A stretch of DNA of 64,000 nt from Desulfocapsa sp. Its GTDB lineage: Bacteria; Desulfobacterota; Desulfobulbia; Desulfobulbales; Desulfocapsaceae. The position numbers and the translations under genes were made by a program. The stretch covers positions 1-64,000 of the forward strand of contig JAESPV010000095.1 in the NCBI GenBank assembly GCA_016765495.1, read 5' to 3'. Positions within the stretch are counted from its first letter, which is position 1. Every line of letters begins with the position of its first letter. The notes under the pieces are model-generated. The model made no database searches, was not told where the DNA came from, and was given only the letters and a program-made list of their open reading frames with translations. Below are positions 1 through 64,000 of the stretch, one piece after another.

Positions 1-371
1 AGTTATATTTCTTCTTGTCGCAAACAAGATATCCCGTCAACGATGGCCTTCGCGTTTTTGTTTAAAGGTGAGTTGCCGGATTTTAGGGATTAAAACTGAA
101 ATGCGTAGAAATTACGCTGAATAGTTACGCCTACGCACTATATCAAACTTAAAAGGTTATACAATCTTTTCACGTTAAATAATTAAAAAAAAAAGGAGAA
201 TTAGCGACTATTCATGATTTTCTAAAAGAAGGAAAAAGGAAAATAGGGCCTATTTTCTGTGAATTATGCAAGACTTCGTTCAAACTTCAAATACAGCAGC
301 CTGGCTCGACTAAAACAACACATAGTAAGGTACTTAAGAAGATTGAAAGAATTTCATAATGTTGTCTCACA
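1..371. other. intergenic region at left edge, no gene seen
   Basis: No convincing coding frame is visible. The stretch lies downstream of dnaG, which points left. It contains a perfect 8+1+8 palindrome centred at 248 (AAAATAGG-G-CCTATTTT) and an A-tract near 184-194. A minus-strand promoter-like pair is listed separately and would serve a gene beyond the left edge. In many related genomes rpoD follows dnaG, so rpoD is a guess for that gene. Confidence 0.5.
137..164 (-). promoter_or_regulatory. candidate sigma70-type promoter facing left
   Basis: Read on the minus strand, TTGTAT (164-159) is followed after 16 bases by TATAGT (142-137), close to the -35/-10 consensus TTGACA/TATAAT. It points out of the window, away from dnaG. 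It could be the promoter of the next gene, but this is a pattern match only in AT-rich sequence. Confidence 0.3.
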
Positions 372-2207
372 TCACGTATGCCAAAGACTATTTTCCTGGC
401 GAAGCTCCTGAAGACGATTGTTAACAATGTTCTTTCGTGTAACCAGCTGCAGCAACTCGTCCTGATTATTTGTCACTCCACAAGTTGCAATTTGCACTTC
501 AAGTTTCTTTGATTCCTGCTCCAAACGCTCCTTTTTGAGCCATAAGAGAAGCTCTTTTAATTCTTCCTTTGTTCCCTGATAACTCAAGCCAGTAGTGGGG
601 GATGCTGATTTTAAAAGAATATCAGAGACCAGTACTCGTTCTCCCCCCTTTGGCAACATACCCAACAGCTCTTCCGGTTCCACACAATCTGTCTGTTCAA
701 GTAATGCCAGCAGCTGCAACAATAACACTTCACCGATGGTTCCACAGAGACACTCCCTCAGCCCTGCTTTTTCTAACTCTTCAATGGAGGCAGGATACAG
801 CACCATATGAGACACAAGCCGTGTTTGAGAGGAGGATAAAGGAGTTAACTGCTCTGGAGGTCTCGGTTTCTTATTATATTCAACAGGTGGTGGAGGCAAA
901 GACTCTGCAACAGGTGGCATGGAAGTAGCCAGTTCCGATGCAGAAATACCGATTGTTTCACTAAAATGAGACAGCATCAGCGAACGTTGAAGCTTTGAGC
1001 GTGCAGCCCTGAGCAGAGGTTGTAACTCGGCAATTATTTTTCTTTTCCCGTCAAGTGTGGTACCGTGCTCATCAACCAGCTGTTTCAAGGCAAACTCAGG
1101 CAGTGGTAAAGCCTGATCGAGAAGCCTGTTTAATGCTGCCAATCCCTCCTCTCGAATAAAAGTATCAGGGTCGTGCCCGGTGGGAAGAAGTGCTACTTTC
1201 CCTGCCACTTGTTCACTTAAAAACAAGGGAACCGAACGTAAGGCTGCTTTCACTCCTGCTGTATCACCATCAAAGAGCAGCACACATTCCTCAGCATATC
1301 CTTTCAGCATCTTCAACTGCTGTGCGGTAAGTGCTGTTCCCAGTGGAGCTACAACATTGGGACAACCGTGAACAACAAGTGATACCAGGTCAAAATTTCC
1401 TTCTACCAGAATGGCCTGTTTTCTACGCCTGATAGCATCTCCCTGCTGAAACAAACCAAGCAAAGAACTGGATTTATTAAACACCAGACTCTCAGGAGAG
1501 TTCATATATTTTGGCTGACCATCACCTACAATTCGGCCACCAAAACCAACAACCTTCCCCCGCCTGCTATAGATTGGAAATAAAACCCTGTCCCTGAATC
1601 TGTCATAGGTTCCACCCTTTTCTGTTGTGACCAGCAAACCCGCTTCAATGGCTGCCTGCTGTTCATCTTTACTCAGCTGGCTCCTTAAGAAATTCCAACC
1701 TGCCGTATCAGGGGATGGCGCATACCCCAAAGCAAACCGCTCCTGAATATCCATGGGAACCTGCCGATCTGCAAGGTACTGCCTGGCTACCTTTGCGTGG
1801 GCAGAATCGATTAAAGTCTTGCGGAAAATGGCAACAGCCTTCTTGTTCACGGCGTACATTGCCTTCCGCTTACGACTTTTTTCACGTTCTGCTGAAGATT
1901 GTGGTCGTTCAGGAATCTCAACATTGTACCTTCCTGCCAGCTCTTTCATGGCAGTTGGAAAATCAAGATTGTGGTACTTCATTTGAAACTCAAAAACATC
2001 TCCGGAGGCACCGCAACCGAAGCAGTGGAAAAATTGCTGGCCTGGGTGTACGGAAAACGAAGGTGTCTTCTCGTTATGAAAGGGACAGCGGCCAAGAAAA
2101 CGAACTCCCGCCCGTTTTAACTCAACACATTCCCCAATGATTTGCACAATATCGGCCTGTTCTTTAATTCTGGCCGGCAAATCGTTATTAAAGTCCATTG
2201 ATCCCAT
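372..2207 (-). CDS. dnaG: DNA primase DnaG
   Basis: Makes the RNA primers for chromosomal replication at the fork, working with the replicative helicase. The 611-residue product is slightly longer than E. coli DnaG (581). The N-terminal CHC2 zinc finger is intact with ligands C41, H44, C62 and C65. The core motif YDRFRDRVLFPI lies at 201-212. The TOPRIM domain has E269 (VEGNFD, where many homologues have EGYMD) and the acidic pair D313/D315 (FDGDTAG). The C-terminal part is weakly conserved, as usual for the helicase-binding domain. The start is uncertain by three codons (MGSM); neither methionine has a strong Shine-Dalgarno. It is divergent from the gene at 2319. Confidence 0.97.
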   Translation of the reverse strand: MGSMDFNNDLPARIKEQADIVQIIGECVELKRAGVRFLGRCPFHNEKTPSFSVHPGQQFFHCFGCGASGDVFEFQMKYHNLDFPTAMKELAGRYNVEIPERPQSSAEREKSRKRKAMYAVNKKAVAIFRKTLIDSAHAKVARQYLADRQVPMDIQERFALGYAPSPDTAGWNFLRSQLSKDEQQAAIEAGLLVTTEKGGTYDRFRDRVLFPIYSRRGKVVGFGGRIVGDGQPKYMNSPESLVFNKSSSLLGLFQQGDAIRRRKQAILVEGNFDLVSLVVHGCPNVVAPLGTALTAQQLKMLKGYAEECVLLFDGDTAGVKAALRSVPLFLSEQVAGKVALLPTGHDPDTFIREEGLAALNRLLDQALPLPEFALKQLVDEHGTTLDGKRKIIAELQPLLRAARSKLQRSLMLSHFSETIGISASELATSMPPVAESLPPPPVEYNKKPRPPEQLTPLSSSQTRLVSHMVLYPASIEELEKAGLRECLCGTIGEVLLLQLLALLEQTDCVEPEELLGMLPKGGERVLVSDILLKSASPTTGLSYQGTKEELKELLLWLKKERLEQESKKLEVQIATCGVTNNQDELLQLVTRKNIVNNRLQELRQENSLWHT

Positions 2208-2318
2208 ATGCTCATGTTTAATTAATGATGCAACTCGTGTCTCGACACGTTATAATCATCTGATAGAAAACGGCTGTCAAGTAGGTACGTGAGATTTTCA
2301 TCCTGAACGAGGTGTTAC

Positions 2319-3041
2319 ATGGAAGATTTTGCAAAAACCCTGGCCTTTGAAGTCAAAAAAGACATCGCTGAACGCTATTTCGGATTCCGAAAAATCATTG
2401 AAGACAATTCTAATGATTACCAGAAGGAAATCATCAGTTCTGCCCTTTTGCTGGAAACCCGAATTGGCTTTGACCTGCTTCGTATCTACGCACTTCTCCG
2501 GGATGACGAGCTTATCAAACAATTTTACAAACTCACAAACCTTGGCGATATCCTCTTTTTTGATTCCTATGTAAACAACTCTCCCACCATTCGTAAGCGG
2601 CTGTTTGAAGACCAGAAAACAACAGGTTTTTTTCGAAAATCACGCTTTACTAATATGTTTCTTGAGGTATACAAAAGCCTCTCTCACCATGTGGACAACT
2701 ACCGCACCCGTATTGCATCCCTTGTCGAGAACCATGATGTCATCAAGGAAGAGATTAACATTTTTTACCAGAAAAATGACATCAGCGGCATCATGCTTTT
2801 TCTACGCAATCTTGATGGTGACAGCAGCACCTCCGGTACCATGTCCGGCAGCCTTGAGAGTGGTGGAGCAATAAGCATGGAGAACAAAATGCGCCTTCAC
2901 GCTCCAGAACCTGTAGAGAAGTTCCTTCCCGTTCTTGAAGCCATTCCAGACCCATCATCCATTAAATCCGAACTTAAAAACCTTATAAATAGCGCCTACT
3001 ACAAACAACCAGACTTAGATTTAAAAGAACTATGCATGTAA
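2319..3041 (+). CDS. conserved hypothetical protein, 240 aa
   Basis: Family not recognised. The start is supported by a GAGGTG ribosome site at 2309-2314. The protein is soluble and charged, with no signal peptide or membrane segment. The first 150 residues look mostly alpha-helical. A Ser/Gly/Thr-rich linker (about 170-185) precedes a short C-terminal helical part. It is divergent from dnaG, and its 3' end overlaps the start of a broken reading frame at 3032, suggesting that a second gene was once translationally coupled to it. No function is proposed. Confidence 0.75.
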   Translation: MEDFAKTLAFEVKKDIAERYFGFRKIIEDNSNDYQKEIISSALLLETRIGFDLLRIYALLRDDELIKQFYKLTNLGDILFFDSYVNNSPTIRKRLFEDQKTTGFFRKSRFTNMFLEVYKSLSHHVDNYRTRIASLVENHDVIKEEINIFYQKNDISGIMLFLRNLDGDSSTSGTMSGSLESGGAISMENKMRLHAPEPVEKFLPVLEAIPDPSSIKSELKNLINSAYYKQPDLDLKELCM

Positions 3042-3163
3042 CTGTTAAATAGCGCGACCAGTGGGATGGCATCTATTATGAAAGCAAGGACATGATGCCC
3101 TGGGACAGTAAGTATTCGACATTCTGCAACTGCTCCTGCTCCTGCTCCTGCAAAAACCCATAA
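3032..3163 (+). pseudogene. remnant of a SAM-dependent methyltransferase-like N-terminus
   Basis: An ATG at 3032 overlaps the end of the preceding gene. Six codons later there is an in-frame TAG (3050-3052), after which the frame continues as RDQWDGIYYESKDMMPWDSK before running into a CTGCTC repeat and a stop. The pattern W(D/N)xxY...(D/M)xPWD resembles the N-terminus of class I SAM-dependent methyltransferases of the thiopurine/tellurite-resistance type. The rest of such a gene is absent. Both the resemblance and the idea of a lost coupled gene are inference from about 20 residues. Confidence 0.35.
3131..3151. repeat. short tandem CTGCTC/CTCCTG repeat
   Basis: About three copies of the hexamer CTGCTC follow AACTGC in the gap between the hypothetical gene and htpX. 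It lies at the end of the methyltransferase-like remnant, where it would encode alternating Cys and Ser. It may mark the deletion end point. Confidence 0.5.
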
Positions 3164-3241
3164 CTTGACAGAGGCTCTGCTATAATTATTATATGAGTTC
3201 ATTGTAAGAGGAGGGGGAAAACTCAATTCAGGGAGATTCGA

Positions 3242-4108
3242 ATGACAAGTATGATAAAAACGGGCATGCTCATGGCTGCCCTCACAGCAGTTTTTATGGT
3301 GGCAGGCCAATTCCTTGGTGGAAGCAATGGGATGATCATTGCGCTCGTCATAGCAGTTGGTATGAACTTCTTTGCCTACTGGTTCAGCGACAAAATGGTA
3401 CTCAAAATGAGTGGCGCAAGGGAAGCCACTCCAGTTGAGGCTCCGGTACTACACCAGATGGTCGCACGGCTTGCAAAACGTGCAGATCTTCCCATGCCAA
3501 AGGTTTATATCATCCAGCAAGATACGCCAAATGCCTTTGCAACGGGGCGAGATCCAAATCATGCCGCTGTTGCAGTTACCACTGGGCTTACAAACATTCT
3601 CAAAAAAGATGAGCTTGAAGGAGTACTGGCTCATGAACTTGCCCACATAAAAAATCGTGACATCCTGATCAGCACTGTTGCCGCAACAATGGCCGGAGCC
3701 ATCAGTGCCATGGCATCCATGGCTCAATGGGCTATGATCTTTGGCGGTGGGCGGTCCCAGGATGATGACACTGGAGGTGGAGGCATCATAGGTAGTATTG
3801 CAATGATGATCCTGGCACCACTCGGCGCATCACTGATCCAGATGTCAATATCACGAAGCCGTGAGTACCAGGCAGACGCTACCGGAGCAGCAATTTGCGG
3901 CCACCCTCAATCTTTGGCCTCTGCCCTGCAGCAACTGGAAATCTATAACAGACAGCGCCCCATGAATGTCAATCCCGCCACTTCCCAGATGTATATTGTA
4001 AACCCTTTAAGTGGTGGCCAACTGGCAAATCTTTTCTCAACCCATCCACCCATGCAGGAACGAATCAAACGACTGGGCGCTCTTACACTGGCTAATCGTT
4101 CAGCGTAA
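3242..4108 (+). CDS. htpX: membrane zinc metalloprotease HtpX (M48B)
   Basis: Inner-membrane protease that degrades misfolded membrane proteins, overlapping in role with FtsH. The 288-residue product has the usual length. Two hydrophobic segments lie at about 8-24 and 31-50, followed by the zinc motif HELAH at 131-135 and the third ligand E208 in SRSREYQADA. Further hydrophobic stretches lie at about 143-168 and 182-200. The C-terminal THPPMQERIKRL signature is typical of the family. A ribosome site AGGGAG (3229-3234) fixes the start. It appears to be a single-gene unit ending at the hairpin near 4288. Confidence 0.95.
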   Translation: MTSMIKTGMLMAALTAVFMVAGQFLGGSNGMIIALVIAVGMNFFAYWFSDKMVLKMSGAREATPVEAPVLHQMVARLAKRADLPMPKVYIIQQDTPNAFATGRDPNHAAVAVTTGLTNILKKDELEGVLAHELAHIKNRDILISTVAATMAGAISAMASMAQWAMIFGGGRSQDDDTGGGGIIGSIAMMILAPLGASLIQMSISRSREYQADATGAAICGHPQSLASALQQLEIYNRQRPMNVNPATSQMYIVNPLSGGQLANLFSTHPPMQERIKRLGALTLANRSA

Positions 4109-4183
4109 TAAACAACGCATCTTCCCGATCCGCCTGAATGTGTAGCACGTGCCAGAAGAACTCGGCTTCACGAACATGGAGCC

Positions 4184-4205
4184 AGCGGGCAGAGGGTATC
4201 AGGTA
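4184..4205. repeat. dispersed repeat, GCGGGCAGAGGGTATCAGGT type
   Basis: One of about five related intergenic copies in this window. Others are near 8779-8812, 36072-36097 (partial), 37078-37107 and 47804-47822. Shared core: GCGGG(C/T)AGA(A/G)GGTATCAGGT. Function unknown. Confidence 0.5.
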
Positions 4206-4287
4206 GTTAACATAGGGATAATTCTCACAGAAACTTTACTTTTCTGCTACCTATATGTATTTCAGACTTCGTAAAGTTAAAAAAGCC

Positions 4288-4325
4288 AACCCCGCAATTA
4301 CTCATAAGTATTGCGGGGTTTTGAA
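4288..4325. terminator. bidirectional rho-independent terminator between htpX and the TIM-like gene
   Basis: Perfect 11-bp stem AACCCCGCAAT (4288-4298) / ATTGCGGGGTT (4310-4320) with an 11-base loop. TTTTG follows on the plus strand. On the minus strand the stem is followed by GGCTTTTTT. The genes on either side converge, which fits a shared terminator. Confidence 0.85.
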
Positions 4326-4413
4326 TAGGTAGGCAACTGGTGTTGTGAAAGGTACATATTCGGGTTAGCCTCGGAAACAGCCCAAAACAACACTGAATTG
4401 TAAATGTTTAGGC

Positions 4414-4425
4414 ACTGACGTCAGT
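4414..4425. repeat. 12-bp perfect palindrome
   Basis: ACTGACGTCAGT lies two bases past the stop codon of the TIM-like gene. It could be part of a 3' mRNA structure or a protein-binding site. No function is assigned. Confidence 0.4.
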
Positions 4426-4427
4426 AT

Positions 4428-5123
4428 TTACAGTGATTCTCCTACCTTATTGCAAATTGTAGCAAAAGATTCTGCATCAAGACTTGACTCCCCGACAAAA
4501 AGACCGGAAAGTTCAGAGATTGCAATATACTCATCAACATTCTCCACCGTTAAAGAACCGCCATACAGGATGGGTCTATTGGCTTGAACCTGGCTGATAA
4601 ATTTGGCTGCTTCTGCCACACGCTCTACTTGTGCCGGGATCCTGGCCATTGTTGCTTCCGTTGGACCATAGGCAATAAGCAACTCATCGCAGTCAATATC
4701 ATTTAAGGCTGTAAGTTGTGACATTGCATATGGTTGATCGATGCAGACTATGGGCTTCAGACCCGCATCGACGGTCTCCGCCATCTTATTGGCCGTATCC
4801 TGTGAGGTCTCATGAAAGTAGCGCCTTCGTTCCGAATGACCTATGATTACATAGCCAACCATTCCCTTAATCATATCTGCTGATATTGCACCTGTATAAG
4901 AACCCTTGGGAAATGGTGATACATCCTGAGCAGCGAGCGAAACATTTTTCAGATCAAGTGCCTGTACATATTCGGACAAACTGCACAAACAGATGCAAGG
5001 AGGCGCAACGATCACCTCCAGACCATCAACCGGCTTGTAAATATTTGCAAATTCAGAAAACCATTTTTGGGCAGAGTCCCGACTCTTGTTGCTCTTCCAG
5101 TTTCCAATTATGTATTTCTTCAT
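4428..5123 (-). CDS. triosephosphate isomerase homologue lacking the catalytic glutamate
   Basis: A TIM-barrel protein of the triosephosphate isomerase family (231 aa; usual length about 250). Conserved features: GNWKSN with N8 and K10, IIGHSERR with the electrophilic H96, and the phosphate-binding YGGS (187-190) plus GLFVGESSL near the C-terminus. The catalytic-base motif, normally YEPVWAIGTG, reads AYGPTEATMARIPAQ here. The glutamate is therefore G153 and flexible loop 6 is shortened and changed. The usual CIGE motif is also altered, to CIDQ at 127-130. Known isomerases need that glutamate, so activity is doubtful. A paralogue with another role, or a degenerating tpiA, is more likely. If it is the only copy in the genome, that reading needs revision. 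Confidence 0.8.
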   Translation of the reverse strand: MKKYIIGNWKSNKSRDSAQKWFSEFANIYKPVDGLEVIVAPPCICLCSLSEYVQALDLKNVSLAAQDVSPFPKGSYTGAISADMIKGMVGYVIIGHSERRRYFHETSQDTANKMAETVDAGLKPIVCIDQPYAMSQLTALNDIDCDELLIAYGPTEATMARIPAQVERVAEAAKFISQVQANRPILYGGSLTVENVDEYIAISELSGLFVGESSLDAESFATICNKVGESL

Positions 5124-5255
5124 GCATATCTCCTTGTAAACTTAAACGAATCAAGCTACTTAACAAGTGCCACATTTGCCTACTGTCCACAAGAGACGCT
5201 GTAATAGCAAACCTTACAGCATCAGCATGGGCTCCTGCGAATGCATTAAGAGAGG

Positions 5256-6272
5256 TTATTTTTCTTCCTCTTTATTTTCCAGGCTGAATAATTCCTTTAG
5301 ATCAGCGTCAGCATCAATTACTTTCCCGTCATCACCTTTTAGCAGAGAATCAAGTATTTTTTCATCAATATCGCTTGAAAAAGGAGCCTCGCCAGAGTCA
5401 TCATTCAACCTTGCGACATCTTCAGGGTTCAGGGAGCCATCTTCATTTATTTCCACCGATTGAAAAAGTTCACTGCTTCCCTCAGTGCCTGTTGTTTCTG
5501 TTGCAACTTGCTTTTCTGAAGTTCCCCCATCATCTAAACCGAAAACGTCTATGGCTTCCATATACCCCTCAAGAATTGCTTTCAGATCCGCTTTCACCTC
5601 ACTCTTTTTCTTCTGGAGTATTTCTATCTCACGGGGTAAACGCTCAAGCTCCTCCTGAGCGTCAGCACGAATTTTTTCAATCGCAGCATGAGCCTTGGAA
5701 ATCATCTCTTTCGCTTCTAACTTACTCTTTTCCTTAAGGTCTTTTGCAAATAGCTGGACTGAGGCCAGGGTGGACTTAAAATCGACCTCATCCTTCCTTA
5801 GTTCCTCATTTTGTTCCTTAAGAATTTCAATCTTACTCTTCAGAGTATTTTTCTCTTTTTCCGATTCCTTAAGTGCCGCCTCAACCTCCTCAATCATGGC
5901 TTCCATGGTACTAACTTCTTCGTCATGCTCGGCATCTTCCTGCTTCGTATCGGCAAGGCTAAGCTGTAATTCTTCTATTTCCTTTGCAAGCTCTTTTAAC
6001 TTTTCTTCCTTTTGCGTACAGCTATCCTTTAACTCATCGGATACTTTCCTGGTAAACTCCATATCGGTTTCGAGAGAACCGGTATATTTTTCCGAGTTTT
6101 CTTTGGCCTCACGCAGAGCTTCAAGTTCTTCCAACTGCTCTGCACACTGCTCCTGCAACTCGAAGAACTCATTGGCGACAACCTCAAGATAATCCCTTAC
6201 TTCCAAAGGATCACATCCTCTGAATTTTTGTTCAAATTCCTGATCTTTGATTAATTGTGGAGTTATAGCCAT
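5256..6272 (-). CDS. DivIVA-domain coiled-coil protein
   Basis: 338 residues. The first 40 (ITPQLIKDQEFEQKFRGCDP, then EVRDYLEVVANEF) match the DivIVA N-terminal lipid-binding domain. A long Glu/Lys/Leu-rich coiled coil follows (about 40-220), then an acidic, probably disordered tail. DivIVA proteins mark curved membranes at poles and septa. In Gram-negative relatives the role is poorly defined. A good ribosome site (AAAGGTGAA) precedes the start at 6272. It is downstream of yggT with about 40 bases between them, an arrangement that recalls the sepF-ylmG-divIVA grouping of other bacteria. Confidence 0.88.
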   Translation of the reverse strand: MAITPQLIKDQEFEQKFRGCDPLEVRDYLEVVANEFFELQEQCAEQLEELEALREAKENSEKYTGSLETDMEFTRKVSDELKDSCTQKEEKLKELAKEIEELQLSLADTKQEDAEHDEEVSTMEAMIEEVEAALKESEKEKNTLKSKIEILKEQNEELRKDEVDFKSTLASVQLFAKDLKEKSKLEAKEMISKAHAAIEKIRADAQEELERLPREIEILQKKKSEVKADLKAILEGYMEAIDVFGLDDGGTSEKQVATETTGTEGSSELFQSVEINEDGSLNPEDVARLNDDSGEAPFSSDIDEKILDSLLKGDDGKVIDADADLKELFSLENKEEEK

Positions 6273-6313
6273 AACAAATTCACCTTTTAATAATGCAATT
6301 TACAGACAAGCTC

Positions 6314-6613
6314 TTAGTGTATTCCCATGCCCATCTGTTTTAAAGTTGGTACAAGAAAACTTTGAAGAAACATAATCGCCATAATTAAAATCATGGGTGA
6401 AAAATCAATTCCCCCCACACTCATAGGAACCAAACGCCTGATACGGCTTAGCAGTGGTTCGGTTATATTAAACAAAAAACGAACAATTGGATTATAGGGA
6501 TCTGCATTCACCCAGGAAATAATTGCCCGGCCAATGATGATCCACATATAGGCCGTAAGCAAAAAATCAATTAACTGCGCTATGGCCATTATAAAATTAT
6601 TTACAACAAACAT
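6314..6613 (-). CDS. YggT family membrane protein
   Basis: 99 residues with two hydrophobic segments at about 6-28 and 72-90. The conserved YggT/Ycf19 block lies between them: IIIGRAIISWVNADPYNPIV followed by LFNITEPLLSRIRRLVP. Members are small integral membrane proteins linked with cell division, osmotic stress or chloroplast nucleoid organisation. The biochemical function is unknown. It lies between metG and the divIVA-type gene on the same strand. Confidence 0.92.
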   Translation of the reverse strand: MFVVNNFIMAIAQLIDFLLTAYMWIIIGRAIISWVNADPYNPIVRFLFNITEPLLSRIRRLVPMSVGGIDFSPMILIMAIMFLQSFLVPTLKQMGMGIH

Positions 6614-6653
6614 CGTAATACTCCATATTTATTTTTTGGTGAGCCTTTACCCT

Positions 6654-6692
6654 TAGGAACGGGAACGAAATACGTTCACATTATTTCGTCTC
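6654..6692. repeat. palindromic intergenic repeat, GGAACGGGAACGAAAT family (copy 1)
   Basis: TAGGAACGGGAACGAAATAC followed by GTTCACATTATTTCGTCTC forms an imperfect inverted repeat just past the metG stop codon. The same arms recur at 40688-40740, 41973-42105, 43937-44072 and 47222-47272, with partial copies at 36055 and 46828. Confidence 0.65.
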
Positions 6693-6697
6693 TGTCG

Positions 6698-8647
6698 CTA
6701 AGCAACGCAAGAACCCGGTGGAACCGGCGCGCTCACCGTCGACAGAACCAGGCGAGTTTTTCCATCCTCTTCCACCTTGGCAGCCAGCACCATCCCCTGA
6801 GACTCAACTCCCATCAGTTTTACAGGTTTAAGGTTAGCCACAATCAACACCAGCATACCAAGGAGATCTTCCGGTTGATAGTACCCAGCTATGCCAGCCA
6901 CAATTACCCGCTCTTCAGGCGCCTTCACGGTGAGTTTCAATAAACGATCAGACTTTTTAACAGGCTCAGCAGCAATAATTTCTGCCACTCTCAGCTTCAC
7001 CTTCTGGAACTGGTCAAACGAAATTACACCCTCAATAATCTCAGGTGCTTGCTTATTCTTGCTTTTTTTCTCTTTATTTTTCTTTTTTGATTCCTGTTTT
7101 ACAGGCTGTTGCTTCTTTTTTGTATCCATTCTTGGAAAAAGGGCATCAATTTTTTGTAAACCGGTTCCTGCCGCAAGCATTCCCCAGCAGCCATTGTTTG
7201 TGAGATCTGTAACCAACGGGCTATTTGCTGCAAGCCCAAGTCCTTTTGCCATCTTTTCACATGTTCCGGGCATTACAGGTTGTAGAAGGAGTGTAAGTAA
7301 GCGAAGGGTTTCTGCAAGATTATACAGGACCGTATGAAGACGCCCTACCTGCTCCGTATCTTTAACAAGGGCCCATGGTTCATTGGTCACGATATATTTA
7401 TTGGCTTGGCTGATTAGTTCCCATACTGCCTGGAGGCTGCGATGAAACTGAAAGGTATTCATGGTTTCCTGATACGTGGCGAGAACTGTTCCAGCAAGAT
7501 CCGAAAGAACAGTATCATCATCAGCATGCACAGGCGCAGGTACCACACCATCTGTGTATTTAACCAGCATTGCTGTTGTTCGGCTATACAAATTCCCGAG
7601 ATCATTAGCAAGATCCGAATTTTTCCTGGCAACAAGCGCATCAAAACTAAAGGATGCATCAAGCCCGAAAGACATCTCACGAAGGCAAAAATAGCGGATG
7701 GAGTCCACGCCATATTCTTCAATGAGTTCAGCAGGCCGTATCACATTGCCTATGCTTTTAGACATCTTGGTTTCTTCCACATTCCAATAGCCATGGACAT
7801 GAAGTTTTTTATACAGAGGCAGCCCCATGGACAAAATCATGGTGGGCCAATAGATGGCATGTGGTTTTAAAATATCTTTGGCAATCACATGCTCGGCCAC
7901 ATCCCAATAAGCTGCAAACTGGTCATCATCCGGATATCCTATACCGGTCAGATAATTGATGAGGGCATCAAACCATACATAGGTGACAAATTTTTCATCA
8001 AAAGGCAGTGGAATCCCCCAGGTGAGGCGAGAGGTAGGCCGTGAAATACAGAGATCTTCCAGTGGTTCACTTAAAAAGGAAAGAACTTCATTCTTATACC
8101 GTTCCGGAGTTATAAAAGCAGGATTAGCATTGATGTGATCGATTAGATCCTGCTGATAACGAGACATCCGAAAGAAATAGTTTTCTTCTGTAATCTCATC
8201 AGGCACAGTTTTATGATCTGGGCACGTTCCATCCACAAGCTCTTTTTCAGTCAAAAATCGTTCGCACCCAGTACAGTACAATCCCGTATATTTGTCAAAA
8301 TAGATATCACCCTTATCATACACCTGCTGCAAAATGGACTGAACCGTGGCTACATGGTTCTTATCCGTTGTACGGATGAAATTATCAGGTTTAATGCCAA
8401 GCAGGGGCCAGGTCGTTCTAAACATTTCACTGATCCGGTCAACATATTCCTGGGGACTGCAATTTTCTTTACCGGCAGCTTCTGCTATTTTGTCACCATG
8501 TTCATCGGTTCCAGTCTGAAACTTGACTGTATCACCGGTTAAACGTCGAAATCTGCTGTAGGTATCTGCAACAATGGTGGTATAAGCATGGCCAAGATGG
8601 GGCTGTGCATTCACATAATAAATAGGAGTCGTAATATAAGTTGTCAT
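6698..8647 (-). CDS. metG: methionyl-tRNA synthetase
   Basis: Charges tRNA-Met with methionine. Class Ia synthetase, 649 aa. The HIGH motif is HLGH (17-20) and KMSKS is at 294-298. The zinc knuckle has C125, C128, C142 and H145, the C-C-C-H form also known from thermophilic MetRS. After the anticodon domain, a Lys-rich linker (about 512-540) leads to a C-terminal EMAPII/Trbp111-type tRNA-binding domain (about 548-649, starting FDQFQKVKLRVAEI). That domain usually mediates dimerisation and tRNA binding. It is followed on the same strand by yggT. Confidence 0.97.
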   Translation of the reverse strand: MTTYITTPIYYVNAQPHLGHAYTTIVADTYSRFRRLTGDTVKFQTGTDEHGDKIAEAAGKENCSPQEYVDRISEMFRTTWPLLGIKPDNFIRTTDKNHVATVQSILQQVYDKGDIYFDKYTGLYCTGCERFLTEKELVDGTCPDHKTVPDEITEENYFFRMSRYQQDLIDHINANPAFITPERYKNEVLSFLSEPLEDLCISRPTSRLTWGIPLPFDEKFVTYVWFDALINYLTGIGYPDDDQFAAYWDVAEHVIAKDILKPHAIYWPTMILSMGLPLYKKLHVHGYWNVEETKMSKSIGNVIRPAELIEEYGVDSIRYFCLREMSFGLDASFSFDALVARKNSDLANDLGNLYSRTTAMLVKYTDGVVPAPVHADDDTVLSDLAGTVLATYQETMNTFQFHRSLQAVWELISQANKYIVTNEPWALVKDTEQVGRLHTVLYNLAETLRLLTLLLQPVMPGTCEKMAKGLGLAANSPLVTDLTNNGCWGMLAAGTGLQKIDALFPRMDTKKKQQPVKQESKKKNKEKKSKNKQAPEIIEGVISFDQFQKVKLRVAEIIAAEPVKKSDRLLKLTVKAPEERVIVAGIAGYYQPEDLLGMLVLIVANLKPVKLMGVESQGMVLAAKVEEDGKTRLVLSTVSAPVPPGSCVA

Positions 8648-8778
8648 TTCTCTTAAAAATTGTCACTGTTTGTCAGTATTCCTCCCTGGAGATCATCTAC
8701 TAATATCAGCAGGTTAGGACTCTGATCTTTGAAATATTTCGGGTAACAGGATCAATCTACACGATTGAACCAGCGATA

Positions 8779-8812
8779 GATACCTGATACCTGTTACCTT
8801 CTGCCCGCAGGC
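8779..8812. repeat. dispersed repeat, GCGGGCAGAAGGTAACAGGT type
   Basis: Lies in the 210-bp gap between ricT and metG. In reverse orientation it reads CTGCGGGCAGAAGGTAACAG followed by GTATCAGGTATC, matching the copies at 4184 and 47804. The gap holds no reading frame that looks like a gene. Confidence 0.5.
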
Positions 8813-8858
8813 ATCATGTTTTTAATTTATAATACTAGCCACAGACTCTAAGAGGCTT

Positions 8859-9791
8859 TCACTTATTTCCGTCTGCTTTCTTATCCTTTTGTCCTTTTTT
8901 GCTTTTCTTTTCCGGCCTTACAATCTCAGCATTACGCCATTGTTCCGCCTGCACAACACTCACCTCTCCCTCTTCATTCACCACTTGAAGTGTGGACTGT
9001 AGTGGATTCTGACGTCTCACCCGGCAGCAGTGACCATCAATCATAAGTTTCTTACCAGGCCGGGGCATACCCTTTCGTTCCCGCTTGTATGTTTCATACT
9101 CATAGGTCAGACAACAGAGCAGTCGGTTGCAAACACCTGAAATTTTGGATGGATTAAGGGGAAGATCCTGTTCTTTAGCCATCTTAATGGAGACAGAATT
9201 AAATTTCTTCATATACCCGGAACAGCAGAGCTCACGACCGCAGGTACCAAGTCCACCAATCATCTTGGTTTCATGACGCACGCCAATCTGCCGCATCTCC
9301 ACCCGTGTCCGGTATTCCTGAACCAGATCTTTTACCAGCGCCCTGAAATCCACCCGCTTATCTGCAGTAAAATAAAAAACCATCTTACTTCCATTGAAAA
9401 ACCGTTCCACGCGAACCAGATGCATTCGCAGTGCATGGTGAAGAATCAGGCCCTTGCATGTTGCAAAAGCAGCCTCTTCTTCAAGGGGAATATTGACATA
9501 ACGGTTACATTCTTCATGGACTGCTCGACGTAGGATTTCGTAACTTGCCTTTCGTTCTACTTCTGAATCTCTGCAAGCAGGAGCTGAACAGATAATACAG
9601 GCCGGTTCAAGTCCAGATTCTCCACGCACCATCACAACTTCATTTTTTTTCAAATCTTCAACATGTGACGAAGCCGTAAATTCCTGACCCAGCGTACGAA
9701 ACCTGATACGGTAAAAATAGAGTAGATTGGTATCTTTTTTCTCATCCGCTTGCGGTTGAGCATTGTCTTGTCGTTTCTGTTTTTCTACCAT
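8859..9791 (-). CDS. ricT: RicT/YaaT family protein (PSP1 C-terminal domain)
   Basis: 310 residues with a PSP1 domain. In Bacillus the homologue RicT/YaaT joins RicA and RicF in an iron-sulphur complex that affects RNase Y processing and phosphorelay signalling. No partner genes are seen here. Cys-rich signatures are intact: CSAPAC near the N-terminal third, GGLGTCGRELCCSGYM, and VCNRLLCCLTYEYETY. The C-terminus is Lys-rich. Its start lies 8 bases after the holB stop, and holB-yaaT adjacency is conserved in many phyla, so the two are probably cotranscribed. Confidence 0.9.
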   Translation of the reverse strand: MVEKQKRQDNAQPQADEKKDTNLLYFYRIRFRTLGQEFTASSHVEDLKKNEVVMVRGESGLEPACIICSAPACRDSEVERKASYEILRRAVHEECNRYVNIPLEEEAAFATCKGLILHHALRMHLVRVERFFNGSKMVFYFTADKRVDFRALVKDLVQEYRTRVEMRQIGVRHETKMIGGLGTCGRELCCSGYMKKFNSVSIKMAKEQDLPLNPSKISGVCNRLLCCLTYEYETYKRERKGMPRPGKKLMIDGHCCRVRRQNPLQSTLQVVNEEGEVSVVQAEQWRNAEIVRPEKKSKKGQKDKKADGNK

Positions 9792-9799
9792 AATATTAT

Positions 9800-10804
9800 C
9801 TATTCTATCAGTCGAAAAAGGAGCACTTCACAAACAAGTGTTCGATTACAGTTTCGACCCAATTCTTTTTCTGCCCGACTAATAGCTTTTAGTTTAGCAA
9901 ACAACTGTTCAGAACTCCAGTCTTTCCGTATACTCACATCCTCTGTGCCTGACTGCTGGCCACAACATTCCAGCAAACAATCTCTGAGCATAAGTTTAAT
10001 CAGCGAAAAGAGGTGCGGCAGATCTTCCTTCAAAGCAGCCATGGATTCTGCCATTGACAGTAATCTCCCAAGCTCTTCATCCCTGTTTTCGACGGTTTCG
10101 GTAAGTAAAGCAATTAACTCTTTCGAAAAATCAACCAGATCCCTGCGATGAAAAAGCTGAGCTTTCCCCGGGCTTCCTTCCCCGAGTCTTGCAAGGAGCA
10201 TTGCCGTATCCAGATCAAGTGTGTCATCTTCTTTCAACAAGATTGCAGCGGTTTCTTTCAGGGTCAAGCCATAAAATGGTATACTTTGACACCGTGACAT
10301 GATCGTTGACAGCACATTTCCCGCTGAATCTGCCGTGAGAATCAGGAGGTTATTATCAGGTGGTTCTTCAAGAGTCTTCAGGAGGCTGTTGGCTGCTTCC
10401 TGACGCATGGTATGTACGTCCTCAATGAGAACCACCCGAGTCTTTGCCTCATAAGGCACAAACGAAAGTGTTTTAATTAATTGTCGAATCTGAGCAATCT
10501 TAATAGCTCCCTTTTCAGGTGCGACAAGCAGGAAATCGGGATGCGACCCGGAAATAAGTTTTTTACATGATGAACAAAAACCACATGCAGAAAGACCATC
10601 TGCCCCACTGCAATTCACCGCCGCCGCCAGCCCTCTGGCAAAGAGCTGCTTGCCCACTCCTTCAGGACCTCGAAAGAGATAGGCATGGGCTAAGCGACCA
10701 CTCGACAAGCTCCTGCTGATTAGATTTTTCGCCTGATGTTGTCCATAAAAAGGCTTTCCGGCTATTTGCAGTGCGATGTCCGGTGGTTGAACTTGAGCGT
10801 GCAT
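9800..10804 (-). CDS. holB: DNA polymerase III subunit delta'
   Basis: Clamp-loader subunit of the replicative polymerase (334 aa). The AAA+ P-loop is GPEGVGKQ at about 45-52. A zinc module with four cysteines follows (NCSGADGLSACGFCSSC). Sensor/arginine-finger region: LLKTLEEPP and IMSRCQS. The intact P-loop is unlike E. coli delta', where it is degenerate, so a DnaX-like role cannot be excluded from sequence alone. Length and the ricT neighbour fit holB. It lies 15 bases after ychF on the same strand. Confidence 0.92.
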   Translation of the reverse strand: MHAQVQPPDIALQIAGKPFYGQHQAKNLISRSLSSGRLAHAYLFRGPEGVGKQLFARGLAAAVNCSGADGLSACGFCSSCKKLISGSHPDFLLVAPEKGAIKIAQIRQLIKTLSFVPYEAKTRVVLIEDVHTMRQEAANSLLKTLEEPPDNNLLILTADSAGNVLSTIMSRCQSIPFYGLTLKETAAILLKEDDTLDLDTAMLLARLGEGSPGKAQLFHRRDLVDFSKELIALLTETVENRDEELGRLLSMAESMAALKEDLPHLFSLIKLMLRDCLLECCGQQSGTEDVSIRKDWSSEQLFAKLKAISRAEKELGRNCNRTLVCEVLLFRLIE

Positions 10805-10819
10805 TTCAATATATGTCCC

Positions 10820-11917
10820 TTAGACATTAAAACGAAAGTTCAAACAATCACCATCAACCACAATATACTCCTTCCCTTCAGAACGCATTAACCCCTTTTC
10901 CTTGGCACCACTTTCACCATCACAGGCAACAAAGTCATCATAGCTGATGGTCTCGGCACGGATAAAACCCCGTTCAAAGTCGGAATGAATCTTTCCAGCT
11001 GCCCCTGGCGCTTTAGTACCCTTGGTAATCGTCCAGGCACGCGTTTCTTTCTCACCCACAGTAAAATAGGTGATCAGGCCAAGGAGTTTATAACCGGCAG
11101 CGATCAATCGGTTCAGACCCGGCTCTTCCATTCCCATATCAGCGAGAAATTCCTGCTGTTCTTCGGCATCGAGCTGACTCAACTCCTGCTCAATGGAACC
11201 GGCAATAATAACCACACCATCGCCATCCGCACTGGCATGCTTTTCAAGAATCCGAACAAAATCGTTACCACTGATCACATCCTCTTCAAGTACATTGGCT
11301 ACGTAAAGAACAGGTTTGTCGGTGAGGAGACACATTTCTTTCATCATCTCCTCTTCCATATCACCATCAGGCACAAGGGTTCTGGCAGAGGCTCCGCCAT
11401 CAAGCACATCACGAAGACGTTCAAGAAAAACTGCCTGAGCCTTCAAGGTTTTATCTCCTGATTTAGCCATGGATTGAGCTTTTTTAAGCCGTTTTTCCAC
11501 GGTATCAAGGTCAGCCAGTATCAACTCCATGGTGATCACTTCACGATCCCTTTCAGGATCAATGGAGCCATCCACATGCACAATATTCTCATCCTCAAAA
11601 CAACGGATCACATGAACAAGAGCATCCACCTGTCTTATATGGCCGAGGAACTGATTCCCAAGCCCCTCTCCCTGACTTGCTCCTTTTACAAGGCCTGCAA
11701 TATCCACAAACTCCATCTGGGTGGCAACCTTACGTTTTGTTTTGGCCATCTCAGCCAATACGTCCAGGCGCTTATCCGGCACCGGAACAATACCCACATT
11801 TGGTTCAATGGTACAAAACGGGTAATTTTCAGCATCAATACCAGCCGCAGTCAAAGCATTAAAAATTGTAGATTTCCCAACATTTGGAAGACCAACAATA
11901 CCACAACGAAATCCCAT
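10820..11917 (-). CDS. ychF: redox-regulated ATPase YchF (Obg family)
   Basis: Ribosome-associated P-loop protein, 365 aa. G1 motif GLPNVGKST at 9-17. In place of the GTP-specifying NKxD it carries N-V-L-E (YVANVLEED), which in this family gives ATP preference. The C-terminal TGS-type region (GAAGKIHSDFERGFIRAETI) ends in the usual NFRFNV. The start has weak upstream signals. It appears to be first in the ychF-holB-ricT run. Confidence 0.97.
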   Translation of the reverse strand: MGFRCGIVGLPNVGKSTIFNALTAAGIDAENYPFCTIEPNVGIVPVPDKRLDVLAEMAKTKRKVATQMEFVDIAGLVKGASQGEGLGNQFLGHIRQVDALVHVIRCFEDENIVHVDGSIDPERDREVITMELILADLDTVEKRLKKAQSMAKSGDKTLKAQAVFLERLRDVLDGGASARTLVPDGDMEEEMMKEMCLLTDKPVLYVANVLEEDVISGNDFVRILEKHASADGDGVVIIAGSIEQELSQLDAEEQQEFLADMGMEEPGLNRLIAAGYKLLGLITYFTVGEKETRAWTITKGTKAPGAAGKIHSDFERGFIRAETISYDDFVACDGESGAKEKGLMRSEGKEYIVVDGDCLNFRFNV

Positions 11918-12044
11918 ATATAACTCCCTACCCGTTAAGAGTATGTAAAAACTAGATATATCAAACGTAACGACAAATTATAAAAAATGGAATAGTATAC
12001 CCTGCTCAAAGAGAAAATGCCCATTTTTTTGCAAGGAACTTCCC

Positions 12045-13352
12045 ATGACCACAACTTCCATATTAATCAGCAACGTCACTCTTTTCACGGATCCTGACAG
12101 CCCACTTGCCTCCAATCAATGGCTTTTGTGCGAAGGTGACTCAATTCACTCATTCGGCTCCATGGCATCCATCCCCGACTGCCCTGATGCTGCCTGCATT
12201 GATGGAACAGACAAACTGCTTATGCCCGGTCTGATTAACGCACACAATCACTGTGCGATGACCCTTTTTCGCGGACTTGCTGACGACCTTGAACTTGGCG
12301 AATGGTTAAACAAGCATATCTTCCCGGCAGAAGCCGCTAACGTGAATAAAGAAATGGTCTACTGGTGTACAAAGCTTGCCGCAGCCGAGATGATACTGTC
12401 CGGCACAACCACGGTGGCAGACGGTTATTTTTATGAAAATCAGGCAGCACAAGCACTCCTTGAATCTGGAATGCGGGCTGTCCCGGCACAAGGTATTGTC
12501 GATTTTCCCGCTCCGGGAGTTCCTGATCCAAGTACAAATATTGATGTTGTTGAAACGTTCCTGACCAACTGGAAAAACAAAAATGATCGAATAACACCTG
12601 CTGTATTTGCTCATTCGCCATATACTTGTTCTGCCAAAACATTACAGGCAGCCAAAACACTGGCCGTAAAACATCAGGCACCTTTCTTCATTCATATTGC
12701 AGAAAGCAGACACGAACAAAACATCATCATAGAGCCGCAGGGAACAAGCCCAATTCGTCATCTTGCCGCACTGGGTCTGCTGGACAATGACACTGTCCTC
12801 ATTCATTGTGTCTGGCTTGATGATGAGGACCGGGAAATTATTAAGAAAAGTGGGGCTGGTGTAGTGATTTGCCCACAAAGCCACCTGAAACTGGCGTCGG
12901 GTATTGCCAAAACGTCCACAATGGATACGATGAGAATTCCAATCGGACTTGGTACCGATGGAAGCGCCAGCAATAACAGCCTGGATATGTTCTGCGAAAT
13001 GGATATCCTTGCAAAAACCCAAAAACTCTGGACACTCGATGCCACGGTCATGCCCGCAAAGCGTGCTCTGGCAGCGGCAACTAAAAGTAATGCGAAGATC
13101 CTGGGGCTTTCAATGCTGGGAGAAATCGCTCCTGGATTTAAAGCGGATATTACTCTGTTAGATATGAACCAGCCTCATTTACAGCCATTCTACAATAGTG
13201 ATGTTTTGGTCTACAGTGGCAGTGGAGCAGATGTTGAAACAGTTATCATAAATGGCAGGATCATACTAAGAGACCGTGAACTTCTTTCCTTCGATTTGAA
13301 TGAGTGCATGACAAAGGTACGAAAACTTGCTGCCCCACTCGGTTTGCTTTAA
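12045..13352 (+). CDS. mtaD: 5-methylthioadenosine/S-adenosylhomocysteine deaminase
   Basis: Amidohydrolase (435 aa) expected to deaminate methylthioadenosine or S-adenosylhomocysteine to the inosyl forms, part of methyl-cycle salvage. Metal motif HxH at H67/H69 (NAHNHCAMTLFRGLADD), further ligands in FIHIAESRHEQ and the CPQSHLKL segment, and the final aspartate in LGTDGSASNNSLDM. A ribosome site CAAGGAAC (12033-12040) supports the start. Related chlorohydrolases and guanine deaminases share this fold, but the FRGLADDLELGEWL stretch is typical of MtaD. It is convergent with the yqaA-like gene. Confidence 0.9.
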   Translation: MTTTSILISNVTLFTDPDSPLASNQWLLCEGDSIHSFGSMASIPDCPDAACIDGTDKLLMPGLINAHNHCAMTLFRGLADDLELGEWLNKHIFPAEAANVNKEMVYWCTKLAAAEMILSGTTTVADGYFYENQAAQALLESGMRAVPAQGIVDFPAPGVPDPSTNIDVVETFLTNWKNKNDRITPAVFAHSPYTCSAKTLQAAKTLAVKHQAPFFIHIAESRHEQNIIIEPQGTSPIRHLAALGLLDNDTVLIHCVWLDDEDREIIKKSGAGVVICPQSHLKLASGIAKTSTMDTMRIPIGLGTDGSASNNSLDMFCEMDILAKTQKLWTLDATVMPAKRALAAATKSNAKILGLSMLGEIAPGFKADITLLDMNQPHLQPFYNSDVLVYSGSGADVETVIINGRIILRDRELLSFDLNECMTKVRKLAAPLGLL

Positions 13353-13399
13353 GGGGCGGTAACTAAAGTCTATCAATGAAAAAAACAACAGGCAGTGAA

Positions 13400-14083
13400 T
13401 TAAAAGAATAACTTCAACATTGCAAAACCGCCAATCAGGAGGACTACAAAGGCAATGCAAAGGAGATTAAAATAACGGTCAATAAAGCGCTTAGCTGGCT
13501 CACCCCATTTATACAGGAGCCATGCCACGAGAAAAAAGCGACAGGCTCGGGCAAAAAACGAGGCTATCAGGAAAACAGGCAGATTAACATGAGCAACACC
13601 AGCCGTAATGGTGGTCAGTTTGTAAGGCAGAGGAGTCAAGCCAAAGATAAATACAATCCAGGCATTCCAGTGATCATAAACCTGGAACAGGTATTCCCCG
13701 CCAAGCGCACTTCCCATACTTGAGACAAGATAGGGTGGCAATGCAATGTCAAGCTGCCCATCAACATCCACCAGAGTCATATGAGCCACATTTTCAACGA
13801 CCCAACGTCCCATGGTATCCCAGGCAAAGACACCGATTCCGTATCCTGCCAGGCCACCGGCGACTGAAGCGAGCGTGCACCAGAATGCATATTTATACCA
13901 GCGGCTGGTCGCTCCAAGCACCAGAGCAATGAGTAACACATCAGGAGGGATGGGAAAAAAACTTGCTTCTGCAAAGGAAAGAACAACAAGTGCCAGTAAG
14001 CCGTATTTGCTATCTGCCCAGTGCAACATCCAATCATATAGACGCCGCACTATCCCGTTTTTCTTTAGTTTTTCTTCAGTCAT
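13400..14083 (-). CDS. YqaA/DedA family membrane protein
   Basis: 227 residues of the SNARE-associated (VTT/DedA) family, YqaA branch. Signature: FAEASFFPIPPDVLLIALVL near the N-terminus, a central Gly-rich segment (VAGGLAGYGIGVFAWDT), and FGLTPLPYKLTTITAGVAHV. About five hydrophobic stretches. DedA proteins are thought to move phospholipids or carrier lipids across the membrane; YqaA itself is uncharacterised. The first 8 bases overlap the end of pcm, so they are probably cotranscribed. Confidence 0.88.
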   Translation of the reverse strand: MTEEKLKKNGIVRRLYDWMLHWADSKYGLLALVVLSFAEASFFPIPPDVLLIALVLGATSRWYKYAFWCTLASVAGGLAGYGIGVFAWDTMGRWVVENVAHMTLVDVDGQLDIALPPYLVSSMGSALGGEYLFQVYDHWNAWIVFIFGLTPLPYKLTTITAGVAHVNLPVFLIASFFARACRFFLVAWLLYKWGEPAKRFIDRYFNLLCIAFVVLLIGGFAMLKLFF

Positions 14084-14726
14084 TCTTCCAACCGTACGCC
14101 CCTATCAAACTTACAAAACGAACACTCTCAAGCCGCTGTACTTCAATCTCACCACCTTCTTTTGTAACGTACTGCAATTCCTGTACATTGCGGTCACCTA
14201 CAGGAATCACCATACGTCCTGTATCTGCCAGTTGATCTATCAATGGTTCAGGGATTTCAGGGCTGCCGGCTGTAACGATAATAGCATCATAGGGGGCATG
14301 TTCCTGCCATCCCATAGTGCCGTCATCAAGGCGGGAAAGGATGTTGTAGAAATGCAACTGATCAAATACTTTACGGGCTCCGGCAAGGAGGGTATTAATC
14401 CGTTCTACGGTATACACCTGGGCACAAAGTCTTGAAAGTACAGCAGCCTGATAGCCGGATCCGGTACCTATTTCAAGAACTTTTTCAGTTCCTTTTAACT
14501 GCAGAGCCTGGGTCATTGCAGCCACAATAAAAGGCTGAGAAATTGTCTGGTCACTGGCAATGGGAAGGGGATGATCGCCATATGCTCTTGCCTGCATGGC
14601 ATCATCGACAAAGAGGTGCCTAGGCACCTCTGCCATAACTTTTAAAACATTGGGATCACTAACCCCACGTGAACGAAGCTGCTCCTGCACCATTCGTTCA
14701 CGCACTGTGGCAAAGCTATCTATCAC
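14076..14726 (-). CDS. pcm: protein-L-isoaspartate O-methyltransferase
   Basis: Repairs isoaspartyl damage in proteins with SAM as methyl donor. 216 aa. The PCMT signature PLPIASDQTISQPFIVAAM is followed by the SAM-binding VLEIGTGSGYQAAVLSRL. The C-terminal GRMVIPVG motif is present. It overlaps the upstream lipoprotein gene by ATGA (14723-14726) and the downstream yqaA-like gene by 8 bases, giving a tight three-gene unit. Pcm is often found with stress genes; htpG lies just upstream. Confidence 0.96.
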   Translation of the reverse strand: MIDSFATVRERMVQEQLRSRGVSDPNVLKVMAEVPRHLFVDDAMQARAYGDHPLPIASDQTISQPFIVAAMTQALQLKGTEKVLEIGTGSGYQAAVLSRLCAQVYTVERINTLLAGARKVFDQLHFYNILSRLDDGTMGWQEHAPYDAIIVTAGSPEIPEPLIDQLADTGRMVIPVGDRNVQELQYVTKEGGEIEVQRLESVRFVSLIGAYGWKND

Positions 14727-15121
14727 TTCTTTTCAGTCTCCTGCCAGGAATAATCATCCTGCCAGTCAAATTCGTCATCATCATAGCCACTATAATGACA
14801 GCGTTTAACCGTATCTCCTGCAAGGGTGATAGCCACCATATCATAGCCATCAGGATCAAAAATTCCTCCCACATAAGGGGCATTCTGCAAGGCTGTCCGA
14901 GACTCTTCGTAATAAAGCCATTCTTCTACCCCGGGACTTACCATACGCTTGGAATCAGGTTCTCCCATGAGTTCCAGAACTTCGTTACATGTGGTCTGTC
15001 CAACTTTAATCATGGCGACATCGGAAACCAGATGACGTGTAGGCGTTCCTGAACATCCCGCTATAAACAAAGCCAGGAACAACAAATTTGTGAAAAAAAG
15101 AGGCCGAAAGGCGTTTAGCAT
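14723..15121 (-). CDS. BamE/SmpA-like lipoprotein
   Basis: 132 residues with a signal sequence ending in the lipobox LFIAGC (Cys at 23). The mature part has the pattern VGQTTCNEVLELMGEPDSKR, which resembles the SmpA/OmlA/BamE fold (xxGxTkxEVxxxxGxP). The C-terminus is acidic. BamE is a subunit of the outer-membrane protein assembly machine. This protein may be only a fold relative, since such lipoproteins are numerous. It overlaps pcm by four bases. Confidence 0.75.
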   Translation of the reverse strand: MLNAFRPLFFTNLLFLALFIAGCSGTPTRHLVSDVAMIKVGQTTCNEVLELMGEPDSKRMVSPGVEEWLYYEESRTALQNAPYVGGIFDPDGYDMVAITLAGDTVKRCHYSGYDDDEFDWQDDYSWQETEKK

Positions 15122-15135
15122 AGGAATCTCCAGCT

Positions 15136-15184
15136 AAAAAAGAACGGTTGAAAAGGTCGTAAAACGTGTTTCTTCAACCGTTCT
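15136..15184 (-). terminator. rho-independent terminator of htpG
   Basis: Perfect 12-bp stem AGAACGGTTGAA (15141-15152) / TTCAACCGTTCT (15173-15184). On the minus strand it is followed by TTTTT (15140-15136). It separates htpG from the lipoprotein-pcm-yqaA unit. Confidence 0.85.
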
Positions 15185-15231
15185 ATAGCGTGTTGAGAGG
15201 CTTTTTTCAACGTATAAGTGAATCTTGAATC

Positions 15232-17103
15232 TCAAGCCCCAACGGCTTTATTGAGAATTTTGTAATTTCTCTCCACCATAACCATCGGATCAACCACAAG
15301 ACCTGCCTGAATCATTGCATTATCATAGATCTGTGCTGCCACATCAGAAGCAAAAGATTCATCGCTTTTCACAAGATCTGCGAGCTGCTTAATAAGAGGA
15401 CTTGCAAGATTGATCTCAAGAGTCTTTTTGCTGGCTTCCGGAGCAAGGCCTTTTTCCATACGGCTTGCAGCCATGATACGTTCCATGGAAGAAGTCATGT
15501 ACCCATCAGGATTCACGATCATTGCGGGAGAATCAACAAGACGTTTAGATTCGAGAACATCAGCCACTTTGTCATCAAGTGTTTTCTTCAACCAGGCAAC
15601 AAGATCACTACTGGCATCGCTATCCAGTTTCTCAGCTTGCTCCTCATCGCTTTCCTTGTCATCGTCACTCTTTGACAGATCAAGATCAGCACGATCAGCG
15701 GATACCAGTTTCTTACCATCGAACTCACCTAAATGATTCAATACGAAGTCATCGATGGGTTCCATGGTGTAGATAATTTCGATATTCTTTTTATTAAACA
15801 TCTCAACATATGGACCAGCCTCAATGGCAGCACGATTGGGGCCATTGATATAATAAATTTCTTCCTGCCCTTCTGCCATACGCTCAACATAAGCGGCAAG
15901 TGATGTTGGCTTACCGTCATCAGAACGGGAAGACTGAAAACGAACCAGCGGTGCCAGTTCTTTCTGAAACTCATAATCTGAGGTCACCCCTTCCTTGATA
16001 TAAATGCCAAAGGTATTCCAGAATTCGAGATAGTAATCGGAATCCCGCTTTGCCTCTTCTGCCAGAAATTTAAGAAACCGCTTAGTGATCACTTTACGAA
16101 GTTTCATCACCAGCGCATTATCCTGAAGCGACTGACGGGAAATATTAAGGGGAAGATCTTCACTATCCACCACCCCTTTTAAAAAGCGCAGCCATTCGGG
16201 GAGGATATTTTTAGAATGCTGATCAATGAGTATCCGCTGACAGTATAGATTCACCCCCGGTTCAACCCGGCCAAAACCCATGGACTCAAAGTTTTCCTTG
16301 GGGGCAAAAAGGACTGCATTAATGGCGAGTGGTGCATCAACGGAAAAATGGAGGCGGTAATGAGGATCGTCTGAGACGTTAGCAATAAATTTATAGAAAT
16401 CGTTATACTCTTCGTCGGTGATCTCCTGCTTAGACCTGGTCCAGATAGCCTGAACAGTATTTACGGTCTCCCCTTCAAGCTTAATGGGGAAGGGAACAAA
16501 ACTTGAATACTGTTTGATGATACTTTCAACTTTCCATTTTTTATCATACTCATGGGCATCGTCTTTTAGCTCAATAATGACCTTGGTTCCACGATGTAAA
16601 CCTGGTGCTTCAGAGATGGTAAAGCTACCGGCGCCCTCTGAAACCCATTCGTTTCCTTCCGAGCCATCCCAGGAACGACTCTGAACTGTAACTTTTTTTC
16701 CTGCCATAAATGCAGCATAGAACCCTACTCCGAACTGGCCGATAAGACTCACATCTTTGCGTGCAGCCTCTGCAAGCTCTGCAACAAAATTACCGGAACC
16801 GGAATGAGCAATAGTACCAAGGTTCCTCTCAAGCTCCGCACGCGTCATACCAATACCGGTATCTGTGATGGTCAAAGTGTGCTTTTCTTCATCAAGATCA
16901 ATATTTATTTCCAAAGGCACATGATCATCAAAAATATCATCCTGAGTTAAGCTCTCATGGCGCATTTTTTCAAGTGCATCCGAGCTATTGGAAATCAGCT
17001 CACGAATAAAAATTTCACGATCGGTGTAGAGCGAATTAATTACAATATCTAACATCTTCTGGGTTTCTGCCTGAAACTCATGGGTTGTTTCCTGAACACT
17101 CAT
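15232..17103 (-). CDS. htpG: molecular chaperone HtpG (Hsp90)
   Basis: Cytosolic ATP-dependent chaperone, 623 aa, the usual bacterial length. GHKL ATP-binding motifs: ELISNSSDALEKMRHESL, DTGIGMTRAEL, and GQFGVGFYAAFM. The middle domain has GVVDSEDLPLNISRQSLQ. The C-terminal dimerisation domain is complete. A GGAG-type ribosome site lies just upstream of the start. It ends in a clear terminator. Confidence 0.98.
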   Translation of the reverse strand: MSVQETTHEFQAETQKMLDIVINSLYTDREIFIRELISNSSDALEKMRHESLTQDDIFDDHVPLEINIDLDEEKHTLTITDTGIGMTRAELERNLGTIAHSGSGNFVAELAEAARKDVSLIGQFGVGFYAAFMAGKKVTVQSRSWDGSEGNEWVSEGAGSFTISEAPGLHRGTKVIIELKDDAHEYDKKWKVESIIKQYSSFVPFPIKLEGETVNTVQAIWTRSKQEITDEEYNDFYKFIANVSDDPHYRLHFSVDAPLAINAVLFAPKENFESMGFGRVEPGVNLYCQRILIDQHSKNILPEWLRFLKGVVDSEDLPLNISRQSLQDNALVMKLRKVITKRFLKFLAEEAKRDSDYYLEFWNTFGIYIKEGVTSDYEFQKELAPLVRFQSSRSDDGKPTSLAAYVERMAEGQEEIYYINGPNRAAIEAGPYVEMFNKKNIEIIYTMEPIDDFVLNHLGEFDGKKLVSADRADLDLSKSDDDKESDEEQAEKLDSDASSDLVAWLKKTLDDKVADVLESKRLVDSPAMIVNPDGYMTSSMERIMAASRMEKGLAPEASKKTLEINLASPLIKQLADLVKSDESFASDVAAQIYDNAMIQAGLVVDPMVMVERNYKILNKAVGA

Positions 17104-17258
17104 TTTATATCTCCTCTCACATAATCATATTGAACAAAGGAGCAGCTTCGCCCCAATTCCGTTGCTTTTTTACTAAAAGTCGGCCAAAATGATAAGCATG
17201 CATGCCCCACTGTCAAGCCTTGAGGCTCAATGGAAACCTACAACGTCATGATACTGAA

Positions 17259-18665
17259 ATGAAAAATATACAGAAAGATACCCTGATCATTGGAGCCGGA
17301 CTCTCCGGACTCACCGTTGCCTGGAAACTCAAACAGATTCCCGGTCACACCATTCTTCTCCTGGAACAATCAGAACGCGCAGGCGGGACAATCGTAAGTC
17401 ACGCAGAGGATGGGTATCTTGCAGAAGGCGGGCCGCACGGTTTTCTTGATAACTGTACAGAATCCCAATCACTGCTCACGGAAACCGGGCTTGACAAAGA
17501 ATGTCTCAAAGCTCCCCTCGCAAAATTTGTCCGCTACGTGTGTATGGATGGCAAGCTGAAACTCATCCCCCAGTCACCACTTAAAATTCTTGTAGCACCT
17601 CTTATCTCACCCCTTGCAAAATTGCGCGTTGCCGGCGACTTTTTCAAAAAACCGCTGGAAGGAGAGCCCACGGTGAGCGAGTGGGTTCAACACCGTTTTG
17701 GTAAAGCCCTTTTGCCATATGTTGATGCTGTTTTTACCGGAACCTATGCAGGAGATCTGGATCGTCTGGTTATTGATGCAGTGATGCCCGGTGTACGGAA
17801 GATTGAAAAAGAACACGGTTCTCTGATCTATGGCCTGTTAAAAAAGATGAAGACCGCAAAAACAACAAAAGCGGGACAGGGAAAGAAAAAAGGACTTCCT
17901 GCCATGACCAGTTTTCCAACCGGAATGGGCAGACTGCCCGAACGTTTATACGAAAATATCAGCAGCGACGAAATCAAAAACGATTGCCCGGTATTGAGTA
18001 TTTCACGGGGAAATGATGGCTGGCTGGTAAACACTGAAAAAGAGAGTTTTGAATGCCGGAATCTGGTACTGGCACTCCCGGTAAATACAGCACTTACACT
18101 CCTTGCAAATGTAACAGCCCCACCACCACTTGCAAAAATCCCGGAAGCCAGGATTGTCACCATTGCCATGGGGTTTGGAGCGGGAGCAAGTTTACCTCCC
18201 GGTTTTGGCTATCTAACACCTGAAAGAGAACAACGCTTTTGTCTCGGCGCACTCTTTTCCTCCAATATGTTTCCGGGCCGTTCCCCAAAAGATCATATCC
18301 TGCTGGAAGCCTTGGTTGGCGGGCGCAGACACCCGGAACGTCTTGAGCTTGATGATGACACATTGATAAAAGAGGCAGTACAGGACTTACAGCAACTCCT
18401 TAATCTCCCCAACCCTCCAAGCTATGCTAAAGTTTTACGTCCACGCAGTGGAATCCCACAACTGGAGAAAGGGTACCCAGACTTACTTAAGTGGCGAAAC
18501 AACATGATGAAAGCGGAAAAAGGATTGTACGTTACGGGATTTGGCTGGGAAGGGATTGGGCTCAACGACATGATTAAAACCGCATACCGAGTGAGTGATG
18601 CGATTAAACAGGGTGAGCAGGATCGCGGAGAAGAGAATGCAGAGGTGAAGAAAGTTTATTTTTGA
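17259..18665 (+). CDS. hemG: protoporphyrinogen oxidase, HemY type
   Basis: FAD flavoenzyme of the monoamine-oxidase fold (468 aa from this start) expected to oxidise protoporphyrinogen IX or coproporphyrinogen III to the porphyrin in haem synthesis. The dinucleotide motif IIGAGLSGLTVAWKL is followed by LLLEQSERAGG. The C-terminal FAD motif reads GLYVTGFGWEGIGLNDMI. The frame also opens at 17202, but those 19 residues precede the conserved beta strand and look non-native. Neither start has a clear ribosome site. Whether the product is a PPO or a coproporphyrinogen oxidase (CgoX) cannot be settled from sequence. Confidence 0.88.
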   Translation: MKNIQKDTLIIGAGLSGLTVAWKLKQIPGHTILLLEQSERAGGTIVSHAEDGYLAEGGPHGFLDNCTESQSLLTETGLDKECLKAPLAKFVRYVCMDGKLKLIPQSPLKILVAPLISPLAKLRVAGDFFKKPLEGEPTVSEWVQHRFGKALLPYVDAVFTGTYAGDLDRLVIDAVMPGVRKIEKEHGSLIYGLLKKMKTAKTTKAGQGKKKGLPAMTSFPTGMGRLPERLYENISSDEIKNDCPVLSISRGNDGWLVNTEKESFECRNLVLALPVNTALTLLANVTAPPPLAKIPEARIVTIAMGFGAGASLPPGFGYLTPEREQRFCLGALFSSNMFPGRSPKDHILLEALVGGRRHPERLELDDDTLIKEAVQDLQQLLNLPNPPSYAKVLRPRSGIPQLEKGYPDLLKWRNNMMKAEKGLYVTGFGWEGIGLNDMIKTAYRVSDAIKQGEQDRGEENAEVKKVYF

Positions 18666-18883
18666 TCACTCACATAATACAATATCAACGTAAAAAATAA
18701 TGGCAGCTTCTTTTGCAGAACATAGTATTTTAACTGGGTGCTGCCTCCCGTTTGTTTGTCCCCGCTGATGTAACTCAGCAAATCTAAAGACTGTACTTCA
18801 GTGCTTTCCCGATGTAATAGTTTATGAGTACCTATTTGATTTACTGTCCCCTGCATGGAACAAAACTCAACTGCCCCTGAACA
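18666..18883. other. 218-bp gap upstream of the GGDEF gene, nothing assigned
   Basis: AT-rich, without a convincing gene. A ten-codon frame from the ATG at 18855 ends in a TGA that overlaps the start codon of the GGDEF gene (ATGA at 18884). This could be a leader peptide or chance. Confidence 0.3.
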
Positions 18884-20566
<1,683 letters not shown>

Positions 20567-20621
20567 AACAGCGGAGATAGACCTGTTTTCTGATACGTGA
20601 TTCACCAATACTACACCACAA

Positions 20622-21368
20622 CTACGGTACAATTTCAAGAAGCCGGTAATAAATCCATCCTTTGCCTTTTTGGTCCGATTCGACCTGAATCCAGTTCTTA
20701 ACATAGGCCAGGGCTTTTATATATGTTCCCTCCCTAAGTATAAAACGAACATCGTTCTTCGTGCCAGGCCCTGTGCGAACGTTACATGTCGTTAATACTT
20801 TCATTGCTAACGGAGCAACAAAAACGATATCTGATTTATTACTTAAAAAGTTCTTAACCTCCAATGCACGAATCGGCTGAATCAGTTGCTGGGCCCTGCT
20901 TGACAGGTTAAATGCGTTCTCAACATCCCCTTGCGTCAGTGCATCAACACTCATTGCTACGACTTGTTCTGCCTCCAACACAACCTGCTGTAGCTGGTCA
21001 TCCATTGACCGCTCGGCAGCAACTTTTAGCACTGCTTTCACCTCTGCAATGTTAGCAACAGTTCCCGCCTTACTGCTATGACTACGTAGCTTTGCCTTGG
21101 TACGAACGACTTCACGGGTGCTATTCTGCCTGGCAAGCACCAGTTTTTTGATCTCCTCCTGCTTTCCAAGCAACTCCTGCTGCAGTCTATCCACCTCACC
21201 ACTTAGCTGCCTGTTCTGTTCTTCAAGTTGTTGTTCATGCCGACTGGGCTGCTTGATTTCAATACTTTTTGGGGGGGGAGTACAACTGCTGATAACAAGA
21301 GTGAGCAAGAGAGATAATAGAAGTAGCCACGCTTGTCGATTTAGTAAACCTAATTCAATCTTTATCAT
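20622..21368 (-). CDS. SH3b-domain lipoprotein with coiled coil
   Basis: 248 residues. A signal sequence ends in a lipobox (LVISSC) at about residue 29. A coiled-coil part follows (about 45-80, Gln/Glu/Leu-rich), then a helical region that in related proteins interacts with the envelope. The C-terminal bacterial SH3 domain (about 180-248: TTCNVRTGPGTKNDVRFIL, GWIYYRLLEIVP) is a likely peptidoglycan- or protein-binding module. Location: outer membrane, periplasmic face. It is convergent with the diguanylate cyclase gene. No more specific role can be assigned. Confidence 0.78.
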   Translation of the reverse strand: MIKIELGLLNRQAWLLLLSLLLTLVISSCTPPPKSIEIKQPSRHEQQLEEQNRQLSGEVDRLQQELLGKQEEIKKLVLARQNSTREVVRTKAKLRSHSSKAGTVANIAEVKAVLKVAAERSMDDQLQQVVLEAEQVVAMSVDALTQGDVENAFNLSSRAQQLIQPIRALEVKNFLSNKSDIVFVAPLAMKVLTTCNVRTGPGTKNDVRFILREGTYIKALAYVKNWIQVESDQKGKGWIYYRLLEIVP

Positions 21369-21812
21369 TTGCGATATATAGTCCTCAATATTTTTTAAGA
21401 AACTCCTATAAAAATTCTATGGGATTGCAGGAAAGATGTCAATACTATTAACACTCCTACTCCTGTGACCGTATCAATCTATCATAGAGGTAACTACTAA
21501 CAGAGCACCGGAATAATTTCACGATCCGAATGGATTGCATACAACTAACAGGCTGCCCCAGTCGACCTGCAAAAGCCTCCGATACCCTGTAAGCAGTTAC
21601 AACCTCAGAGTTTCTGCAAACAAATGTTTTTATTCCGGTGGCAATGAGAGTATTTGTATGACCCTATTGCAATCTGGAACTGTATGCTCTACTCTACAAA
21701 AATCCTTAGCAGAAATAGTACAAGGAGGAGCAAAGCTGGTCGCAATATACGAAAATCCTGGAATCAATATCCCAGGACTTCGATAATACGTACTCGGGAA
21801 AGGAGATTACTG
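21369..21812. other. 444-bp gap, no firm gene
   Basis: The leader region of the Old Yellow Enzyme gene. A plus-strand frame from the ATG at 21658 to about 21786 (42 codons, containing LAEIVQGGAKLVAIYENPG) is the only protein-like stretch. It has a weak GAGAG upstream and cannot be supported further. Otherwise no structure was recognised. Confidence 0.3.
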
Positions 21813-22883
21813 ATGGGTAAGGATAAGCTTTTCACTCAATTTAACATAAAAGACTTCACGCTAAATAATCGGATTGGAGTGGCACCGATGACAAGGATGT
21901 CTGCAGCAAAAGACAGCATACCTCGTCAGGATGTTTTTGATTTTCTTGTTCACCGTGCGAAAAACGGTGCCAGCATCATCTACACAGAGGCTATCGTTAC
22001 CGACTATGAAAGTGCTCAAGGATATCCCGGACAGTCACGAATATTGAACCAGCACCAAATAGATGCATGGAAACCGGTTGTTCAAGAAATACAGAAAGAA
22101 GGTTCCATCGCAATTATGCAAATGTTTCATTGCGGACGTATGGCCTGGCCTGAAATAAATCCGGCAAACCGCATCATAGCCCCGAGTTCCCTCACTCCGG
22201 AACAGGAAAATCCCTTAACCGAGGCTCCCTATCCATCACCTGAAAGCATGAGCCAGTTTGATATCGAACATGTGATCACAGGATTTGTAGAAACTGCCAA
22301 GGGAGCCGTTGAAGCGGGTTTTAACGGTATTGAAATTCATGGCGCACATGGGTACCTGATCAACCAATTCCTGTCATCCTATTCTAACAACCGAACAGAC
22401 ACATACGGTGGCTCGGTGGAAAACCGTTGCCGCTTTGCCAATGAGATAATTCAGGCAGTTAAAAAAGTAATTCCAGATAACAAATTGCTTATGTTCAGAA
22501 TTTCCAACTGGGGTGTTGCAGACATGGAGGTCTCTCTTTTTGACACAAAAGATGAGTACCAGGAGATCATCAAACGTTTATCCGATGAACCAATTGACGT
22601 TATTTCTGTTTCCACTTACGAATTCAACCAAAAAGCCTTTGGCACAAATAAAACCATGGCACAGCTGACGCGAGAGGTCACAGAACTGCCAATTTTCATA
22701 TGCGGCAGCATCTTTGACCGCGCAAGTGCCGACGAAGCCCTGGAAGACGCAGATATCATCCTCAGCGGCAAATCATTACTTCTAAATCCAAATTGGGTGG
22801 AGGACATACGCTCAGATAAAACATTGAACCGGTATCAGTCGGAAGAGGCAAACATTGCGTATACTGAGAAGGTGTTGTTGTAA
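21813..22883 (+). CDS. NADH:flavin oxidoreductase, Old Yellow Enzyme family
   Basis: FMN-dependent ene-reductase (356 aa). Start chosen at 21813 because AAAGGAG (21800-21806) is correctly placed and conservation begins at LFTQFNIKDFTLNNRIGVAP. Conserved features: the MTR segment, MQMFHCGRM, and EIHGAHGYLINQFLSSYSN with the substrate-binding H-x-x-H-like pair. The NRTDTYGGSVENRCRF signature is also present. It reduces activated C=C bonds; the physiological substrate is unknown. The frame is open further upstream, but those codons do not look native. Confidence 0.93.
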   Translation: MGKDKLFTQFNIKDFTLNNRIGVAPMTRMSAAKDSIPRQDVFDFLVHRAKNGASIIYTEAIVTDYESAQGYPGQSRILNQHQIDAWKPVVQEIQKEGSIAIMQMFHCGRMAWPEINPANRIIAPSSLTPEQENPLTEAPYPSPESMSQFDIEHVITGFVETAKGAVEAGFNGIEIHGAHGYLINQFLSSYSNNRTDTYGGSVENRCRFANEIIQAVKKVIPDNKLLMFRISNWGVADMEVSLFDTKDEYQEIIKRLSDEPIDVISVSTYEFNQKAFGTNKTMAQLTREVTELPIFICGSIFDRASADEALEDADIILSGKSLLLNPNWVEDIRSDKTLNRYQSEEANIAYTEKVLL

Positions 22884-23016
22884 CTACTACACATTTAGTC
22901 GGATGAACCGGATTTTAATATGCAGAAAACAAATAAAGAGATCGACAAATCCAATCAAAATTGTTCATATACTCACACAAGGTGCTTTGGATAAATTTTT
23001 TCTGGAGGAGAATTAA

Positions 23017-23136
23017 ATGAGTGGACACGGACATGGACATGACAAACCGGAAGAGGATCATTCAATCTGCGTAAAGGTTGGAGTATTCTTTATTTGCGTT
23101 ATTATTGGGTTTTTTGTGATTGGGATGATTAATTAG
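23017..23136 (+). CDS. small His-rich single-pass membrane protein, 39 aa
   Basis: Starts after an excellent ribosome site (TGGAGGAG, 23003-23010). The product begins MSGHGHGHDKPEEDHS and ends in one hydrophobic helix (VGVFFICVIIGFFVIGMIN). The His-Gly-His pattern suggests metal binding, and the helix suggests membrane anchoring. No family was recognised. It could be cotranscribed with the upstream flavoenzyme, 133 bases away. The strong ribosome site and the clean composition support it as a gene. Confidence 0.7.
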   Translation: MSGHGHGHDKPEEDHSICVKVGVFFICVIIGFFVIGMIN

Positions 23137-23338
23137 GAACATTTCATTTTTCACAAGTACGGATTACATAAAGTGAAAAAGCCAACAATTCGACAACTAA
23201 TTACCATTGCAGGGCTTTGAAGACTTTGGGTGGTTGATGTTGCGGAACCGCCAAAACCCGTTAAATATCGTATAATTTAATATATAACACCAGCATCGTT
23301 GATCGAATGTTTACGGTGGCTGGAATAGATTGAATCAA

Positions 23339-23371
23339 CCGTTAGAAGCGTAAGCTTCTGACGGTTTTTTT
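23339..23371 (+). terminator. terminator-like hairpin directly before rnhA
   Basis: CCGT-TA-GAAGC (23339-23349) pairs with GCTTC-TG-ACGG (23354-23364) around GTAA, followed by seven T. It lies 20 bases upstream of the rnhA start, inside the likely leader. It either ends the upstream transcript or acts as an attenuator of rnhA. Confidence 0.65.
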
Positions 23372-23391
23372 GTTCGAAGGAAATAATACAA

Positions 23392-24087
23392 ATGGCTAAG
23401 AAAAAGTTTTATGCAGTTGCCAGTGGTCGAAAACCCGGAGTTTACACCTCGTGGCCTGAGGCAGAGGCTCAGGTTAAAGGTTTTAGGGGAGCAAAATATA
23501 AAGGTTTTTCCTGTAGCTTAGAAGCAGAGGCCTGGATGGATGCTCCCCGGTGGGGACAGAAAATAAAACAGCAAAAGAAAAAGGAAAACCATGAACTGCC
23601 AATGCCCGTTGAGGGTCGAACAGAAATTTATACCGATGGTGGTGCAATCAACAATCCAGGTCCTGGCGGGTATGGTGCAATCATCCTCGAAAACAATGAA
23701 ACCCTTGAAATAACCGGTGGTTACACACACACCACAAATAACCGCATGGAGCTTATGGCCTGCATTAAAGGCATTGAGGCTCTTACCAGCCGCACAAAAC
23801 CCGTTGCACTCTTCTCAGATTCTCAATATGTGGTAAAAGGGATCAGCAAAGGATGGGCCAAGGGCTGGCGTAAGCGGGGCTGGCTTAAATCCGATGGAAC
23901 CCCGGCTGTAAACCCTGATTTATGGAAACGTTTGCTGGATCTCACTCAAGGGCTTGATATTATTTTTTGCTGGGTTAAGGGACACGCCGGTCACCCTTTG
24001 AATGAGCGTTGTGATCAACTGGCAGTTCGGAGTGCTAGGGGGAGTGATCAGATTGAAGATGAGGGCTATAAAAAACGTACTAAATAA
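23392..24087 (+). CDS. rnhA: ribonuclease HI with N-terminal hybrid-binding domain
   Basis: Degrades the RNA strand of RNA-DNA hybrids. 231 aa. An N-terminal HBD (about 1-50: KKFYAVASGRKPGVYTSWPE, then FRGAKYKGFSC) as in eukaryotic RNase H1 is linked to a catalytic RNase H domain. Acidic residues are in place: D of YTDGGA, E of NRMELMA, D of LFSDSQYV, and D of ERCDQLAV. The HxGHPLNERCD signature is complete. E. coli RnhA lacks the HBD. Confidence 0.95.
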   Translation: MAKKKFYAVASGRKPGVYTSWPEAEAQVKGFRGAKYKGFSCSLEAEAWMDAPRWGQKIKQQKKKENHELPMPVEGRTEIYTDGGAINNPGPGGYGAIILENNETLEITGGYTHTTNNRMELMACIKGIEALTSRTKPVALFSDSQYVVKGISKGWAKGWRKRGWLKSDGTPAVNPDLWKRLLDLTQGLDIIFCWVKGHAGHPLNERCDQLAVRSARGSDQIEDEGYKKRTK

Positions 24088-24218
24088 CTTGAACAACTCA
24101 TCGAGTTCCCGTTTCTAGGCAATACGTGAGTGCAGCTAAAATTTTTCCGTATTGCTGCAAAAAGTGACCTGAGAACAATGGTGACCCGGTGGTATAAAAC
24201 AGGCTGTTTCTGTTTCTA

Positions 24219-24950
24219 TCATGTTCCGTGCAGGTGCGGCTGATTACCATAGGGGTGAATATGTTCATGGCAGTGGATCTGTTTTTCTTCGCAACGGATC
24301 AGTTGTCCATCCTGCATGGTGTAGAGTTGATTACAAGTGGAAGCCAGAAAATCCAGATCATGGGAGATGATGATATGGGCAAGTTTCTGTTCCCGAAGTA
24401 TTTTTATTAACCGTTCTCTGGTTGCCGGATCCAGGTTATTACTTGGCTCATCGAGAAGCAGCATTTCCGGCTCCATGGAAAGGATTGTGGCAAGTGCTAC
24501 AAGTTTTTTCTCACCACCTGAGAGTCTATGGGTGATACGATCCTCAAACCCTTTCAAACCAAGTTTTTCCAAGGTACGAATGGAAATATCCCGAGCTTCC
24601 TGTGGCGTAGCACCATGATTTAAGGGGCCAAAAGCTATATCTTCCAATACCGTTGGGGAAAAGAGCTGGTCGTCTGAATCCTGGAATAAAAACCCCAGTT
24701 TGCGGCGAAGCGTAAAGAAGTCCTTTTCTGTTTTTATCTCTGTTCCCTGAAGCACGATTTGTCCATCGTCTGCTTTCAGCAAGCCCATGATGATCTGGAA
24801 GAGAGTGGTCTTACCACTGCCATTTGGCCCAATGATTCCTATTTGTTCTTTGTGGGCATGAAAGTTGATTTCGTTTAAGAGAGGTTTTTTCTGTCCCGGA
24901 TAGGAGTAGCTGATATTGTGGAGTTCAAGAAGTGACGGAGTCATGTTCAT
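24219..24950 (-). CDS. cbiO: nickel/cobalt ECF transporter ATPase NikO/CbiO
   Basis: ATP-binding subunit of an energy-coupling-factor importer (243 aa). Walker A GPNGSGKTT, signature LSGGEKK, Walker B LLLDEPSNNLDP and the switch histidine in HIIISHDLDF are intact. The last 20 residues are His-rich (HCHEHIHP, then PHLHGT), a possible metal-binding tail. It is preceded by nikQ, 14 bases away. Metal choice (Ni or Co) is inferred from the nikR neighbour. Confidence 0.93.
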   Translation of the reverse strand: MNMTPSLLELHNISYSYPGQKKPLLNEINFHAHKEQIGIIGPNGSGKTTLFQIIMGLLKADDGQIVLQGTEIKTEKDFFTLRRKLGFLFQDSDDQLFSPTVLEDIAFGPLNHGATPQEARDISIRTLEKLGLKGFEDRITHRLSGGEKKLVALATILSMEPEMLLLDEPSNNLDPATRERLIKILREQKLAHIIISHDLDFLASTCNQLYTMQDGQLIRCEEKQIHCHEHIHPYGNQPHLHGT

Positions 24951-24964
24951 AATGGCCTACTGGG

Positions 24965-25726
24965 TTAAAGGCGTGAAGACATAAGGGAAAGGCCAGCCAA
25001 AAGCAGGCTGACAAGAAGCATGGTACACAGAAAAAGATAATCAGCTTTGGTCGGTTGTGGCTGATCCAATGGAATAAGCTTGCCTTTAAATCCTCGCAGG
25101 ATCATGGCCTGATGGACTCGTTCTCCCCGATTCCAACTTTTTACCAGAGTCATGCCGAAGAGATGGCTATAGGTTCGATACGTGTGAAGTGAATTTTGAG
25201 GGGTAAAACCTCTAATCTTTGCTGCCCGCTGCAGTCGTTGATATTCCCGGTGAATCACAAAGAGTTGTCGGTATGAAAAAAGAAGAAGAAAGCTTAATTT
25301 TCGTGGAACGCCCAGTTTTTCCATACCATGGCCCAGGTTTGCGGTGCTGGAGGTGGCAAGGAGTGCCAGAAAACAGAAGAGGATTCCATTACTTTTCAGA
25401 CTGATAAGTGCAGCCATTCGAATACCGTCAAGGCTCAGATTCAGAAATGACAATTGCATCGTTTCTTCTCCTCCATAGGTGAGAGGGAGAGTTATCCAGA
25501 TAAAAAGAGTAAAAATGTTGACTTGCAGAAAGCGTTTTAAGAACAAACAGGGAGCTGGTTTCGAGAAAGAAAGGAGTATTGCCGTAACAATAACTCCAAC
25601 TCCAGCCACAATAATTGAGGAACAGAGGGCTAGTACTATACTAATGGCTGCAGCCCCGATAAGTTTTACCTTGGGATCACGTTTGTGAAACAGGGTCGAG
25701 CCCATGGAAAAGGATTCATCAATCAT
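24965..25726 (-). CDS. cbiQ: ECF transporter transmembrane subunit CbiQ/NikQ
   Basis: The T subunit that couples the ATPase to the substrate-binding membrane protein (253 aa). Five to six hydrophobic segments. The coupling helices carry AAKIRGF and HQAMILRGFKGK, the two Ala-Arg-Gly-type motifs that dock on the ATPase. Its start overlaps the end of the nikL fusion gene by 8 bases. Function depends on an S component, which is truncated here. Confidence 0.92.
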   Translation of the reverse strand: MIDESFSMGSTLFHKRDPKVKLIGAAAISIVLALCSSIIVAGVGVIVTAILLSFSKPAPCLFLKRFLQVNIFTLFIWITLPLTYGGEETMQLSFLNLSLDGIRMAALISLKSNGILFCFLALLATSSTANLGHGMEKLGVPRKLSFLLLFSYRQLFVIHREYQRLQRAAKIRGFTPQNSLHTYRTYSHLFGMTLVKSWNRGERVHQAMILRGFKGKLIPLDQPQPTKADYLFLCTMLLVSLLLAGLSLMSSRL

Positions 25727-26576
25727 CTGTTGCAGTACCTTTTGCTTTACGATTTCTCATCCAGGTAACAAGTCCTGCAAGCCCCAGGAGAAAACCGATT
25801 CCTGCCATGATATCCCGCAAGTCCGGTTTCTCCTGCCTGTTTTCTGCAAGACTTCGTTTAATGGGAGCGAGCTCCTGTGCCACGATTTCTTTGATCAGTA
25901 TTTGCAACTCTGCATTGCTTATGCTACCTGCATGTTGCACTGGTGCCTGAGTGCTATCTTCTAAAAGGTATTCCGTGGCGGGAACCAGCCATTCACTTTG
26001 ATGTCCTTCACTGCCTGTAACAAGGATTAACAGATCTGTTTTCCTGGCTCTTGCCTCGGGTGGAACAGTAAAGGTGAATATGCCTTTTGTGTTTCCAGTC
26101 CCCTGTAATAAAATTGCACCGGATGTATTGTCTTTTACCGTAATTTTGCCATGTAGAAGAGGTTTATTTTCTGAAAAGTTTGATTCAACGGTTACCGTAT
26201 TTCCTGAAACCCAGGCAAAGACGTGAATTTTATGGGCTTCTACCTGGAAAGGCAGAAACAGGAGACAGGCGGCCAGGAGGAGAATACGTATGGACATATT
26301 GTTGTTGTTAATGGTTAAGCGAGAGGATTTCAGGCTGTACCTTAAGCAAAAAGGTGACAACAAACATGGTGATCGACCGCCAAGGAGCAGATGGACAGAA
26401 CCAGGACCTATGGGTACATGGATAAGGGATGCTACGAAAAAGGTGGCTGAGAGCAGGGATACGGTCATGATACGATCGTAGTCCAGCTTTTCAAGGCCGA
26501 TGGCAGTGCCTGCAATAGTGAGAGCTGCACCACCGGCAAGTACAGGTGCTGTGAGGGTTCCTTCTGAAATATGCAT
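25719..26576 (-). CDS. truncated CbiM fused in frame to NikL
   Basis: 285 residues made of two parts. Residues 1-67 are a CbiM/NikM N-terminus (MHISEGTLTAPVLAGGAALT, ending HVPIGPGSVHLLLGG). The rest of CbiM, normally about 210 residues, is missing, and about 26 residues of non-family sequence follow. From the methionine at 26297 the protein is a NikL/CbiL component: signal sequence with AHKIHVFAWVSG, Ig-like periplasmic domain, and one C-terminal helix. NikL alone would be 192 aa, but its internal start has no ribosome site. The fused product or an internally started NikL are both possible. Confidence 0.8.
   Translation of the reverse strand: MHISEGTLTAPVLAGGAALTIAGTAIGLEKLDYDRIMTVSLLSATFFVASLIHVPIGPGSVHLLLGGRSPCLLSPFCLRYSLKSSRLTINNNNMSIRILLLAACLLFLPFQVEAHKIHVFAWVSGNTVTVESNFSENKPLLHGKITVKDNTSGAILLQGTGNTKGIFTFTVPPEARARKTDLLILVTGSEGHQSEWLVPATEYLLEDSTQAPVQHAGSISNAELQILIKEIVAQELAPIKRSLAENRQEKPDLRDIMAGIGFLLGLAGLVTWMRNRKAKGTATDD
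26298..26576 (-). pseudogene. cbiM/nikM, 5' fragment
   Basis: Keeps the conserved N-terminus, including the MHIxEG metal-binding start (His2) that inserts into the Ni/Co site, and the first two to three membrane helices. It then breaks at LLLGG into unrelated sequence. The ribosome site TGGAGATAAT and start are intact, so the fragment is still translated. Without the later helices a working S component is unlikely. A full copy elsewhere cannot be excluded. Confidence 0.75.
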
Positions 26577-26577
26577 A

Positions 26578-26880
26578 TTATCTCCAGTCCTCGTAACAAA
26601 CAGGCAGACGATTCAGTTCATCACGATAATATTTCCATTTTGGTATAAATTGATCCATTAACGAAACAAATCGTGAATTATGTGTTGCTTCCACCTTACA
26701 AGTACCCCATTGGGTTTTTATTTTTTTAACGCCAAAGTCATGAATCTTCACATTCATTAGCTTTTCATATTCCTGTATGAACACCGGGATTTTCTTTTTC
26801 AGCTGTTGCCTGTGTCATTCGCTGACAACTATCTGCCGTTTTTCCCCATGATGTTCTAGGCCTGAGATGCTTCCATTCAT
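26578..26880 (-). pseudogene. YgjP-type (DUF45) metallopeptidase with two internal deletions
   Basis: Three pieces of one gene remain in order. The N-terminus (MNGSISGLEHHGEKRQIVVS) is followed by a stop. The middle (FIQEYEKLMNVKIHDFGVKK, then TQWGTC) is in another frame. The C-terminus (THNSRFVSLMDQFIPKWKYY, then RDELNRLP) follows directly after WGTC plus three residues. The segment with the HExxH zinc motif is gone. Such peptidases are commonly the last gene of type I restriction-modification operons. Its start overlaps the preceding pseudogene by ATGA. Confidence 0.75.
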
Positions 26881-27474
26881 TTTGTAAGCACCTCCCAGTA
26901 ACCGGATTTGGTTGAGCCACGGTGTTTGATCACACCATTATCTGATAGTTTTTTAAGATGATACTTGATTCCATCTGCGGTTATTCCGATTTGATCAGCC
27001 AAGCCTTTTCGTGACATTACCGGGTTTGCTTTCAACAATAGAATAATTCTTTCTTGGGTAGTTTCCTGGGTACTTTCTTTTTCTCCGACATCAGGTGCTG
27101 TAAAAGAAAACCTTACCCACAAGCCAGTATGTTCGTAGCTGAACTCAGGCTGAGTTGTTCCGGAATTCAGACAGGATTTGAAGATATGTTCAATGCCACG
27201 ACCCCAGGATTCAATCATTCCGGCACGAAAAAAACCATTTGCAATATCAGGATTATAAGGTTCCGATGAATGTTTACCTAACAGGGTTGTAATATCCCAC
27301 TCATCGGGCAGACGCCCACTGTTCCAGATCCTCAAGGCCATCCTGCTGGTGTAAATCGACATCGACAAGAATCCCTGTCAAATAACAACCTTGCGCATTG
27401 GCAAAGCCGCAAATCCAATTCAGGCACTCGCTACGCCATGTCTGTTTATATTCCATGGTTTGATGTTCGCTCAT
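26877..27474 (-). pseudogene. ATP-binding AlbA_2/HTH protein, internally deleted and frameshifted
   Basis: The N-terminus (MSEHQTMEYKQTW, then CLNWICGFANAQG) begins at 27474 after an AAGAAAGAAAAGG ribosome site. Within 40 codons the sequence switches frame to a C-terminal part: residues like SRMALRIWNSGRLPDEW, FRAGMIESWGRGIEHIF and a winged-helix end (MSRKGLADQIGITADGIKYH). The AlbA_2 core and most of the ATPase-like domain are missing. The C-terminal 163-codon frame (26877-27368) might still be translated. Related proteins are often encoded inside type I RM operons. Confidence 0.75.
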
Positions 27475-27625
27475 GCCTTTTCTTTCTTCTGCTTAAGGGG
27501 TATTGGGATTGTCTTTTCAAACAATCCTCGATAGCTCGGAGAGTGAAATTTACATCCATGCCACCACGCAGTTCGTTGCAACTGGCCCAAAGGGATAAAT
27601 ACAGTTCTGATTTTTTTATTGCCAT
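27446..27625 (-). pseudogene. hsdM (type I DNA methylase) 5' remnant
   Basis: The first 23 codons read MAIKKSELYLSLWASCNELR then GGM, a near match to the start of a common HsdM family. The frame then runs into VNFTLRAIEDCLKRQSQYPL and ends at 27446, far short of the roughly 500 codons expected. It starts 8 bases after the nikR stop and overlaps the next pseudogene. No methylase motif (DPPY/NPPF) remains. Confidence 0.7.
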
Positions 27626-27633
27626 TGTTTTTT

Positions 27634-28044
27634 TTAGTGCAGGTCTTTTCCGGTAGAACTCATGGACAGGGAAGCATTTCGAACCCCACGCATTGCTTTT
27701 AAACTGTTCGCCAGGCCCTGGACTTCACCAGCCTTACCACGAACAATAATCACCTCAAGACAGTTGTGATGATCCATATGCACATGGGTTGTGGAGATAA
27801 TCTGGCTATGAAAGTCATGCTGCAGTTCTGTTACCTTTTCCTGAAGCTTGTGTTGGTGGTGGTCATAAACAAGTGATATAACACCCATAACATCTTTATC
27901 CTCCCGCCATTCTTTCTCTATAATACGACCACGAATGAGATCCCGAAGAGCTTCCGAACGGTTTTTATAAAGGTGGGCTTTAATAAAACCGTCAAAGTCA
28001 TCAAGAAGGTTCTCTTCCATGGAAACAGTAAAACGCTTTAACAT
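27634..28044 (-). CDS. nikR: nickel-responsive regulator NikR
   Basis: Ribbon-helix-helix repressor of nickel uptake (136 aa). N-terminal RHH: LKRFTVSMEENLLDDFDGFI. The C-terminal ACT domain has the high-affinity nickel ligands: H-x-H-x5-C in HVHMDHHNCLEV plus the upstream histidine cluster DHHQHK. The start at 28044 is chosen because AGAGGTG sits six bases upstream. It heads the nickel/cobalt gene run but is separated from the transporter genes by RM debris. It probably controls its own promoter (see inverted repeat). Confidence 0.95.
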   Translation of the reverse strand: MLKRFTVSMEENLLDDFDGFIKAHLYKNRSEALRDLIRGRIIEKEWREDKDVMGVISLVYDHHQHKLQEKVTELQHDFHSQIISTTHVHMDHHNCLEVIIVRGKAGEVQGLANSLKAMRGVRNASLSMSSTGKDLH

Positions 28045-28046
28045 AT

Positions 28047-28072
28047 GTAACACCTCTTTTAAATTTGTGTTA
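28047..28072. promoter_or_regulatory. candidate NikR operator
   Basis: Inverted repeat GTAACAC-N13-GTGTTAA (28047-28073) overlapping the nikR ribosome site. Half-site spacing of this size suits the tetrameric RHH regulator. It may serve nikR and possibly the divergent trmO, whose start is 77 bases away. Assignment is by position and symmetry only. Confidence 0.5.
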
Positions 28073-28148
28073 AATTAGCATCTGTTCACTAAAAGGTCAA
28101 CTGAGCTTCGTTCAGAAATCAATAACACATCTTACCATAGGAAAGAAT

Positions 28149-28859
28149 ATGGAATACAACATAAAACCCATAGGATTAATTCATTCCTGTTATAGGGAAA
28201 AATTTGGCATCCCAAGACAACCTGGGTTAGTGAAAAATGCAACAGGTATGATTGAGATGCTGTCTCCCTGCAACCGTGAGGAAATGTTTAAAGAGTTGGA
28301 CTCTTTTTCCCATATCTGGCTGCAGTTTCTCTTTCATGAAGCTGTCTCTGACGGTTGGCGTCCCACGGTGCGGCCTCCATGGCTGGGTGGTCAGAAACGA
28401 GTGGGACTTTTTGCGAGCAGGTCTCCGCACCGACCTAATTTCCTGGGCCTTTCTGTGGTTCGCTATCATGGTCTGCGAAAAGAAAAGGCTAAACTTTTTC
28501 TTGATATCAGTGGGCTTGATCTTTTAGACGGAACTCCGATTATAGATATTAAACCTTATATTCCCTACAGTGATACGCTTGAGGATGCGACCAGTGGGTT
28601 TGTCCAGTTTGCAGAAAAGCAGGTTGTTGTCACTTTTACTTCCGAAGCAGAATCCGCCTGCCTCCACTATCGGCAGACAAGTGGCCGAGACCTGAAAGCA
28701 TTGATTTGTGAAGTTTTAGAACAGGATCCGCGACCGGCAAGCCAGCGCCAGAAGCAGCGGGAATACGGGATGCTGCTCTGGGAAATGAATATACGCTGGT
28801 TGGCTGAAAAAATGAGTTTCACGGTTTTTTCCGTTCAGGAAGAGAGAGTGGAGGCATAG
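28149..28859 (+). CDS. trmO: tRNA (t6A37) N6-methyltransferase TrmO (TsaA family)
   Basis: Adds a methyl group to the N6 of threonylcarbamoyladenosine at position 37 of tRNA-Thr with SAM. 236 aa, close to E. coli TrmO (235). Conserved blocks: IGLIHSCYREKFGIPRQPGL, FSHIWLQFLFHE, and GLFASRSPHRPNFLGLS, which forms the SAM site, then LDLLDGTPIIDIKPYIPYSD. The tail (EVLEQDPRPASQR) is typical. It is divergent from nikR. Homologues next to metal-transport genes are sometimes only loosely assigned, but the motifs fit TrmO. Confidence 0.9.
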   Translation: MEYNIKPIGLIHSCYREKFGIPRQPGLVKNATGMIEMLSPCNREEMFKELDSFSHIWLQFLFHEAVSDGWRPTVRPPWLGGQKRVGLFASRSPHRPNFLGLSVVRYHGLRKEKAKLFLDISGLDLLDGTPIIDIKPYIPYSDTLEDATSGFVQFAEKQVVVTFTSEAESACLHYRQTSGRDLKALICEVLEQDPRPASQRQKQREYGMLLWEMNIRWLAEKMSFTVFSVQEERVEA

Positions 28860-29145
28860 GCTGTTTGTTAAGACAATAATTGATGTCTGAGCGGCCTGCG
28901 GACAGGTCTTCGGTGTCAGTTTCTCGCCGGTGCTAATATGTTTCGGGGTCGAACCCGAATATTTACAATGAAACGTTAATCAAAAGAAGAAAAAAACTGA
29001 GCAGAGTTATGGATAGCAGTTTCCTGGGAAAATCCCCGAGGTTATGAGTACTTGGTAAAACGCCAGTAACACGTAAGAAAACAATGCATTACCGCAGCAA
29101 CCTGAAAGGGACTTGTCAAGATTTGTGATACTGTCAAACTGTTTT
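28860..29145. other. 286-bp gap between converging trmO and lptC, nothing assigned
   Basis: No coding frame or clear terminator was recognised. The usual lptA-lptB-rpoN genes that follow lptC in many Proteobacteria are not here. Confidence 0.4.
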
Positions 29146-29739
29146 TCAGGGAGAACTGCTATCGGGAGTGGAGAAGTTGGTCAGTTTACAACGCACCCGC
29201 CCACTGAGCTCGTAGGCTTCGGTTTTTGTATTAAAAATCAGATTGTTTCCTTTGATTTCGATCTTCTCACCAAGCAACTGTGTTTTTCCCGGCGAGTTGG
29301 CAATGTTTGTTTTATCGTTGTAAATAAGAAGATCTGTATAGAGTTCATATTTATCTTTGGGTTTTATCACCACCACTTCATCGATCAAGGTAAGAATAGC
29401 ATTCTTCTTGTCAAAAATTCCTTTGCGTGCAGTGATAAAGGTTTGTTCACCTGAATCTGCAGTGATCACTGCATCAACTTCTTCCATTGCAAAATCATCC
29501 TGGGTTTTTCCTGTGTAGGCTTTCCGGGCTCGTATTTCCAAAGTTGTTTTTCCGTTCTCGCTTTGGGTGACGTGAACCTGCTCCATCGTAAAGTTATGTT
29601 CATCCAGCTTTCGCTTCGCCAGGGATTCATCGTAGCCCCCACGGGGAGTAAGAAATGAGGCAATAGGAGGACGCCACAGAGGAAAGGTAAAAAGGAGGAG
29701 CAGGGGGACAAACCAGATCAGATTTCTCCTGGTGATCAT
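29146..29739 (-). CDS. lptC: LPS export system protein LptC
   Basis: Bitopic inner-membrane protein of the LPS transport bridge that passes LPS from LptBFG to LptA. 197 aa with one N-terminal helix (about 6-24: NLIWFVPLLLLFTFPLW) and a periplasmic beta-jellyroll (OstA-like) domain with repeated short beta motifs. Its start overlaps the kdsC stop by four bases, the standard kdsC-lptC arrangement. Sequence identity in this family is low, so the call leans on context. Confidence 0.85.
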   Translation of the reverse strand: MITRRNLIWFVPLLLLFTFPLWRPPIASFLTPRGGYDESLAKRKLDEHNFTMEQVHVTQSENGKTTLEIRARKAYTGKTQDDFAMEEVDAVITADSGEQTFITARKGIFDKKNAILTLIDEVVVIKPKDKYELYTDLLIYNDKTNIANSPGKTQLLGEKIEIKGNNLIFNTKTEAYELSGRVRCKLTNFSTPDSSSP

Positions 29740-30383
29740 TTGTTCATATACTGGTAATAAAGTTCTTTATGTTTCCCCTTGGCCTCAAGGATCAAGTCAC
29801 AGAGCTCACGTACGGCACCATGCCCACCTGATTGTTCAGTGGTATAGTGTACCATTTCCCGTACCTCGAATACTGCGTTGGCTGGAGCCACCGCAAGCCC
29901 CACTCGTTTCAGGAGTACCATATCCAACCAGTCATCGCCCATATAGGCGATTTCAAAGGGTTTCAGCCCACTACTTTTAACAATCTCCTTGTAGGCATCA
30001 AGCTTGTTGGAAGCCCCCTGGTACAGATAGGTAATTTTCAGATCACGGCTTCGACGTTCCAATGCTTCAGAGCTTCTGGCCGTGATAATCCCGACTTTTA
30101 CTCCGGCATCCTGGAGTATCCGCAATCCAAAACCATCTTGGGTGTTAAAGGATTTGGATTCTTTTCCCTCATGGGAATATATGAGGCTGCCATCGGTCAT
30201 AACACCGTCCACATCGAGTAAAAGAAGATTTATATCTTTTGCCTTACCAAGTGTTCTCCGCCAGGCCTCGCTGCGAGTATTCTGCATAGCTTTATCGCGT
30301 ACAATTTGACGATATCCTTCGCGTACTTCACAATCGGAAGGATAGCTACCGGGGCCGGACGGGGTGCAGGAGTCATTATCCAT
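29736..30383 (-). CDS. kdsC: 3-deoxy-D-manno-octulosonate 8-phosphate phosphatase KdsC
   Basis: HAD-family phosphatase that makes free KDO for lipopolysaccharide. Motif I is DVDGVMTDG, followed by FNTQDGFGLRIL. Motif II lies in GIITARSS, and motif III/IV in YMGDDWLDMVLL. At 215 aa it has about 30 extra N-terminal residues compared with E. coli KdsC (188); an internal methionine at 30287 is an alternative start. It lies 21 bases after kdsA and overlaps lptC. Confidence 0.93.
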   Translation of the reverse strand: MDNDSCTPSGPGSYPSDCEVREGYRQIVRDKAMQNTRSEAWRRTLGKAKDINLLLLDVDGVMTDGSLIYSHEGKESKSFNTQDGFGLRILQDAGVKVGIITARSSEALERRSRDLKITYLYQGASNKLDAYKEIVKSSGLKPFEIAYMGDDWLDMVLLKRVGLAVAPANAVFEVREMVHYTTEQSGGHGAVRELCDLILEAKGKHKELYYQYMNK

Positions 30384-30404
30384 AACAGTTTTTTCAACCT
30401 ATAA

Positions 30405-31247
30405 TCAGCCAGATACTGCTTCCCGAACACGAAGCAGTTGAATCAGAAGGTGTTCAATGCCATCAAGTGGCATTGAGTTGGGACCATCACAGAGTGCTTT
30501 GTCTGGATCCGGGTGTACTTCCATAAACAATCCATCAATACCTGCAGCAACAGCCGCACGAGAGAGTGGGGCAATAAATTCACGCTGCCCGCCGGATGAG
30601 GTGCCGGAGCCACCTGGAAGCTGCACAGAATGGGTAGCATCAAATATTACAGGGCAGTCAAAGCTGCGCATAACAGGAAGGGATCGCATATCCACAACCA
30701 GATTATTGTAGCCAAAGCTAGCTCCACGTTCCACCAGCATGATGTTTTTTCCACCAGCACTACGAAGTTTTTGTACGCCGTTCTCCATATCCCATGGAGA
30801 AACAAACTGCCCTTTTTTAAGATTGACAGCCTTACCGCTCCGTGCTGCTGCCACCAGAAGGTCGGTTTGTCGGCAGAGGAATGCGGGAATTTGCAGGATA
30901 TCCAAAACTTCAGCCGCAGGGCTAACCTGACTGACATCATGGATATCCGATATTACCGGAACCTGCATCTCTGTTCTGATACGGGAGAGAATGGCAAGCC
31001 CCTCTTCAAGTCCCGGGCCCCGATAAGAGTCAAGAGAGGTTCGGTTTGCCTTGTCAAAGGATGCTTTGAAGACATAGGAAATTCCAAGGCGAGCACATAT
31101 CTCCTGCATTTTACCTGCAACAGTACGAGCCAACTCTTCAGATTCCAGGGCACATGGTCCGGCAATAAGGAGGAGTGGCTGGTTGGAACCGACCAGAATT
31201 GCTTTGCCAGCGGGAGTAGTAATTGTTACAGGAGAAACAGACATCAT
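30405..31247 (-). CDS. kdsA: 2-dehydro-3-deoxyphosphooctonate aldolase KdsA
   Basis: Condenses arabinose 5-phosphate with phosphoenolpyruvate to KDO 8-phosphate. 280 aa, TIM barrel. Conserved: LIAGPCALES near the N-terminus, FKASFDKANRTSLDSYRGPG, SDIHDVSQV, LLVAAARSGKAVNLKKGQF, and FDATHSVQLPGG. The start codon follows the pyrG stop without a gap (TAGATG), and a GGGG stretch inside pyrG serves as ribosome site, so translation is likely coupled. Confidence 0.97.
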   Translation of the reverse strand: MMSVSPVTITTPAGKAILVGSNQPLLLIAGPCALESEELARTVAGKMQEICARLGISYVFKASFDKANRTSLDSYRGPGLEEGLAILSRIRTEMQVPVISDIHDVSQVSPAAEVLDILQIPAFLCRQTDLLVAAARSGKAVNLKKGQFVSPWDMENGVQKLRSAGGKNIMLVERGASFGYNNLVVDMRSLPVMRSFDCPVIFDATHSVQLPGGSGTSSGGQREFIAPLSRAAVAAGIDGLFMEVHPDPDKALCDGPNSMPLDGIEHLLIQLLRVREAVSG

Positions 31248-34107
<2,860 letters not shown>

Positions 34108-34179
34108 CATGCGTAAAAAAAAAGAGTTCTGGGATCAGGTGACGAGATGTGGAACAGGAGGTGTCGCTTCCCTGTCCGG

Positions 34180-34217
34180 AGGCGTCATGTTCATCTATCA
34201 CATTTTCCATGACGCCT
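34180..34217. terminator. hairpin between converging msrAB and phoR
   Basis: Perfect 10-bp arms AGGCGTCATG (34180-34189) and CATGACGCCT (34208-34217) with an 18-base loop. No T-run follows, so a rho-independent terminator is uncertain. It is placed where convergent transcripts would end. Confidence 0.4.
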
Positions 34218-34227
34218 TGGGAAGGTA

Positions 34228-36030
34228 TTATTCCTGCGTAGTTGGAAGAATCAGGGAGAATAGAGCACCATGCCCCGGCTGGCTAATGATTTCCACCGTG
34301 CCATTGTGGCAACTTGCAATATGTTTCACAATGGCAAGTCCTAATCCTGTGCCGCCATGTGCTCTGCTTCTTGCCTTGTCACAGCGATAGAATCGTTCAA
34401 AAATACGTTTCTGGTGCTCGCTGCTGATTCCGGGACCATGATCCTGGATGCTGATACGGATAGTTTCATCATGATCCGGATGTTCCTCTTTTGTTACTTC
34501 CAACTTAATTTCTGAATTTTCCGGGCTACAGGTCACAGCATTTGTGAGTAGATTGATAATGGCCTGCTCAAGCATGGGCTGGTTGACAGTAGCTTTGATA
34601 TCTGATGTGCACTGAATGGTAATTCTGATTTTCTTTAACTCCGCAGCAACACTACAGGTTTGAACCGCTGCTTCAAGAATAGGACAGAGATACTCCTGCT
34701 TCAGTACCATTTTATTTTCTTTGGCCGTGTTTTCAATACGGGCCAGGGATAAGAGGTCATCAACAATAGCATCGAGTCTACTCCCCTGTCTATGGATAAT
34801 TTTCAGGAATTTTTCTGCATCTTCACTGTTTTCCATGGCTCCGTCAAGCAGGGTTTCAACATATCCACGGATGGCAGTAATCGGAGTTTTTAACTCGTGT
34901 GAGACATTGGCCACAAAATCCTGTCTCATGTTTTCAAGCTGATTGATTCGGGTTTGGTTGTTCAGGACAATCAGGCTGCCCATTCGTTTGTTTTCCCCAT
35001 CGTTTAACGGGTGAGCATGAGCTCGTAATGTCACCCGCTGACCACTTAGCAACAGGCTCAAATCCTCTATTACTGTGGTGTCCCCCCTTAAGGAATCATA
35101 GACGAACTTCTGCAGAACTCTGTTTCGGATAATTCCTTCAAATACCAACCCCTGTACTGCCTGATGGTTTATATGGAAAAGATCGGCAGCGGCCCGGTTG
35201 AGATGAATAATCGTATGATCAAGACCAATGGCCAGAACTCCTTCTGTCATACTACTGAAGACTGCTTCGAGTTCATTGCGCTGTTGACTGATAATTTTGA
35301 TACGACCATTGACTTGGCCTGCCATATTGTTGAGGGATTGAGACAATTCTGCCATTTCTCTCGGGATATTCTCATCATTTACAATAATAGGGTGTTCTGT
35401 ATCTCCTTCGGCCAGTCGTGCTGCTCCCCGTTTCATTTCTTCAAGGGGATTACTGATCCGACGCGCCTGATAATAGGAGACCCCTGCGGCAATCAAGGCT
35501 ATAAGGAAGAGACCAAAGAGTAATTTTTTACGAAGAGAAGAGAAGACAGCGTCAAGCGCTGTACTGGAAACTGAAAGGCGGAGTACTCCATTTTGTGGTT
35601 TGTCGGTTTGAAGGGGAATGGCAACATAGAGCATGTTTTGACCCAGTGTTTTGCTGAACCTGAGAATTGCACCAACTTTTCCCGTTGCCGCTGTCTGGAT
35701 TTCCGGCCTGCTGTCATGCCGATCCATCTGTGACGGGTCTTCATTGGAGTCAGCAAGCACTGTGCCGTCTCCTGCTATAACTGTGATCCTGGTGGTTGCT
35801 GCCCGTCCGGTTTCACGACAAAATTCCTGGAGATGACTTTTATCGGTACTCAGTAACTGGTTGATATGAGGGCGCAGCAGTATGGCGCGGTCCTCGATGT
35901 CACTCTGCATTTCCTGATAATGAAAGGAGCGAATAACATATGTTCCGTACCAGCTGGCAACTGCAATTGAGCTAACAATAATTAAAAGGGCCGCAAGGAA
36001 GATCTGCCAAAAGAGTCGTTTGTTATGCAT
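34228..36030 (-). CDS. phoR: phosphate regulon sensor histidine kinase PhoR
   Basis: 600 residues. First membrane helix at about 8-29, then a periplasmic part, a second helix around 172-190, and a HAMP domain (ISNPLEEMKRGAARLAEGD). A PAS domain follows (AVFSSMTEGVLAIGLDHTII), then the HisKA dimerisation domain with phospho-acceptor H378 (VSHELKTPITAIRGY). The HATPase has N, G1 (IQDHGPGISSEHQKRIFERF) and G2 (GGTGLGLAIVKHIA) boxes. The large periplasmic loop is longer than in E. coli PhoR and typical of the PnpS/PhoR type. It lies about 100 bases after phoB. Confidence 0.93.
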   Translation of the reverse strand: MHNKRLFWQIFLAALLIIVSSIAVASWYGTYVIRSFHYQEMQSDIEDRAILLRPHINQLLSTDKSHLQEFCRETGRAATTRITVIAGDGTVLADSNEDPSQMDRHDSRPEIQTAATGKVGAILRFSKTLGQNMLYVAIPLQTDKPQNGVLRLSVSSTALDAVFSSLRKKLLFGLFLIALIAAGVSYYQARRISNPLEEMKRGAARLAEGDTEHPIIVNDENIPREMAELSQSLNNMAGQVNGRIKIISQQRNELEAVFSSMTEGVLAIGLDHTIIHLNRAAADLFHINHQAVQGLVFEGIIRNRVLQKFVYDSLRGDTTVIEDLSLLLSGQRVTLRAHAHPLNDGENKRMGSLIVLNNQTRINQLENMRQDFVANVSHELKTPITAIRGYVETLLDGAMENSEDAEKFLKIIHRQGSRLDAIVDDLLSLARIENTAKENKMVLKQEYLCPILEAAVQTCSVAAELKKIRITIQCTSDIKATVNQPMLEQAIINLLTNAVTCSPENSEIKLEVTKEEHPDHDETIRISIQDHGPGISSEHQKRIFERFYRCDKARSRAHGGTGLGLAIVKHIASCHNGTVEIISQPGHGALFSLILPTTQE

Positions 36031-36054
36031 ATAAAAAAACCTGTTTGAAGTGAT

Positions 36055-36100
36055 TAGGAACGGGAGCGTGATGCCGGGTGACAGGGGGTATCAGGTGTTT
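36055..36100. repeat. chimeric partial copy of two dispersed repeats
   Basis: TAGGAACGGGAGCGTGATGC (start of the GGAACGGGAACG family) runs into GACAGGGGGTATCAGGTG (end of the GGTATCAGGT family), between phoR and phoB. Confidence 0.45.
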
Positions 36101-36125
36101 GATAAAGAAACAATCCACAGAGAAA

Positions 36126-36824
36126 CTATTCTTTCAGGCGGTATCCTATTCCACGCACGGTTTCCACATACCTGCCCATCACACCCAGCTTTTTGCGTAA
36201 ACCAAAAATTTGCACATCAACTGCACGCGAGGTAATGAGATAGTCGTAACCGCGGATCTTGTCGATGATCTGCTGGCGACTATATACCCATCCAGGGCGA
36301 CCTGCAAGTTGTTCAAGGATAGTAAATTCTGTAGCGGTAAGATGAACCTGTTTTCCTTCAACCAGCACCTCATGACGTCCTGGATGAATCACAAGGGAGT
36401 GGATGTGGATAGTTTCCTTATCCGGGCGCATCTCCTGGAGAGTATTTTCCTGTCTACGCCGTAGTAGTGCCTGCACACGCGCTATGAGAACCCGCGGGCT
36501 AAAGGGTTTGGTGACATAATCATCGGCACCGCAATTTAAACCTGTGATAATATCATCCTCTTCACTTTTTGCTGTGAGCATGATAATTGGCGGTTGCACA
36601 TAATCCTGTTTGTTGCGGATGATTGCACATATCTCCATTCCATTTTTTCCAGGAAGCATAAGATCGAGCAGGATCAGATCTACTTCTTCTTTTTCAAGAA
36701 TCTCCAGCGCATCTCCTCCTGAATCTGCACAGGTGACATTAAAACCTGATTTAATGAGATTGTAGCTCACCAGCTGCTGAATGTCTGCATCATCCTCTAC
36801 AACAAGGATATTTGCCTTTCCCAT
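36126..36824 (-). CDS. phoB: phosphate response regulator PhoB
   Basis: OmpR-family response regulator (232 aa). Receiver domain with acidic pocket E10-D11-D12, phosphorylation site D54 (LLDLMLPGKNG), the Thr of MLTAKSE and Lys of YVTKPFS. C-terminal winged helix (about 130-230) with LTATEFTILEQLAG, GWVYSRQQIIDKIRG and VETVRGIGYRL. Expected to bind the Pho boxes seen at 36934 and 40775. It is divergent from phoU. Confidence 0.95.
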   Translation of the reverse strand: MGKANILVVEDDADIQQLVSYNLIKSGFNVTCADSGGDALEILEKEEVDLILLDLMLPGKNGMEICAIIRNKQDYVQPPIIMLTAKSEEDDIITGLNCGADDYVTKPFSPRVLIARVQALLRRRQENTLQEMRPDKETIHIHSLVIHPGRHEVLVEGKQVHLTATEFTILEQLAGRPGWVYSRQQIIDKIRGYDYLITSRAVDVQIFGLRKKLGVMGRYVETVRGIGYRLKE

Positions 36825-36933
36825 ACGGCTCTCCTGCTATGTGTTACGTAGTACTAAAAAGTATATATCTTCCCTTGAAGAAGACCTTAATTCTACCTTT
36901 CAATTTCCAGCTTGCAAGAAAAAATAACCCCCC

Positions 36934-36966
36934 TAACACAATTATAACATAACACTAACGAAAACA
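36934..36966. promoter_or_regulatory. candidate Pho box between phoB and phoU
   Basis: Three 11-base units start with the same TAAC core: TAACACAATTA, TAACATAACAC, TAACGAAAACA. The 11-base spacing of direct repeats is the hallmark of PhoB binding sites. The site lies between the divergent phoBR and phoU-pst genes and could control both. Confidence 0.6.
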
Positions 36967-37077
36967 TAAAAAAGATTGAGTTTAAAGAACGATAAGAAAA
37001 ATGAAATCAACGACAAATATATTTTACTTATTGGAAAAACAAGACTTATTGGGGGACTTTTTCCTATGTTGATTACC

Positions 37078-37107
37078 GGATACCTAATCTCTGCTACCCG
37101 CAGGGCA
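37078..37107. repeat. dispersed repeat, GCGGGTAGCAGAGATTAGGT variant
   Basis: On the minus strand reads CCTGCGGGTAGCAGAGATTA followed by GGTATCCGG, a diverged copy of the repeats at 4184, 8779 and 47804. It lies just upstream of phoU. Confidence 0.4.
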
Positions 37108-37130
37108 GTATGTTCTACAAGGAGAATGTT

Positions 37131-37793
37131 GTGACTCATCGAATAACTCTTCATAGGGAAATTGATAAACTTAAAAATAAATTTATGATTCTTGGCTCCA
37201 TGGTTGAAGACCGTCTGCAAAAGACCTGCCTTGCCATGGAGAACAAAGATCCTGAGTTGCTTCGTGAAATCATCAGCACTGACTGGGAAATTGACGAACT
37301 GGAGATTGAGGTGGAAGAGGAGTGCCTTAAGATTTTAGCACTTCATCAGCCTGTTGCCAGTGACTTGCGTCTGATTGTTTCGATCATTAAGATAAATAAC
37401 GAGCTGGAACGTATAGCTGATATAGGCGTAAATATTGCCAAACGTATCGAGGTCATCTGCAAAGAAACTAAGCTCTCAGTTATCATTGAGTACCAGGAAA
37501 TGTTTACCAAGGTTCTACAAATGTTCAAAATGAGCCTTGATGCACTTGTTACAGAAAATTCTGACCTTGCACGTAAAATATTTCTGAAAGATGAAGAGAT
37601 AAATCAACTGCGAAATCTTGCCTATCAATACGTGATAAAAGAATTGGATGCGGGTCCAGGCCATGCAGAATGCCTGGTGAATTTCTATCTTGTCGCCCGC
37701 CATCTTGAACGAATCGGGGATCGTCTCAAAAATATTGCAGAAGAAGTTATTTACCTTGTAGAAGGAACAATTGTGCGCGGGGAGAATAATTGA
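37131..37793 (+). CDS. phoU: phosphate signalling protein PhoU
   Basis: Links the Pst transporter to PhoR and turns the regulon off when phosphate is plentiful. Two PhoU helical-bundle repeats with the conserved E/D-rich metal-binding stretches (VEDRLQKTCLAMENKD, HLERIGDRLKNIAEEVIYL). A GTG start at 37131 is chosen because AAGGAG lies six bases before it; the ATG at 37110 would add seven residues and bury that site. 220 aa. First gene of a phoU-pstC-pstA-pstS-pstB series. Confidence 0.94.
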   Translation: MTHRITLHREIDKLKNKFMILGSMVEDRLQKTCLAMENKDPELLREIISTDWEIDELEIEVEEECLKILALHQPVASDLRLIVSIIKINNELERIADIGVNIAKRIEVICKETKLSVIIEYQEMFTKVLQMFKMSLDALVTENSDLARKIFLKDEEINQLRNLAYQYVIKELDAGPGHAECLVNFYLVARHLERIGDRLKNIAEEVIYLVEGTIVRGENN

Positions 37794-37794
37794 G

Positions 37795-39186
37795 ATGATG
37801 TCATCACCCTTTCTTCTGATATTTTTATCAGCTCTTGCTTGTCTTGCCTATATGCAGGGAAAGCGGAGAGCCTTCTCATTATCCGGGACAGCAGGTGGCA
37901 CAGGGGAGCTTCATTCACGGCCCGGTTATTATGGAATGCTCACTGCAGTATGGTGTGTACTACCTGCTTTGTTGATATTTGGCTTCTGGGTAGCTTTTTC
38001 CGATACTATTCTGACCGGTCTTGCACTGAAAACCCTTCCTGCATCAATGCAGGATCTCCCTGCTGCTCAGTTGAATTTACTTGTGAACGATCTGCGCAAT
38101 CTGGTTTCCGGTCATGTTGCTGCCCGGGATATTGATCCTGTGTTGCAACTGGCTGCAGATCAGTATAAGGGAATGGAGCGAATTGGGCGAATTGCCCTGG
38201 CTTTGGCTATGCTTTCTATCGCACTCTTTTCCGCATCCCTTGTTTACAAACGTATCCGTCCCGAAATGCGTGCTAGAAACCATGTGGAACGAATTGCTCA
38301 ATCTGCTCTTATTCTATGTTCAACAATTGCCATTCTCACCACCATCGGCATTGTTCTCTCTGTTTTATATGAATCCATCAGATTCTTTCAGCAGGTACCA
38401 ATAACCGATTTTCTTTTTGGGATGAAATGGAGCCCGCAGATGGCCATGCGTGCAGATCAGGTTGGAAGCACAGGAAGCTTTGGCGCTATTCCCGTACTTG
38501 CCGGTACCTTTATGATTTCTGGCATTGCGCTGTCCGTGGCTGTGCCCATTGGCCTTATGTCTGCCATTTATCTTTCGGAATATGCAAGCAGCCGGGTACG
38601 TGCCTGGGCAAAACCCATTATGGAAATTCTGGCCGGTGTGCCAACAGTTGTGTACGGCTTCTTTGCCGCCCTTGTGGTAGCACCTTTTATTCGTAACAGC
38701 GGGGAGATGTTGGGTCTGAGTGTTTCGTCTGAAAGTGCGCTTGCTGCAGGTCTTGTAATGGGAGTCATGATCATTCCCTTTGTCTCTTCCCTATCAGATG
38801 ATGTGATAAATGCTGTGCCCCAGGCAATGCGGGATGGATCATATGGATTAGGAGCGACAAAGAGCGAAACCATTGTAAATGTGATACTTCCGGCAGCCTT
38901 ACCGGGTATTGTTGGTAGTGTTTTACTGGCTGCATCAAGGGCAATTGGAGAGACTATGATTGTGGTGATGGCTGCTGGACTTTCGGCAAACCTTACAGCA
39001 AATCCCCTGCAAGCCGTAACCACGGTAACGGTACAGATTGTCACATTACTTGTAGGGGACCAGGAGTTTGATAGTCCAAAAACGCTGGTTGCTTTTGCAC
39101 TCGGCCTGCTCCTTTTCATTATAACCCTGTCCCTGAACGTGGTTGCCCTCTACATAGTACGAAAGTACCGGGAAGAATACGATTGA
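37795..39186 (+). CDS. pstC: phosphate ABC transporter permease PstC
   Basis: Inner-membrane permease for phosphate uptake. 463 aa, much longer than E. coli PstC (319): two N-terminal hydrophobic segments (about 3-17 and 48-70) and an extra soluble domain precede the canonical six-helix permease core. That core includes the EAA-type loop (DVINAVPQAMRDGSYGLGAT) and the segment LAGTFMISGIALSVAVPIGL. The longer form is known in several marine Gram-negative groups. Starts one base after the phoU stop. Two adjacent methionines are possible starts. Confidence 0.94.
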   Translation: MMSSPFLLIFLSALACLAYMQGKRRAFSLSGTAGGTGELHSRPGYYGMLTAVWCVLPALLIFGFWVAFSDTILTGLALKTLPASMQDLPAAQLNLLVNDLRNLVSGHVAARDIDPVLQLAADQYKGMERIGRIALALAMLSIALFSASLVYKRIRPEMRARNHVERIAQSALILCSTIAILTTIGIVLSVLYESIRFFQQVPITDFLFGMKWSPQMAMRADQVGSTGSFGAIPVLAGTFMISGIALSVAVPIGLMSAIYLSEYASSRVRAWAKPIMEILAGVPTVVYGFFAALVVAPFIRNSGEMLGLSVSSESALAAGLVMGVMIIPFVSSLSDDVINAVPQAMRDGSYGLGATKSETIVNVILPAALPGIVGSVLLAASRAIGETMIVVMAAGLSANLTANPLQAVTTVTVQIVTLLVGDQEFDSPKTLVAFALGLLLFIITLSLNVVALYIVRKYREEYD

Positions 39187-39411
39187 CAGTTTAACTGACA
39201 CGCAATTACAAAGATTGGCTTTAGCCATACAGAGTAACTACCCACTGGGAAAACATTACATCTTCAATAAAATCTTATGTTGTTACTGCTTACAGGGGTT
39301 CAAGTTTTTTACAGGCCGACTGACGCAGCGTATTAAGTCATACGCAATCCCGTTGGCCCGTGAAAATACCCCAGGCTCTGTGAGTAGTTACCATTTATAA
39401 AAGGAAGCGAT
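39187..39411. other. 225-bp gap between pstC and pstA, no gene
   Basis: No coding frame and no clear hairpin-plus-T terminator. The gap is long for two subunits of one transporter, so an internal promoter is possible but not seen. Confidence 0.35.
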
Positions 39412-40686
39412 ATGCAGGTAGAACAAAAAGAATCCACCATGGATAAGGTGAAGGTCGGCCTTGCAAAACGATATCGGCGAGAAAGACGATTTCGCCGTTT
39501 GGGGCTTGGAGCCATTATTGCGAGTGTCAGTTTTCTCGGTCTGCTTTTTGCCACCATTGCGGCAAACGGATGGTCTGCTTTTTACCAGACTGAAATCCTG
39601 CTCGATATTCATTTCGACGCAGAACGGTTTGATGTTGATGCGCTTTCTTCAGCCAATTATAGCGCCCTGGTGAAGACATCCATGAAGAATCTTTTCCCGG
39701 ATGTAAAGGGACGCAACGATACACGAAAATTGTATAAGCTGGTGAGCACCGGTGCCGCCTATGCTCTGCAAAACATGGTGGCAAGCGATACGAGTATCAT
39801 AGGAACCACCCGGAAGATCTGGCTACCTGCTGACGATGAGGTCGATATGTTTCTCAAGGGGTACATCGCAAGAGATGTTCCTGAAAGCGATAGGCGGCTG
39901 AATGATAAGCAGATTGACTGGATTGATCAGCTCGTCGCCGATAACCGCCTTGAAAAAAAGTTTAACGTCACCTTCTTTACAGCAGGAGACTCTAGAGAAC
40001 CCGAACTTGCAGGTATCAGGGGAGCAGCAATGGGATCGCTCTTTACACTTGCAGTCACCCTGCTGCTTTCCTTTCCCATTGGGGTGGCCACTGCCGTCTA
40101 TCTTGAGGAATTTGCGCCCCGCAACAAGTGGACAGACCTGATTGAGGTGAACATTAACAATCTGGCCGCTGTCCCTTCAATTGTTTTTGGATTACTGGGG
40201 CTTGCGGTCTTTTTAAATGTTTTCGGTATGCCTCGCTCCGTACCACTTGTTGGCGGACTGGTATTAACTTTGATGACACTTCCAACTATTATTATTGCTT
40301 CAAGAGCTTCTCTGAAGTCCGTTCCTCCATCAATCCGGGAAGCTGCACTCGGGGTTGGCGCATCGAAAATGCAGGCGATAACACATCACATTCTTCCCCT
40401 TGCACTCCCTGGGATGATGACTGGAACCATTATCGGGATGGCGCAGGCACTCGGCGAAACTGCACCACTTTTGATGATTGGAATGATAGCCTTTATTGTG
40501 GATGTACCGGGGGGGGTGACTGATCCTTCAACCGTTCTGCCTGTACAAATATATCTCTGGGCAGATTCGCCGGAACGTGCCTTTGTCGAAAAAACGTCTG
40601 CAGCAATTATGGTACTTCTCACTTTCCTTATTTCAATGAATACTGCTGCGGTGCTTCTGCGGAAAAAATTTGAACGACGCTGGTAA
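39412..40686 (+). CDS. pstA: phosphate ABC transporter permease PstA
   Basis: Second permease of the Pst importer (424 aa; E. coli 296). One N-terminal helix (about 30-50), an extended periplasmic domain (about 55-195) and a canonical permease core with the EAA-type loop SIREAALGVGASKMQAITHHIL. The extension parallels that of PstC, so both may form an enlarged outer vestibule. Ribosome site AAAGGAAG at 39400-39407. Confidence 0.94.
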   Translation: MQVEQKESTMDKVKVGLAKRYRRERRFRRLGLGAIIASVSFLGLLFATIAANGWSAFYQTEILLDIHFDAERFDVDALSSANYSALVKTSMKNLFPDVKGRNDTRKLYKLVSTGAAYALQNMVASDTSIIGTTRKIWLPADDEVDMFLKGYIARDVPESDRRLNDKQIDWIDQLVADNRLEKKFNVTFFTAGDSREPELAGIRGAAMGSLFTLAVTLLLSFPIGVATAVYLEEFAPRNKWTDLIEVNINNLAAVPSIVFGLLGLAVFLNVFGMPRSVPLVGGLVLTLMTLPTIIIASRASLKSVPPSIREAALGVGASKMQAITHHILPLALPGMMTGTIIGMAQALGETAPLLMIGMIAFIVDVPGGVTDPSTVLPVQIYLWADSPERAFVEKTSAAIMVLLTFLISMNTAAVLLRKKFERRW

Positions 40687-40687
40687 T

Positions 40688-40740
40688 CAGGAACGAGAAC
40701 GGAATACGTTAAGCATATTATATTCAACGTATTTCGTATA
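40688..40740. repeat. palindromic intergenic repeat, GGAACGGGAACGAAAT family (copy 2)
   Basis: GGAACGAGAACGGAATACGT and TATATTCAACGTATTTCGTA form the two arms, just after the pstA stop codon. Confidence 0.65.
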
Positions 40741-40774
40741 TCTTTTAAACAGGCAAACGTTCCTCTAATAGGAT

Positions 40775-40807
40775 CTTAACGCAAGCCTAACAATCGACTT
40801 ATAAGAT
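40775..40807 (+). promoter_or_regulatory. candidate Pho box upstream of pstS
   Basis: Units CTTAACGCAAG, CCTAACAATCG and ACTTATAAGAT repeat at 11 bases, the first two with the TAAC core also seen at 36934. It lies about 60 bases upstream of the pstS start and suggests a separate PhoB-controlled promoter for pstS-pstB. Confidence 0.55.
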
Positions 40808-40868
40808 GCATTTGCAGTTTGGAGAGTAAAATGATTTTAAACATCTATTTTTTTCAAGGAGAACAACA

Positions 40869-41927
40869 ATGTTAAAAAAGGGAATTATTATTGCAGCAGC
40901 ACTGCTTACCGTTGCGCCTATTTTGAGTGTGCAGGCAGCATCCGGGCGTGACTATATCACGGTTGTGGGGTCGTCAACGGTATATCCTTTTGCCACCACA
41001 GTGGCTGAGCAGTTTGGGAAAACCAGTAAATTCAGAACTCCCAAAATCGAATCCACCGGTTCTGGTGGTGGTATGAAGCTTTTTTGTGCCGGTGTCGGTG
41101 CTGAGACTCCAGATATCACCAATGCATCCCGTCGCATTAAATTCTCTGAGTATGAAAAATGTCAGGCGAATGGCGTGAAAGAGATCATTGAAGTGAAAAT
41201 TGGCTATGATGGAATCGTTGTTGCCAACTCAAAAAAAGCTGATCAGATGACACTCACCACCAAGGATCTCTTCCTTGCATTGGCAAAAGATGTTCCAAAT
41301 CCAAAGGGTGGTGAAAAGTTGGTTGCCAATCCTTACAAAACCTGGAAAGATGTGAACGCTTCTTTGCCCGATACAAAAATTGAAGTTTTAGGACCTCCCC
41401 CTACATCCGGTACCCGTGATGCCTTTGTTGAGCTTGCCATGGAAGGCGGTTGTAAACAGATCGGCTGGATCAAAGCCCTGAAGAAGAAGGATAAGAGTCA
41501 TTACAAAGCTGTTTGTCACACCATACGTGAAGATGGCGCTTATATTGAAGCCGGCGAAAATGACAATCTGATCGTGCAGAAACTTCAGGCCAACCCCAAA
41601 GCCCTTGGCATTTTTGGGTTTAGTTTTCTTGACCAAAATGGAGATAAAATGCAGGGATCTCTCATCAATGGTCAGGATCCGACTTTTGATAATATTGCAG
41701 CAGGAAAATACCCCATTTCCCGCTCTCTCTTTTTCTATGTTAAAAAAGCCCACATTGGCGTCATTCCTGGTATTTCAGAATTTCTTGCTGAATTCTCCAG
41801 TGATAAAGCCTGGGGTCCTGAAGGATATCTTACCGACAAAGGACTTATTCCTTCGCCTGACGCAGAACGTAAACAGTTTGCAGCTGCCATAAAATCAGGA
41901 AAGAACCTTGTTCTAAAGAAAAAGTAA
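40869..41927 (+). CDS. pstS: periplasmic phosphate-binding protein PstS
   Basis: Binds phosphate in the periplasm and delivers it to PstCA. 352 aa with a signal peptide (about 1-23, ending VQAAS). The binding loops are TVVGSSTVYPF, STGSGGGMKLFCAG and PPTSGTRDAF. A strong ribosome site (CAAGGAG) precedes the start. Unlike the usual pstSCAB order, pstS comes after the permease genes here. The following hairpin at 41945 probably stabilises the pstS message for high expression. Confidence 0.95.
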   Translation: MLKKGIIIAAALLTVAPILSVQAASGRDYITVVGSSTVYPFATTVAEQFGKTSKFRTPKIESTGSGGGMKLFCAGVGAETPDITNASRRIKFSEYEKCQANGVKEIIEVKIGYDGIVVANSKKADQMTLTTKDLFLALAKDVPNPKGGEKLVANPYKTWKDVNASLPDTKIEVLGPPPTSGTRDAFVELAMEGGCKQIGWIKALKKKDKSHYKAVCHTIREDGAYIEAGENDNLIVQKLQANPKALGIFGFSFLDQNGDKMQGSLINGQDPTFDNIAAGKYPISRSLFFYVKKAHIGVIPGISEFLAEFSSDKAWGPEGYLTDKGLIPSPDAERKQFAAAIKSGKNLVLKKK

Positions 41928-41944
41928 AAACCTTTTAATTATCA

Positions 41945-41968
41945 GCCGGAGCAGATAATTGCTCCGGC
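41945..41968 (+). terminator. hairpin between pstS and pstB
   Basis: Perfect 9-bp stem GCCGGAGCA / TGCTCCGGC with a six-base loop, 17 bases past the pstS stop codon. The following bases are AATAAAGG, not a T-run, so it is better read as an mRNA-stabilising or attenuating hairpin than as a full terminator. Confidence 0.6.
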
Positions 41969-41972
41969 AATA

Positions 41973-42105
41973 AAGGAAACGGGAACGAAACAACTTGAAC
42001 ACGTTCCCTTACTGTTGTTCTGCTACTTGTATGGAACGTCTTTTCAAATACAGGTGGCAGAACAAAAGGTAAGTAAGTTGTTCAAGTTCTTTCGTGTCGT
42101 CTAAG
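41973..42105. repeat. palindromic intergenic repeat, GGAACGGGAACGAAAT family (copy 3, full length)
   Basis: About 133 bp. Left arm GGAAACGGGAACGAAACAAC then TTGAACA; right arm GTTGTTCAAGTTCTTTCGTG. The middle contains a second inverted pair around TGTATGGAACG. It closely parallels copy 4 at 43937. It fills the whole gap between pstS and pstB. Confidence 0.75.
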
Positions 42106-42113
42106 GGATCATT

Positions 42114-43007
42114 ATGGAATCTATGACCGCAGCATTGGAAGTTGGAGATGTTTCTTTTTTAGGGGCAGGTACTATGGAAACGGAGGCTGTTAAGCAGGAG
42201 GAAAAGGTCGATCGTGAGAACCGAACGACCACCGGAAAACAGTATGTTGAGAATCCGCGCATGACCTGCCGTGATGTCAATGTTTATTACGATGACAACC
42301 ATGCCATCAACAATGTCTCCATTGATGTCGGCCGGAATGAAGTCCTTGCCATGATTGGACCTTCCGGATGTGGAAAATCCACCTTTTTGCGCTGTTTAAA
42401 CAGGATGAACGACACCGTGAGTAGTTGTCGGGTTACAGGGGATATTCATCTGGATAGCCTTGATATTTACGATAAGTCAGTGGATGTGGTTCCCCTTCGT
42501 GCACAGGTGGGCATGGTATTTCAAAAGCCCAATCCTTTTCCAAAATCAATCTATGATAATGTTGCCTATGGTCCACGAATTCATGGATTAGCTTCAACAC
42601 GTTCAGAACTTGACGATGTTGTCGAAGATTCTCTGAAAAAAGCAGGGTTGTGGAAAGAGGTGTGTGATCGGCTTGATCACTCTGGAACCGGACTTTCCGG
42701 CGGCCAGCAACAGCGGCTCTGTATTGCACGAACCATTGCCGTACGCCCTGAAGTGATCCTGATGGATGAACCCTGTTCAGCACTTGACCCGATAGCCACT
42801 GCAACCGTGGAGGCTCTTATTGCCGAGCTTCAGGAACAGTATGCCATCGTGATTGTTACCCATAACATGCAACAGGCTGCTCGGGTGTCCCAGCGAACAG
42901 CCTATTTTCATCTTGGTGATTTAATCGAAGTGGGAAGTACCGACCGGGTTTTCACCAACCCCCGTCACAGACTGACAGAGGATTACATTACCGGTCGCTT
43001 TGGTTGA
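42114..43007 (+). CDS. pstB: phosphate ABC transporter ATPase PstB
   Basis: ATP-binding subunit of the Pst importer (297 aa). Walker [10 protein letters not shown], signature LSGGQQQR, Walker [14 protein letters not shown] and the switch His in [11 protein letters not shown]. About 45 residues precede the family's usual start ([12 protein letters not shown] region), so a later start is possible. An AAGGGATC ribosome site supports the chosen ATG. It is convergent with ppk2, with only three bases between them. Confidence 0.95.
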
Positions 43008-43010
43008 GTA

Positions 43011-43904
43011 TTAGCCATGCAGTTTATGTGGTGACATCAGATTCAACTCCATATGATGCAATTCATCAATTCCGGAAACAACAATTTCTGGATCAGGAAT
43101 GAGCTCCTCTACAGGCAGCTTGTCTTCATAGTCCATATTGGAAAGGATATATTTGATACAGTTGATTCGGGCGAGTTTTTTATTATCAGAACGGATGATT
43201 GTCCAAGGGGCAATGGTACGATTGGTTTCAGAAAGCATCTGAAATTTGCGGATGGCATATTCATTCCAGTATTTTTGAGCAAGATTATCCACCGGTGAGA
43301 GCTTATACTGTTTCAATGGGTCCGTTTTTCTGGCATCAAAACGTTCTTTCTGGACATCCTTGGAAACTGAAAAGTAAAACTTGAAGAGAGTGATACCGTC
43401 TTTCACCAATAACTCTTCAAGCATGGGTACATCTTTTAGGAATCGTTTGTTTTGCTCGTCAGAACAAAAATTCATCACTGGCTCAACCATTGCTCGATTA
43501 TACCAGCTTCGATCAAAGATGGTGAACACACCAGCAGTAGGCAGGTGCGCAGTGTAGCGTTGAAAATACCATTGGGTAAGTTCTGTCTCATTGGGTTTGG
43601 CTAACGCCACAACATTGTATCGTCTGGGGTTGAGGTGAGCGATGATACGCTTAATCGTACCACCTTTTCCTGCAGCATCCCGTCCTTCAAAGATAGCCAG
43701 AACCCGTTTTCCACTGACCTGCATGGATTGCTGCATCTTCATCAGCTCGATTTGCAGAGTTCGAAGATCTTTCTCATACTGTAGATGCCATTTCTTGATC
43801 CATATTGCCTGCCGGTTTTTGTTCTCTTTGGCATCTTTATTTCTGATTGCTGTTCCTTCTGCCAGTCTAAATTTATTTTTTTTATCCGGATTGTTACTCC
43901 CCAT
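43011..43904 (-). CDS. ppk2: polyphosphate kinase 2 (first copy)
   Basis: Transfers phosphate between polyphosphate and nucleotides; most PPK2 enzymes favour making NTP or NDP from polyphosphate. 297 aa, one domain. Walker A FEGRDAAGKGG, Walker B/active region IFDRSWYNRAMVEPVMNF, lid arginines in RFDARKTDPLKQYKLSPVD, and APWTIIRSDNKKLARINCI. The N-terminus is Lys/Arg-rich. Placement at the end of the pst genes fits phosphate storage. It is a paralogue of the gene at 44111. Confidence 0.93.
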   Translation of the reverse strand: MGSNNPDKKNKFRLAEGTAIRNKDAKENKNRQAIWIKKWHLQYEKDLRTLQIELMKMQQSMQVSGKRVLAIFEGRDAAGKGGTIKRIIAHLNPRRYNVVALAKPNETELTQWYFQRYTAHLPTAGVFTIFDRSWYNRAMVEPVMNFCSDEQNKRFLKDVPMLEELLVKDGITLFKFYFSVSKDVQKERFDARKTDPLKQYKLSPVDNLAQKYWNEYAIRKFQMLSETNRTIAPWTIIRSDNKKLARINCIKYILSNMDYEDKLPVEELIPDPEIVVSGIDELHHMELNLMSPHKLHG

Positions 43905-43936
43905 GATGGCACCCTTTTATTGTTAAGATGAATTAT

Positions 43937-44072
43937 TAGGAACGGGAACAAAATAAGTTGAGTATGTTATGCCGCAAGTTTTTTCGCACCTGTATGTAAC
44001 GTTTCTTCAAATGCAGGTGGCGGAACAAAGGACAGGCAGGAGGATCAAGTTATTTCGTGTACGTTTCCTTAG
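43937..44072. repeat. palindromic intergenic repeat, GGAACGGGAACGAAAT family (copy 4, full length)
   Basis: About 136 bp between the two ppk2 genes. Left arm TAGGAACGGGAACAAAATAA; right arm TCAAGTTATTTCGTGTACGT then TTCCTTA. Internal inverted pair: CACCTGTATGTAACG / CAAATGCAGGTGGCGGAA. The arrangement matches copy 3. Confidence 0.75.
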
Positions 44073-44110
44073 TTGAAATATTACTATTTACTTCTTGTTT
44101 TTAATTGGTT

Positions 44111-45232
44111 TTACCCGACAAAACTGCCGAGTTTGATACGCTGTGCATCCATTATTTCTTTCTCGCGGGCTCCCGAAATAACAACTTCAGGATCCGGAAC
44201 AAAATCAAGATTGCTATTTCCTCGTTTATAGGGAACGGCATTCAAGATAACTTTCATGGCATTGAGCCGGGCTTCATGCTTATTGTTGGAACGAATAATC
44301 GTCCAAGGGGCAATATTGGTGTGGGTTTTTTTCAGCATTTCATATTTCTGATTGGTGAAATCATCCCATCGATCCTGCGCCTGGACATCAATTTCCGAGA
44401 GTTTCCATTGTCTGAGCGGATCTGTTTTACGTCTTTTGAAACGCTTGGCCTGCTCTTCTCTGGTGACAGAAAAGTATAACTTTACAAGTATTGTTCCCTG
44501 GCGAACCAGATCTTTTTCAAAACCAATCACGCCCCGCATGAAATTCTTATATTCTTCGGGAGTACAGAACCCAAAAACAGGCTCTACTACAGCGCGATTG
44601 TACCAGCTTCGATCAAAGAGGACAACTTCTCCACCACGAGGCAACTGGGCAGCATATTTCTGAAAATACCATTGAGTCCTCTGGTGTTCTGTGGGTTTGG
44701 CCATGGCAACAACCCGGTAATGTTTTTCGTTCATGTAGCGGGTAACCCGACGGATAGTTCCACCTTTACCGGCAGCATCACGGCCTTCAAACAATATGAT
44801 CATCTTACTGTTGTTGCTTTCAAGACATTTTTGCATTCTGATCAGTTCAGCCTGATATGGTTTAAGTGCCTCTTCCCGGTAATATCGCCGGATTGCCTTT
44901 TTCTGGAATGTATTTAATTTTTGGCAGCTTCCTAACAACTGCTCATATTCATCCAGCAGTTCTTTCAGGATAACGCCTTTCTTTTTGTAACGAATAATTT
45001 CTGGATTTTTTGCTTTGGGTAACTTTATTTGTGGTGATTTGGATTCACTTTTTATGTTAGAATTTACCTGAGTTCTCTTTTTGACCACATCCTTTGCACT
45101 GCTGACGGGCTTTGTGGCCGTTGTTGTTGCGATTTCTTTTTCCTTGCTCGCCATTGGCGTCTTTACGGCCTCAGACGTTGTTTTTTCGACCGTTGCGGGG
45201 ATTTTTACAGGGCTTGTCTTTTTTACTATCAT
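44111..45232 (-). CDS. ppk2: polyphosphate kinase 2 (second copy)
   Basis: 373 aa. The C-terminal 270 residues form a PPK2 domain: FEGRDAAGKGG, LFDRSWYNRAVVEPVFGF, RFKRRKTDPLRQWKLSEID, and APWTIIRSNNKHEARLNAM. About 100 extra N-terminal residues are rich in Lys, Thr and Ser and look disordered. It is clearly a paralogue of the 43011 gene but not a recent duplicate. The two may differ in nucleotide preference or direction (for example ADP versus GDP), which cannot be read from the sequence. Confidence 0.93.
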   Translation of the reverse strand: MIVKKTSPVKIPATVEKTTSEAVKTPMASKEKEIATTTATKPVSSAKDVVKKRTQVNSNIKSESKSPQIKLPKAKNPEIIRYKKKGVILKELLDEYEQLLGSCQKLNTFQKKAIRRYYREEALKPYQAELIRMQKCLESNNSKMIILFEGRDAAGKGGTIRRVTRYMNEKHYRVVAMAKPTEHQRTQWYFQKYAAQLPRGGEVVLFDRSWYNRAVVEPVFGFCTPEEYKNFMRGVIGFEKDLVRQGTILVKLYFSVTREEQAKRFKRRKTDPLRQWKLSEIDVQAQDRWDDFTNQKYEMLKKTHTNIAPWTIIRSNNKHEARLNAMKVILNAVPYKRGNSNLDFVPDPEVVISGAREKEIMDAQRIKLGSFVG

Positions 45233-45538
45233 GGCTTCTGTCCTCCTGAGAGACCTTTAATAGAATCATTGTCCACAAAAATGGAGATCGTGTCAATGGA
45301 ATCCTTGAAATTGCCTTTTTATATGGAATCAAATATCGTCAAAAAACGCGACCAAGTCAATACGGGAAAAACATAGCAAAAATACGTACCAAAATACTGT
45401 ATATTATGGTTGATGTGAATACAGGAAAAGCAGTAGAGAGCCGTATGCTTTGAGGAAGAAACGAACAGTATTAGGAGCGGAAATTAAAAAAGTTGCATAC
45501 AATAACTGTATGTAACAAAATTCATACAAACACATATC
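45233..45538. other. 306-bp gap between divergent ppk2 and rsmE
   Basis: No gene seen. It holds the promoters of both neighbours. An inverted pair GTTGCATACA / TGTATGTAAC (about 45491-45514) lies about 25 bases before the rsmE start and could be an operator. rsmE has no visible ribosome site. Confidence 0.35.
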
Positions 45539-46273
45539 ATGCGACGATTCTTCATACAACCTGAGACCATCATCAACCAAGAGGTACAGCTCTCTGAGCA
45601 GGAATCCCATCACATTTCAAAGGTTCTGCGCTTAAACGTCGGTACTTTGCTGCAACTCCTTGATGGAAAAGGAAATATTCATGATGCCAGAATACTTTCG
45701 ATAAACAAAAATGTGCAGTTGCAAATCATATCTTCTACTTTTGTCAAAGGAGATGCTGTACCACTGCGGGTATGCCAAAGTGTACTCAAAGGGCAAAAAA
45801 TGGAGCTTCTGGTACAAAAATGCACAGAGCTTGGAGTGGCAGAGTTCACCCCATTTTACAGCGAACGCTGTCAGCTGAAAAAAACTGAACTATCTAATAT
45901 CTCGAAGAAACATGGCCGATGGCAACGAATCATCGAAGAAGCCTGCAAGCAATGCAACAACCCAATAAAGATGCAGTTAAACCCACTGTTGCCTTTTGCA
46001 GAGATGCTTGTAGAACAAAGCAGCAATGTGCAGAAAATTCTATTTTGGGAAGAAGAGGCTCAACAAAACTCACTGCATTCCTGTTCTCTTATGACCACTG
46101 TAGCAGGACTACAAATTGTCTTTGGCCCGGAAGGCGGCTTCCCTTTGCAGGAAATAAAAGCTGCTCAAAAAGATGCATTTCAGATTTTGAGTCTCGGACC
46201 CAGAATTCTCAAAGCTGAAACTGCGAATATTGCCGCAGTTTCTATTATGCAACATTTGCTCGGGAATATGTGA
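45539..46273 (+). CDS. rsmE: 16S rRNA m3U1498 methyltransferase RsmE
   Basis: SPOUT-class enzyme that methylates U1498 of 16S rRNA. 244 aa. N-terminal PUA-like domain (RRFFIQPE, HHISKVLRLNVG), then the knotted SAM-binding domain with KGQKMELLVQKCTELGVAEF, FGPEGGFPLQEI and LGPRILKAETANIAA. It probably heads a short plus-strand unit with the two small genes that follow. Confidence 0.95.
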   Translation: MRRFFIQPETIINQEVQLSEQESHHISKVLRLNVGTLLQLLDGKGNIHDARILSINKNVQLQIISSTFVKGDAVPLRVCQSVLKGQKMELLVQKCTELGVAEFTPFYSERCQLKKTELSNISKKHGRWQRIIEEACKQCNNPIKMQLNPLLPFAEMLVEQSSNVQKILFWEEEAQQNSLHSCSLMTTVAGLQIVFGPEGGFPLQEIKAAQKDAFQILSLGPRILKAETANIAAVSIMQHLLGNM

Positions 46274-46312
46274 AGCCTCACTTTCTACACACATCAACAG
46301 GATGGGATCACT

Positions 46313-46429
46313 ATGAAAACAAATAAGACTATAGACACTCCGAATCGCAGTATTCGCCGCAGGCTGGATATTGATATTTCAGGCATCACTCCTCGCATGC
46401 GAAATGAAATCCTGGGAATTAAACCATGA
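46313..46429 (+). CDS. 38-aa basic protein coupled to the RapZ-like gene
   Basis: The frame MKTNKTIDTPNRSIRRRLDI... ends GITPRMRNEILGIKP, with its TGA inside the ATGA that starts the next gene (46426-46429). An AGGATGGGATC ribosome site lies upstream. It is Arg/Lys-rich, without a membrane segment or known family. It may be a true small protein acting with the RapZ-like domain, or a leader frame that couples translation. Confidence 0.55.
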   Translation: MKTNKTIDTPNRSIRRRLDIDISGITPRMRNEILGIKP

Positions 46430-46827
46430 GCGACAAGACAGAAACAAGCTTTCCCGTAACAATTTTTTCTTTTGGCTATAAATATGGCCCACCACAGGAT
46501 GTCAATCTCCTGGTTGATGTGCGTTTTCTCAATAACCCCTTTCATGACGAGAAGCTTCGATCCTTCACCGGTCTTGAAATGTGTATTTCTGATTATGTGC
46601 TCAATAATGGTGCTGGACAGGAGTGCCTTGAGCATTTACATAAGATGGCGGCGTTTCTTGCAGAACAGTTCAGATTAAATCACAAAACAGAATTGCGTAT
46701 TGCTATTGGATGTACCGGTGGACATCACCGCTCCGTAGCCATTACCGAGGCTCTTGCGAAACTCCTTAATTCTAACTTTGAGGGCGTTACCCGCTTTCAT
46801 CGGGATATCGACAAAGAAAGCCACTAA
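46426..46827 (+). CDS. stand-alone RapZ C-terminal domain protein
   Basis: 133 aa matching the C-terminal half of RapZ (YvcJ): FSFGYKYGPPQDVNLLVDVR, FLNNPFHDEKLRSFTGL, and IAIGCTGGHHRSVAITEALA. The N-terminal P-loop kinase-like half is absent. In E. coli the C-terminal domain binds the small RNA GlmZ and the sugar metabolite glucosamine 6-phosphate and delivers GlmZ to RNase E. A free copy may bind RNA or a phosphosugar by itself. It starts inside the stop codon of the 38-aa gene and ends at a terminator. Confidence 0.85.
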   Translation: MSDKTETSFPVTIFSFGYKYGPPQDVNLLVDVRFLNNPFHDEKLRSFTGLEMCISDYVLNNGAGQECLEHLHKMAAFLAEQFRLNHKTELRIAIGCTGGHHRSVAITEALAKLLNSNFEGVTRFHRDIDKESH

Positions 46828-46842
46828 GGGACGGGAACTAAA
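46828..46842 (+). repeat. partial GGAACGGGAACG repeat
   Basis: GGGACGGGAACTAAA lies just past the RapZ-like stop codon and leads into the terminator. It resembles the left arm of the palindromic repeat family. Confidence 0.4.
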
Positions 46843-46889
46843 TAGCCTCCCATCCAGTGGATAGGAGGCTAAACAAGGTTGTTTTTTTT
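46843..46889 (+). terminator. rho-independent terminator after the RapZ-like gene
   Basis: TAGCCTCC...ATCC (46843-46854) pairs with GGAT...GGAGGCTA (46859-46871). After AACAAGG there is GTTTTTTTTA on the plus strand. Confidence 0.75.
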
Positions 46890-46895
46890 ATATGT

Positions 46896-47201
46896 TTATT
46901 TCCTGACTGCTCTTGTCGCCTTGCTCGGAGTCTTATTTATAAATTTGTAAAATACTGGAAAGGCTACAAAGAAGGCAACACAGAGCAGATATTCAATCCC
47001 TTTAATGTGCGTATAGTAGTCAACCAAAGTATGCAGGGGTTTTACCATGCCGATTGCTGTCATATATTGCCCCACCAGTATACTCACTGACCACCCTGTT
47101 GCGGCAAGAGCACTCACAAGAGCTGCTCCCACCCAAAGACACATTGCTGAACCTGCCACCAAAAGTACTATTACTGCTGTTTTTGCTTTGTTTACTGCCA
47201 T
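46896..47201 (-). CDS. small membrane protein, paralogue of the 47297 gene
   Basis: 101 aa from the ATG at 47201, which follows CAGGAG at proper distance. Two hydrophobic segments (about 7-35 and 68-85), the first containing WVGAALVSALAATGWSVSIL then GQYMTAIG. The block W-x-A-x-LVSAL...V-x-x-Y-x-TA(I/L)IG also occurs in the neighbouring 66-aa protein, so the two are related. Family not recognised. The C-terminus is basic. Confidence 0.65.
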   Translation of the reverse strand: MAVNKAKTAVIVLLVAGSAMCLWVGAALVSALAATGWSVSILVGQYMTAIGMVKPLHTLVDYYTHIKGIEYLLCVAFFVAFPVFYKFINKTPSKATRAVRK

Positions 47202-47221
47202 GGTATTCTCCTGTTTCAACC

Positions 47222-47272
47222 TAAGGAACGTTCACGGAATAACTTGAACATCTTATTTCGCTCCTGTTCCTA
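47222..47272. repeat. palindromic intergenic repeat, GGAACGGGAACGAAAT family (copy 5)
   Basis: TAAGGAACGTTCACGGAATAACTTGAACA pairs loosely with TCTTATTTCGCTCCTGTTCCTA, between the two small membrane-protein genes. Confidence 0.65.
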
Positions 47273-47296
47273 ATTCGCTCAGTATTTATGATTCTG

Positions 47297-47497
47297 CTAT
47301 CCGATTAATGCGGTGAAATATCCTTTTACAACGTTCATTGGCCCAACACTTACAAGAGCACTTACCAAACATGCTGCCCCCCAGATTCCTATGAGAGTTG
47401 CCATGGCAATTCCTGCACCGAGAGCAAATTTTGAAGTTTCGTAACCAGCTTCTACTTGAGTTCTAGTTGTAGTATTAGTATTAGTATTTTCAGTCAT
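47297..47497 (-). CDS. small membrane protein, 66 aa
   Basis: Start at 47497 after GGAGGACACC. The N-terminus is Asn/Thr-rich (MTENTNTNTTTRTQ) and coded in part by three AATACT repeats (47471-47488 on the plus strand). One or two hydrophobic stretches follow: ALGAGIAMATLIGIWGAACL then VSALVSVGPMNVVKGYFTAL. It is homologous to the downstream 46896 gene. Its start codon overlaps the stop of the frame at 47494-47628 (ATGA), suggesting a three-gene unit. Confidence 0.65.
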   Translation of the reverse strand: MTENTNTNTTTRTQVEAGYETSKFALGAGIAMATLIGIWGAACLVSALVSVGPMNVVKGYFTALIG

Positions 47498-47628
47498 GGT
47501 GTCCTCCATATGGGTTTGAGTTTCTTGTCTTTTTTCCTACCTTGCCCCTTATACAGCACTAACCATGCCACTACACCGACGAACACAAAAATAACAGAGC
47601 AAAAACCAATAACCCCCTTATATAACAT
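47494..47628 (-). CDS. possible 44-aa membrane protein coupled to the 47297 gene
   Basis: Reads MLYKGVIGFCSVIFVFVGVV then AWLVLYKGQGRKKDKKLKP, one helix followed by a basic tail. It ends in an ATGA overlap with the next gene. No ribosome site is seen before this ATG, and the frame is open further upstream, so the start is unsure. Confidence 0.4.
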   Translation of the reverse strand: MLYKGVIGFCSVIFVFVGVVAWLVLYKGQGRKKDKKLKPIWRTP

Positions 47629-47817
47629 GACATTAACCAACAAAAAGACAAAGCTATCCAAAGCACACATATGTAGCACGAGAATGCCACACCGTTCAGA
47701 TGTGTGGCACCAGGCAAGAAAAGTGTGTTTTTGCTTCAACGTTTGTGTTGCAGGTTTTCAGGATAGGGTCATCAGGGGAGGCAATAGTGTTGGAACATCA
47801 CGCCCTGCGGGTAGAAG

Positions 47818-47869
47818 GTATCAGTTGTCAGTGTTCAGTAACTAAAAACCGATAGCTGACAACTGATAC
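47818..47869. repeat. 14-bp perfect inverted repeat upstream of the pilus locus
   Basis: GTATCAGTTGTCAG (47818-47831) and CTGACAACTGATAC (47856-47869) with a 24-base spacer. The left part extends the dispersed repeat TGCGGGTAGAAGGTATCAG (47804-47822). It lies about 140 bases before the first pilus gene and could be an RNA hairpin or mobile-element end. Confidence 0.65.
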
Positions 47870-48009
47870 TGGAAAAATTCCTCCATAAATTTTATTATCC
47901 CAATGCATCAAAAATAAACAACATTTCATTTGTTTTTCATAAGCAAAAAGTGATAGGCTTTAAATAACGTATATTATTTATCTTACTACACTTAATCATA
48001 TAGTTGGTT

Positions 48010-49659
48010 ATGAGCACTCAAAAGGCACCCTCTTTAGGAAAACTACTCAAAGAAAAAGGCTTGGTTACTGAAGAACAGATAGTCTTTTCTCTTCAGGAAC
48101 AGAAAGCCACCGGTGAACGACTCGGCGGCTGCCTCCTGCGCCTTGGTATTCTCACCGATACCGACCTTGCCAGGGTGCTTGCTGAACAGAGTGGTAACCC
48201 CTTTATTGACCTGCGCAATTTTACACCGGATTCTGACCTTCTTTCCAAAATTCCGTTCCGCATCGCAAAACAGTTCCAATTTCTGGTTCTTGCTGAAAAA
48301 GAAGGTACTCTCCACATTGCCATTGCCGACCCTTTTTCCAATAAAGCCGCTGATCAAGCCTTTAGAATTACCGGAGTACAGATCAAATTGCACATAGGCG
48401 GGGAGATGGAGCTCCTGAAACTCATTGAACGGTTTTATTATCTTCTCGAAAATCCTATTGAAAAAGAAGTAGACAATGTTGTCGGCAGACTTCGCCGCAA
48501 CCCTGACGGGGACGTAAATGTTGAGAAACTCGTGGAGAATCTCCTCGGTGTAGCTGTTACGTACCGGGTAACTGATATGCATATCAGTCCCAGTAATATC
48601 TCATCCAGAATCATGTTTAGGGTTGATGGCGTTATGCGCCCTGCCCATGTCTTTCCTCATGCTCTGCATAATCGGCTGATCACCAATATCAAAGTTCGTG
48701 CCGGAATGGATATTTCAGAACAGCGAAAGCCCCAGGACGGTCGGATGTCATTCGAATTTTTGGGGGAATTCTTTGATATCAGGCTTTCAACGGTGCGAAC
48801 CAATTTCGGCGAAAATATGGTCATGCGCCTGCTGGCCTCCAGAGGAAGCTCTGTTTTAAATATCAACGATCTCGGCTTTGAACCTGACACAATTCACTCC
48901 CTTGAACGCCTTTTCAACGCTCCACACGGCATGGTTCTGGTCACAGGGCCCACCGGTAGCGGTAAATCAACCACCCTTTACGCAGCACTGAGGGGGCAGG
49001 ATTCCATCAGCAAGAACATCCTTACCATTGAAGACCCTATTGAATACCAGCTACTTATGATCCGGCAAACCCAAGTGAATGAAAAAGCGGATTACACCTT
49101 TTCTTCTGCAATCAAATCTTTCCTCCGCCAGGATCCTGATGTGATGTTGATTGGTGAGATCAGGGATGAGGAAACAGCGCTGCTTGGTGTCCGCGCTGCA
49201 TTAACCGGTCATCTGGTTCTCTCCACCCTTCACACCAATACCGCGCTTGGTGCCTTGGCCCGTTTAAAAGATCTTGGAATATCCTCATACCTACTCTCAA
49301 CAGCTCTGGCTGGCGTATTGGCTCAACGACTGATTCGAAAACTTTGCTCCCATTGCAAAACGGTAACTGAACATTCTCCTGAAGAGTTACAACCATACAA
49401 CCTGCCTGATACCGGAAAATACTATAAGGCTGTTGGCTGTAGCCGCTGCCAGAATACCGGTTATCACGGCCGGGAATGCATCTCTGAGCTGCTGACCTGC
49501 TCTGAAGCTATCCTTCGCCTGGTATCTGAAGATGCGCCTCTTGGTGATATCCTCGATCAGGCAAAAAAAGAAGGCTTTACAGACTTGAAAAGCTCAGGAA
49601 GAGGAAAAGTCCTGGCAGGCAACACAAGCCTTGAAGAATTACGAAGGGTTCTTGGATAA
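48010..49659 (+). CDS. type II secretion/MSHA pilus assembly ATPase (GspE/MshE)
   Basis: Cytoplasmic ATPase that powers pilus or pseudopilus assembly. 549 aa from the ATG at 48010 (a TTG at 48004 is less likely). N-terminal MshEN-type domain (about 8-135) that in MshE binds cyclic di-GMP. Walker A GPTGSGKS at 313-320, Asp box IEDPIEY, Walker B VMLIGEIRDEETA, and a His box in LSTLHTNTALGAL. Two CxxC pairs form the zinc site (LCSHC, GCSRC). First gene of the assembly locus; its stop overlaps the next start. Confidence 0.93.
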   Translation: MSTQKAPSLGKLLKEKGLVTEEQIVFSLQEQKATGERLGGCLLRLGILTDTDLARVLAEQSGNPFIDLRNFTPDSDLLSKIPFRIAKQFQFLVLAEKEGTLHIAIADPFSNKAADQAFRITGVQIKLHIGGEMELLKLIERFYYLLENPIEKEVDNVVGRLRRNPDGDVNVEKLVENLLGVAVTYRVTDMHISPSNISSRIMFRVDGVMRPAHVFPHALHNRLITNIKVRAGMDISEQRKPQDGRMSFEFLGEFFDIRLSTVRTNFGENMVMRLLASRGSSVLNINDLGFEPDTIHSLERLFNAPHGMVLVTGPTGSGKSTTLYAALRGQDSISKNILTIEDPIEYQLLMIRQTQVNEKADYTFSSAIKSFLRQDPDVMLIGEIRDEETALLGVRAALTGHLVLSTLHTNTALGALARLKDLGISSYLLSTALAGVLAQRLIRKLCSHCKTVTEHSPEELQPYNLPDTGKYYKAVGCSRCQNTGYHGRECISELLTCSEAILRLVSEDAPLGDILDQAKKEGFTDLKSSGRGKVLAGNTSLEELRRVLG

Positions 49660-50864
49660 TGGCACGTTACTCGTACACAGCCCAAGATGCCAGTGGACAG
49701 ACGCATGAAGCAGAAGGGGACTTTTCATCGCTTCCTGAAATGTTTACTGCGCTGGAAAACAAAGGCCTGAAACTGATTACGTACCGCCGAAAATTCTTTT
49801 CCGGGCAAACCACTCTCACGGCTGGTTCCATCTCACGAATAGAGCTTGCAGAGTTTTTTCGTAATCTTGCTCTCCTGCTGCGGGGAGGTGTCCCCCTTCG
49901 TGATGGACTAGACGACCTTATAGAAGGCGGTGGACATTCCACACTGTCTCAAGAGTTTAAACGGGTACAAAACAGACTGGAAGAGGGAATGCTCTTCTCA
50001 GAGGGACTGGAAAAAGAGTCCAAATACATACCACGCATCATCCTGCCCTTGGTGGCAATTGGAGAAGAAACCGGACAGCTGGATCAAACGTTGAAAGATG
50101 CAGCAACCCATCTTGAAAAAATACAGGAGATCATTTCCTCCACCCGCCGTGCGCTTATCTATCCCTCTTTTGTTCTTACAGCCATGTTTGGGGCTTTTAT
50201 TTTCTGGATGGTCTTTGTGCTGCCTCAAATGCTCGAACTTTTTTCCTCCATGGGCATGACGGAACTGCCTCTTGCAACACGGGTACTGATAGCCTCTGTA
50301 CATTATTTTGATATTTTCTGGCCGGTCATCCCAATCTTTCTTGGATTATTTTTCTTTTTATATTTTCTTTCACGCAAAAATGAACGTCTTCGCTACCTCT
50401 GGGATAGTGGTCTGAATTACGTTCCTGTACTTGGCAATATTATGAGCTCCTCCCAGCTCGCCTTTTTTTTCGAATATTCATCCCTTCTTACCAGCGGTGG
50501 AATCCATATTGTACGCAGCCTCGAGCTAATGCAGGAATCCGTGGACAATCGTGTTCTGAAAAAAAGCATCGGCCTTATTATTGAAGACATCGTCTCCGGA
50601 GAATCCATGTCCACTGCCATTAAGCAGCTGAAATTTTTTGAGCCTTTTGTTTTACGTATGGTGTCCGTTGGTGAACAAACCGGAAACATGCCTGAGCAAT
50701 TTAAAATTCTGGCAGATTATTACACTGGCAGGGTAAATAAGATGGTGGAAATCATGTCCAAAACCCTTGAACCCTTCATTATTGGAGTTGCAGGACTTGT
50801 ATTTATGGTCATCGCCATGGGACTTCTGGGCCCGGTATACAATCTCGTTTCTACCATACAATAA
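49659..50864 (+). CDS. inner-membrane platform protein (GspF/MshG)
   Basis: Polytopic core of the assembly machine that passes ATPase motion to the pilins. 401 aa, two GspF/T2SSF repeats (about 65-190 and 268-390) with three membrane helices near 170-190, 217-237 and 372-397. LLRGGVPLRDGLDDL and TSGGIHIVRSLELMQ are typical. The start codon overlaps the preceding TAA by one base, so translation is coupled. Confidence 0.93.
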   Translation: MARYSYTAQDASGQTHEAEGDFSSLPEMFTALENKGLKLITYRRKFFSGQTTLTAGSISRIELAEFFRNLALLLRGGVPLRDGLDDLIEGGGHSTLSQEFKRVQNRLEEGMLFSEGLEKESKYIPRIILPLVAIGEETGQLDQTLKDAATHLEKIQEIISSTRRALIYPSFVLTAMFGAFIFWMVFVLPQMLELFSSMGMTELPLATRVLIASVHYFDIFWPVIPIFLGLFFFLYFLSRKNERLRYLWDSGLNYVPVLGNIMSSSQLAFFFEYSSLLTSGGIHIVRSLELMQESVDNRVLKKSIGLIIEDIVSGESMSTAIKQLKFFEPFVLRMVSVGEQTGNMPEQFKILADYYTGRVNKMVEIMSKTLEPFIIGVAGLVFMVIAMGLLGPVYNLVSTIQ

Positions 50865-50875
50865 AAAAAGATATC

Positions 50876-51778
50876 ATGATACAATCAAACTATCTGCAAT
50901 GCTACGGACTCAGCAGTGCACCATTCAGACTTTCTCCTGATCCTGAATTCTTTTTTCCATCAAACACGCATATTGCAGCTAAAGAAGTCCTGAAATACGC
51001 CATTAAAAATAATGAAGGATTTATGGTTCTTTCAGGCCGGGCCGGTTCCGGTAAAACTCTGCTTCTCAGACTTTTACTGAACGAAATGGATGAGGATAAG
51101 CACTCTGTTTTAATTATTAACCCGGTACTGACTCCTGCCGCTCTTCTTCACCAGATTCTTCTTGAGCTTGACTTTACCCTTGATACTGCCACGGATGAGA
51201 CCGCTCTTATGGCAGCATTTCAGAAAATTCTTCTCAGCCTGGCTGCCAAAAACAAGGATCTTCTCATCATCATTGATGAGGCTCAGAATATGCCCCTGGC
51301 AACCCTGGAATATCTGCGCATGCTCTCAAATATTGAGACTAACCGTAAAAAACTCTTGCAAATCCTCTTAACTGGCCAACCTGAACTTGATATACTCCTT
51401 GAAGATGAAAAACTGGCCCAACTCAGTCAACGGATTGTGGTTCATGAGAAACTTCGACCACTTTCAGCAAATGAAACCGTTGAATACGTAAACTACAGAC
51501 TGGCAAAAGCTGGCCGGGGGGATATCGGACTTACCTGGTTTGCCAAAAGAGCTCTCTATAACTTAACAGACGGAATTCCTCGTCTTGTCAATCGGCTCAT
51601 GGACAGAACCCTCCTAATGGCCTGTTCCGATTATGACAAAAAACTTTCTCGAAAACACATTCTCTGCGCAGAGGCTACCCTTCCAAAAGGATACAAAAAA
51701 AAGAAACTTTTTAGACTTTTTTCTTCTTTTAGTTATGCCGTCCTCTTCTGTTCTATAATAACAGTACTGATCATTTGA
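50876..51778 (+). CDS. ExeA/MshM-type AAA ATPase
   Basis: 300 aa AAA+ protein. SSAPFRLSPDPEFFFPS is the family signature at the N-terminus. Walker A SGRAGSGKT, Walker B LLIIIDEAQNM, then LRMLSNIETNRKKLLQILLT. A single C-terminal membrane helix at about 280-299. ExeA-type proteins help assemble the secretin with peptidoglycan, and MshM is the equivalent in MSHA loci. No peptidoglycan-binding domain follows the helix, unlike ExeA. Confidence 0.9.
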   Translation: MIQSNYLQCYGLSSAPFRLSPDPEFFFPSNTHIAAKEVLKYAIKNNEGFMVLSGRAGSGKTLLLRLLLNEMDEDKHSVLIINPVLTPAALLHQILLELDFTLDTATDETALMAAFQKILLSLAAKNKDLLIIIDEAQNMPLATLEYLRMLSNIETNRKKLLQILLTGQPELDILLEDEKLAQLSQRIVVHEKLRPLSANETVEYVNYRLAKAGRGDIGLTWFAKRALYNLTDGIPRLVNRLMDRTLLMACSDYDKKLSRKHILCAEATLPKGYKKKKLFRLFSSFSYAVLFCSIITVLII

Positions 51779-51840
51779 AATAAAATCCTACAGACGACTA
51801 AACTCCCATTTCTCTTAAAAGAAAGCATTGCTGATATACT

Positions 51841-53292
51841 ATGATTAATCCACACTGGACATTTCAAAGAACCCCCAATAAGCGCCTCCTGGGTGCTTCG
51901 GTCAAACGCAGGGGAAAAGTGTATCATTGTTCAGCAGTTCAAGAGATTGCAGATTCTGTGACCCCAAAAGGTAAAGCCTGCTTCTGTATTGATTCCAACA
52001 AAACAATAGTGGAAGTCACAGACTTACCACTACTGAAAAAGAATCTCCTTCAACTTCAAGTTAAAAGTAAAATAGAGCAACTTGCCATTTTTGATGTAAA
52101 TGAAGCCATTGGTGCTTCCTACCGGACGATTCAACAACAGGCCCAACAGCAGTCATTAAGTATCGTGGCAATACCTGAAGAACTGATCATTGAAGGCATC
52201 CATGATTTAACGGAAGCATACGATATTGAGCTCTTAAACTGCGTTTCCATGCCCGCCTCCGTTGCCTGTCTCCTGAAACAGCTTGGAAGTGAAGCTTTTA
52301 TTGTGCTTTTACTGACCCAGGACAAAGCGTATGTTCTTGGCATGCATAATGGCATTGCCTTGTTTATCCAAGGAATTCCACTGGGCCTCGGTGGAGAGAT
52401 TGACCCTGAAGCGACAACGCATGCCATAAGTTTTGGACGACAAAATTTTGCCCGCAACTTTGATATTGAAACGAGTCGTTTCCTCTGTATGGGAGAAGAC
52501 AGAGGAAAAGTTGACTATGAAGAGTTAGATGAAGAAAACTGGACGCCCGACTGGAAACATTGCCTTCATGCTGAGAATGAAGACATTCTGAGGTATCCTG
52601 CTCTTTTTGGAGCGCTTTTTACAGGCTCCAGCTACTCATATCTTCCTGAAGAATATAGGCTTGCATCCAGCCTGAGGCGGCTCAGTGCTCTTCTGGTATT
52701 TGGTGCAGGAATCGGCGCTGTGATTCTATCAGGTTTAAGTTATCAAAATATCCAAAAACTTAACCCGCTACGATCCCAACTGCAGAACGAGAGACAGCAA
52801 CTGTCAGGCGATATCGCTGCCTTGAGGCAACAATTACCTGAGCCAAATAATGTGACCCAGATAAACACCTTTCTCAACATTCAACAGAAGGTTGCAAAAC
52901 AACCATCTGTTGCTCTGTTTTTAGATCAAATAGCCACGGTTCTACCACAAAATGTGACTCTTGTGACCATGAATATAACGAGAAAAGCTGGAGATACTGA
53001 ACAGGACGGTGCCCATTCAATTCCAGCTCCTGGGCAATCGCCGGATATGGCAATGGAACACCATGAGTCTGGTAGCCAGGCAAAGGCGGAAATACTTCTG
53101 GATCAGGATCTAGTCGTTCAGTTTAACTGTTCCAGTAAGGGAGATTATGGCCGGGTGAAGGCCAGATTTGCTGAGGCAATTAAAGGTTTTTCCTCTTTAT
53201 TTTCACTCAGCATTGTGGGCTGGGGGTATGACGAAAAAAGTCAAACTGGATACCTCAATTGTGAATTGCTGCTTAGCGGAGAAGCAAGATGA
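51841..53292 (+). CDS. PilM-PilN like (GspL-type) assembly protein
   Basis: 483 aa. The N-terminal 270 residues resemble an actin-like PilM/GspL cytoplasmic domain, with poor sequence conservation. One membrane helix (about 280-300: LLVFGAGIGAVILSGLSY) is followed by a coiled coil and a ferredoxin-like periplasmic domain as in PilN/GspL. The call rests on architecture and on its place between the MshM and PilO-like genes. It would link the ATPase to the periplasmic ring. It overlaps the next gene by four bases. Confidence 0.7.
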   Translation: MINPHWTFQRTPNKRLLGASVKRRGKVYHCSAVQEIADSVTPKGKACFCIDSNKTIVEVTDLPLLKKNLLQLQVKSKIEQLAIFDVNEAIGASYRTIQQQAQQQSLSIVAIPEELIIEGIHDLTEAYDIELLNCVSMPASVACLLKQLGSEAFIVLLLTQDKAYVLGMHNGIALFIQGIPLGLGGEIDPEATTHAISFGRQNFARNFDIETSRFLCMGEDRGKVDYEELDEENWTPDWKHCLHAENEDILRYPALFGALFTGSSYSYLPEEYRLASSLRRLSALLVFGAGIGAVILSGLSYQNIQKLNPLRSQLQNERQQLSGDIAALRQQLPEPNNVTQINTFLNIQQKVAKQPSVALFLDQIATVLPQNVTLVTMNITRKAGDTEQDGAHSIPAPGQSPDMAMEHHESGSQAKAEILLDQDLVVQFNCSSKGDYGRVKARFAEAIKGFSSLFSLSIVGWGYDEKSQTGYLNCELLLSGEAR

Positions 53293-53771
53293 TATTTCTC
53301 ACTCGTGATGTGAATAAAAAAACTCTGATCTTCCAACTGACAGTGATTGCCTGTTTTGCCTTCAGCCTCTACTATTATTTCCACTCCAGACAGGAAGAAG
53401 TCTTTATTTTACAAGATCTTGATCGTTTATCTTCACAACGCACTAAGCTTAAACGAACTCTTGGAGATGTCGCGGCCTACAACAAACTGCTGTCTACGGA
53501 TTCTACACTGGCTAATTTAGCCCCTAACCTGAGATGGGAACAGGTGGATTTTAGCTGGACAGCCGTGTCGTTTACAGAACTTTTACGAAGAGTGGATGCT
53601 CTTTCCCGTCAGCAGAATTTTTTTGTGGTGGAATCTTTTAAAGCAGGAATCAAGAATAAGGGAAGCGTATCCAAATCGGTACTAGCAGCAAATAAAAACA
53701 GTGATTCCTTTCCGGAATCTGGCGAAAGAATTTTTCGCATGCAAGGATACTTTTTATGTCCCTCTCTGTAA
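53289..53771 (+). CDS. PilO/GspM-like assembly protein
   Basis: 160 aa with one N-terminal helix (about 12-31: LIFQLTVIACFAFSLYYYF), a short coiled coil and a small periplasmic domain. Sequence conservation is too low to name it outright. Size, topology and position fit PilO/GspM/MshJ. It overlaps both neighbours (53289-53292 and 53756-53771). Confidence 0.6.
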   Translation: MIFLTRDVNKKTLIFQLTVIACFAFSLYYYFHSRQEEVFILQDLDRLSSQRTKLKRTLGDVAAYNKLLSTDSTLANLAPNLRWEQVDFSWTAVSFTELLRRVDALSRQQNFFVVESFKAGIKNKGSVSKSVLAANKNSDSFPESGERIFRMQGYFLCPSL

Positions 53772-54310
53772 AAGATCTTCGTACAAGACTCTGTTTCGTG
53801 GCAGTTCCAGTGTCTCTGGTTCTGGCAAGCGCTGTTGCCATCTGGTTTGGTGCAATCCGTGATTCACAGTTTCAGGAATCATCCCTACGTGTTCCCGGTT
53901 TTGATTACCGGAAAGACACGCAGGAATACAAAGAGCCATCAACCACCTTCAAGTCAGAAGAGCCTCGCAGAAATATTTTCGGATTTAACAAGGTGGGAAA
54001 AAAAGAAGAAAAAAATCTTGAAATGATGGAGCTCGGCCTTGGACTCATTGTTATTAAAGGACAACGACGATTTTGCCTCACCAATGGCGTAATGATGGCA
54101 GAAAGCCAATCAGGCAACGGATACCTGGTTTATCGTATCGAAGAGAACAGGGTGTGGTACAAAATTGGCAAATCCCTGCTGCCTCTTCAACCGGGTGATA
54201 AAATAAGTGTTGATGCTGAAGGAAACATCAGGGGAATACCTGATAATGAGAGACAGATGAACAATGATGACGGTGATTTGAAATTGAATGACATACAGGG
54301 CAAAGAATGA
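53756..54310 (+). CDS. PilP/GspC-like periplasmic linker protein
   Basis: 184 aa. One N-terminal helix (about 12-32), a linker, then RRNIFGF and a C-terminal beta domain with LGLIVIKGQRRFCLTNGVMM and LLPLQPGDKISVDAEGNIRG, similar to the homology region of GspC/PilP that contacts the secretin N-domains. Not a lipoprotein, unlike PilP, so closer to GspC or MshK. It overlaps the secretin gene by four bases. Confidence 0.6.
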   Translation: MSLSVKDLRTRLCFVAVPVSLVLASAVAIWFGAIRDSQFQESSLRVPGFDYRKDTQEYKEPSTTFKSEEPRRNIFGFNKVGKKEEKNLEMMELGLGLIVIKGQRRFCLTNGVMMAESQSGNGYLVYRIEENRVWYKIGKSLLPLQPGDKISVDAEGNIRGIPDNERQMNNDDGDLKLNDIQGKE

Positions 54311-55890
54311 AGATAATAGTGGGAAGAGTATCAAGCTGCCTTTTTCAAAGTGTATTATGTATTCTACTTTTTGCTTTGTGGGGATGCAGTGAAAAAACGC
54401 CTAAACTCTATCAACCAGAGCCGCCACAACCAGTAGCTCTTCAACAGATAGACAAGGGATGGAGTACTTCGGTGGATGATGTTTTTCAAAAAGAACCGGA
54501 TCCTGAACCAGACCTACCAGCTCCGCGCTTTAAAACGTTAAATCCCCTTGATAATGAGATGGTCAGTATCAGTGTGGTTGATGAAAGTTATGGTCAGGTT
54601 TTACAGGCACTTGCGCATGCGGCTGCCCTGAATCTTACAATTTCCTCATCAACAACTTCTGTTCTTGGCAACAATACCAGGCTCACTGCAGAATATCAGG
54701 ATATGTCAGTACGTTCTGTACTCGATGCGGTCTGCAGAATGCTGAATGTTGCCTGGCACGAAGACAGTGGTGTTCTGTTTATTGAACCATATGCCAAAAA
54801 ATTCATTGATCTTGATTTTCTCAGTTCTGTCCAGCAATCTTCATTTGAGGTTGGCGGGGATGTCCTTGGCGGTGGTGGAGGCTCTTCAGGAGGCGACGAA
54901 GCAACGGCTTCTCCCCTTAGTGGACGTTTTACCGTTGAAGGAGCAACCACACCGACAGCCACCGATATTTATGCCAATATTGAAAGCTCAATGGAGCAGA
55001 TGCTGGGCGGGGAAGGTTCATTTGTCATAAACCGTCAAACAGGAACTCTTCTGGTTCATTCACGCCCGGCCACTGTGCAGAACATAGATCAATACATGGC
55101 ATTTTTACGAGAGAAGTATCAACGCCAAGTACTGATAGAAGCCAAAATCATCGAAGTCGGGCTTTCTAAAAAACATGAACTGGGTATCGACTGGAAAACC
55201 GTTGGAGGGCTCATCAGCAACCAACCTTTACGAGCTGCCGGTGAAGCAGTGATGAATATTGTACCTGCAGTTGGACAGAGTAATTCGTTTTATGCCATGA
55301 CCATTAATTCCAAATATTCTGATCTCAACGGTATTTTTCATGCATTGGAGGAATTTGGTACTTTAAAAATTCTATCAAATCCCCGACTGAAAGCAATGAA
55401 CGGCCAATCCGCCCTGATCAGCGTCGGCCAGTCTGTTTCATACTTAAGCAGCTTCCAGAAAACAACTGCGGGGACTGGCGATAATCGTACTGAGGAATTC
55501 ACAACAGAGATAGGGTCTGTATTTGATGGTGTACTTTTGGGCGTAACACCGGTGATCGAAAATGACGGCTGGGTGTCACTCCATATTGTTCCCATCAAGA
55601 GTGATCTTGTGGAGCTTGATACTGTAGAATTTGGAAGCATCTTATCCCCATACCAAATCACCCTGCCAAGGGTAAACTTACGTGAAATTTCAACTGTTAC
55701 CCGAGTCCAGTCGGGTGACGTGGTTCTCTTGGGCGGCCTGATTATGGATTTTGATGATGCAGATGAAAACGGCCTGCCGTATCTCTCTGATATTCCAATT
55801 TTAGGAGGGTTGTTTCGCTATAAAGCCACCGAGAAACGACATGTGGAGCTGGTTATTGCATTACAAATCAAAGTACTCGATAAAAGATGA
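54307..55890 (+). CDS. mshL: secretin lipoprotein (MshL/PilQ/GspD family)
   Basis: Forms the outer-membrane gate for the pilus. 527 aa. Signal sequence with lipobox LWGC (C27). An STN/N0 domain (about 80-170), a Gly-rich loop (about 192-206), N1-type domain and a C-terminal secretin domain with ILSNPRLKAMNGQSALISVG, LLGVTPVIENDGWVSLHI and VVLLGGLIMD. The ending (RHVELVIALQIKVL) is as in MshL. It probably needs the MshM-type ATPase and the TPR protein for assembly. Confidence 0.92.
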   Translation: MKIIVGRVSSCLFQSVLCILLFALWGCSEKTPKLYQPEPPQPVALQQIDKGWSTSVDDVFQKEPDPEPDLPAPRFKTLNPLDNEMVSISVVDESYGQVLQALAHAAALNLTISSSTTSVLGNNTRLTAEYQDMSVRSVLDAVCRMLNVAWHEDSGVLFIEPYAKKFIDLDFLSSVQQSSFEVGGDVLGGGGGSSGGDEATASPLSGRFTVEGATTPTATDIYANIESSMEQMLGGEGSFVINRQTGTLLVHSRPATVQNIDQYMAFLREKYQRQVLIEAKIIEVGLSKKHELGIDWKTVGGLISNQPLRAAGEAVMNIVPAVGQSNSFYAMTINSKYSDLNGIFHALEEFGTLKILSNPRLKAMNGQSALISVGQSVSYLSSFQKTTAGTGDNRTEEFTTEIGSVFDGVLLGVTPVIENDGWVSLHIVPIKSDLVELDTVEFGSILSPYQITLPRVNLREISTVTRVQSGDVVLLGGLIMDFDDADENGLPYLSDIPILGGLFRYKATEKRHVELVIALQIKVLDKR

Positions 55891-55914
55891 GTGTTTACCT
55901 GGACGGCCTGATTT

Positions 55915-56745
55915 ATGAGTGAGTTATTCAAAGCACTGCAAAAACTGGAAGAACAAAATGCACCTGAAGTTCCACATCCATTTTCTCCTTCCAGTGGTGA
56001 CAAAAAATCAAAAAAAGCTCCGCCTTTTTTGAAATCGGCACTGCTTTATGTTTTGCTCCTGCTATTGACCGCTGTTTGCCTGGGATTCATCTGGTTTGCC
56101 AAGAACACCTTCACAGATTCTCCCACTGTTCCCAATAGCCGTATCGATAGAGAAAAAGAACACAAGATTCCCGCTGTCGAGCCTATTTCCGTAACACCCC
56201 CAGCAACCATTTTACCGACAATAACTCGATTGCCTGAACCTGAGCAAGTTGTTGCTCAACATTCCTTTCCCTCTGCAGAAAAACCACCTGCACCCAAAAA
56301 AGAGATTACTGACCAATATGATGCAAAAGTGGAAAGTACTGCTGTGCCCCACAAGCAAATCACCCCTGAAAGTCCAATTCAGCAAGTAAGTCCCGAGCAG
56401 TTTATAGATGGTTCCAGCAGTGAAGCAGAAAAAGAACAGAGCAGAGAGAGACAAAGAAAACGAATAGTATACCAAGCAGAGAAAATGCGTGAACAGGGCG
56501 ACTTTTCTAAAGCTCTTACCCTCTATAAAAAGGTCTGGTCATTTGGCCCACATCCTGACATCGCAAATAATCTGGCTGCCATCCTTATCCAATCCAAACA
56601 ATATAAAAAAGCAGAAGGCTACCTGGAACAGGCAATATCACTGGCACCCGATGATGAGGACCTACAGTTTAACCTTAACATTGCGCGTGAAGGCAGGAAG
56701 CGAGAAAAAAAGAATCCCTTCAAAAGCAAAAAAGATTTGAATTAA
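55915..56745 (+). CDS. TPR membrane protein (MshN-like)
   Basis: 276 aa. The N-terminal motif MSELFKALQKLEEQN is shared by MshN/GspB-type proteins. One helix at about 41-62, a long Pro/Glu-rich periplasmic linker (about 65-175), then TPR repeats (about 180-260: AEKMREQGDFSKALTLYKKV, AEGYLEQAISLAPDDEDLQF). Probably binds peptidoglycan or the secretin in the periplasm. No clear ribosome site is visible. Confidence 0.75.
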   Translation: MSELFKALQKLEEQNAPEVPHPFSPSSGDKKSKKAPPFLKSALLYVLLLLLTAVCLGFIWFAKNTFTDSPTVPNSRIDREKEHKIPAVEPISVTPPATILPTITRLPEPEQVVAQHSFPSAEKPPAPKKEITDQYDAKVESTAVPHKQITPESPIQQVSPEQFIDGSSSEAEKEQSRERQRKRIVYQAEKMREQGDFSKALTLYKKVWSFGPHPDIANNLAAILIQSKQYKKAEGYLEQAISLAPDDEDLQFNLNIAREGRKREKKNPFKSKKDLN

Positions 56746-56812
56746 ATATTTCTAAGCCATATCGTTAATTATATATTATTAATTTTATTAATCAACACTT
56801 GGAGACAGGACA

Positions 56813-57484
56813 ATGAGAACGACCGGTATGAGCTCACAGAAACAAAAAAAAAGAAACCATTCCATCCTAAGAAATAACAAGGGGTTTACCCTTATCGAAT
56901 TGGCCATTGTTTTAGTAATCATCGGCCTGATACTTGGATCTGTACTAAAGGGAAAAGACCTCATCAACAGTGCAAAACAGAAGAACTTCTATTCCAGTTT
57001 CCTTAAAAACTGGCAATTAAGCGTCGCATCATACTATGACAGAACCGGATATGTGTTAGGTGACGGCCCCCCAAATGGTGGAACTGCAACAGTAAACGGA
57101 AGTTTTGACAATGTTTCTGGAGCAACTTTTGGTGCTACCGATGGAATCGATGATACATTAAAAAGAGTAGGTCTTGACGTACCTGAAAGCAATGCGGCAA
57201 ATAGTGGACAGGTTATTTTTAAAGGTGCCTATAGTGGCAGCCGTACAATAACAATGCAGTTGTACAATCTTTACAGCCACACAGATCTACGCCATGACAA
57301 TCGTTTATATTTAAACAATGTACCCACAGATTTGGCAATTGCCCTCGATACAATCATCGATGGCGAGATGAATTCCGCAACGGGTTCATTCAGATACTAT
57401 CCTGACAATACAGATCCCATGGGTGGATGGCCAGATGCCAGTACAACAGCAGTAGTAAATTGCTCTCTTTTAGTTGATATTTGA
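56813..57484 (+). CDS. type IV prepilin-like protein
   Basis: 223 aa. A 24-residue basic leader ends in NNKG, cut before F25 (FTLIELAIVLVIIGLILGSV); E29 is the mature Glu5 needed for assembly. The globular part is Gly/Asn/Asp-rich. Likely the pilin or a pseudopilin moved by the upstream machine. A TGGAGACAGG ribosome site supports the start. The REP-like hairpin 11 bases past its stop is followed by a T-run and may end the operon. Confidence 0.9.
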   Translation: MRTTGMSSQKQKKRNHSILRNNKGFTLIELAIVLVIIGLILGSVLKGKDLINSAKQKNFYSSFLKNWQLSVASYYDRTGYVLGDGPPNGGTATVNGSFDNVSGATFGATDGIDDTLKRVGLDVPESNAANSGQVIFKGAYSGSRTITMQLYNLYSHTDLRHDNRLYLNNVPTDLAIALDTIIDGEMNSATGSFRYYPDNTDPMGGWPDASTTAVVNCSLLVDI

Positions 57485-57490
57485 TAAAAA

Positions 57491-57541
57491 AAATAGGGGA
57501 CAGACCCCGATAAAAACAACCCCAGTCTGTCCCCTGTTTTT
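57491..57541 (+). repeat. REP-like hairpin AGGGGACAGAC, copy 1, doubling as terminator
   Basis: Perfect 11-bp arms AGGGGACAGAC (57495-57505) and GTCTGTCCCCT (57525-57535), then GTTTTTT on the plus strand. The GGGGACAGAC motif is widespread in REP elements mobilised by IS200-like (RAYT) transposases. Confidence 0.8.
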
Positions 57542-57555
57542 TCCCTTTAAGTCTA

Positions 57556-57779
57556 TCAACTTACACGATTCCGCCACTTGGTTGGATCCTGAGCTGTATG
57601 AAAAATGGAATAAATATAAATCTGAATTAATGCTCTTCGGTATTTTTCAAAGATTTTAGGATACAGTTTTGGAGAGCGACAAATTCTTCTCCTAAACCAA
57701 CCTTGTGATTTTCATACCAATTACATGCCTGCTCAACATCTTGTTGAGCTTCTGGAGCAATTATTAATTCAACATCCAT
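57556..57779 (-). pseudogene. RelE/ParE-type toxin, frameshifted and internally deleted
   Basis: Starts at 57779 inside the end of the antitoxin gene (11-bp overlap). The first frame reads MDVELIIAPEAQQDVEQACN then WYENHKVGLGEEFVALQNC, a clear ParE N-terminus, and stops at 57627. The neighbouring frame continues the family: PKIFEKYRRALI, then IYIYSIFHTAQDPTKWRNR to a stop at 57556. Between ALI and IYIY about 15 residues expected in the family are missing. So there is one frameshift and one deletion. The toxin is most likely inactive. Confidence 0.75.
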
Positions 57780-57993
57780 AGCGATTTTTGATATTATATT
57801 TAACCTGTTCCCACGACAGACCTGCTCCTGGATTTTTCATTAAATTAGCCTTACGGCGGTTTAATTCTTCTTTTTGCCACTCATGCATGGGAATTTCTAA
57901 CTGATTTGCTGCTAAATCATCCCATAAGTCTTCTACTAATTGTAATTTTTCAGGCGGGCTAAGATCAAATACTGAAACTAGTTGTGACTTCAT
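57769..57993 (-). CDS. addiction module antitoxin (ParE-partner type)
   Basis: 74 aa from the start at 57993, preceded by TGGAG. Conserved family pattern: LSPPEKLQLVEDLWDDLA then HEWQKEELNRRKANLMKNPG and LSWEQVKYNI. Antitoxins of this type bind and block a RelE/ParE toxin encoded just downstream; that toxin is broken here. The open frame extends upstream through the REP hairpin, but those codons are not native. Confidence 0.85.
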   Translation of the reverse strand: MKSQLVSVFDLSPPEKLQLVEDLWDDLAANQLEIPMHEWQKEELNRRKANLMKNPGAGLSWEQVKYNIKNRYGC

Positions 57994-58014
57994 TGTTATC
58001 TCCATTTTCAGTAA

Positions 58015-58069
58015 AACCAGGGGACAGATTTCAATTAAAGCAATCTCCGCTTGTCCCCTATTTTTTTTG
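58015..58069. repeat. REP-like hairpin AGGGGACAGA, copy 2
   Basis: Arms AGGGGACA (58019-58026) and TGTCCCCT (58052-58059), then ATTTTTTTTG on the plus strand. It lies between the antitoxin and the coiled-coil protein gene. Confidence 0.75.
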
Positions 58070-58111
58070 TCTTCTATTGATTTTCTTCTATTGCTTATGT
58101 ACTGTGTAATT

Positions 58112-58630
58112 ATGAAACTCATCATTTTTCTTATAACTTCCTGGATAGTATTCAGCCTTTCAGGTACCACATTTGCCGTAGAAGTGGCACCGCGCATATC
58201 TGACCGTGAGATCGTGGAAAAGCTTGTGATCTTGGAAGTCGGCCAGCATGCTCTCCGATCCGAGATGAAAACTGGTCAAGATGCTCTGGGCAAAAGAATT
58301 GATGATATAAATCAGAGATTTGATGACATAAATCAAAGATTTGACGACATGAACCAAAGAATATCCAATCAGCAGATGACCACACTCGCTTTATTTAGTG
58401 CGATGATAGCATTGATTTTAACCCTTTTTGCCTATATTGCCTGGGACAGACGAACAATGATAAAGCCCGTTGTCGAACGTCTTGAACATCTTGAAAACAA
58501 ACTATTTCGTGAACTTGAGATGAATCACGACAAAGGCTCTACTATTAATCGTCTCATTAATGCCCTGAGAGAATTAGCTAAGCAGGATGAAAAAGTTGCA
58601 ACTGTTCTTCGAAATTTTTCACTTCTTTAG
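58112..58630 (+). CDS. signal-peptide, coiled-coil, single-helix membrane protein
   Basis: 172 aa from the ATG at 58112. Signal sequence (about 1-23), helical region, heptad repeats DDINQRF-DDINQRF-DDMNQRI, one membrane helix (about 103-125: LALFSAMIALILTLFAYIAW) and a cytoplasmic helical tail. Similar proteins are common near REP elements and pilus genes, with no known function. No strong ribosome site; the frame is open to 58067. Confidence 0.65.
   Translation: MKLIIFLITSWIVFSLSGTTFAVEVAPRISDREIVEKLVILEVGQHALRSEMKTGQDALGKRIDDINQRFDDINQRFDDMNQRISNQQMTTLALFSAMIALILTLFAYIAWDRRTMIKPVVERLEHLENKLFRELEMNHDKGSTINRLINALRELAKQDEKVATVLRNFSLL
58294..58356 (+). repeat. 21-bp imperfect tandem repeat, three copies
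   Basis: Units GATGATATAAATCAGAGATTT, GATGACATAAATCAAAGATTT and GACGACATGAACCAAAGAATA encode three heptads of the coiled coil in the preceding protein. Copy number could vary without frame change. Confidence 0.8.
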
Positions 58631-58643
58631 AGGGCTGAATAGT

Positions 58644-58693
58644 AAATAGGGGCAGATCACACCAAAACAATCGTGGTCTGTCCCCTATTATTC
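58644..58693. repeat. REP-like hairpin AGGGGCAGATCAC, copy 3
   Basis: AGGGG-CAGATCAC (58648-58660) pairs with GTGGTCTGTCCCCT (58673-58686), with one missing base and one mismatch. It is between convergent genes. Confidence 0.75.
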
Positions 58694-58713
58694 CTATTTT
58701 TACTCTATTGTTT

Positions 58714-59706
58714 CTACAACTCCACCTCCCCATCATACCAAGCCCCGTTATTGCAATCAGTAACCGGAAAGCCAGCATCACAGTTGGCAAGTTGGTCAAA
58801 TGTGAAGATCTGACTACATTCGCCGCTTGGCGGCGGTTTTTTTATGTAAACAAATTTCCCCAGAGCCACCCTGTCCCCGCGAGAAACTTCATTACTAATA
58901 CATGTATTATCGTGGAAGAAATCACCACCATCAACGCTACCTATTTTTATAGTTGTATTATTAGCATTACAGATTTTGGCCTTCATCTCTCCAAAACTCA
59001 GTTCGCCCACAAGATCATCGCGAGGCGGCTCAACTACTCCCTCATCATCTGCTACATACGGGTTTGAAGACATTTCATATTCCCTATCTGTATTATCATT
59101 CTTCCCTGTAAACTCTTTATTTTCACCACCGCTTAAAACATATGCAGCAAGATAATAGCCCACACCGTCGATACGTCCATTATCTACATCCGATGTATTT
59201 GTGACACAAACATGATATCTTGCTCCGCAAGTTCTAGGATAATCAGCGTCCTCAAGCCAACGTTTTGTCTTACTAAGCTGATAAAGAGTCGAACATAAAT
59301 TACTAGAATCAGCAATCGTGAGGTAAGTGTCCGCATCATACCCATAGGGACGTGACCAGGCATCCTTACTCACCGAACTGATATTTAAATCTATATAGGG
59401 AAGTCCGTAGGGGGGAGAATAAGGAGTGGGACGCTTGCAGCTTGTTGATGGTAGCGTATCACGATCCCCACTACCATCACCATCTATATCAGGACAAGGA
59501 AGCCTACCATGACTAGCAGCATACGAAATCAGCGAATTTTTAATCATTGCAATATTAGCCTTTTCCTTAGCCATTTTACTCGTCTTCATGGTGCTGCGCA
59601 TAAGACCAACACCAGCAGTCATCAACAAGCCCATAACAACAAGAACAATACTTAACTCAATAAGGCTGAATCCTTTTTGGCATAAAACTGTTTTTTTCGG
59701 GGACAT
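58714..59706 (-). CDS. large type IV pilin-like protein (minor pilin/pseudopilin)
   Basis: 330 aa. A short leader (MSPKKTVLCQKG) is cut before F13 of FSLIELSIVLVVMGLLMTAG; E17 is the mature Glu5. A large Cys-containing globular domain follows (GRLPCPDIDGDGSGDRD, NLCSTLYQL, then DCNNGAWYD at the end). The size suggests a tip or minor pilin. GGAAGAG serves as ribosome site. It is on the opposite strand to the pilus operon but probably uses its machinery. Confidence 0.88.
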   Translation of the reverse strand: MSPKKTVLCQKGFSLIELSIVLVVMGLLMTAGVGLMRSTMKTSKMAKEKANIAMIKNSLISYAASHGRLPCPDIDGDGSGDRDTLPSTSCKRPTPYSPPYGLPYIDLNISSVSKDAWSRPYGYDADTYLTIADSSNLCSTLYQLSKTKRWLEDADYPRTCGARYHVCVTNTSDVDNGRIDGVGYYLAAYVLSGGENKEFTGKNDNTDREYEMSSNPYVADDEGVVEPPRDDLVGELSFGEMKAKICNANNTTIKIGSVDGGDFFHDNTCISNEVSRGDRVALGKFVYIKKPPPSGECSQIFTFDQLANCDAGFPVTDCNNGAWYDGEVEL

Positions 59707-59813
59707 AGACTCTTCCAGGTTATATGATCAGGCACAAACTACGTGGTTAAACACTCTTATTTACAGTGATACGTTATTTTGAGACAAGAAATCAAATACT
59801 CTTTATTTTCAGA

Positions 59814-61196
59814 CTATTCAATCACCTGCATCCGCTCCCACTTCCCACCGCGATAACGCAGGGAAATCAACAAACAGAGAGTGGCGATAAAGAAAACAAC
59901 ACATCCCCAGGCCATAAAAATAGTCATGCCCAAATAGTTGATACCAACATAAAGAGGAATCACCATACAGCAAAGTGTTGCGCCTGCAATCACCATAAGA
60001 AGAAAACGGGTATCACCTGCCCCCTTTAAAACGGCTGCAAAAATCATATAGAAGACATCCAAAAGTATATATAATGCAACCAGCTTCAGAATACCTGATC
60101 CCATCTGCAAAATATCTTCATAATGACTTCCCACTTCATCAGCATTGATAAAAATTGCAATAATAAATTCGGGGCAAAGAATAAAAAGTGCATTCAGCGA
60201 TAAAGTAAAGACCATAAGAAGATGAATACCACTCCAGGCTGCAGATCTGGCATCTCCAGGCCTGCCGCTACCAAGTGCTTTACCGGTCATACTGCTGATG
60301 CCAAAGGCAAATCCAAGAGCCGGCATAAAGGCCAGCGAACTTATGGAAATTGCAATATTCGAAGCAGCAAGCGGTACTGTGCCCAAACGTCCCACGATGA
60401 GAATAAAAAAAGTAAATGCAAAAATATCGATACTGAACTGCAGTGCCCCTGGCACACCGAACCGAAACAATCTCAGCAGTATGTCCCGGTCAAGTTTCAT
60501 GCTCTCAAGTAACTTGAAATCTGCCCTGAAAGATTTGGAAAAAACCTGCGGAGCCAGACAGAGGACAATCACTCCCCAGGCAATAACAGTGGCAATGGCG
60601 GCACCGCGTATGCCAAGCTCAGGCATCCCCCAGACACCATTAATCAGTGCATAATTCAGTGGAATATTTACAAGCATGCCCGCAATGTTTGCAATCATCA
60701 CGGGTCTGGTCATTCCTCTGCCTGTAAAAAAACCGGATAAAGTCTGGATAGCCACATGAAGCACACCACCCTGGCAGAGAATTTTGAAATATTGTGTCTC
60801 AAGAACACGGATTTCAGGACTATGACCAACCAATTTAAAAAGTGAACCACTTACAAAATATGCGATCAGGAGAAGGATTACCCCGGAAAAAGCGGTGAAA
60901 AAAATTCCCTGCCACAGGGCTGTCCCGATCTTTTCCGGCTGCCCCGAACCTTGATACTGAGCTATAAACACCGAGATATAGCCAGCAATTCCACCTAAAA
61001 AGCAAAGGATCAGAAAGACAGTAACACCTGCTGGAACAACTGCAGAAAGAGCATCAACACTATAATGGGAAAGAAAAATCCGATCGGTAAATTCCATGAC
61101 CGTGGTCGCTGCCATGCCTGTGACCAAAGGAATACAAACTCTTGAGACTTCACGGTAACGGCTTTTTTGGCGCCAGTTATGCCATTGTTTAAACAT
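59814..61196 (-). CDS. MATE family efflux transporter
   Basis: 460 aa with about 12 hydrophobic helices in two halves. Typical features: an N-terminal PLVTGMAATTVMEFTDRIFL segment and the mirrored FGVPGALQFSIDIFAFTFFI. Exports drugs or metabolites using a Na+ or H+ gradient; substrate not predictable. Start at 61196 preferred (AAGAG upstream) over a GTG eight codons earlier. Confidence 0.9.
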   Translation of the reverse strand: MFKQWHNWRQKSRYREVSRVCIPLVTGMAATTVMEFTDRIFLSHYSVDALSAVVPAGVTVFLILCFLGGIAGYISVFIAQYQGSGQPEKIGTALWQGIFFTAFSGVILLLIAYFVSGSLFKLVGHSPEIRVLETQYFKILCQGGVLHVAIQTLSGFFTGRGMTRPVMIANIAGMLVNIPLNYALINGVWGMPELGIRGAAIATVIAWGVIVLCLAPQVFSKSFRADFKLLESMKLDRDILLRLFRFGVPGALQFSIDIFAFTFFILIVGRLGTVPLAASNIAISISSLAFMPALGFAFGISSMTGKALGSGRPGDARSAAWSGIHLLMVFTLSLNALFILCPEFIIAIFINADEVGSHYEDILQMGSGILKLVALYILLDVFYMIFAAVLKGAGDTRFLLMVIAGATLCCMVIPLYVGINYLGMTIFMAWGCVVFFIATLCLLISLRYRGGKWERMQVIE

Positions 61197-61354
61197 AAAA
61201 AAAACTCTTGATAAATTCACCTTACAAGTGGATATTTATTTGGACAATTTATTATAAATCTTTTATCCATACTAATTACAGCAATACATACAGTTGCAGG
61301 ACTGAAAGGAAGACCAATCTTTTCCCATTCAGCCTTCAGCCCAATATTCCTTCA

Positions 61355-61373
61355 GCCTATATAATACATTACT
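61355..61373 (+). promoter_or_regulatory. -10 element TATAAT close to the nitroreductase start
   Basis: A perfect TATAAT at 61360-61365 puts the transcription start at about 61372, two bases before the ATG at 61374. No ribosome site exists. The mRNA may be leaderless. The -35 region is weak. Confidence 0.45.
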
Positions 61374-62036
61374 ATGGATACCCTGGAATGCATCAAAACC
61401 CGTAGAAGCATCAGAAAATTCACCACAGAAGAAGTCCCCAGAAAAAACCTGGAAGAGCTACTCGAAATTGCCCGCTGGAGTCCATCCTATAAAAACTCTC
61501 AACCCTGGGAAGCAATTATACTCTCTGGTGCCAAAAAGAAAGAACTTTCCACCATTCTTGTTGGCCTGTTGGAGGATGGCAAAGACAACAGCCCTGACTT
61601 AGCTTACCCAACCTCTTGGCCTGAAAGGGAAAATACAAATATCAAAAACCTCATGGCCAAACGCATGAAACTTACCGGTGTTGATCTTGGTACACCAGAA
61701 ATGATATTCAAGGCCAAAAAGGCAAACTTCAATTTTTATTTCGCCCCCCACGCCATCTATCTTTTTCAGGATGCATCTTTAAGCGAATGGTCACTCTTTG
61801 ATATCGGCCTTTTCGCCCAAAGCCTGATGCTTGCTGCACACGCCAAAGGTCTTGCCACAGTGCCCCAGGCATTCGCCACCGATTACGCAAAGGAGGTTAA
61901 AGAATGTCTTGGCATCCCTGCCTCTAAACGATTAATCCTTGGACTTTCCATCGGCTATCCAGATAAGGAATCTCCCTTAAATGCCTATCGTACAGAACGG
62001 GTTGAAACTGGAAAAATCTGCCGTTGGATGGAATAA
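61374..62036 (+). CDS. nitroreductase family protein
   Basis: FMN-dependent oxidoreductase (220 aa). Signature CIKTRRSIRKFTTEEV at the start, then ARWSPSYKNSQPWEAIIL and the C-terminal LGIPASKRLILGLSIGYPD. It reduces nitro compounds, quinones or similar with NAD(P)H; the natural substrate is unknown. No ribosome site is visible (see promoter). Confidence 0.92.
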   Translation: MDTLECIKTRRSIRKFTTEEVPRKNLEELLEIARWSPSYKNSQPWEAIILSGAKKKELSTILVGLLEDGKDNSPDLAYPTSWPERENTNIKNLMAKRMKLTGVDLGTPEMIFKAKKANFNFYFAPHAIYLFQDASLSEWSLFDIGLFAQSLMLAAHAKGLATVPQAFATDYAKEVKECLGIPASKRLILGLSIGYPDKESPLNAYRTERVETGKICRWME

Positions 62037-62173
62037 ATGTCGACACGCTTACTGCTTCAATATCTGATTGGACTATTCCTGATAGTCAATGATTGAATGT
62101 ATGAGCAAGCTGAGTTATCCTCCCAAATCAACTGTTTGTGAATTCCAGACAGTTCAAACTGAAGAAGTATATC

Positions 62174-62800
62174 ATGGGTAATTATTCTGTTATAGTCCTC
62201 GATTTCGAGACAACCGGTCTTTCTCCGAATCATGGCGATAGAGCTATTGAAATTGGGGCTGTTCTTATTGAAAATAACCGGGTTGTAGATAGTTTTCAAA
62301 AGCTGATGAATCCTGGATTCAGGATCAGCTCTTTTATCGAATCCTATACCAATATCAGTAACAGCATGGTTGAGAAAGCTGCACCTTGCGAGGAAGTTAT
62401 GGTACAATTCGCTGATTTTATCGGTGATTATCCGCTGGTGGCCCACAACGCATCTTTTGATAGACGATTTCTGGATTCAGAGTTTCAGTTTATCGGAAGA
62501 GCACGTTCCAATCCCATTGCATGTTCCATGCTGGCATCTCGTCGAATTTACCCCCATGCCTTTAACCATCAGCTTGGAACTCTTGTTGACTATTGCGACA
62601 TAGAGAATGATGGAACCTTTCATAGAGCATTAGCTGACGCCCAGATGACCGGGCATCTTTGGATTTCTATGATTGAAGAGATAAAAAGTAACTACGGACT
62701 TAAAAAAGTACCATTTACGCTCATGCAGAAAATATCTAAAATCAGCAAAACGAAAGTGTGCACTTTTCTTGAAAAGGAAGGCAGAAAGTCAAGAAACTAA
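62174..62800 (+). CDS. DEDDh 3'-5' exonuclease, DNA polymerase III epsilon type
   Basis: 208 aa from the ATG at 62174. Exo I has D10 and E12 (VLDFETTGLSP). Exo II has the Asp of AHNASFDRRFL. Exo III has His and Asp in FHRALADAQMTG. Single-domain relative of DnaQ, without a polymerase-binding tail; it could work in repair or RNA/DNA processing and need not be the replicative proofreader. The frame is open from 62138. Confidence 0.88.
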   Translation: MGNYSVIVLDFETTGLSPNHGDRAIEIGAVLIENNRVVDSFQKLMNPGFRISSFIESYTNISNSMVEKAAPCEEVMVQFADFIGDYPLVAHNASFDRRFLDSEFQFIGRARSNPIACSMLASRRIYPHAFNHQLGTLVDYCDIENDGTFHRALADAQMTGHLWISMIEEIKSNYGLKKVPFTLMQKISKISKTKVCTFLEKEGRKSRN

Positions 62801-62831
62801 TCTAGAACACTCCCTTGTTGCGGTGGGGCTA

Positions 62832-63839
62832 CTACGCCAACGCGCGCTCAAGCAACTCCAGCAACAAATCCTGTTTGCGCGAGGTATCAGCAAAGCTCGC
62901 AGTAATACTATTTTTTGCCAGCTTCACCAGGGTTTTTCGATCCAGGTCAAATGCCTGCGCCATCACCAGATAGTTATCCGCTATGTAACCACCAAAATAA
63001 GAAGGATCGTCAGCATTAAGCGTGACTTTTAATCCCTTTGCCAACATCTTCGGCAAGGGATGGTTTTCTGCTGTATCCACCACACACAGCTTCAGGTTCG
63101 ACAAAGGGCATACCGTCAATGCAATCCCGGCATCAGCCACGCGTTGAGTCAAAGCGGCATCATCAAGAATCGAGTTGCCATGATCGATCCGCTCGATCTT
63201 CAGCAGATCCAGAGCCTGCAATACATAATCCGCGCTACCCTCTTCTCCTGCATGCGCGACCAGATGATATCCCTGCTTTTTCGCCTCTGCATAGACATGC
63301 TGGAATTTCTCCGGTGGATTGCCCTGCTCGGATGAATCCAGGCCGATCCCGATGATTTTGTCGCGATATGGTTTCGCCTGCACCAGCGTTTCAAATGCAT
63401 CCGCTTCGCTCAAATGGCGCAGAAAACACATAATCAGGCCAAAACTGATATCGTGTTTAACTTCTCCTTCAATCAGCGCACGATGGATACCATTCACCAC
63501 CGTTTCAAAAGCAACACCGCGCTCGACATGCCCTTGTGGATCAAAAAATATCTCTACGTGGCGTACACCATCGGACTTGGCCTTCATTAGATAGGCCAGC
63601 GTCAGATCAAAGAAATCCTGCTCAGTGATGAGCACGCTCATGCCCTGGTAATAAATATCCAGGAAATCCTGAAGATTTGAAAACTGATACGCTTCACGCA
63701 CCGCGTCTACGGAGTCAAAGGGCAATGAAATCTGATTACGTTCAGCCAGTTCAAACATCATTTCAGGCTCAAGCGAGCCTTCAATGTGCAGGTGTAGCTC
63801 CGCCTTCGGCAAGGAACGAATAAAATCAATTTGTGTCAT
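62832..63839 (-). CDS. add: adenosine/adenine deaminase
   Basis: Zinc hydrolase of the ADA family (335 aa from 63839). Metal motif H16-x-H18 in AELHLHIEGS, VAHAGEEG with the third His and the catalytic Glu, RIDHGNSI, and the aspartates in TLNADDPSYFGGY. The variants GLDSSEQGNPPEKF and HAGEEGSADYVLQAL are those of the adenine deaminase branch (Aah1 and Pseudomonas type), so the base adenine may be the true substrate. The coding region looks more GC-rich than its neighbours. The frame is open to 63914, but that extension is not native. Confidence 0.9.
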   Translation of the reverse strand: MTQIDFIRSLPKAELHLHIEGSLEPEMMFELAERNQISLPFDSVDAVREAYQFSNLQDFLDIYYQGMSVLITEQDFFDLTLAYLMKAKSDGVRHVEIFFDPQGHVERGVAFETVVNGIHRALIEGEVKHDISFGLIMCFLRHLSEADAFETLVQAKPYRDKIIGIGLDSSEQGNPPEKFQHVYAEAKKQGYHLVAHAGEEGSADYVLQALDLLKIERIDHGNSILDDAALTQRVADAGIALTVCPLSNLKLCVVDTAENHPLPKMLAKGLKVTLNADDPSYFGGYIADNYLVMAQAFDLDRKTLVKLAKNSITASFADTSRKQDLLLELLERALA

Positions 63840-64000
63840 ACACTTTTTTTGTATCAACTTCCCGATACCCTTCGTTTGCCAGCAACATTGCTCATAGTTT
63901 TCAATACCACCCACCTCTGCTTCAAATAAAGCAATTTTATCACCTGTACAATTATGCGTGACAGTGAGAAAAGCAAGAAAATAATTTAGAGCAAGCTTTT
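63840..64000. other. right-edge intergenic sequence, no gene seen
   Basis: AT-rich upstream region of the deaminase gene. It should contain its promoter, but none stands out. Confidence 0.4.

Follow-up and report, generated by a model that had tools for sequence, protein, structure and literature searches.

A triosephosphate isomerase paralogue without the catalytic glutamate is widespread in Desulfobulbia

Introduction

Triosephosphate isomerase (TIM) is the textbook example of catalytic perfection, and few catalytic elements in biochemistry have been studied as closely as its base Glu165 and its loop 6. A natural, class-wide paralogue that has the binding residues without the base, such as the protein described here, TIM2, prompts two questions: what use the TIM pocket might have apart from isomerisation, and whether a catalytic carboxylate can move. 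None of the titles and abstract openings listed in the literature searches describes a natural Glu-less TIM. Annotation is a further concern, as genes of this kind called triosephosphate isomerase would mislead metabolic models, with Desulfocapsa sulfexigens as an example if its gene UWK_01623 is TIM2. In the excerpt of the D. sulfexigens genome paper used here (PMC3739170), UWK_00786 and UWK_01623 are both named as triosephosphate isomerases and UWK_00787 as pgk; UWK_01623 is presumably the TIM2 gene.

Standard TpiA (PF00121) has in common with TIM2 the fold, the Asn/Lys/His set, Glu98, Cys127, YGG and the loop-6 hinge proline. TIM2 differs from TpiA in having no Glu at the base position, a rebuilt loop-6 tip, acids at positions 129 and 156, a shorter chain after strand 5, and GE in place of GG in loop 8; the normal TIM of its own host is 36 % identical to it over the matched stretch. 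Three TIMs from Levy- and Gottesmanbacteria (L053, L054 and L056) resemble TIM2 in length (225-228 aa) and in being shortened after strand 5, at 34-35 % identity, and L053 and L054, but not L056, share the motif QD[VI]SPFP with it; unlike TIM2, all three retain YEPV[WF]AI with its Glu. The best PDB sequence match to TIM2, chain 7r9b (E 9.4e-36), is likewise short (223 aa) and has Glu at the 156 position, but it differs in carrying Asp at the base position and in keeping AIGTG in loop 6, and it may be a TIM2-like intermediate. A parallel from outside the family is the trypanosome AdoMetDC prozyme, a dead paralogue that, in excerpts of its literature, is described as having lost a catalytic residue whilst being kept beside an active copy. 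TIM2 similarly has lost its catalytic residue, is under selection and accompanies an active-looking copy.

Gene and predicted structure

The window analysed here is a stretch of 64,000 nucleotides of Desulfocapsa sp. DNA. TIM2 occupies 4428..5123 on the minus strand as an intact reading frame of 231 aa with an ATG start, six bases 5' of which lies AAGGAG (5135-5130, minus strand); the plus strand of the same interval contains stops in frame 1. The protein is a homologue of the TIM family by its Pfam match (PF00121, 177.2 bits against a cut-off of 20.1) and falls below the TIGR00419 equivalog cut-off (97.4 against 130.6 bits). The host's normal TIM passes the latter with 211 bits, but the Glu-bearing candidate-phyla TIM L053 also fails with 109.7 bits, so the TIGR00419 cut-off by itself is no marker of TIM2. 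An AlphaFold2 model (pLDDT 83, pTM 0.85) predicts a TIM barrel with eight strands, with pLDDT below 50 at residues 73-77 and 98-104 (12 residues), and the 50 matches listed in a Foldseek search with this model were all TIM (TM by query length 0.78-0.88), the first listed being an Absconditabacteria TIM with a TM of 0.86.

A hairpin followed by six U (4288..4320, read 4320-4288 on the minus strand; -19.9 kcal/mol) lies between TIM2 and the converging htpX gene. Its fold has a z score of -4.89 and none of 200 shuffles was as good, although it was not among the predictions of a simple terminator scan. Since htpX converges on it, the hairpin may serve as terminator to both genes. An earlier note on this DNA, made from the sequence, had described TIM2 as intact with its own terminator close by, and both points agree with these findings.

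A standard tpiA in the same genomes

A Pfam TIM search of the window's own assembly returned two genes, TIM2 and a normal tpiA (C82:68419-69156). The latter encodes YEPVWAIGTG and lies between pgk and secG on the same contig, 4.4 kb past the end of the window and 64 kb from TIM2. TIM2 is therefore a second copy and not the sole tpiA, which upholds the earlier note's proposal of a paralogue and disposes of the opposite case that it had raised, that this might be the only tpiA in the genome.

Across the class, 130 of 143 genomes with TIM2, counted by eye, also carry a complete standard tpiA (best match to PF00121 at E ≤ 1e-80), including 11/11 of those assembled in one to three contigs (G017, G026, G027, G035, G036, G037, G128, G147, G148, G162 and G193). 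The remaining 13 (G031, G039, G067, G072, G078, G082, G113, G134, G146, G151, G161, G180 and G233) had none; G067, G078 and G233 are 90 % complete or more. The 13 drafts suggested that TIM2 might act as the sole isomerase. In these genomes, however, pgk had no match in nine, was a fragment in two (G151 and G161) and was full in only two (G134 and G180). Control genomes with a normal tpiA carried pgk in 8/8 cases (partial in G066), within a few hundred bases of tpiA in 7/8, the tpiA position not being listed for the eighth (G232). With pgk missing or fragmentary in 11 of the 13, and beside tpiA in the controls, the pgk-tpiA stretch is probably absent from the assemblies; this would account for most of the 13 but not for G134 and G180, and the idea of a sole isomerase was dropped with these two as exceptions. 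G134 (56 % complete) and G180 (88 %) thus combine TIM2 and a full pgk with no full normal tpiA, and G180 has a second, partial TIM match.

Conservation of the active site

Conservation was assessed in 112 distinct TIM2 proteins (72 from the window's family and named records, 40 from other families or from family f6), a set that does not represent each of the 143 TIM2 genomes, and site residues were compared with 13 reference TIMs. TIM numbering of K12, H95, E165, P166, I170, G171, S211, L230, G232 and G233 follows an excerpt of PMC12874384.

The residues Asn10, Lys12 and His95 of the enzyme are present in TIM2 as Asn8 (5102-5100), Lys10 (5096-5094) and His96 (4836..4838), all coordinates in this section being on the minus strand. 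Asn8 is found in 110/110 and Lys10 in 109/110 sequences, two of the 112 rows having no letter at either position; His96 is kept in 111/112 and Glu98 in 107/112. The YGGS phosphate site of loop 7 (residues 187-190, 4554..4565) is also kept, its Tyr in 110/112 and its two Gly in 111/112 each, with the Ser in 70/92 proteins outside f6 and Gly in its place in 20/20 of f6. In loop 8, GG has become Gly211-Glu212 (4488..4493), Gly211 being present in 106/112 and position 212 variable. TIM2 therefore retains the equivalents of K12, G232 and mostly S211, but not those of the loop-6 tip and G233.

At the catalytic base the picture differs. Where TIM has Glu165 within YEPVWAIGTG (Glu in 13/13 reference TIMs), TIM2 has Gly153, encoded by GGT at 4667-4665, and the motif reads YGPTEATMARIPAQ. 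The position is Gly in 62 TIM2 proteins, Thr in 33, Cys in 10, Ser in three, and Glu, Asp, Asn and Ile in one each; it is thus one of four small residues (Gly, Thr, Cys or Ser) in 108/112 and without a carboxylate in 110/112. A sequencing error at codon 153 was rejected, as the same change is present in relatives. Loop 6 as a whole (4629..4664) reads PTEATMARIPAQ, against PVWAIGTGKTAT in the host's normal TIM. Judged by these residue counts and by column entropy (ranks among 231 columns: Asn8 1, His96 18, Lys10 22, position 153 115), the binding half of the site is tightly constrained and the base position much freer.

TIM2 also has two characteristic acids that none of the 13 reference TIMs shares. 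Asp129 (4737..4739) stands where TIM has the Gly of CIGE; it is Asp or Glu in 106/112, against Gly (10), Gln (2) or Ala (1) in the references. Glu156 (4658-4656), in loop 6, stands in place of Trp168 of TIM (the Gly and Glu of CIGE being Gly128 and Glu129 in TIM numbering); it is Asp or Glu in 99/112, with an acid at 155 or 156 in 107/112, against Trp (12) or Phe (1) in the references. None of the 112 lacks both acids, an observation that carries no weight, since independent losses would be expected to produce only about 0.3 such cases.

These data bear out the earlier note's reading of the site, namely Gly for the catalytic Glu (Glu is absent from 111/112 relatives), an altered loop-6 motif, retention of N8, K10, H96 and YGGS, and CIDQ for CIGE at residues 127-130. 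The acids at 129 and 156 and the change of GG to GE in loop 8 are additions to that note, which also named no strand.

Three departures from the general pattern were seen. In L129 (genome G070, 4302 onwards), the sole protein of the 112 with Glu at the base position, both His96 and YGGS are gone; a one-residue gap may have caused a misalignment here. L187 has Asp at that position and lacks Lys10 and Glu98. The proteins of family f6 (L155-L174) have Thr at the base position (19/20), YGGG (20/20), Glu161 (19/20) and often Arg212 (11/20), which on this residue pattern is a second, different rebuild of the TIM2 site. Their new acids are present at 129 in 15/20 and at 156 itself in 11/20, and N8, K10 and H96 in 20/20.

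Distribution, selection and origin

At a profile match of E 1e-40 or better, TIM2 was present in 143/257 genomes and 44/69 genera of the class, so that the clade with the same change that the earlier note had proposed looking for exists and is class-wide. Within the genus it was found in 18/20 genomes, G012 having only the normal gene and G018 only a 23-residue piece. The closest named records come mostly from Desulfocapsa and Desulfobulbaceae, and NCBI places Desulfocapsa in the class Desulfobulbia, which points to Desulfobulbia as the class of the genomes surveyed. Sampling the phylum evenly, 13/395 genomes matched the TIM2 profile at 1e-42; eight belong to the class, and two of the five outside it were read (L195 and L196) and are normal TIMs with Glu. 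TIM2 is dispensable and can be lost, because five one-contig genomes (G129, G169, G170, G174 and G185), each with one TIM gene, are without it at the threshold used.

TIM2 is under purifying selection. The median dN/dS was 0.063 for 16 genes of the genus (36 of 120 pairs with finite dS, synonymous sites being saturated in the others), and 0.059 for the normal tpiA (six pairs; 4/11 loci matched the start pattern). A wide clade under such selection means that decay is not the explanation, as the earlier note had argued from the intact gene and its nearby terminator, and decay of TIM2 was rejected. Individual copies do look broken: the N-terminus is not intact in G015, G024 and one of two copies in G088, and the G027 copy lies in two frames; assembly error and real damage cannot be told apart in these. 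Seven f6 matches contain one stop (G124, G128, G141, G143, G145, G147 and G148), and the four that were read (L161, L164, L165 and L166) have frames of 222-229 aa, which puts the stop at an end there.

A tree of 75 rows (47 of the 112 TIM2 proteins, 12 normal TIMs of the phylum and 16 others) resolved TIM2 as one clade of 47 rows (SH-aLRT 99), joined by the three short Levy- and Gottesmanbacteria TIMs (SH-aLRT 96). Constraining TIM2 to group with ten normal TIMs of the class cost 40 log units (AU p 0.037, a borderline value for a hypothesis chosen after the tree was seen and with long branches). On the tree and this borderline test, descent as a recent duplicate of the host's tpiA is disfavoured, and TIM2 is probably no recent copy of it. 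TIM2 groups broadly track host families, a pattern suggestive of a single origin, predating the class or early in its history, followed by mostly vertical descent with losses, and the source was possibly transfer from a donor resembling candidate phyla. A PHROGs search for phage origin gave no match. The 300 plasmid records that matched TIM2 were all below 60 % identity, and among the 15 listed, 13 were annotated tpiA and two were unannotated.

Possible functions of TIM2

The reading that we favour, at about even chances, is that TIM2 is an old paralogue that binds a triose-phosphate-like ligand and does not isomerise it in the TIM way, acting as a binding or sensing pseudoenzyme; behind it we rank a moved carboxylate, then a partner subunit of the normal enzyme and last an ordinary or decaying TIM. 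Asn8, Lys10 and His96, with Glu98, would hold the carbonyl or enediolate oxygens of a triose, and YGG of loop 7 with Gly211 of loop 8 would make up most of the phosphate site. As Asn, Lys, His and YGG are kept, triose phosphate or a close analogue should still bind. The catalytic base is replaced by Gly153 and the closing loop 6 is rebuilt; with no base at position 153, isomerisation by the TIM mechanism would not be expected. Even the E165D change, which makes the base one carbon shorter, lowers the kcat/Km of TIM 420-fold, according to an excerpt of PMC12874384. Loop 6 would close over the ligand in another way, and the outcome of binding would be a signal or regulatory contact rather than glycolytic flux, which the normal tpiA would carry. 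Family f6, in which the acids are least constant and N8, K10 and H96 invariant, fits a protein that binds its ligand but has no new base at a set position. Several points count against a pseudoenzyme. His96 and Glu98 are retained, as they would be in an active enzyme, although a protein that only senses could do without them; all 112 proteins have an acid at 129 or at 155/156 that could be a displaced base; the gene context names no regulatory partner; TIM2 is dispensable; and G134 and G180 have a full pgk but no full tpiA.

A base moved in this way is the chief competitor, a real though less probable option. The carboxylate of an enediolate enzyme would then come from Asp129, where strand 5 ends, from Glu/Asp156 of loop 6, or from both, and would act on a triose phosphate or a related sugar phosphate through the gap that the small residue at 153 leaves; TIM2 would be a TIM with a new lid, perhaps with a new sugar-phosphate substrate, kept class-wide beside the standard enzyme. 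Two new and widely conserved acids mean that the carboxylate may have moved rather than vanished, and the enediolate-stabilising Lys and His are kept. Chain 7r9b, the closest solved chain by sequence, combines an acid at each of the base and 156 positions, and the abstract of a review (PMC10211241) allows that in certain pseudoenzymes the catalytic residues may have migrated. Set against this are the less constant acids of f6 and the weightless co-occurrence of the two. The geometry of loop 6 is a further difficulty. In canonical TIM the Trp168 side chain lies outside the pocket, and as the hinge Pro154 is kept in TIM2, an acid at 156 may not reach the ligand site.

An unlikely third reading, drawn by analogy, would have TIM2 pair with the normal TIM through loop 3, which is kept, and tune its activity. 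Loop 3 forms the TIM dimer, and in TIM2 it is among the most conserved stretches (S69, P72, G74 and Y76 in 112/112, Q66 in 111/111). It nevertheless reads QDVSPFPKGSYTGA, against QNVCWEEQGAFTGE in the host's normal TIM, which makes a homodimer no less likely, and the 64 kb between the two genes also speaks against a partnership. Precedents exist in activators that are dead paralogues, as in some trypanosome enzymes (excerpts of PMC5201418 and PMC3663545).

Finally, an isomerase of the ordinary kind or a backup for it, as the D. sulfexigens annotation would have it, or a decaying copy is very improbable, for despite the two isomerases named there, the 13 drafts without a full tpiA and the few broken-looking copies, the base position almost always has no carboxylate, a full pgk is likewise missing from most of the 13, and the low dN/dS and wide retention oppose decay.

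Neighbouring genes

Upstream of TIM2 lie a DivIVA-like gene (5256..6272, minus strand), assigned from Pfam and synteny with no functional link implied, and yggT (6314-6613), the two being the usual TIM2 neighbours in the window's family; the usual gene order in the genus is metG, yggT, divIVA, TIM2. Among 80 loci, DUF167 was within reach in 49, yggT in 44 and divIVA in 30, the carriers belonging to families f1 and f6: the three genes adjoin TIM2 in f1 and in much of f6. At other loci the neighbours are unrelated and include YaaA, DUF599, an epimerase, ThiF, GNAT, an FMN reductase and an M3 peptidase, as well as EamA, an IMS polymerase, a methyltransferase and an ice-binding protein, amongst others. 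A link to cell division through the neighbours was considered and dropped, as they differ outside f1 and f6. With neighbours conserved in much of two families and unrelated elsewhere, the context gives no function for TIM2.

Five second copies of TIM2 were seen in genus g16 (L111, L112, L114, L116 and L148). Those of L112, L114 and L116 follow a CBM48/alpha-amylase gene of the same orientation at a distance of 4 to 243 bases (amylase genes at L112 4896-6734, minus; L114 4952-6739, minus; L116 2150-3952, plus), an arrangement that offers a hint, and only a hint, of sugar metabolism. Elsewhere in the window, 2319-3041 on the plus strand encodes a 240-aa protein with no Pfam match beside dnaG, and several related loci likewise have a relative of this protein close to dnaG.
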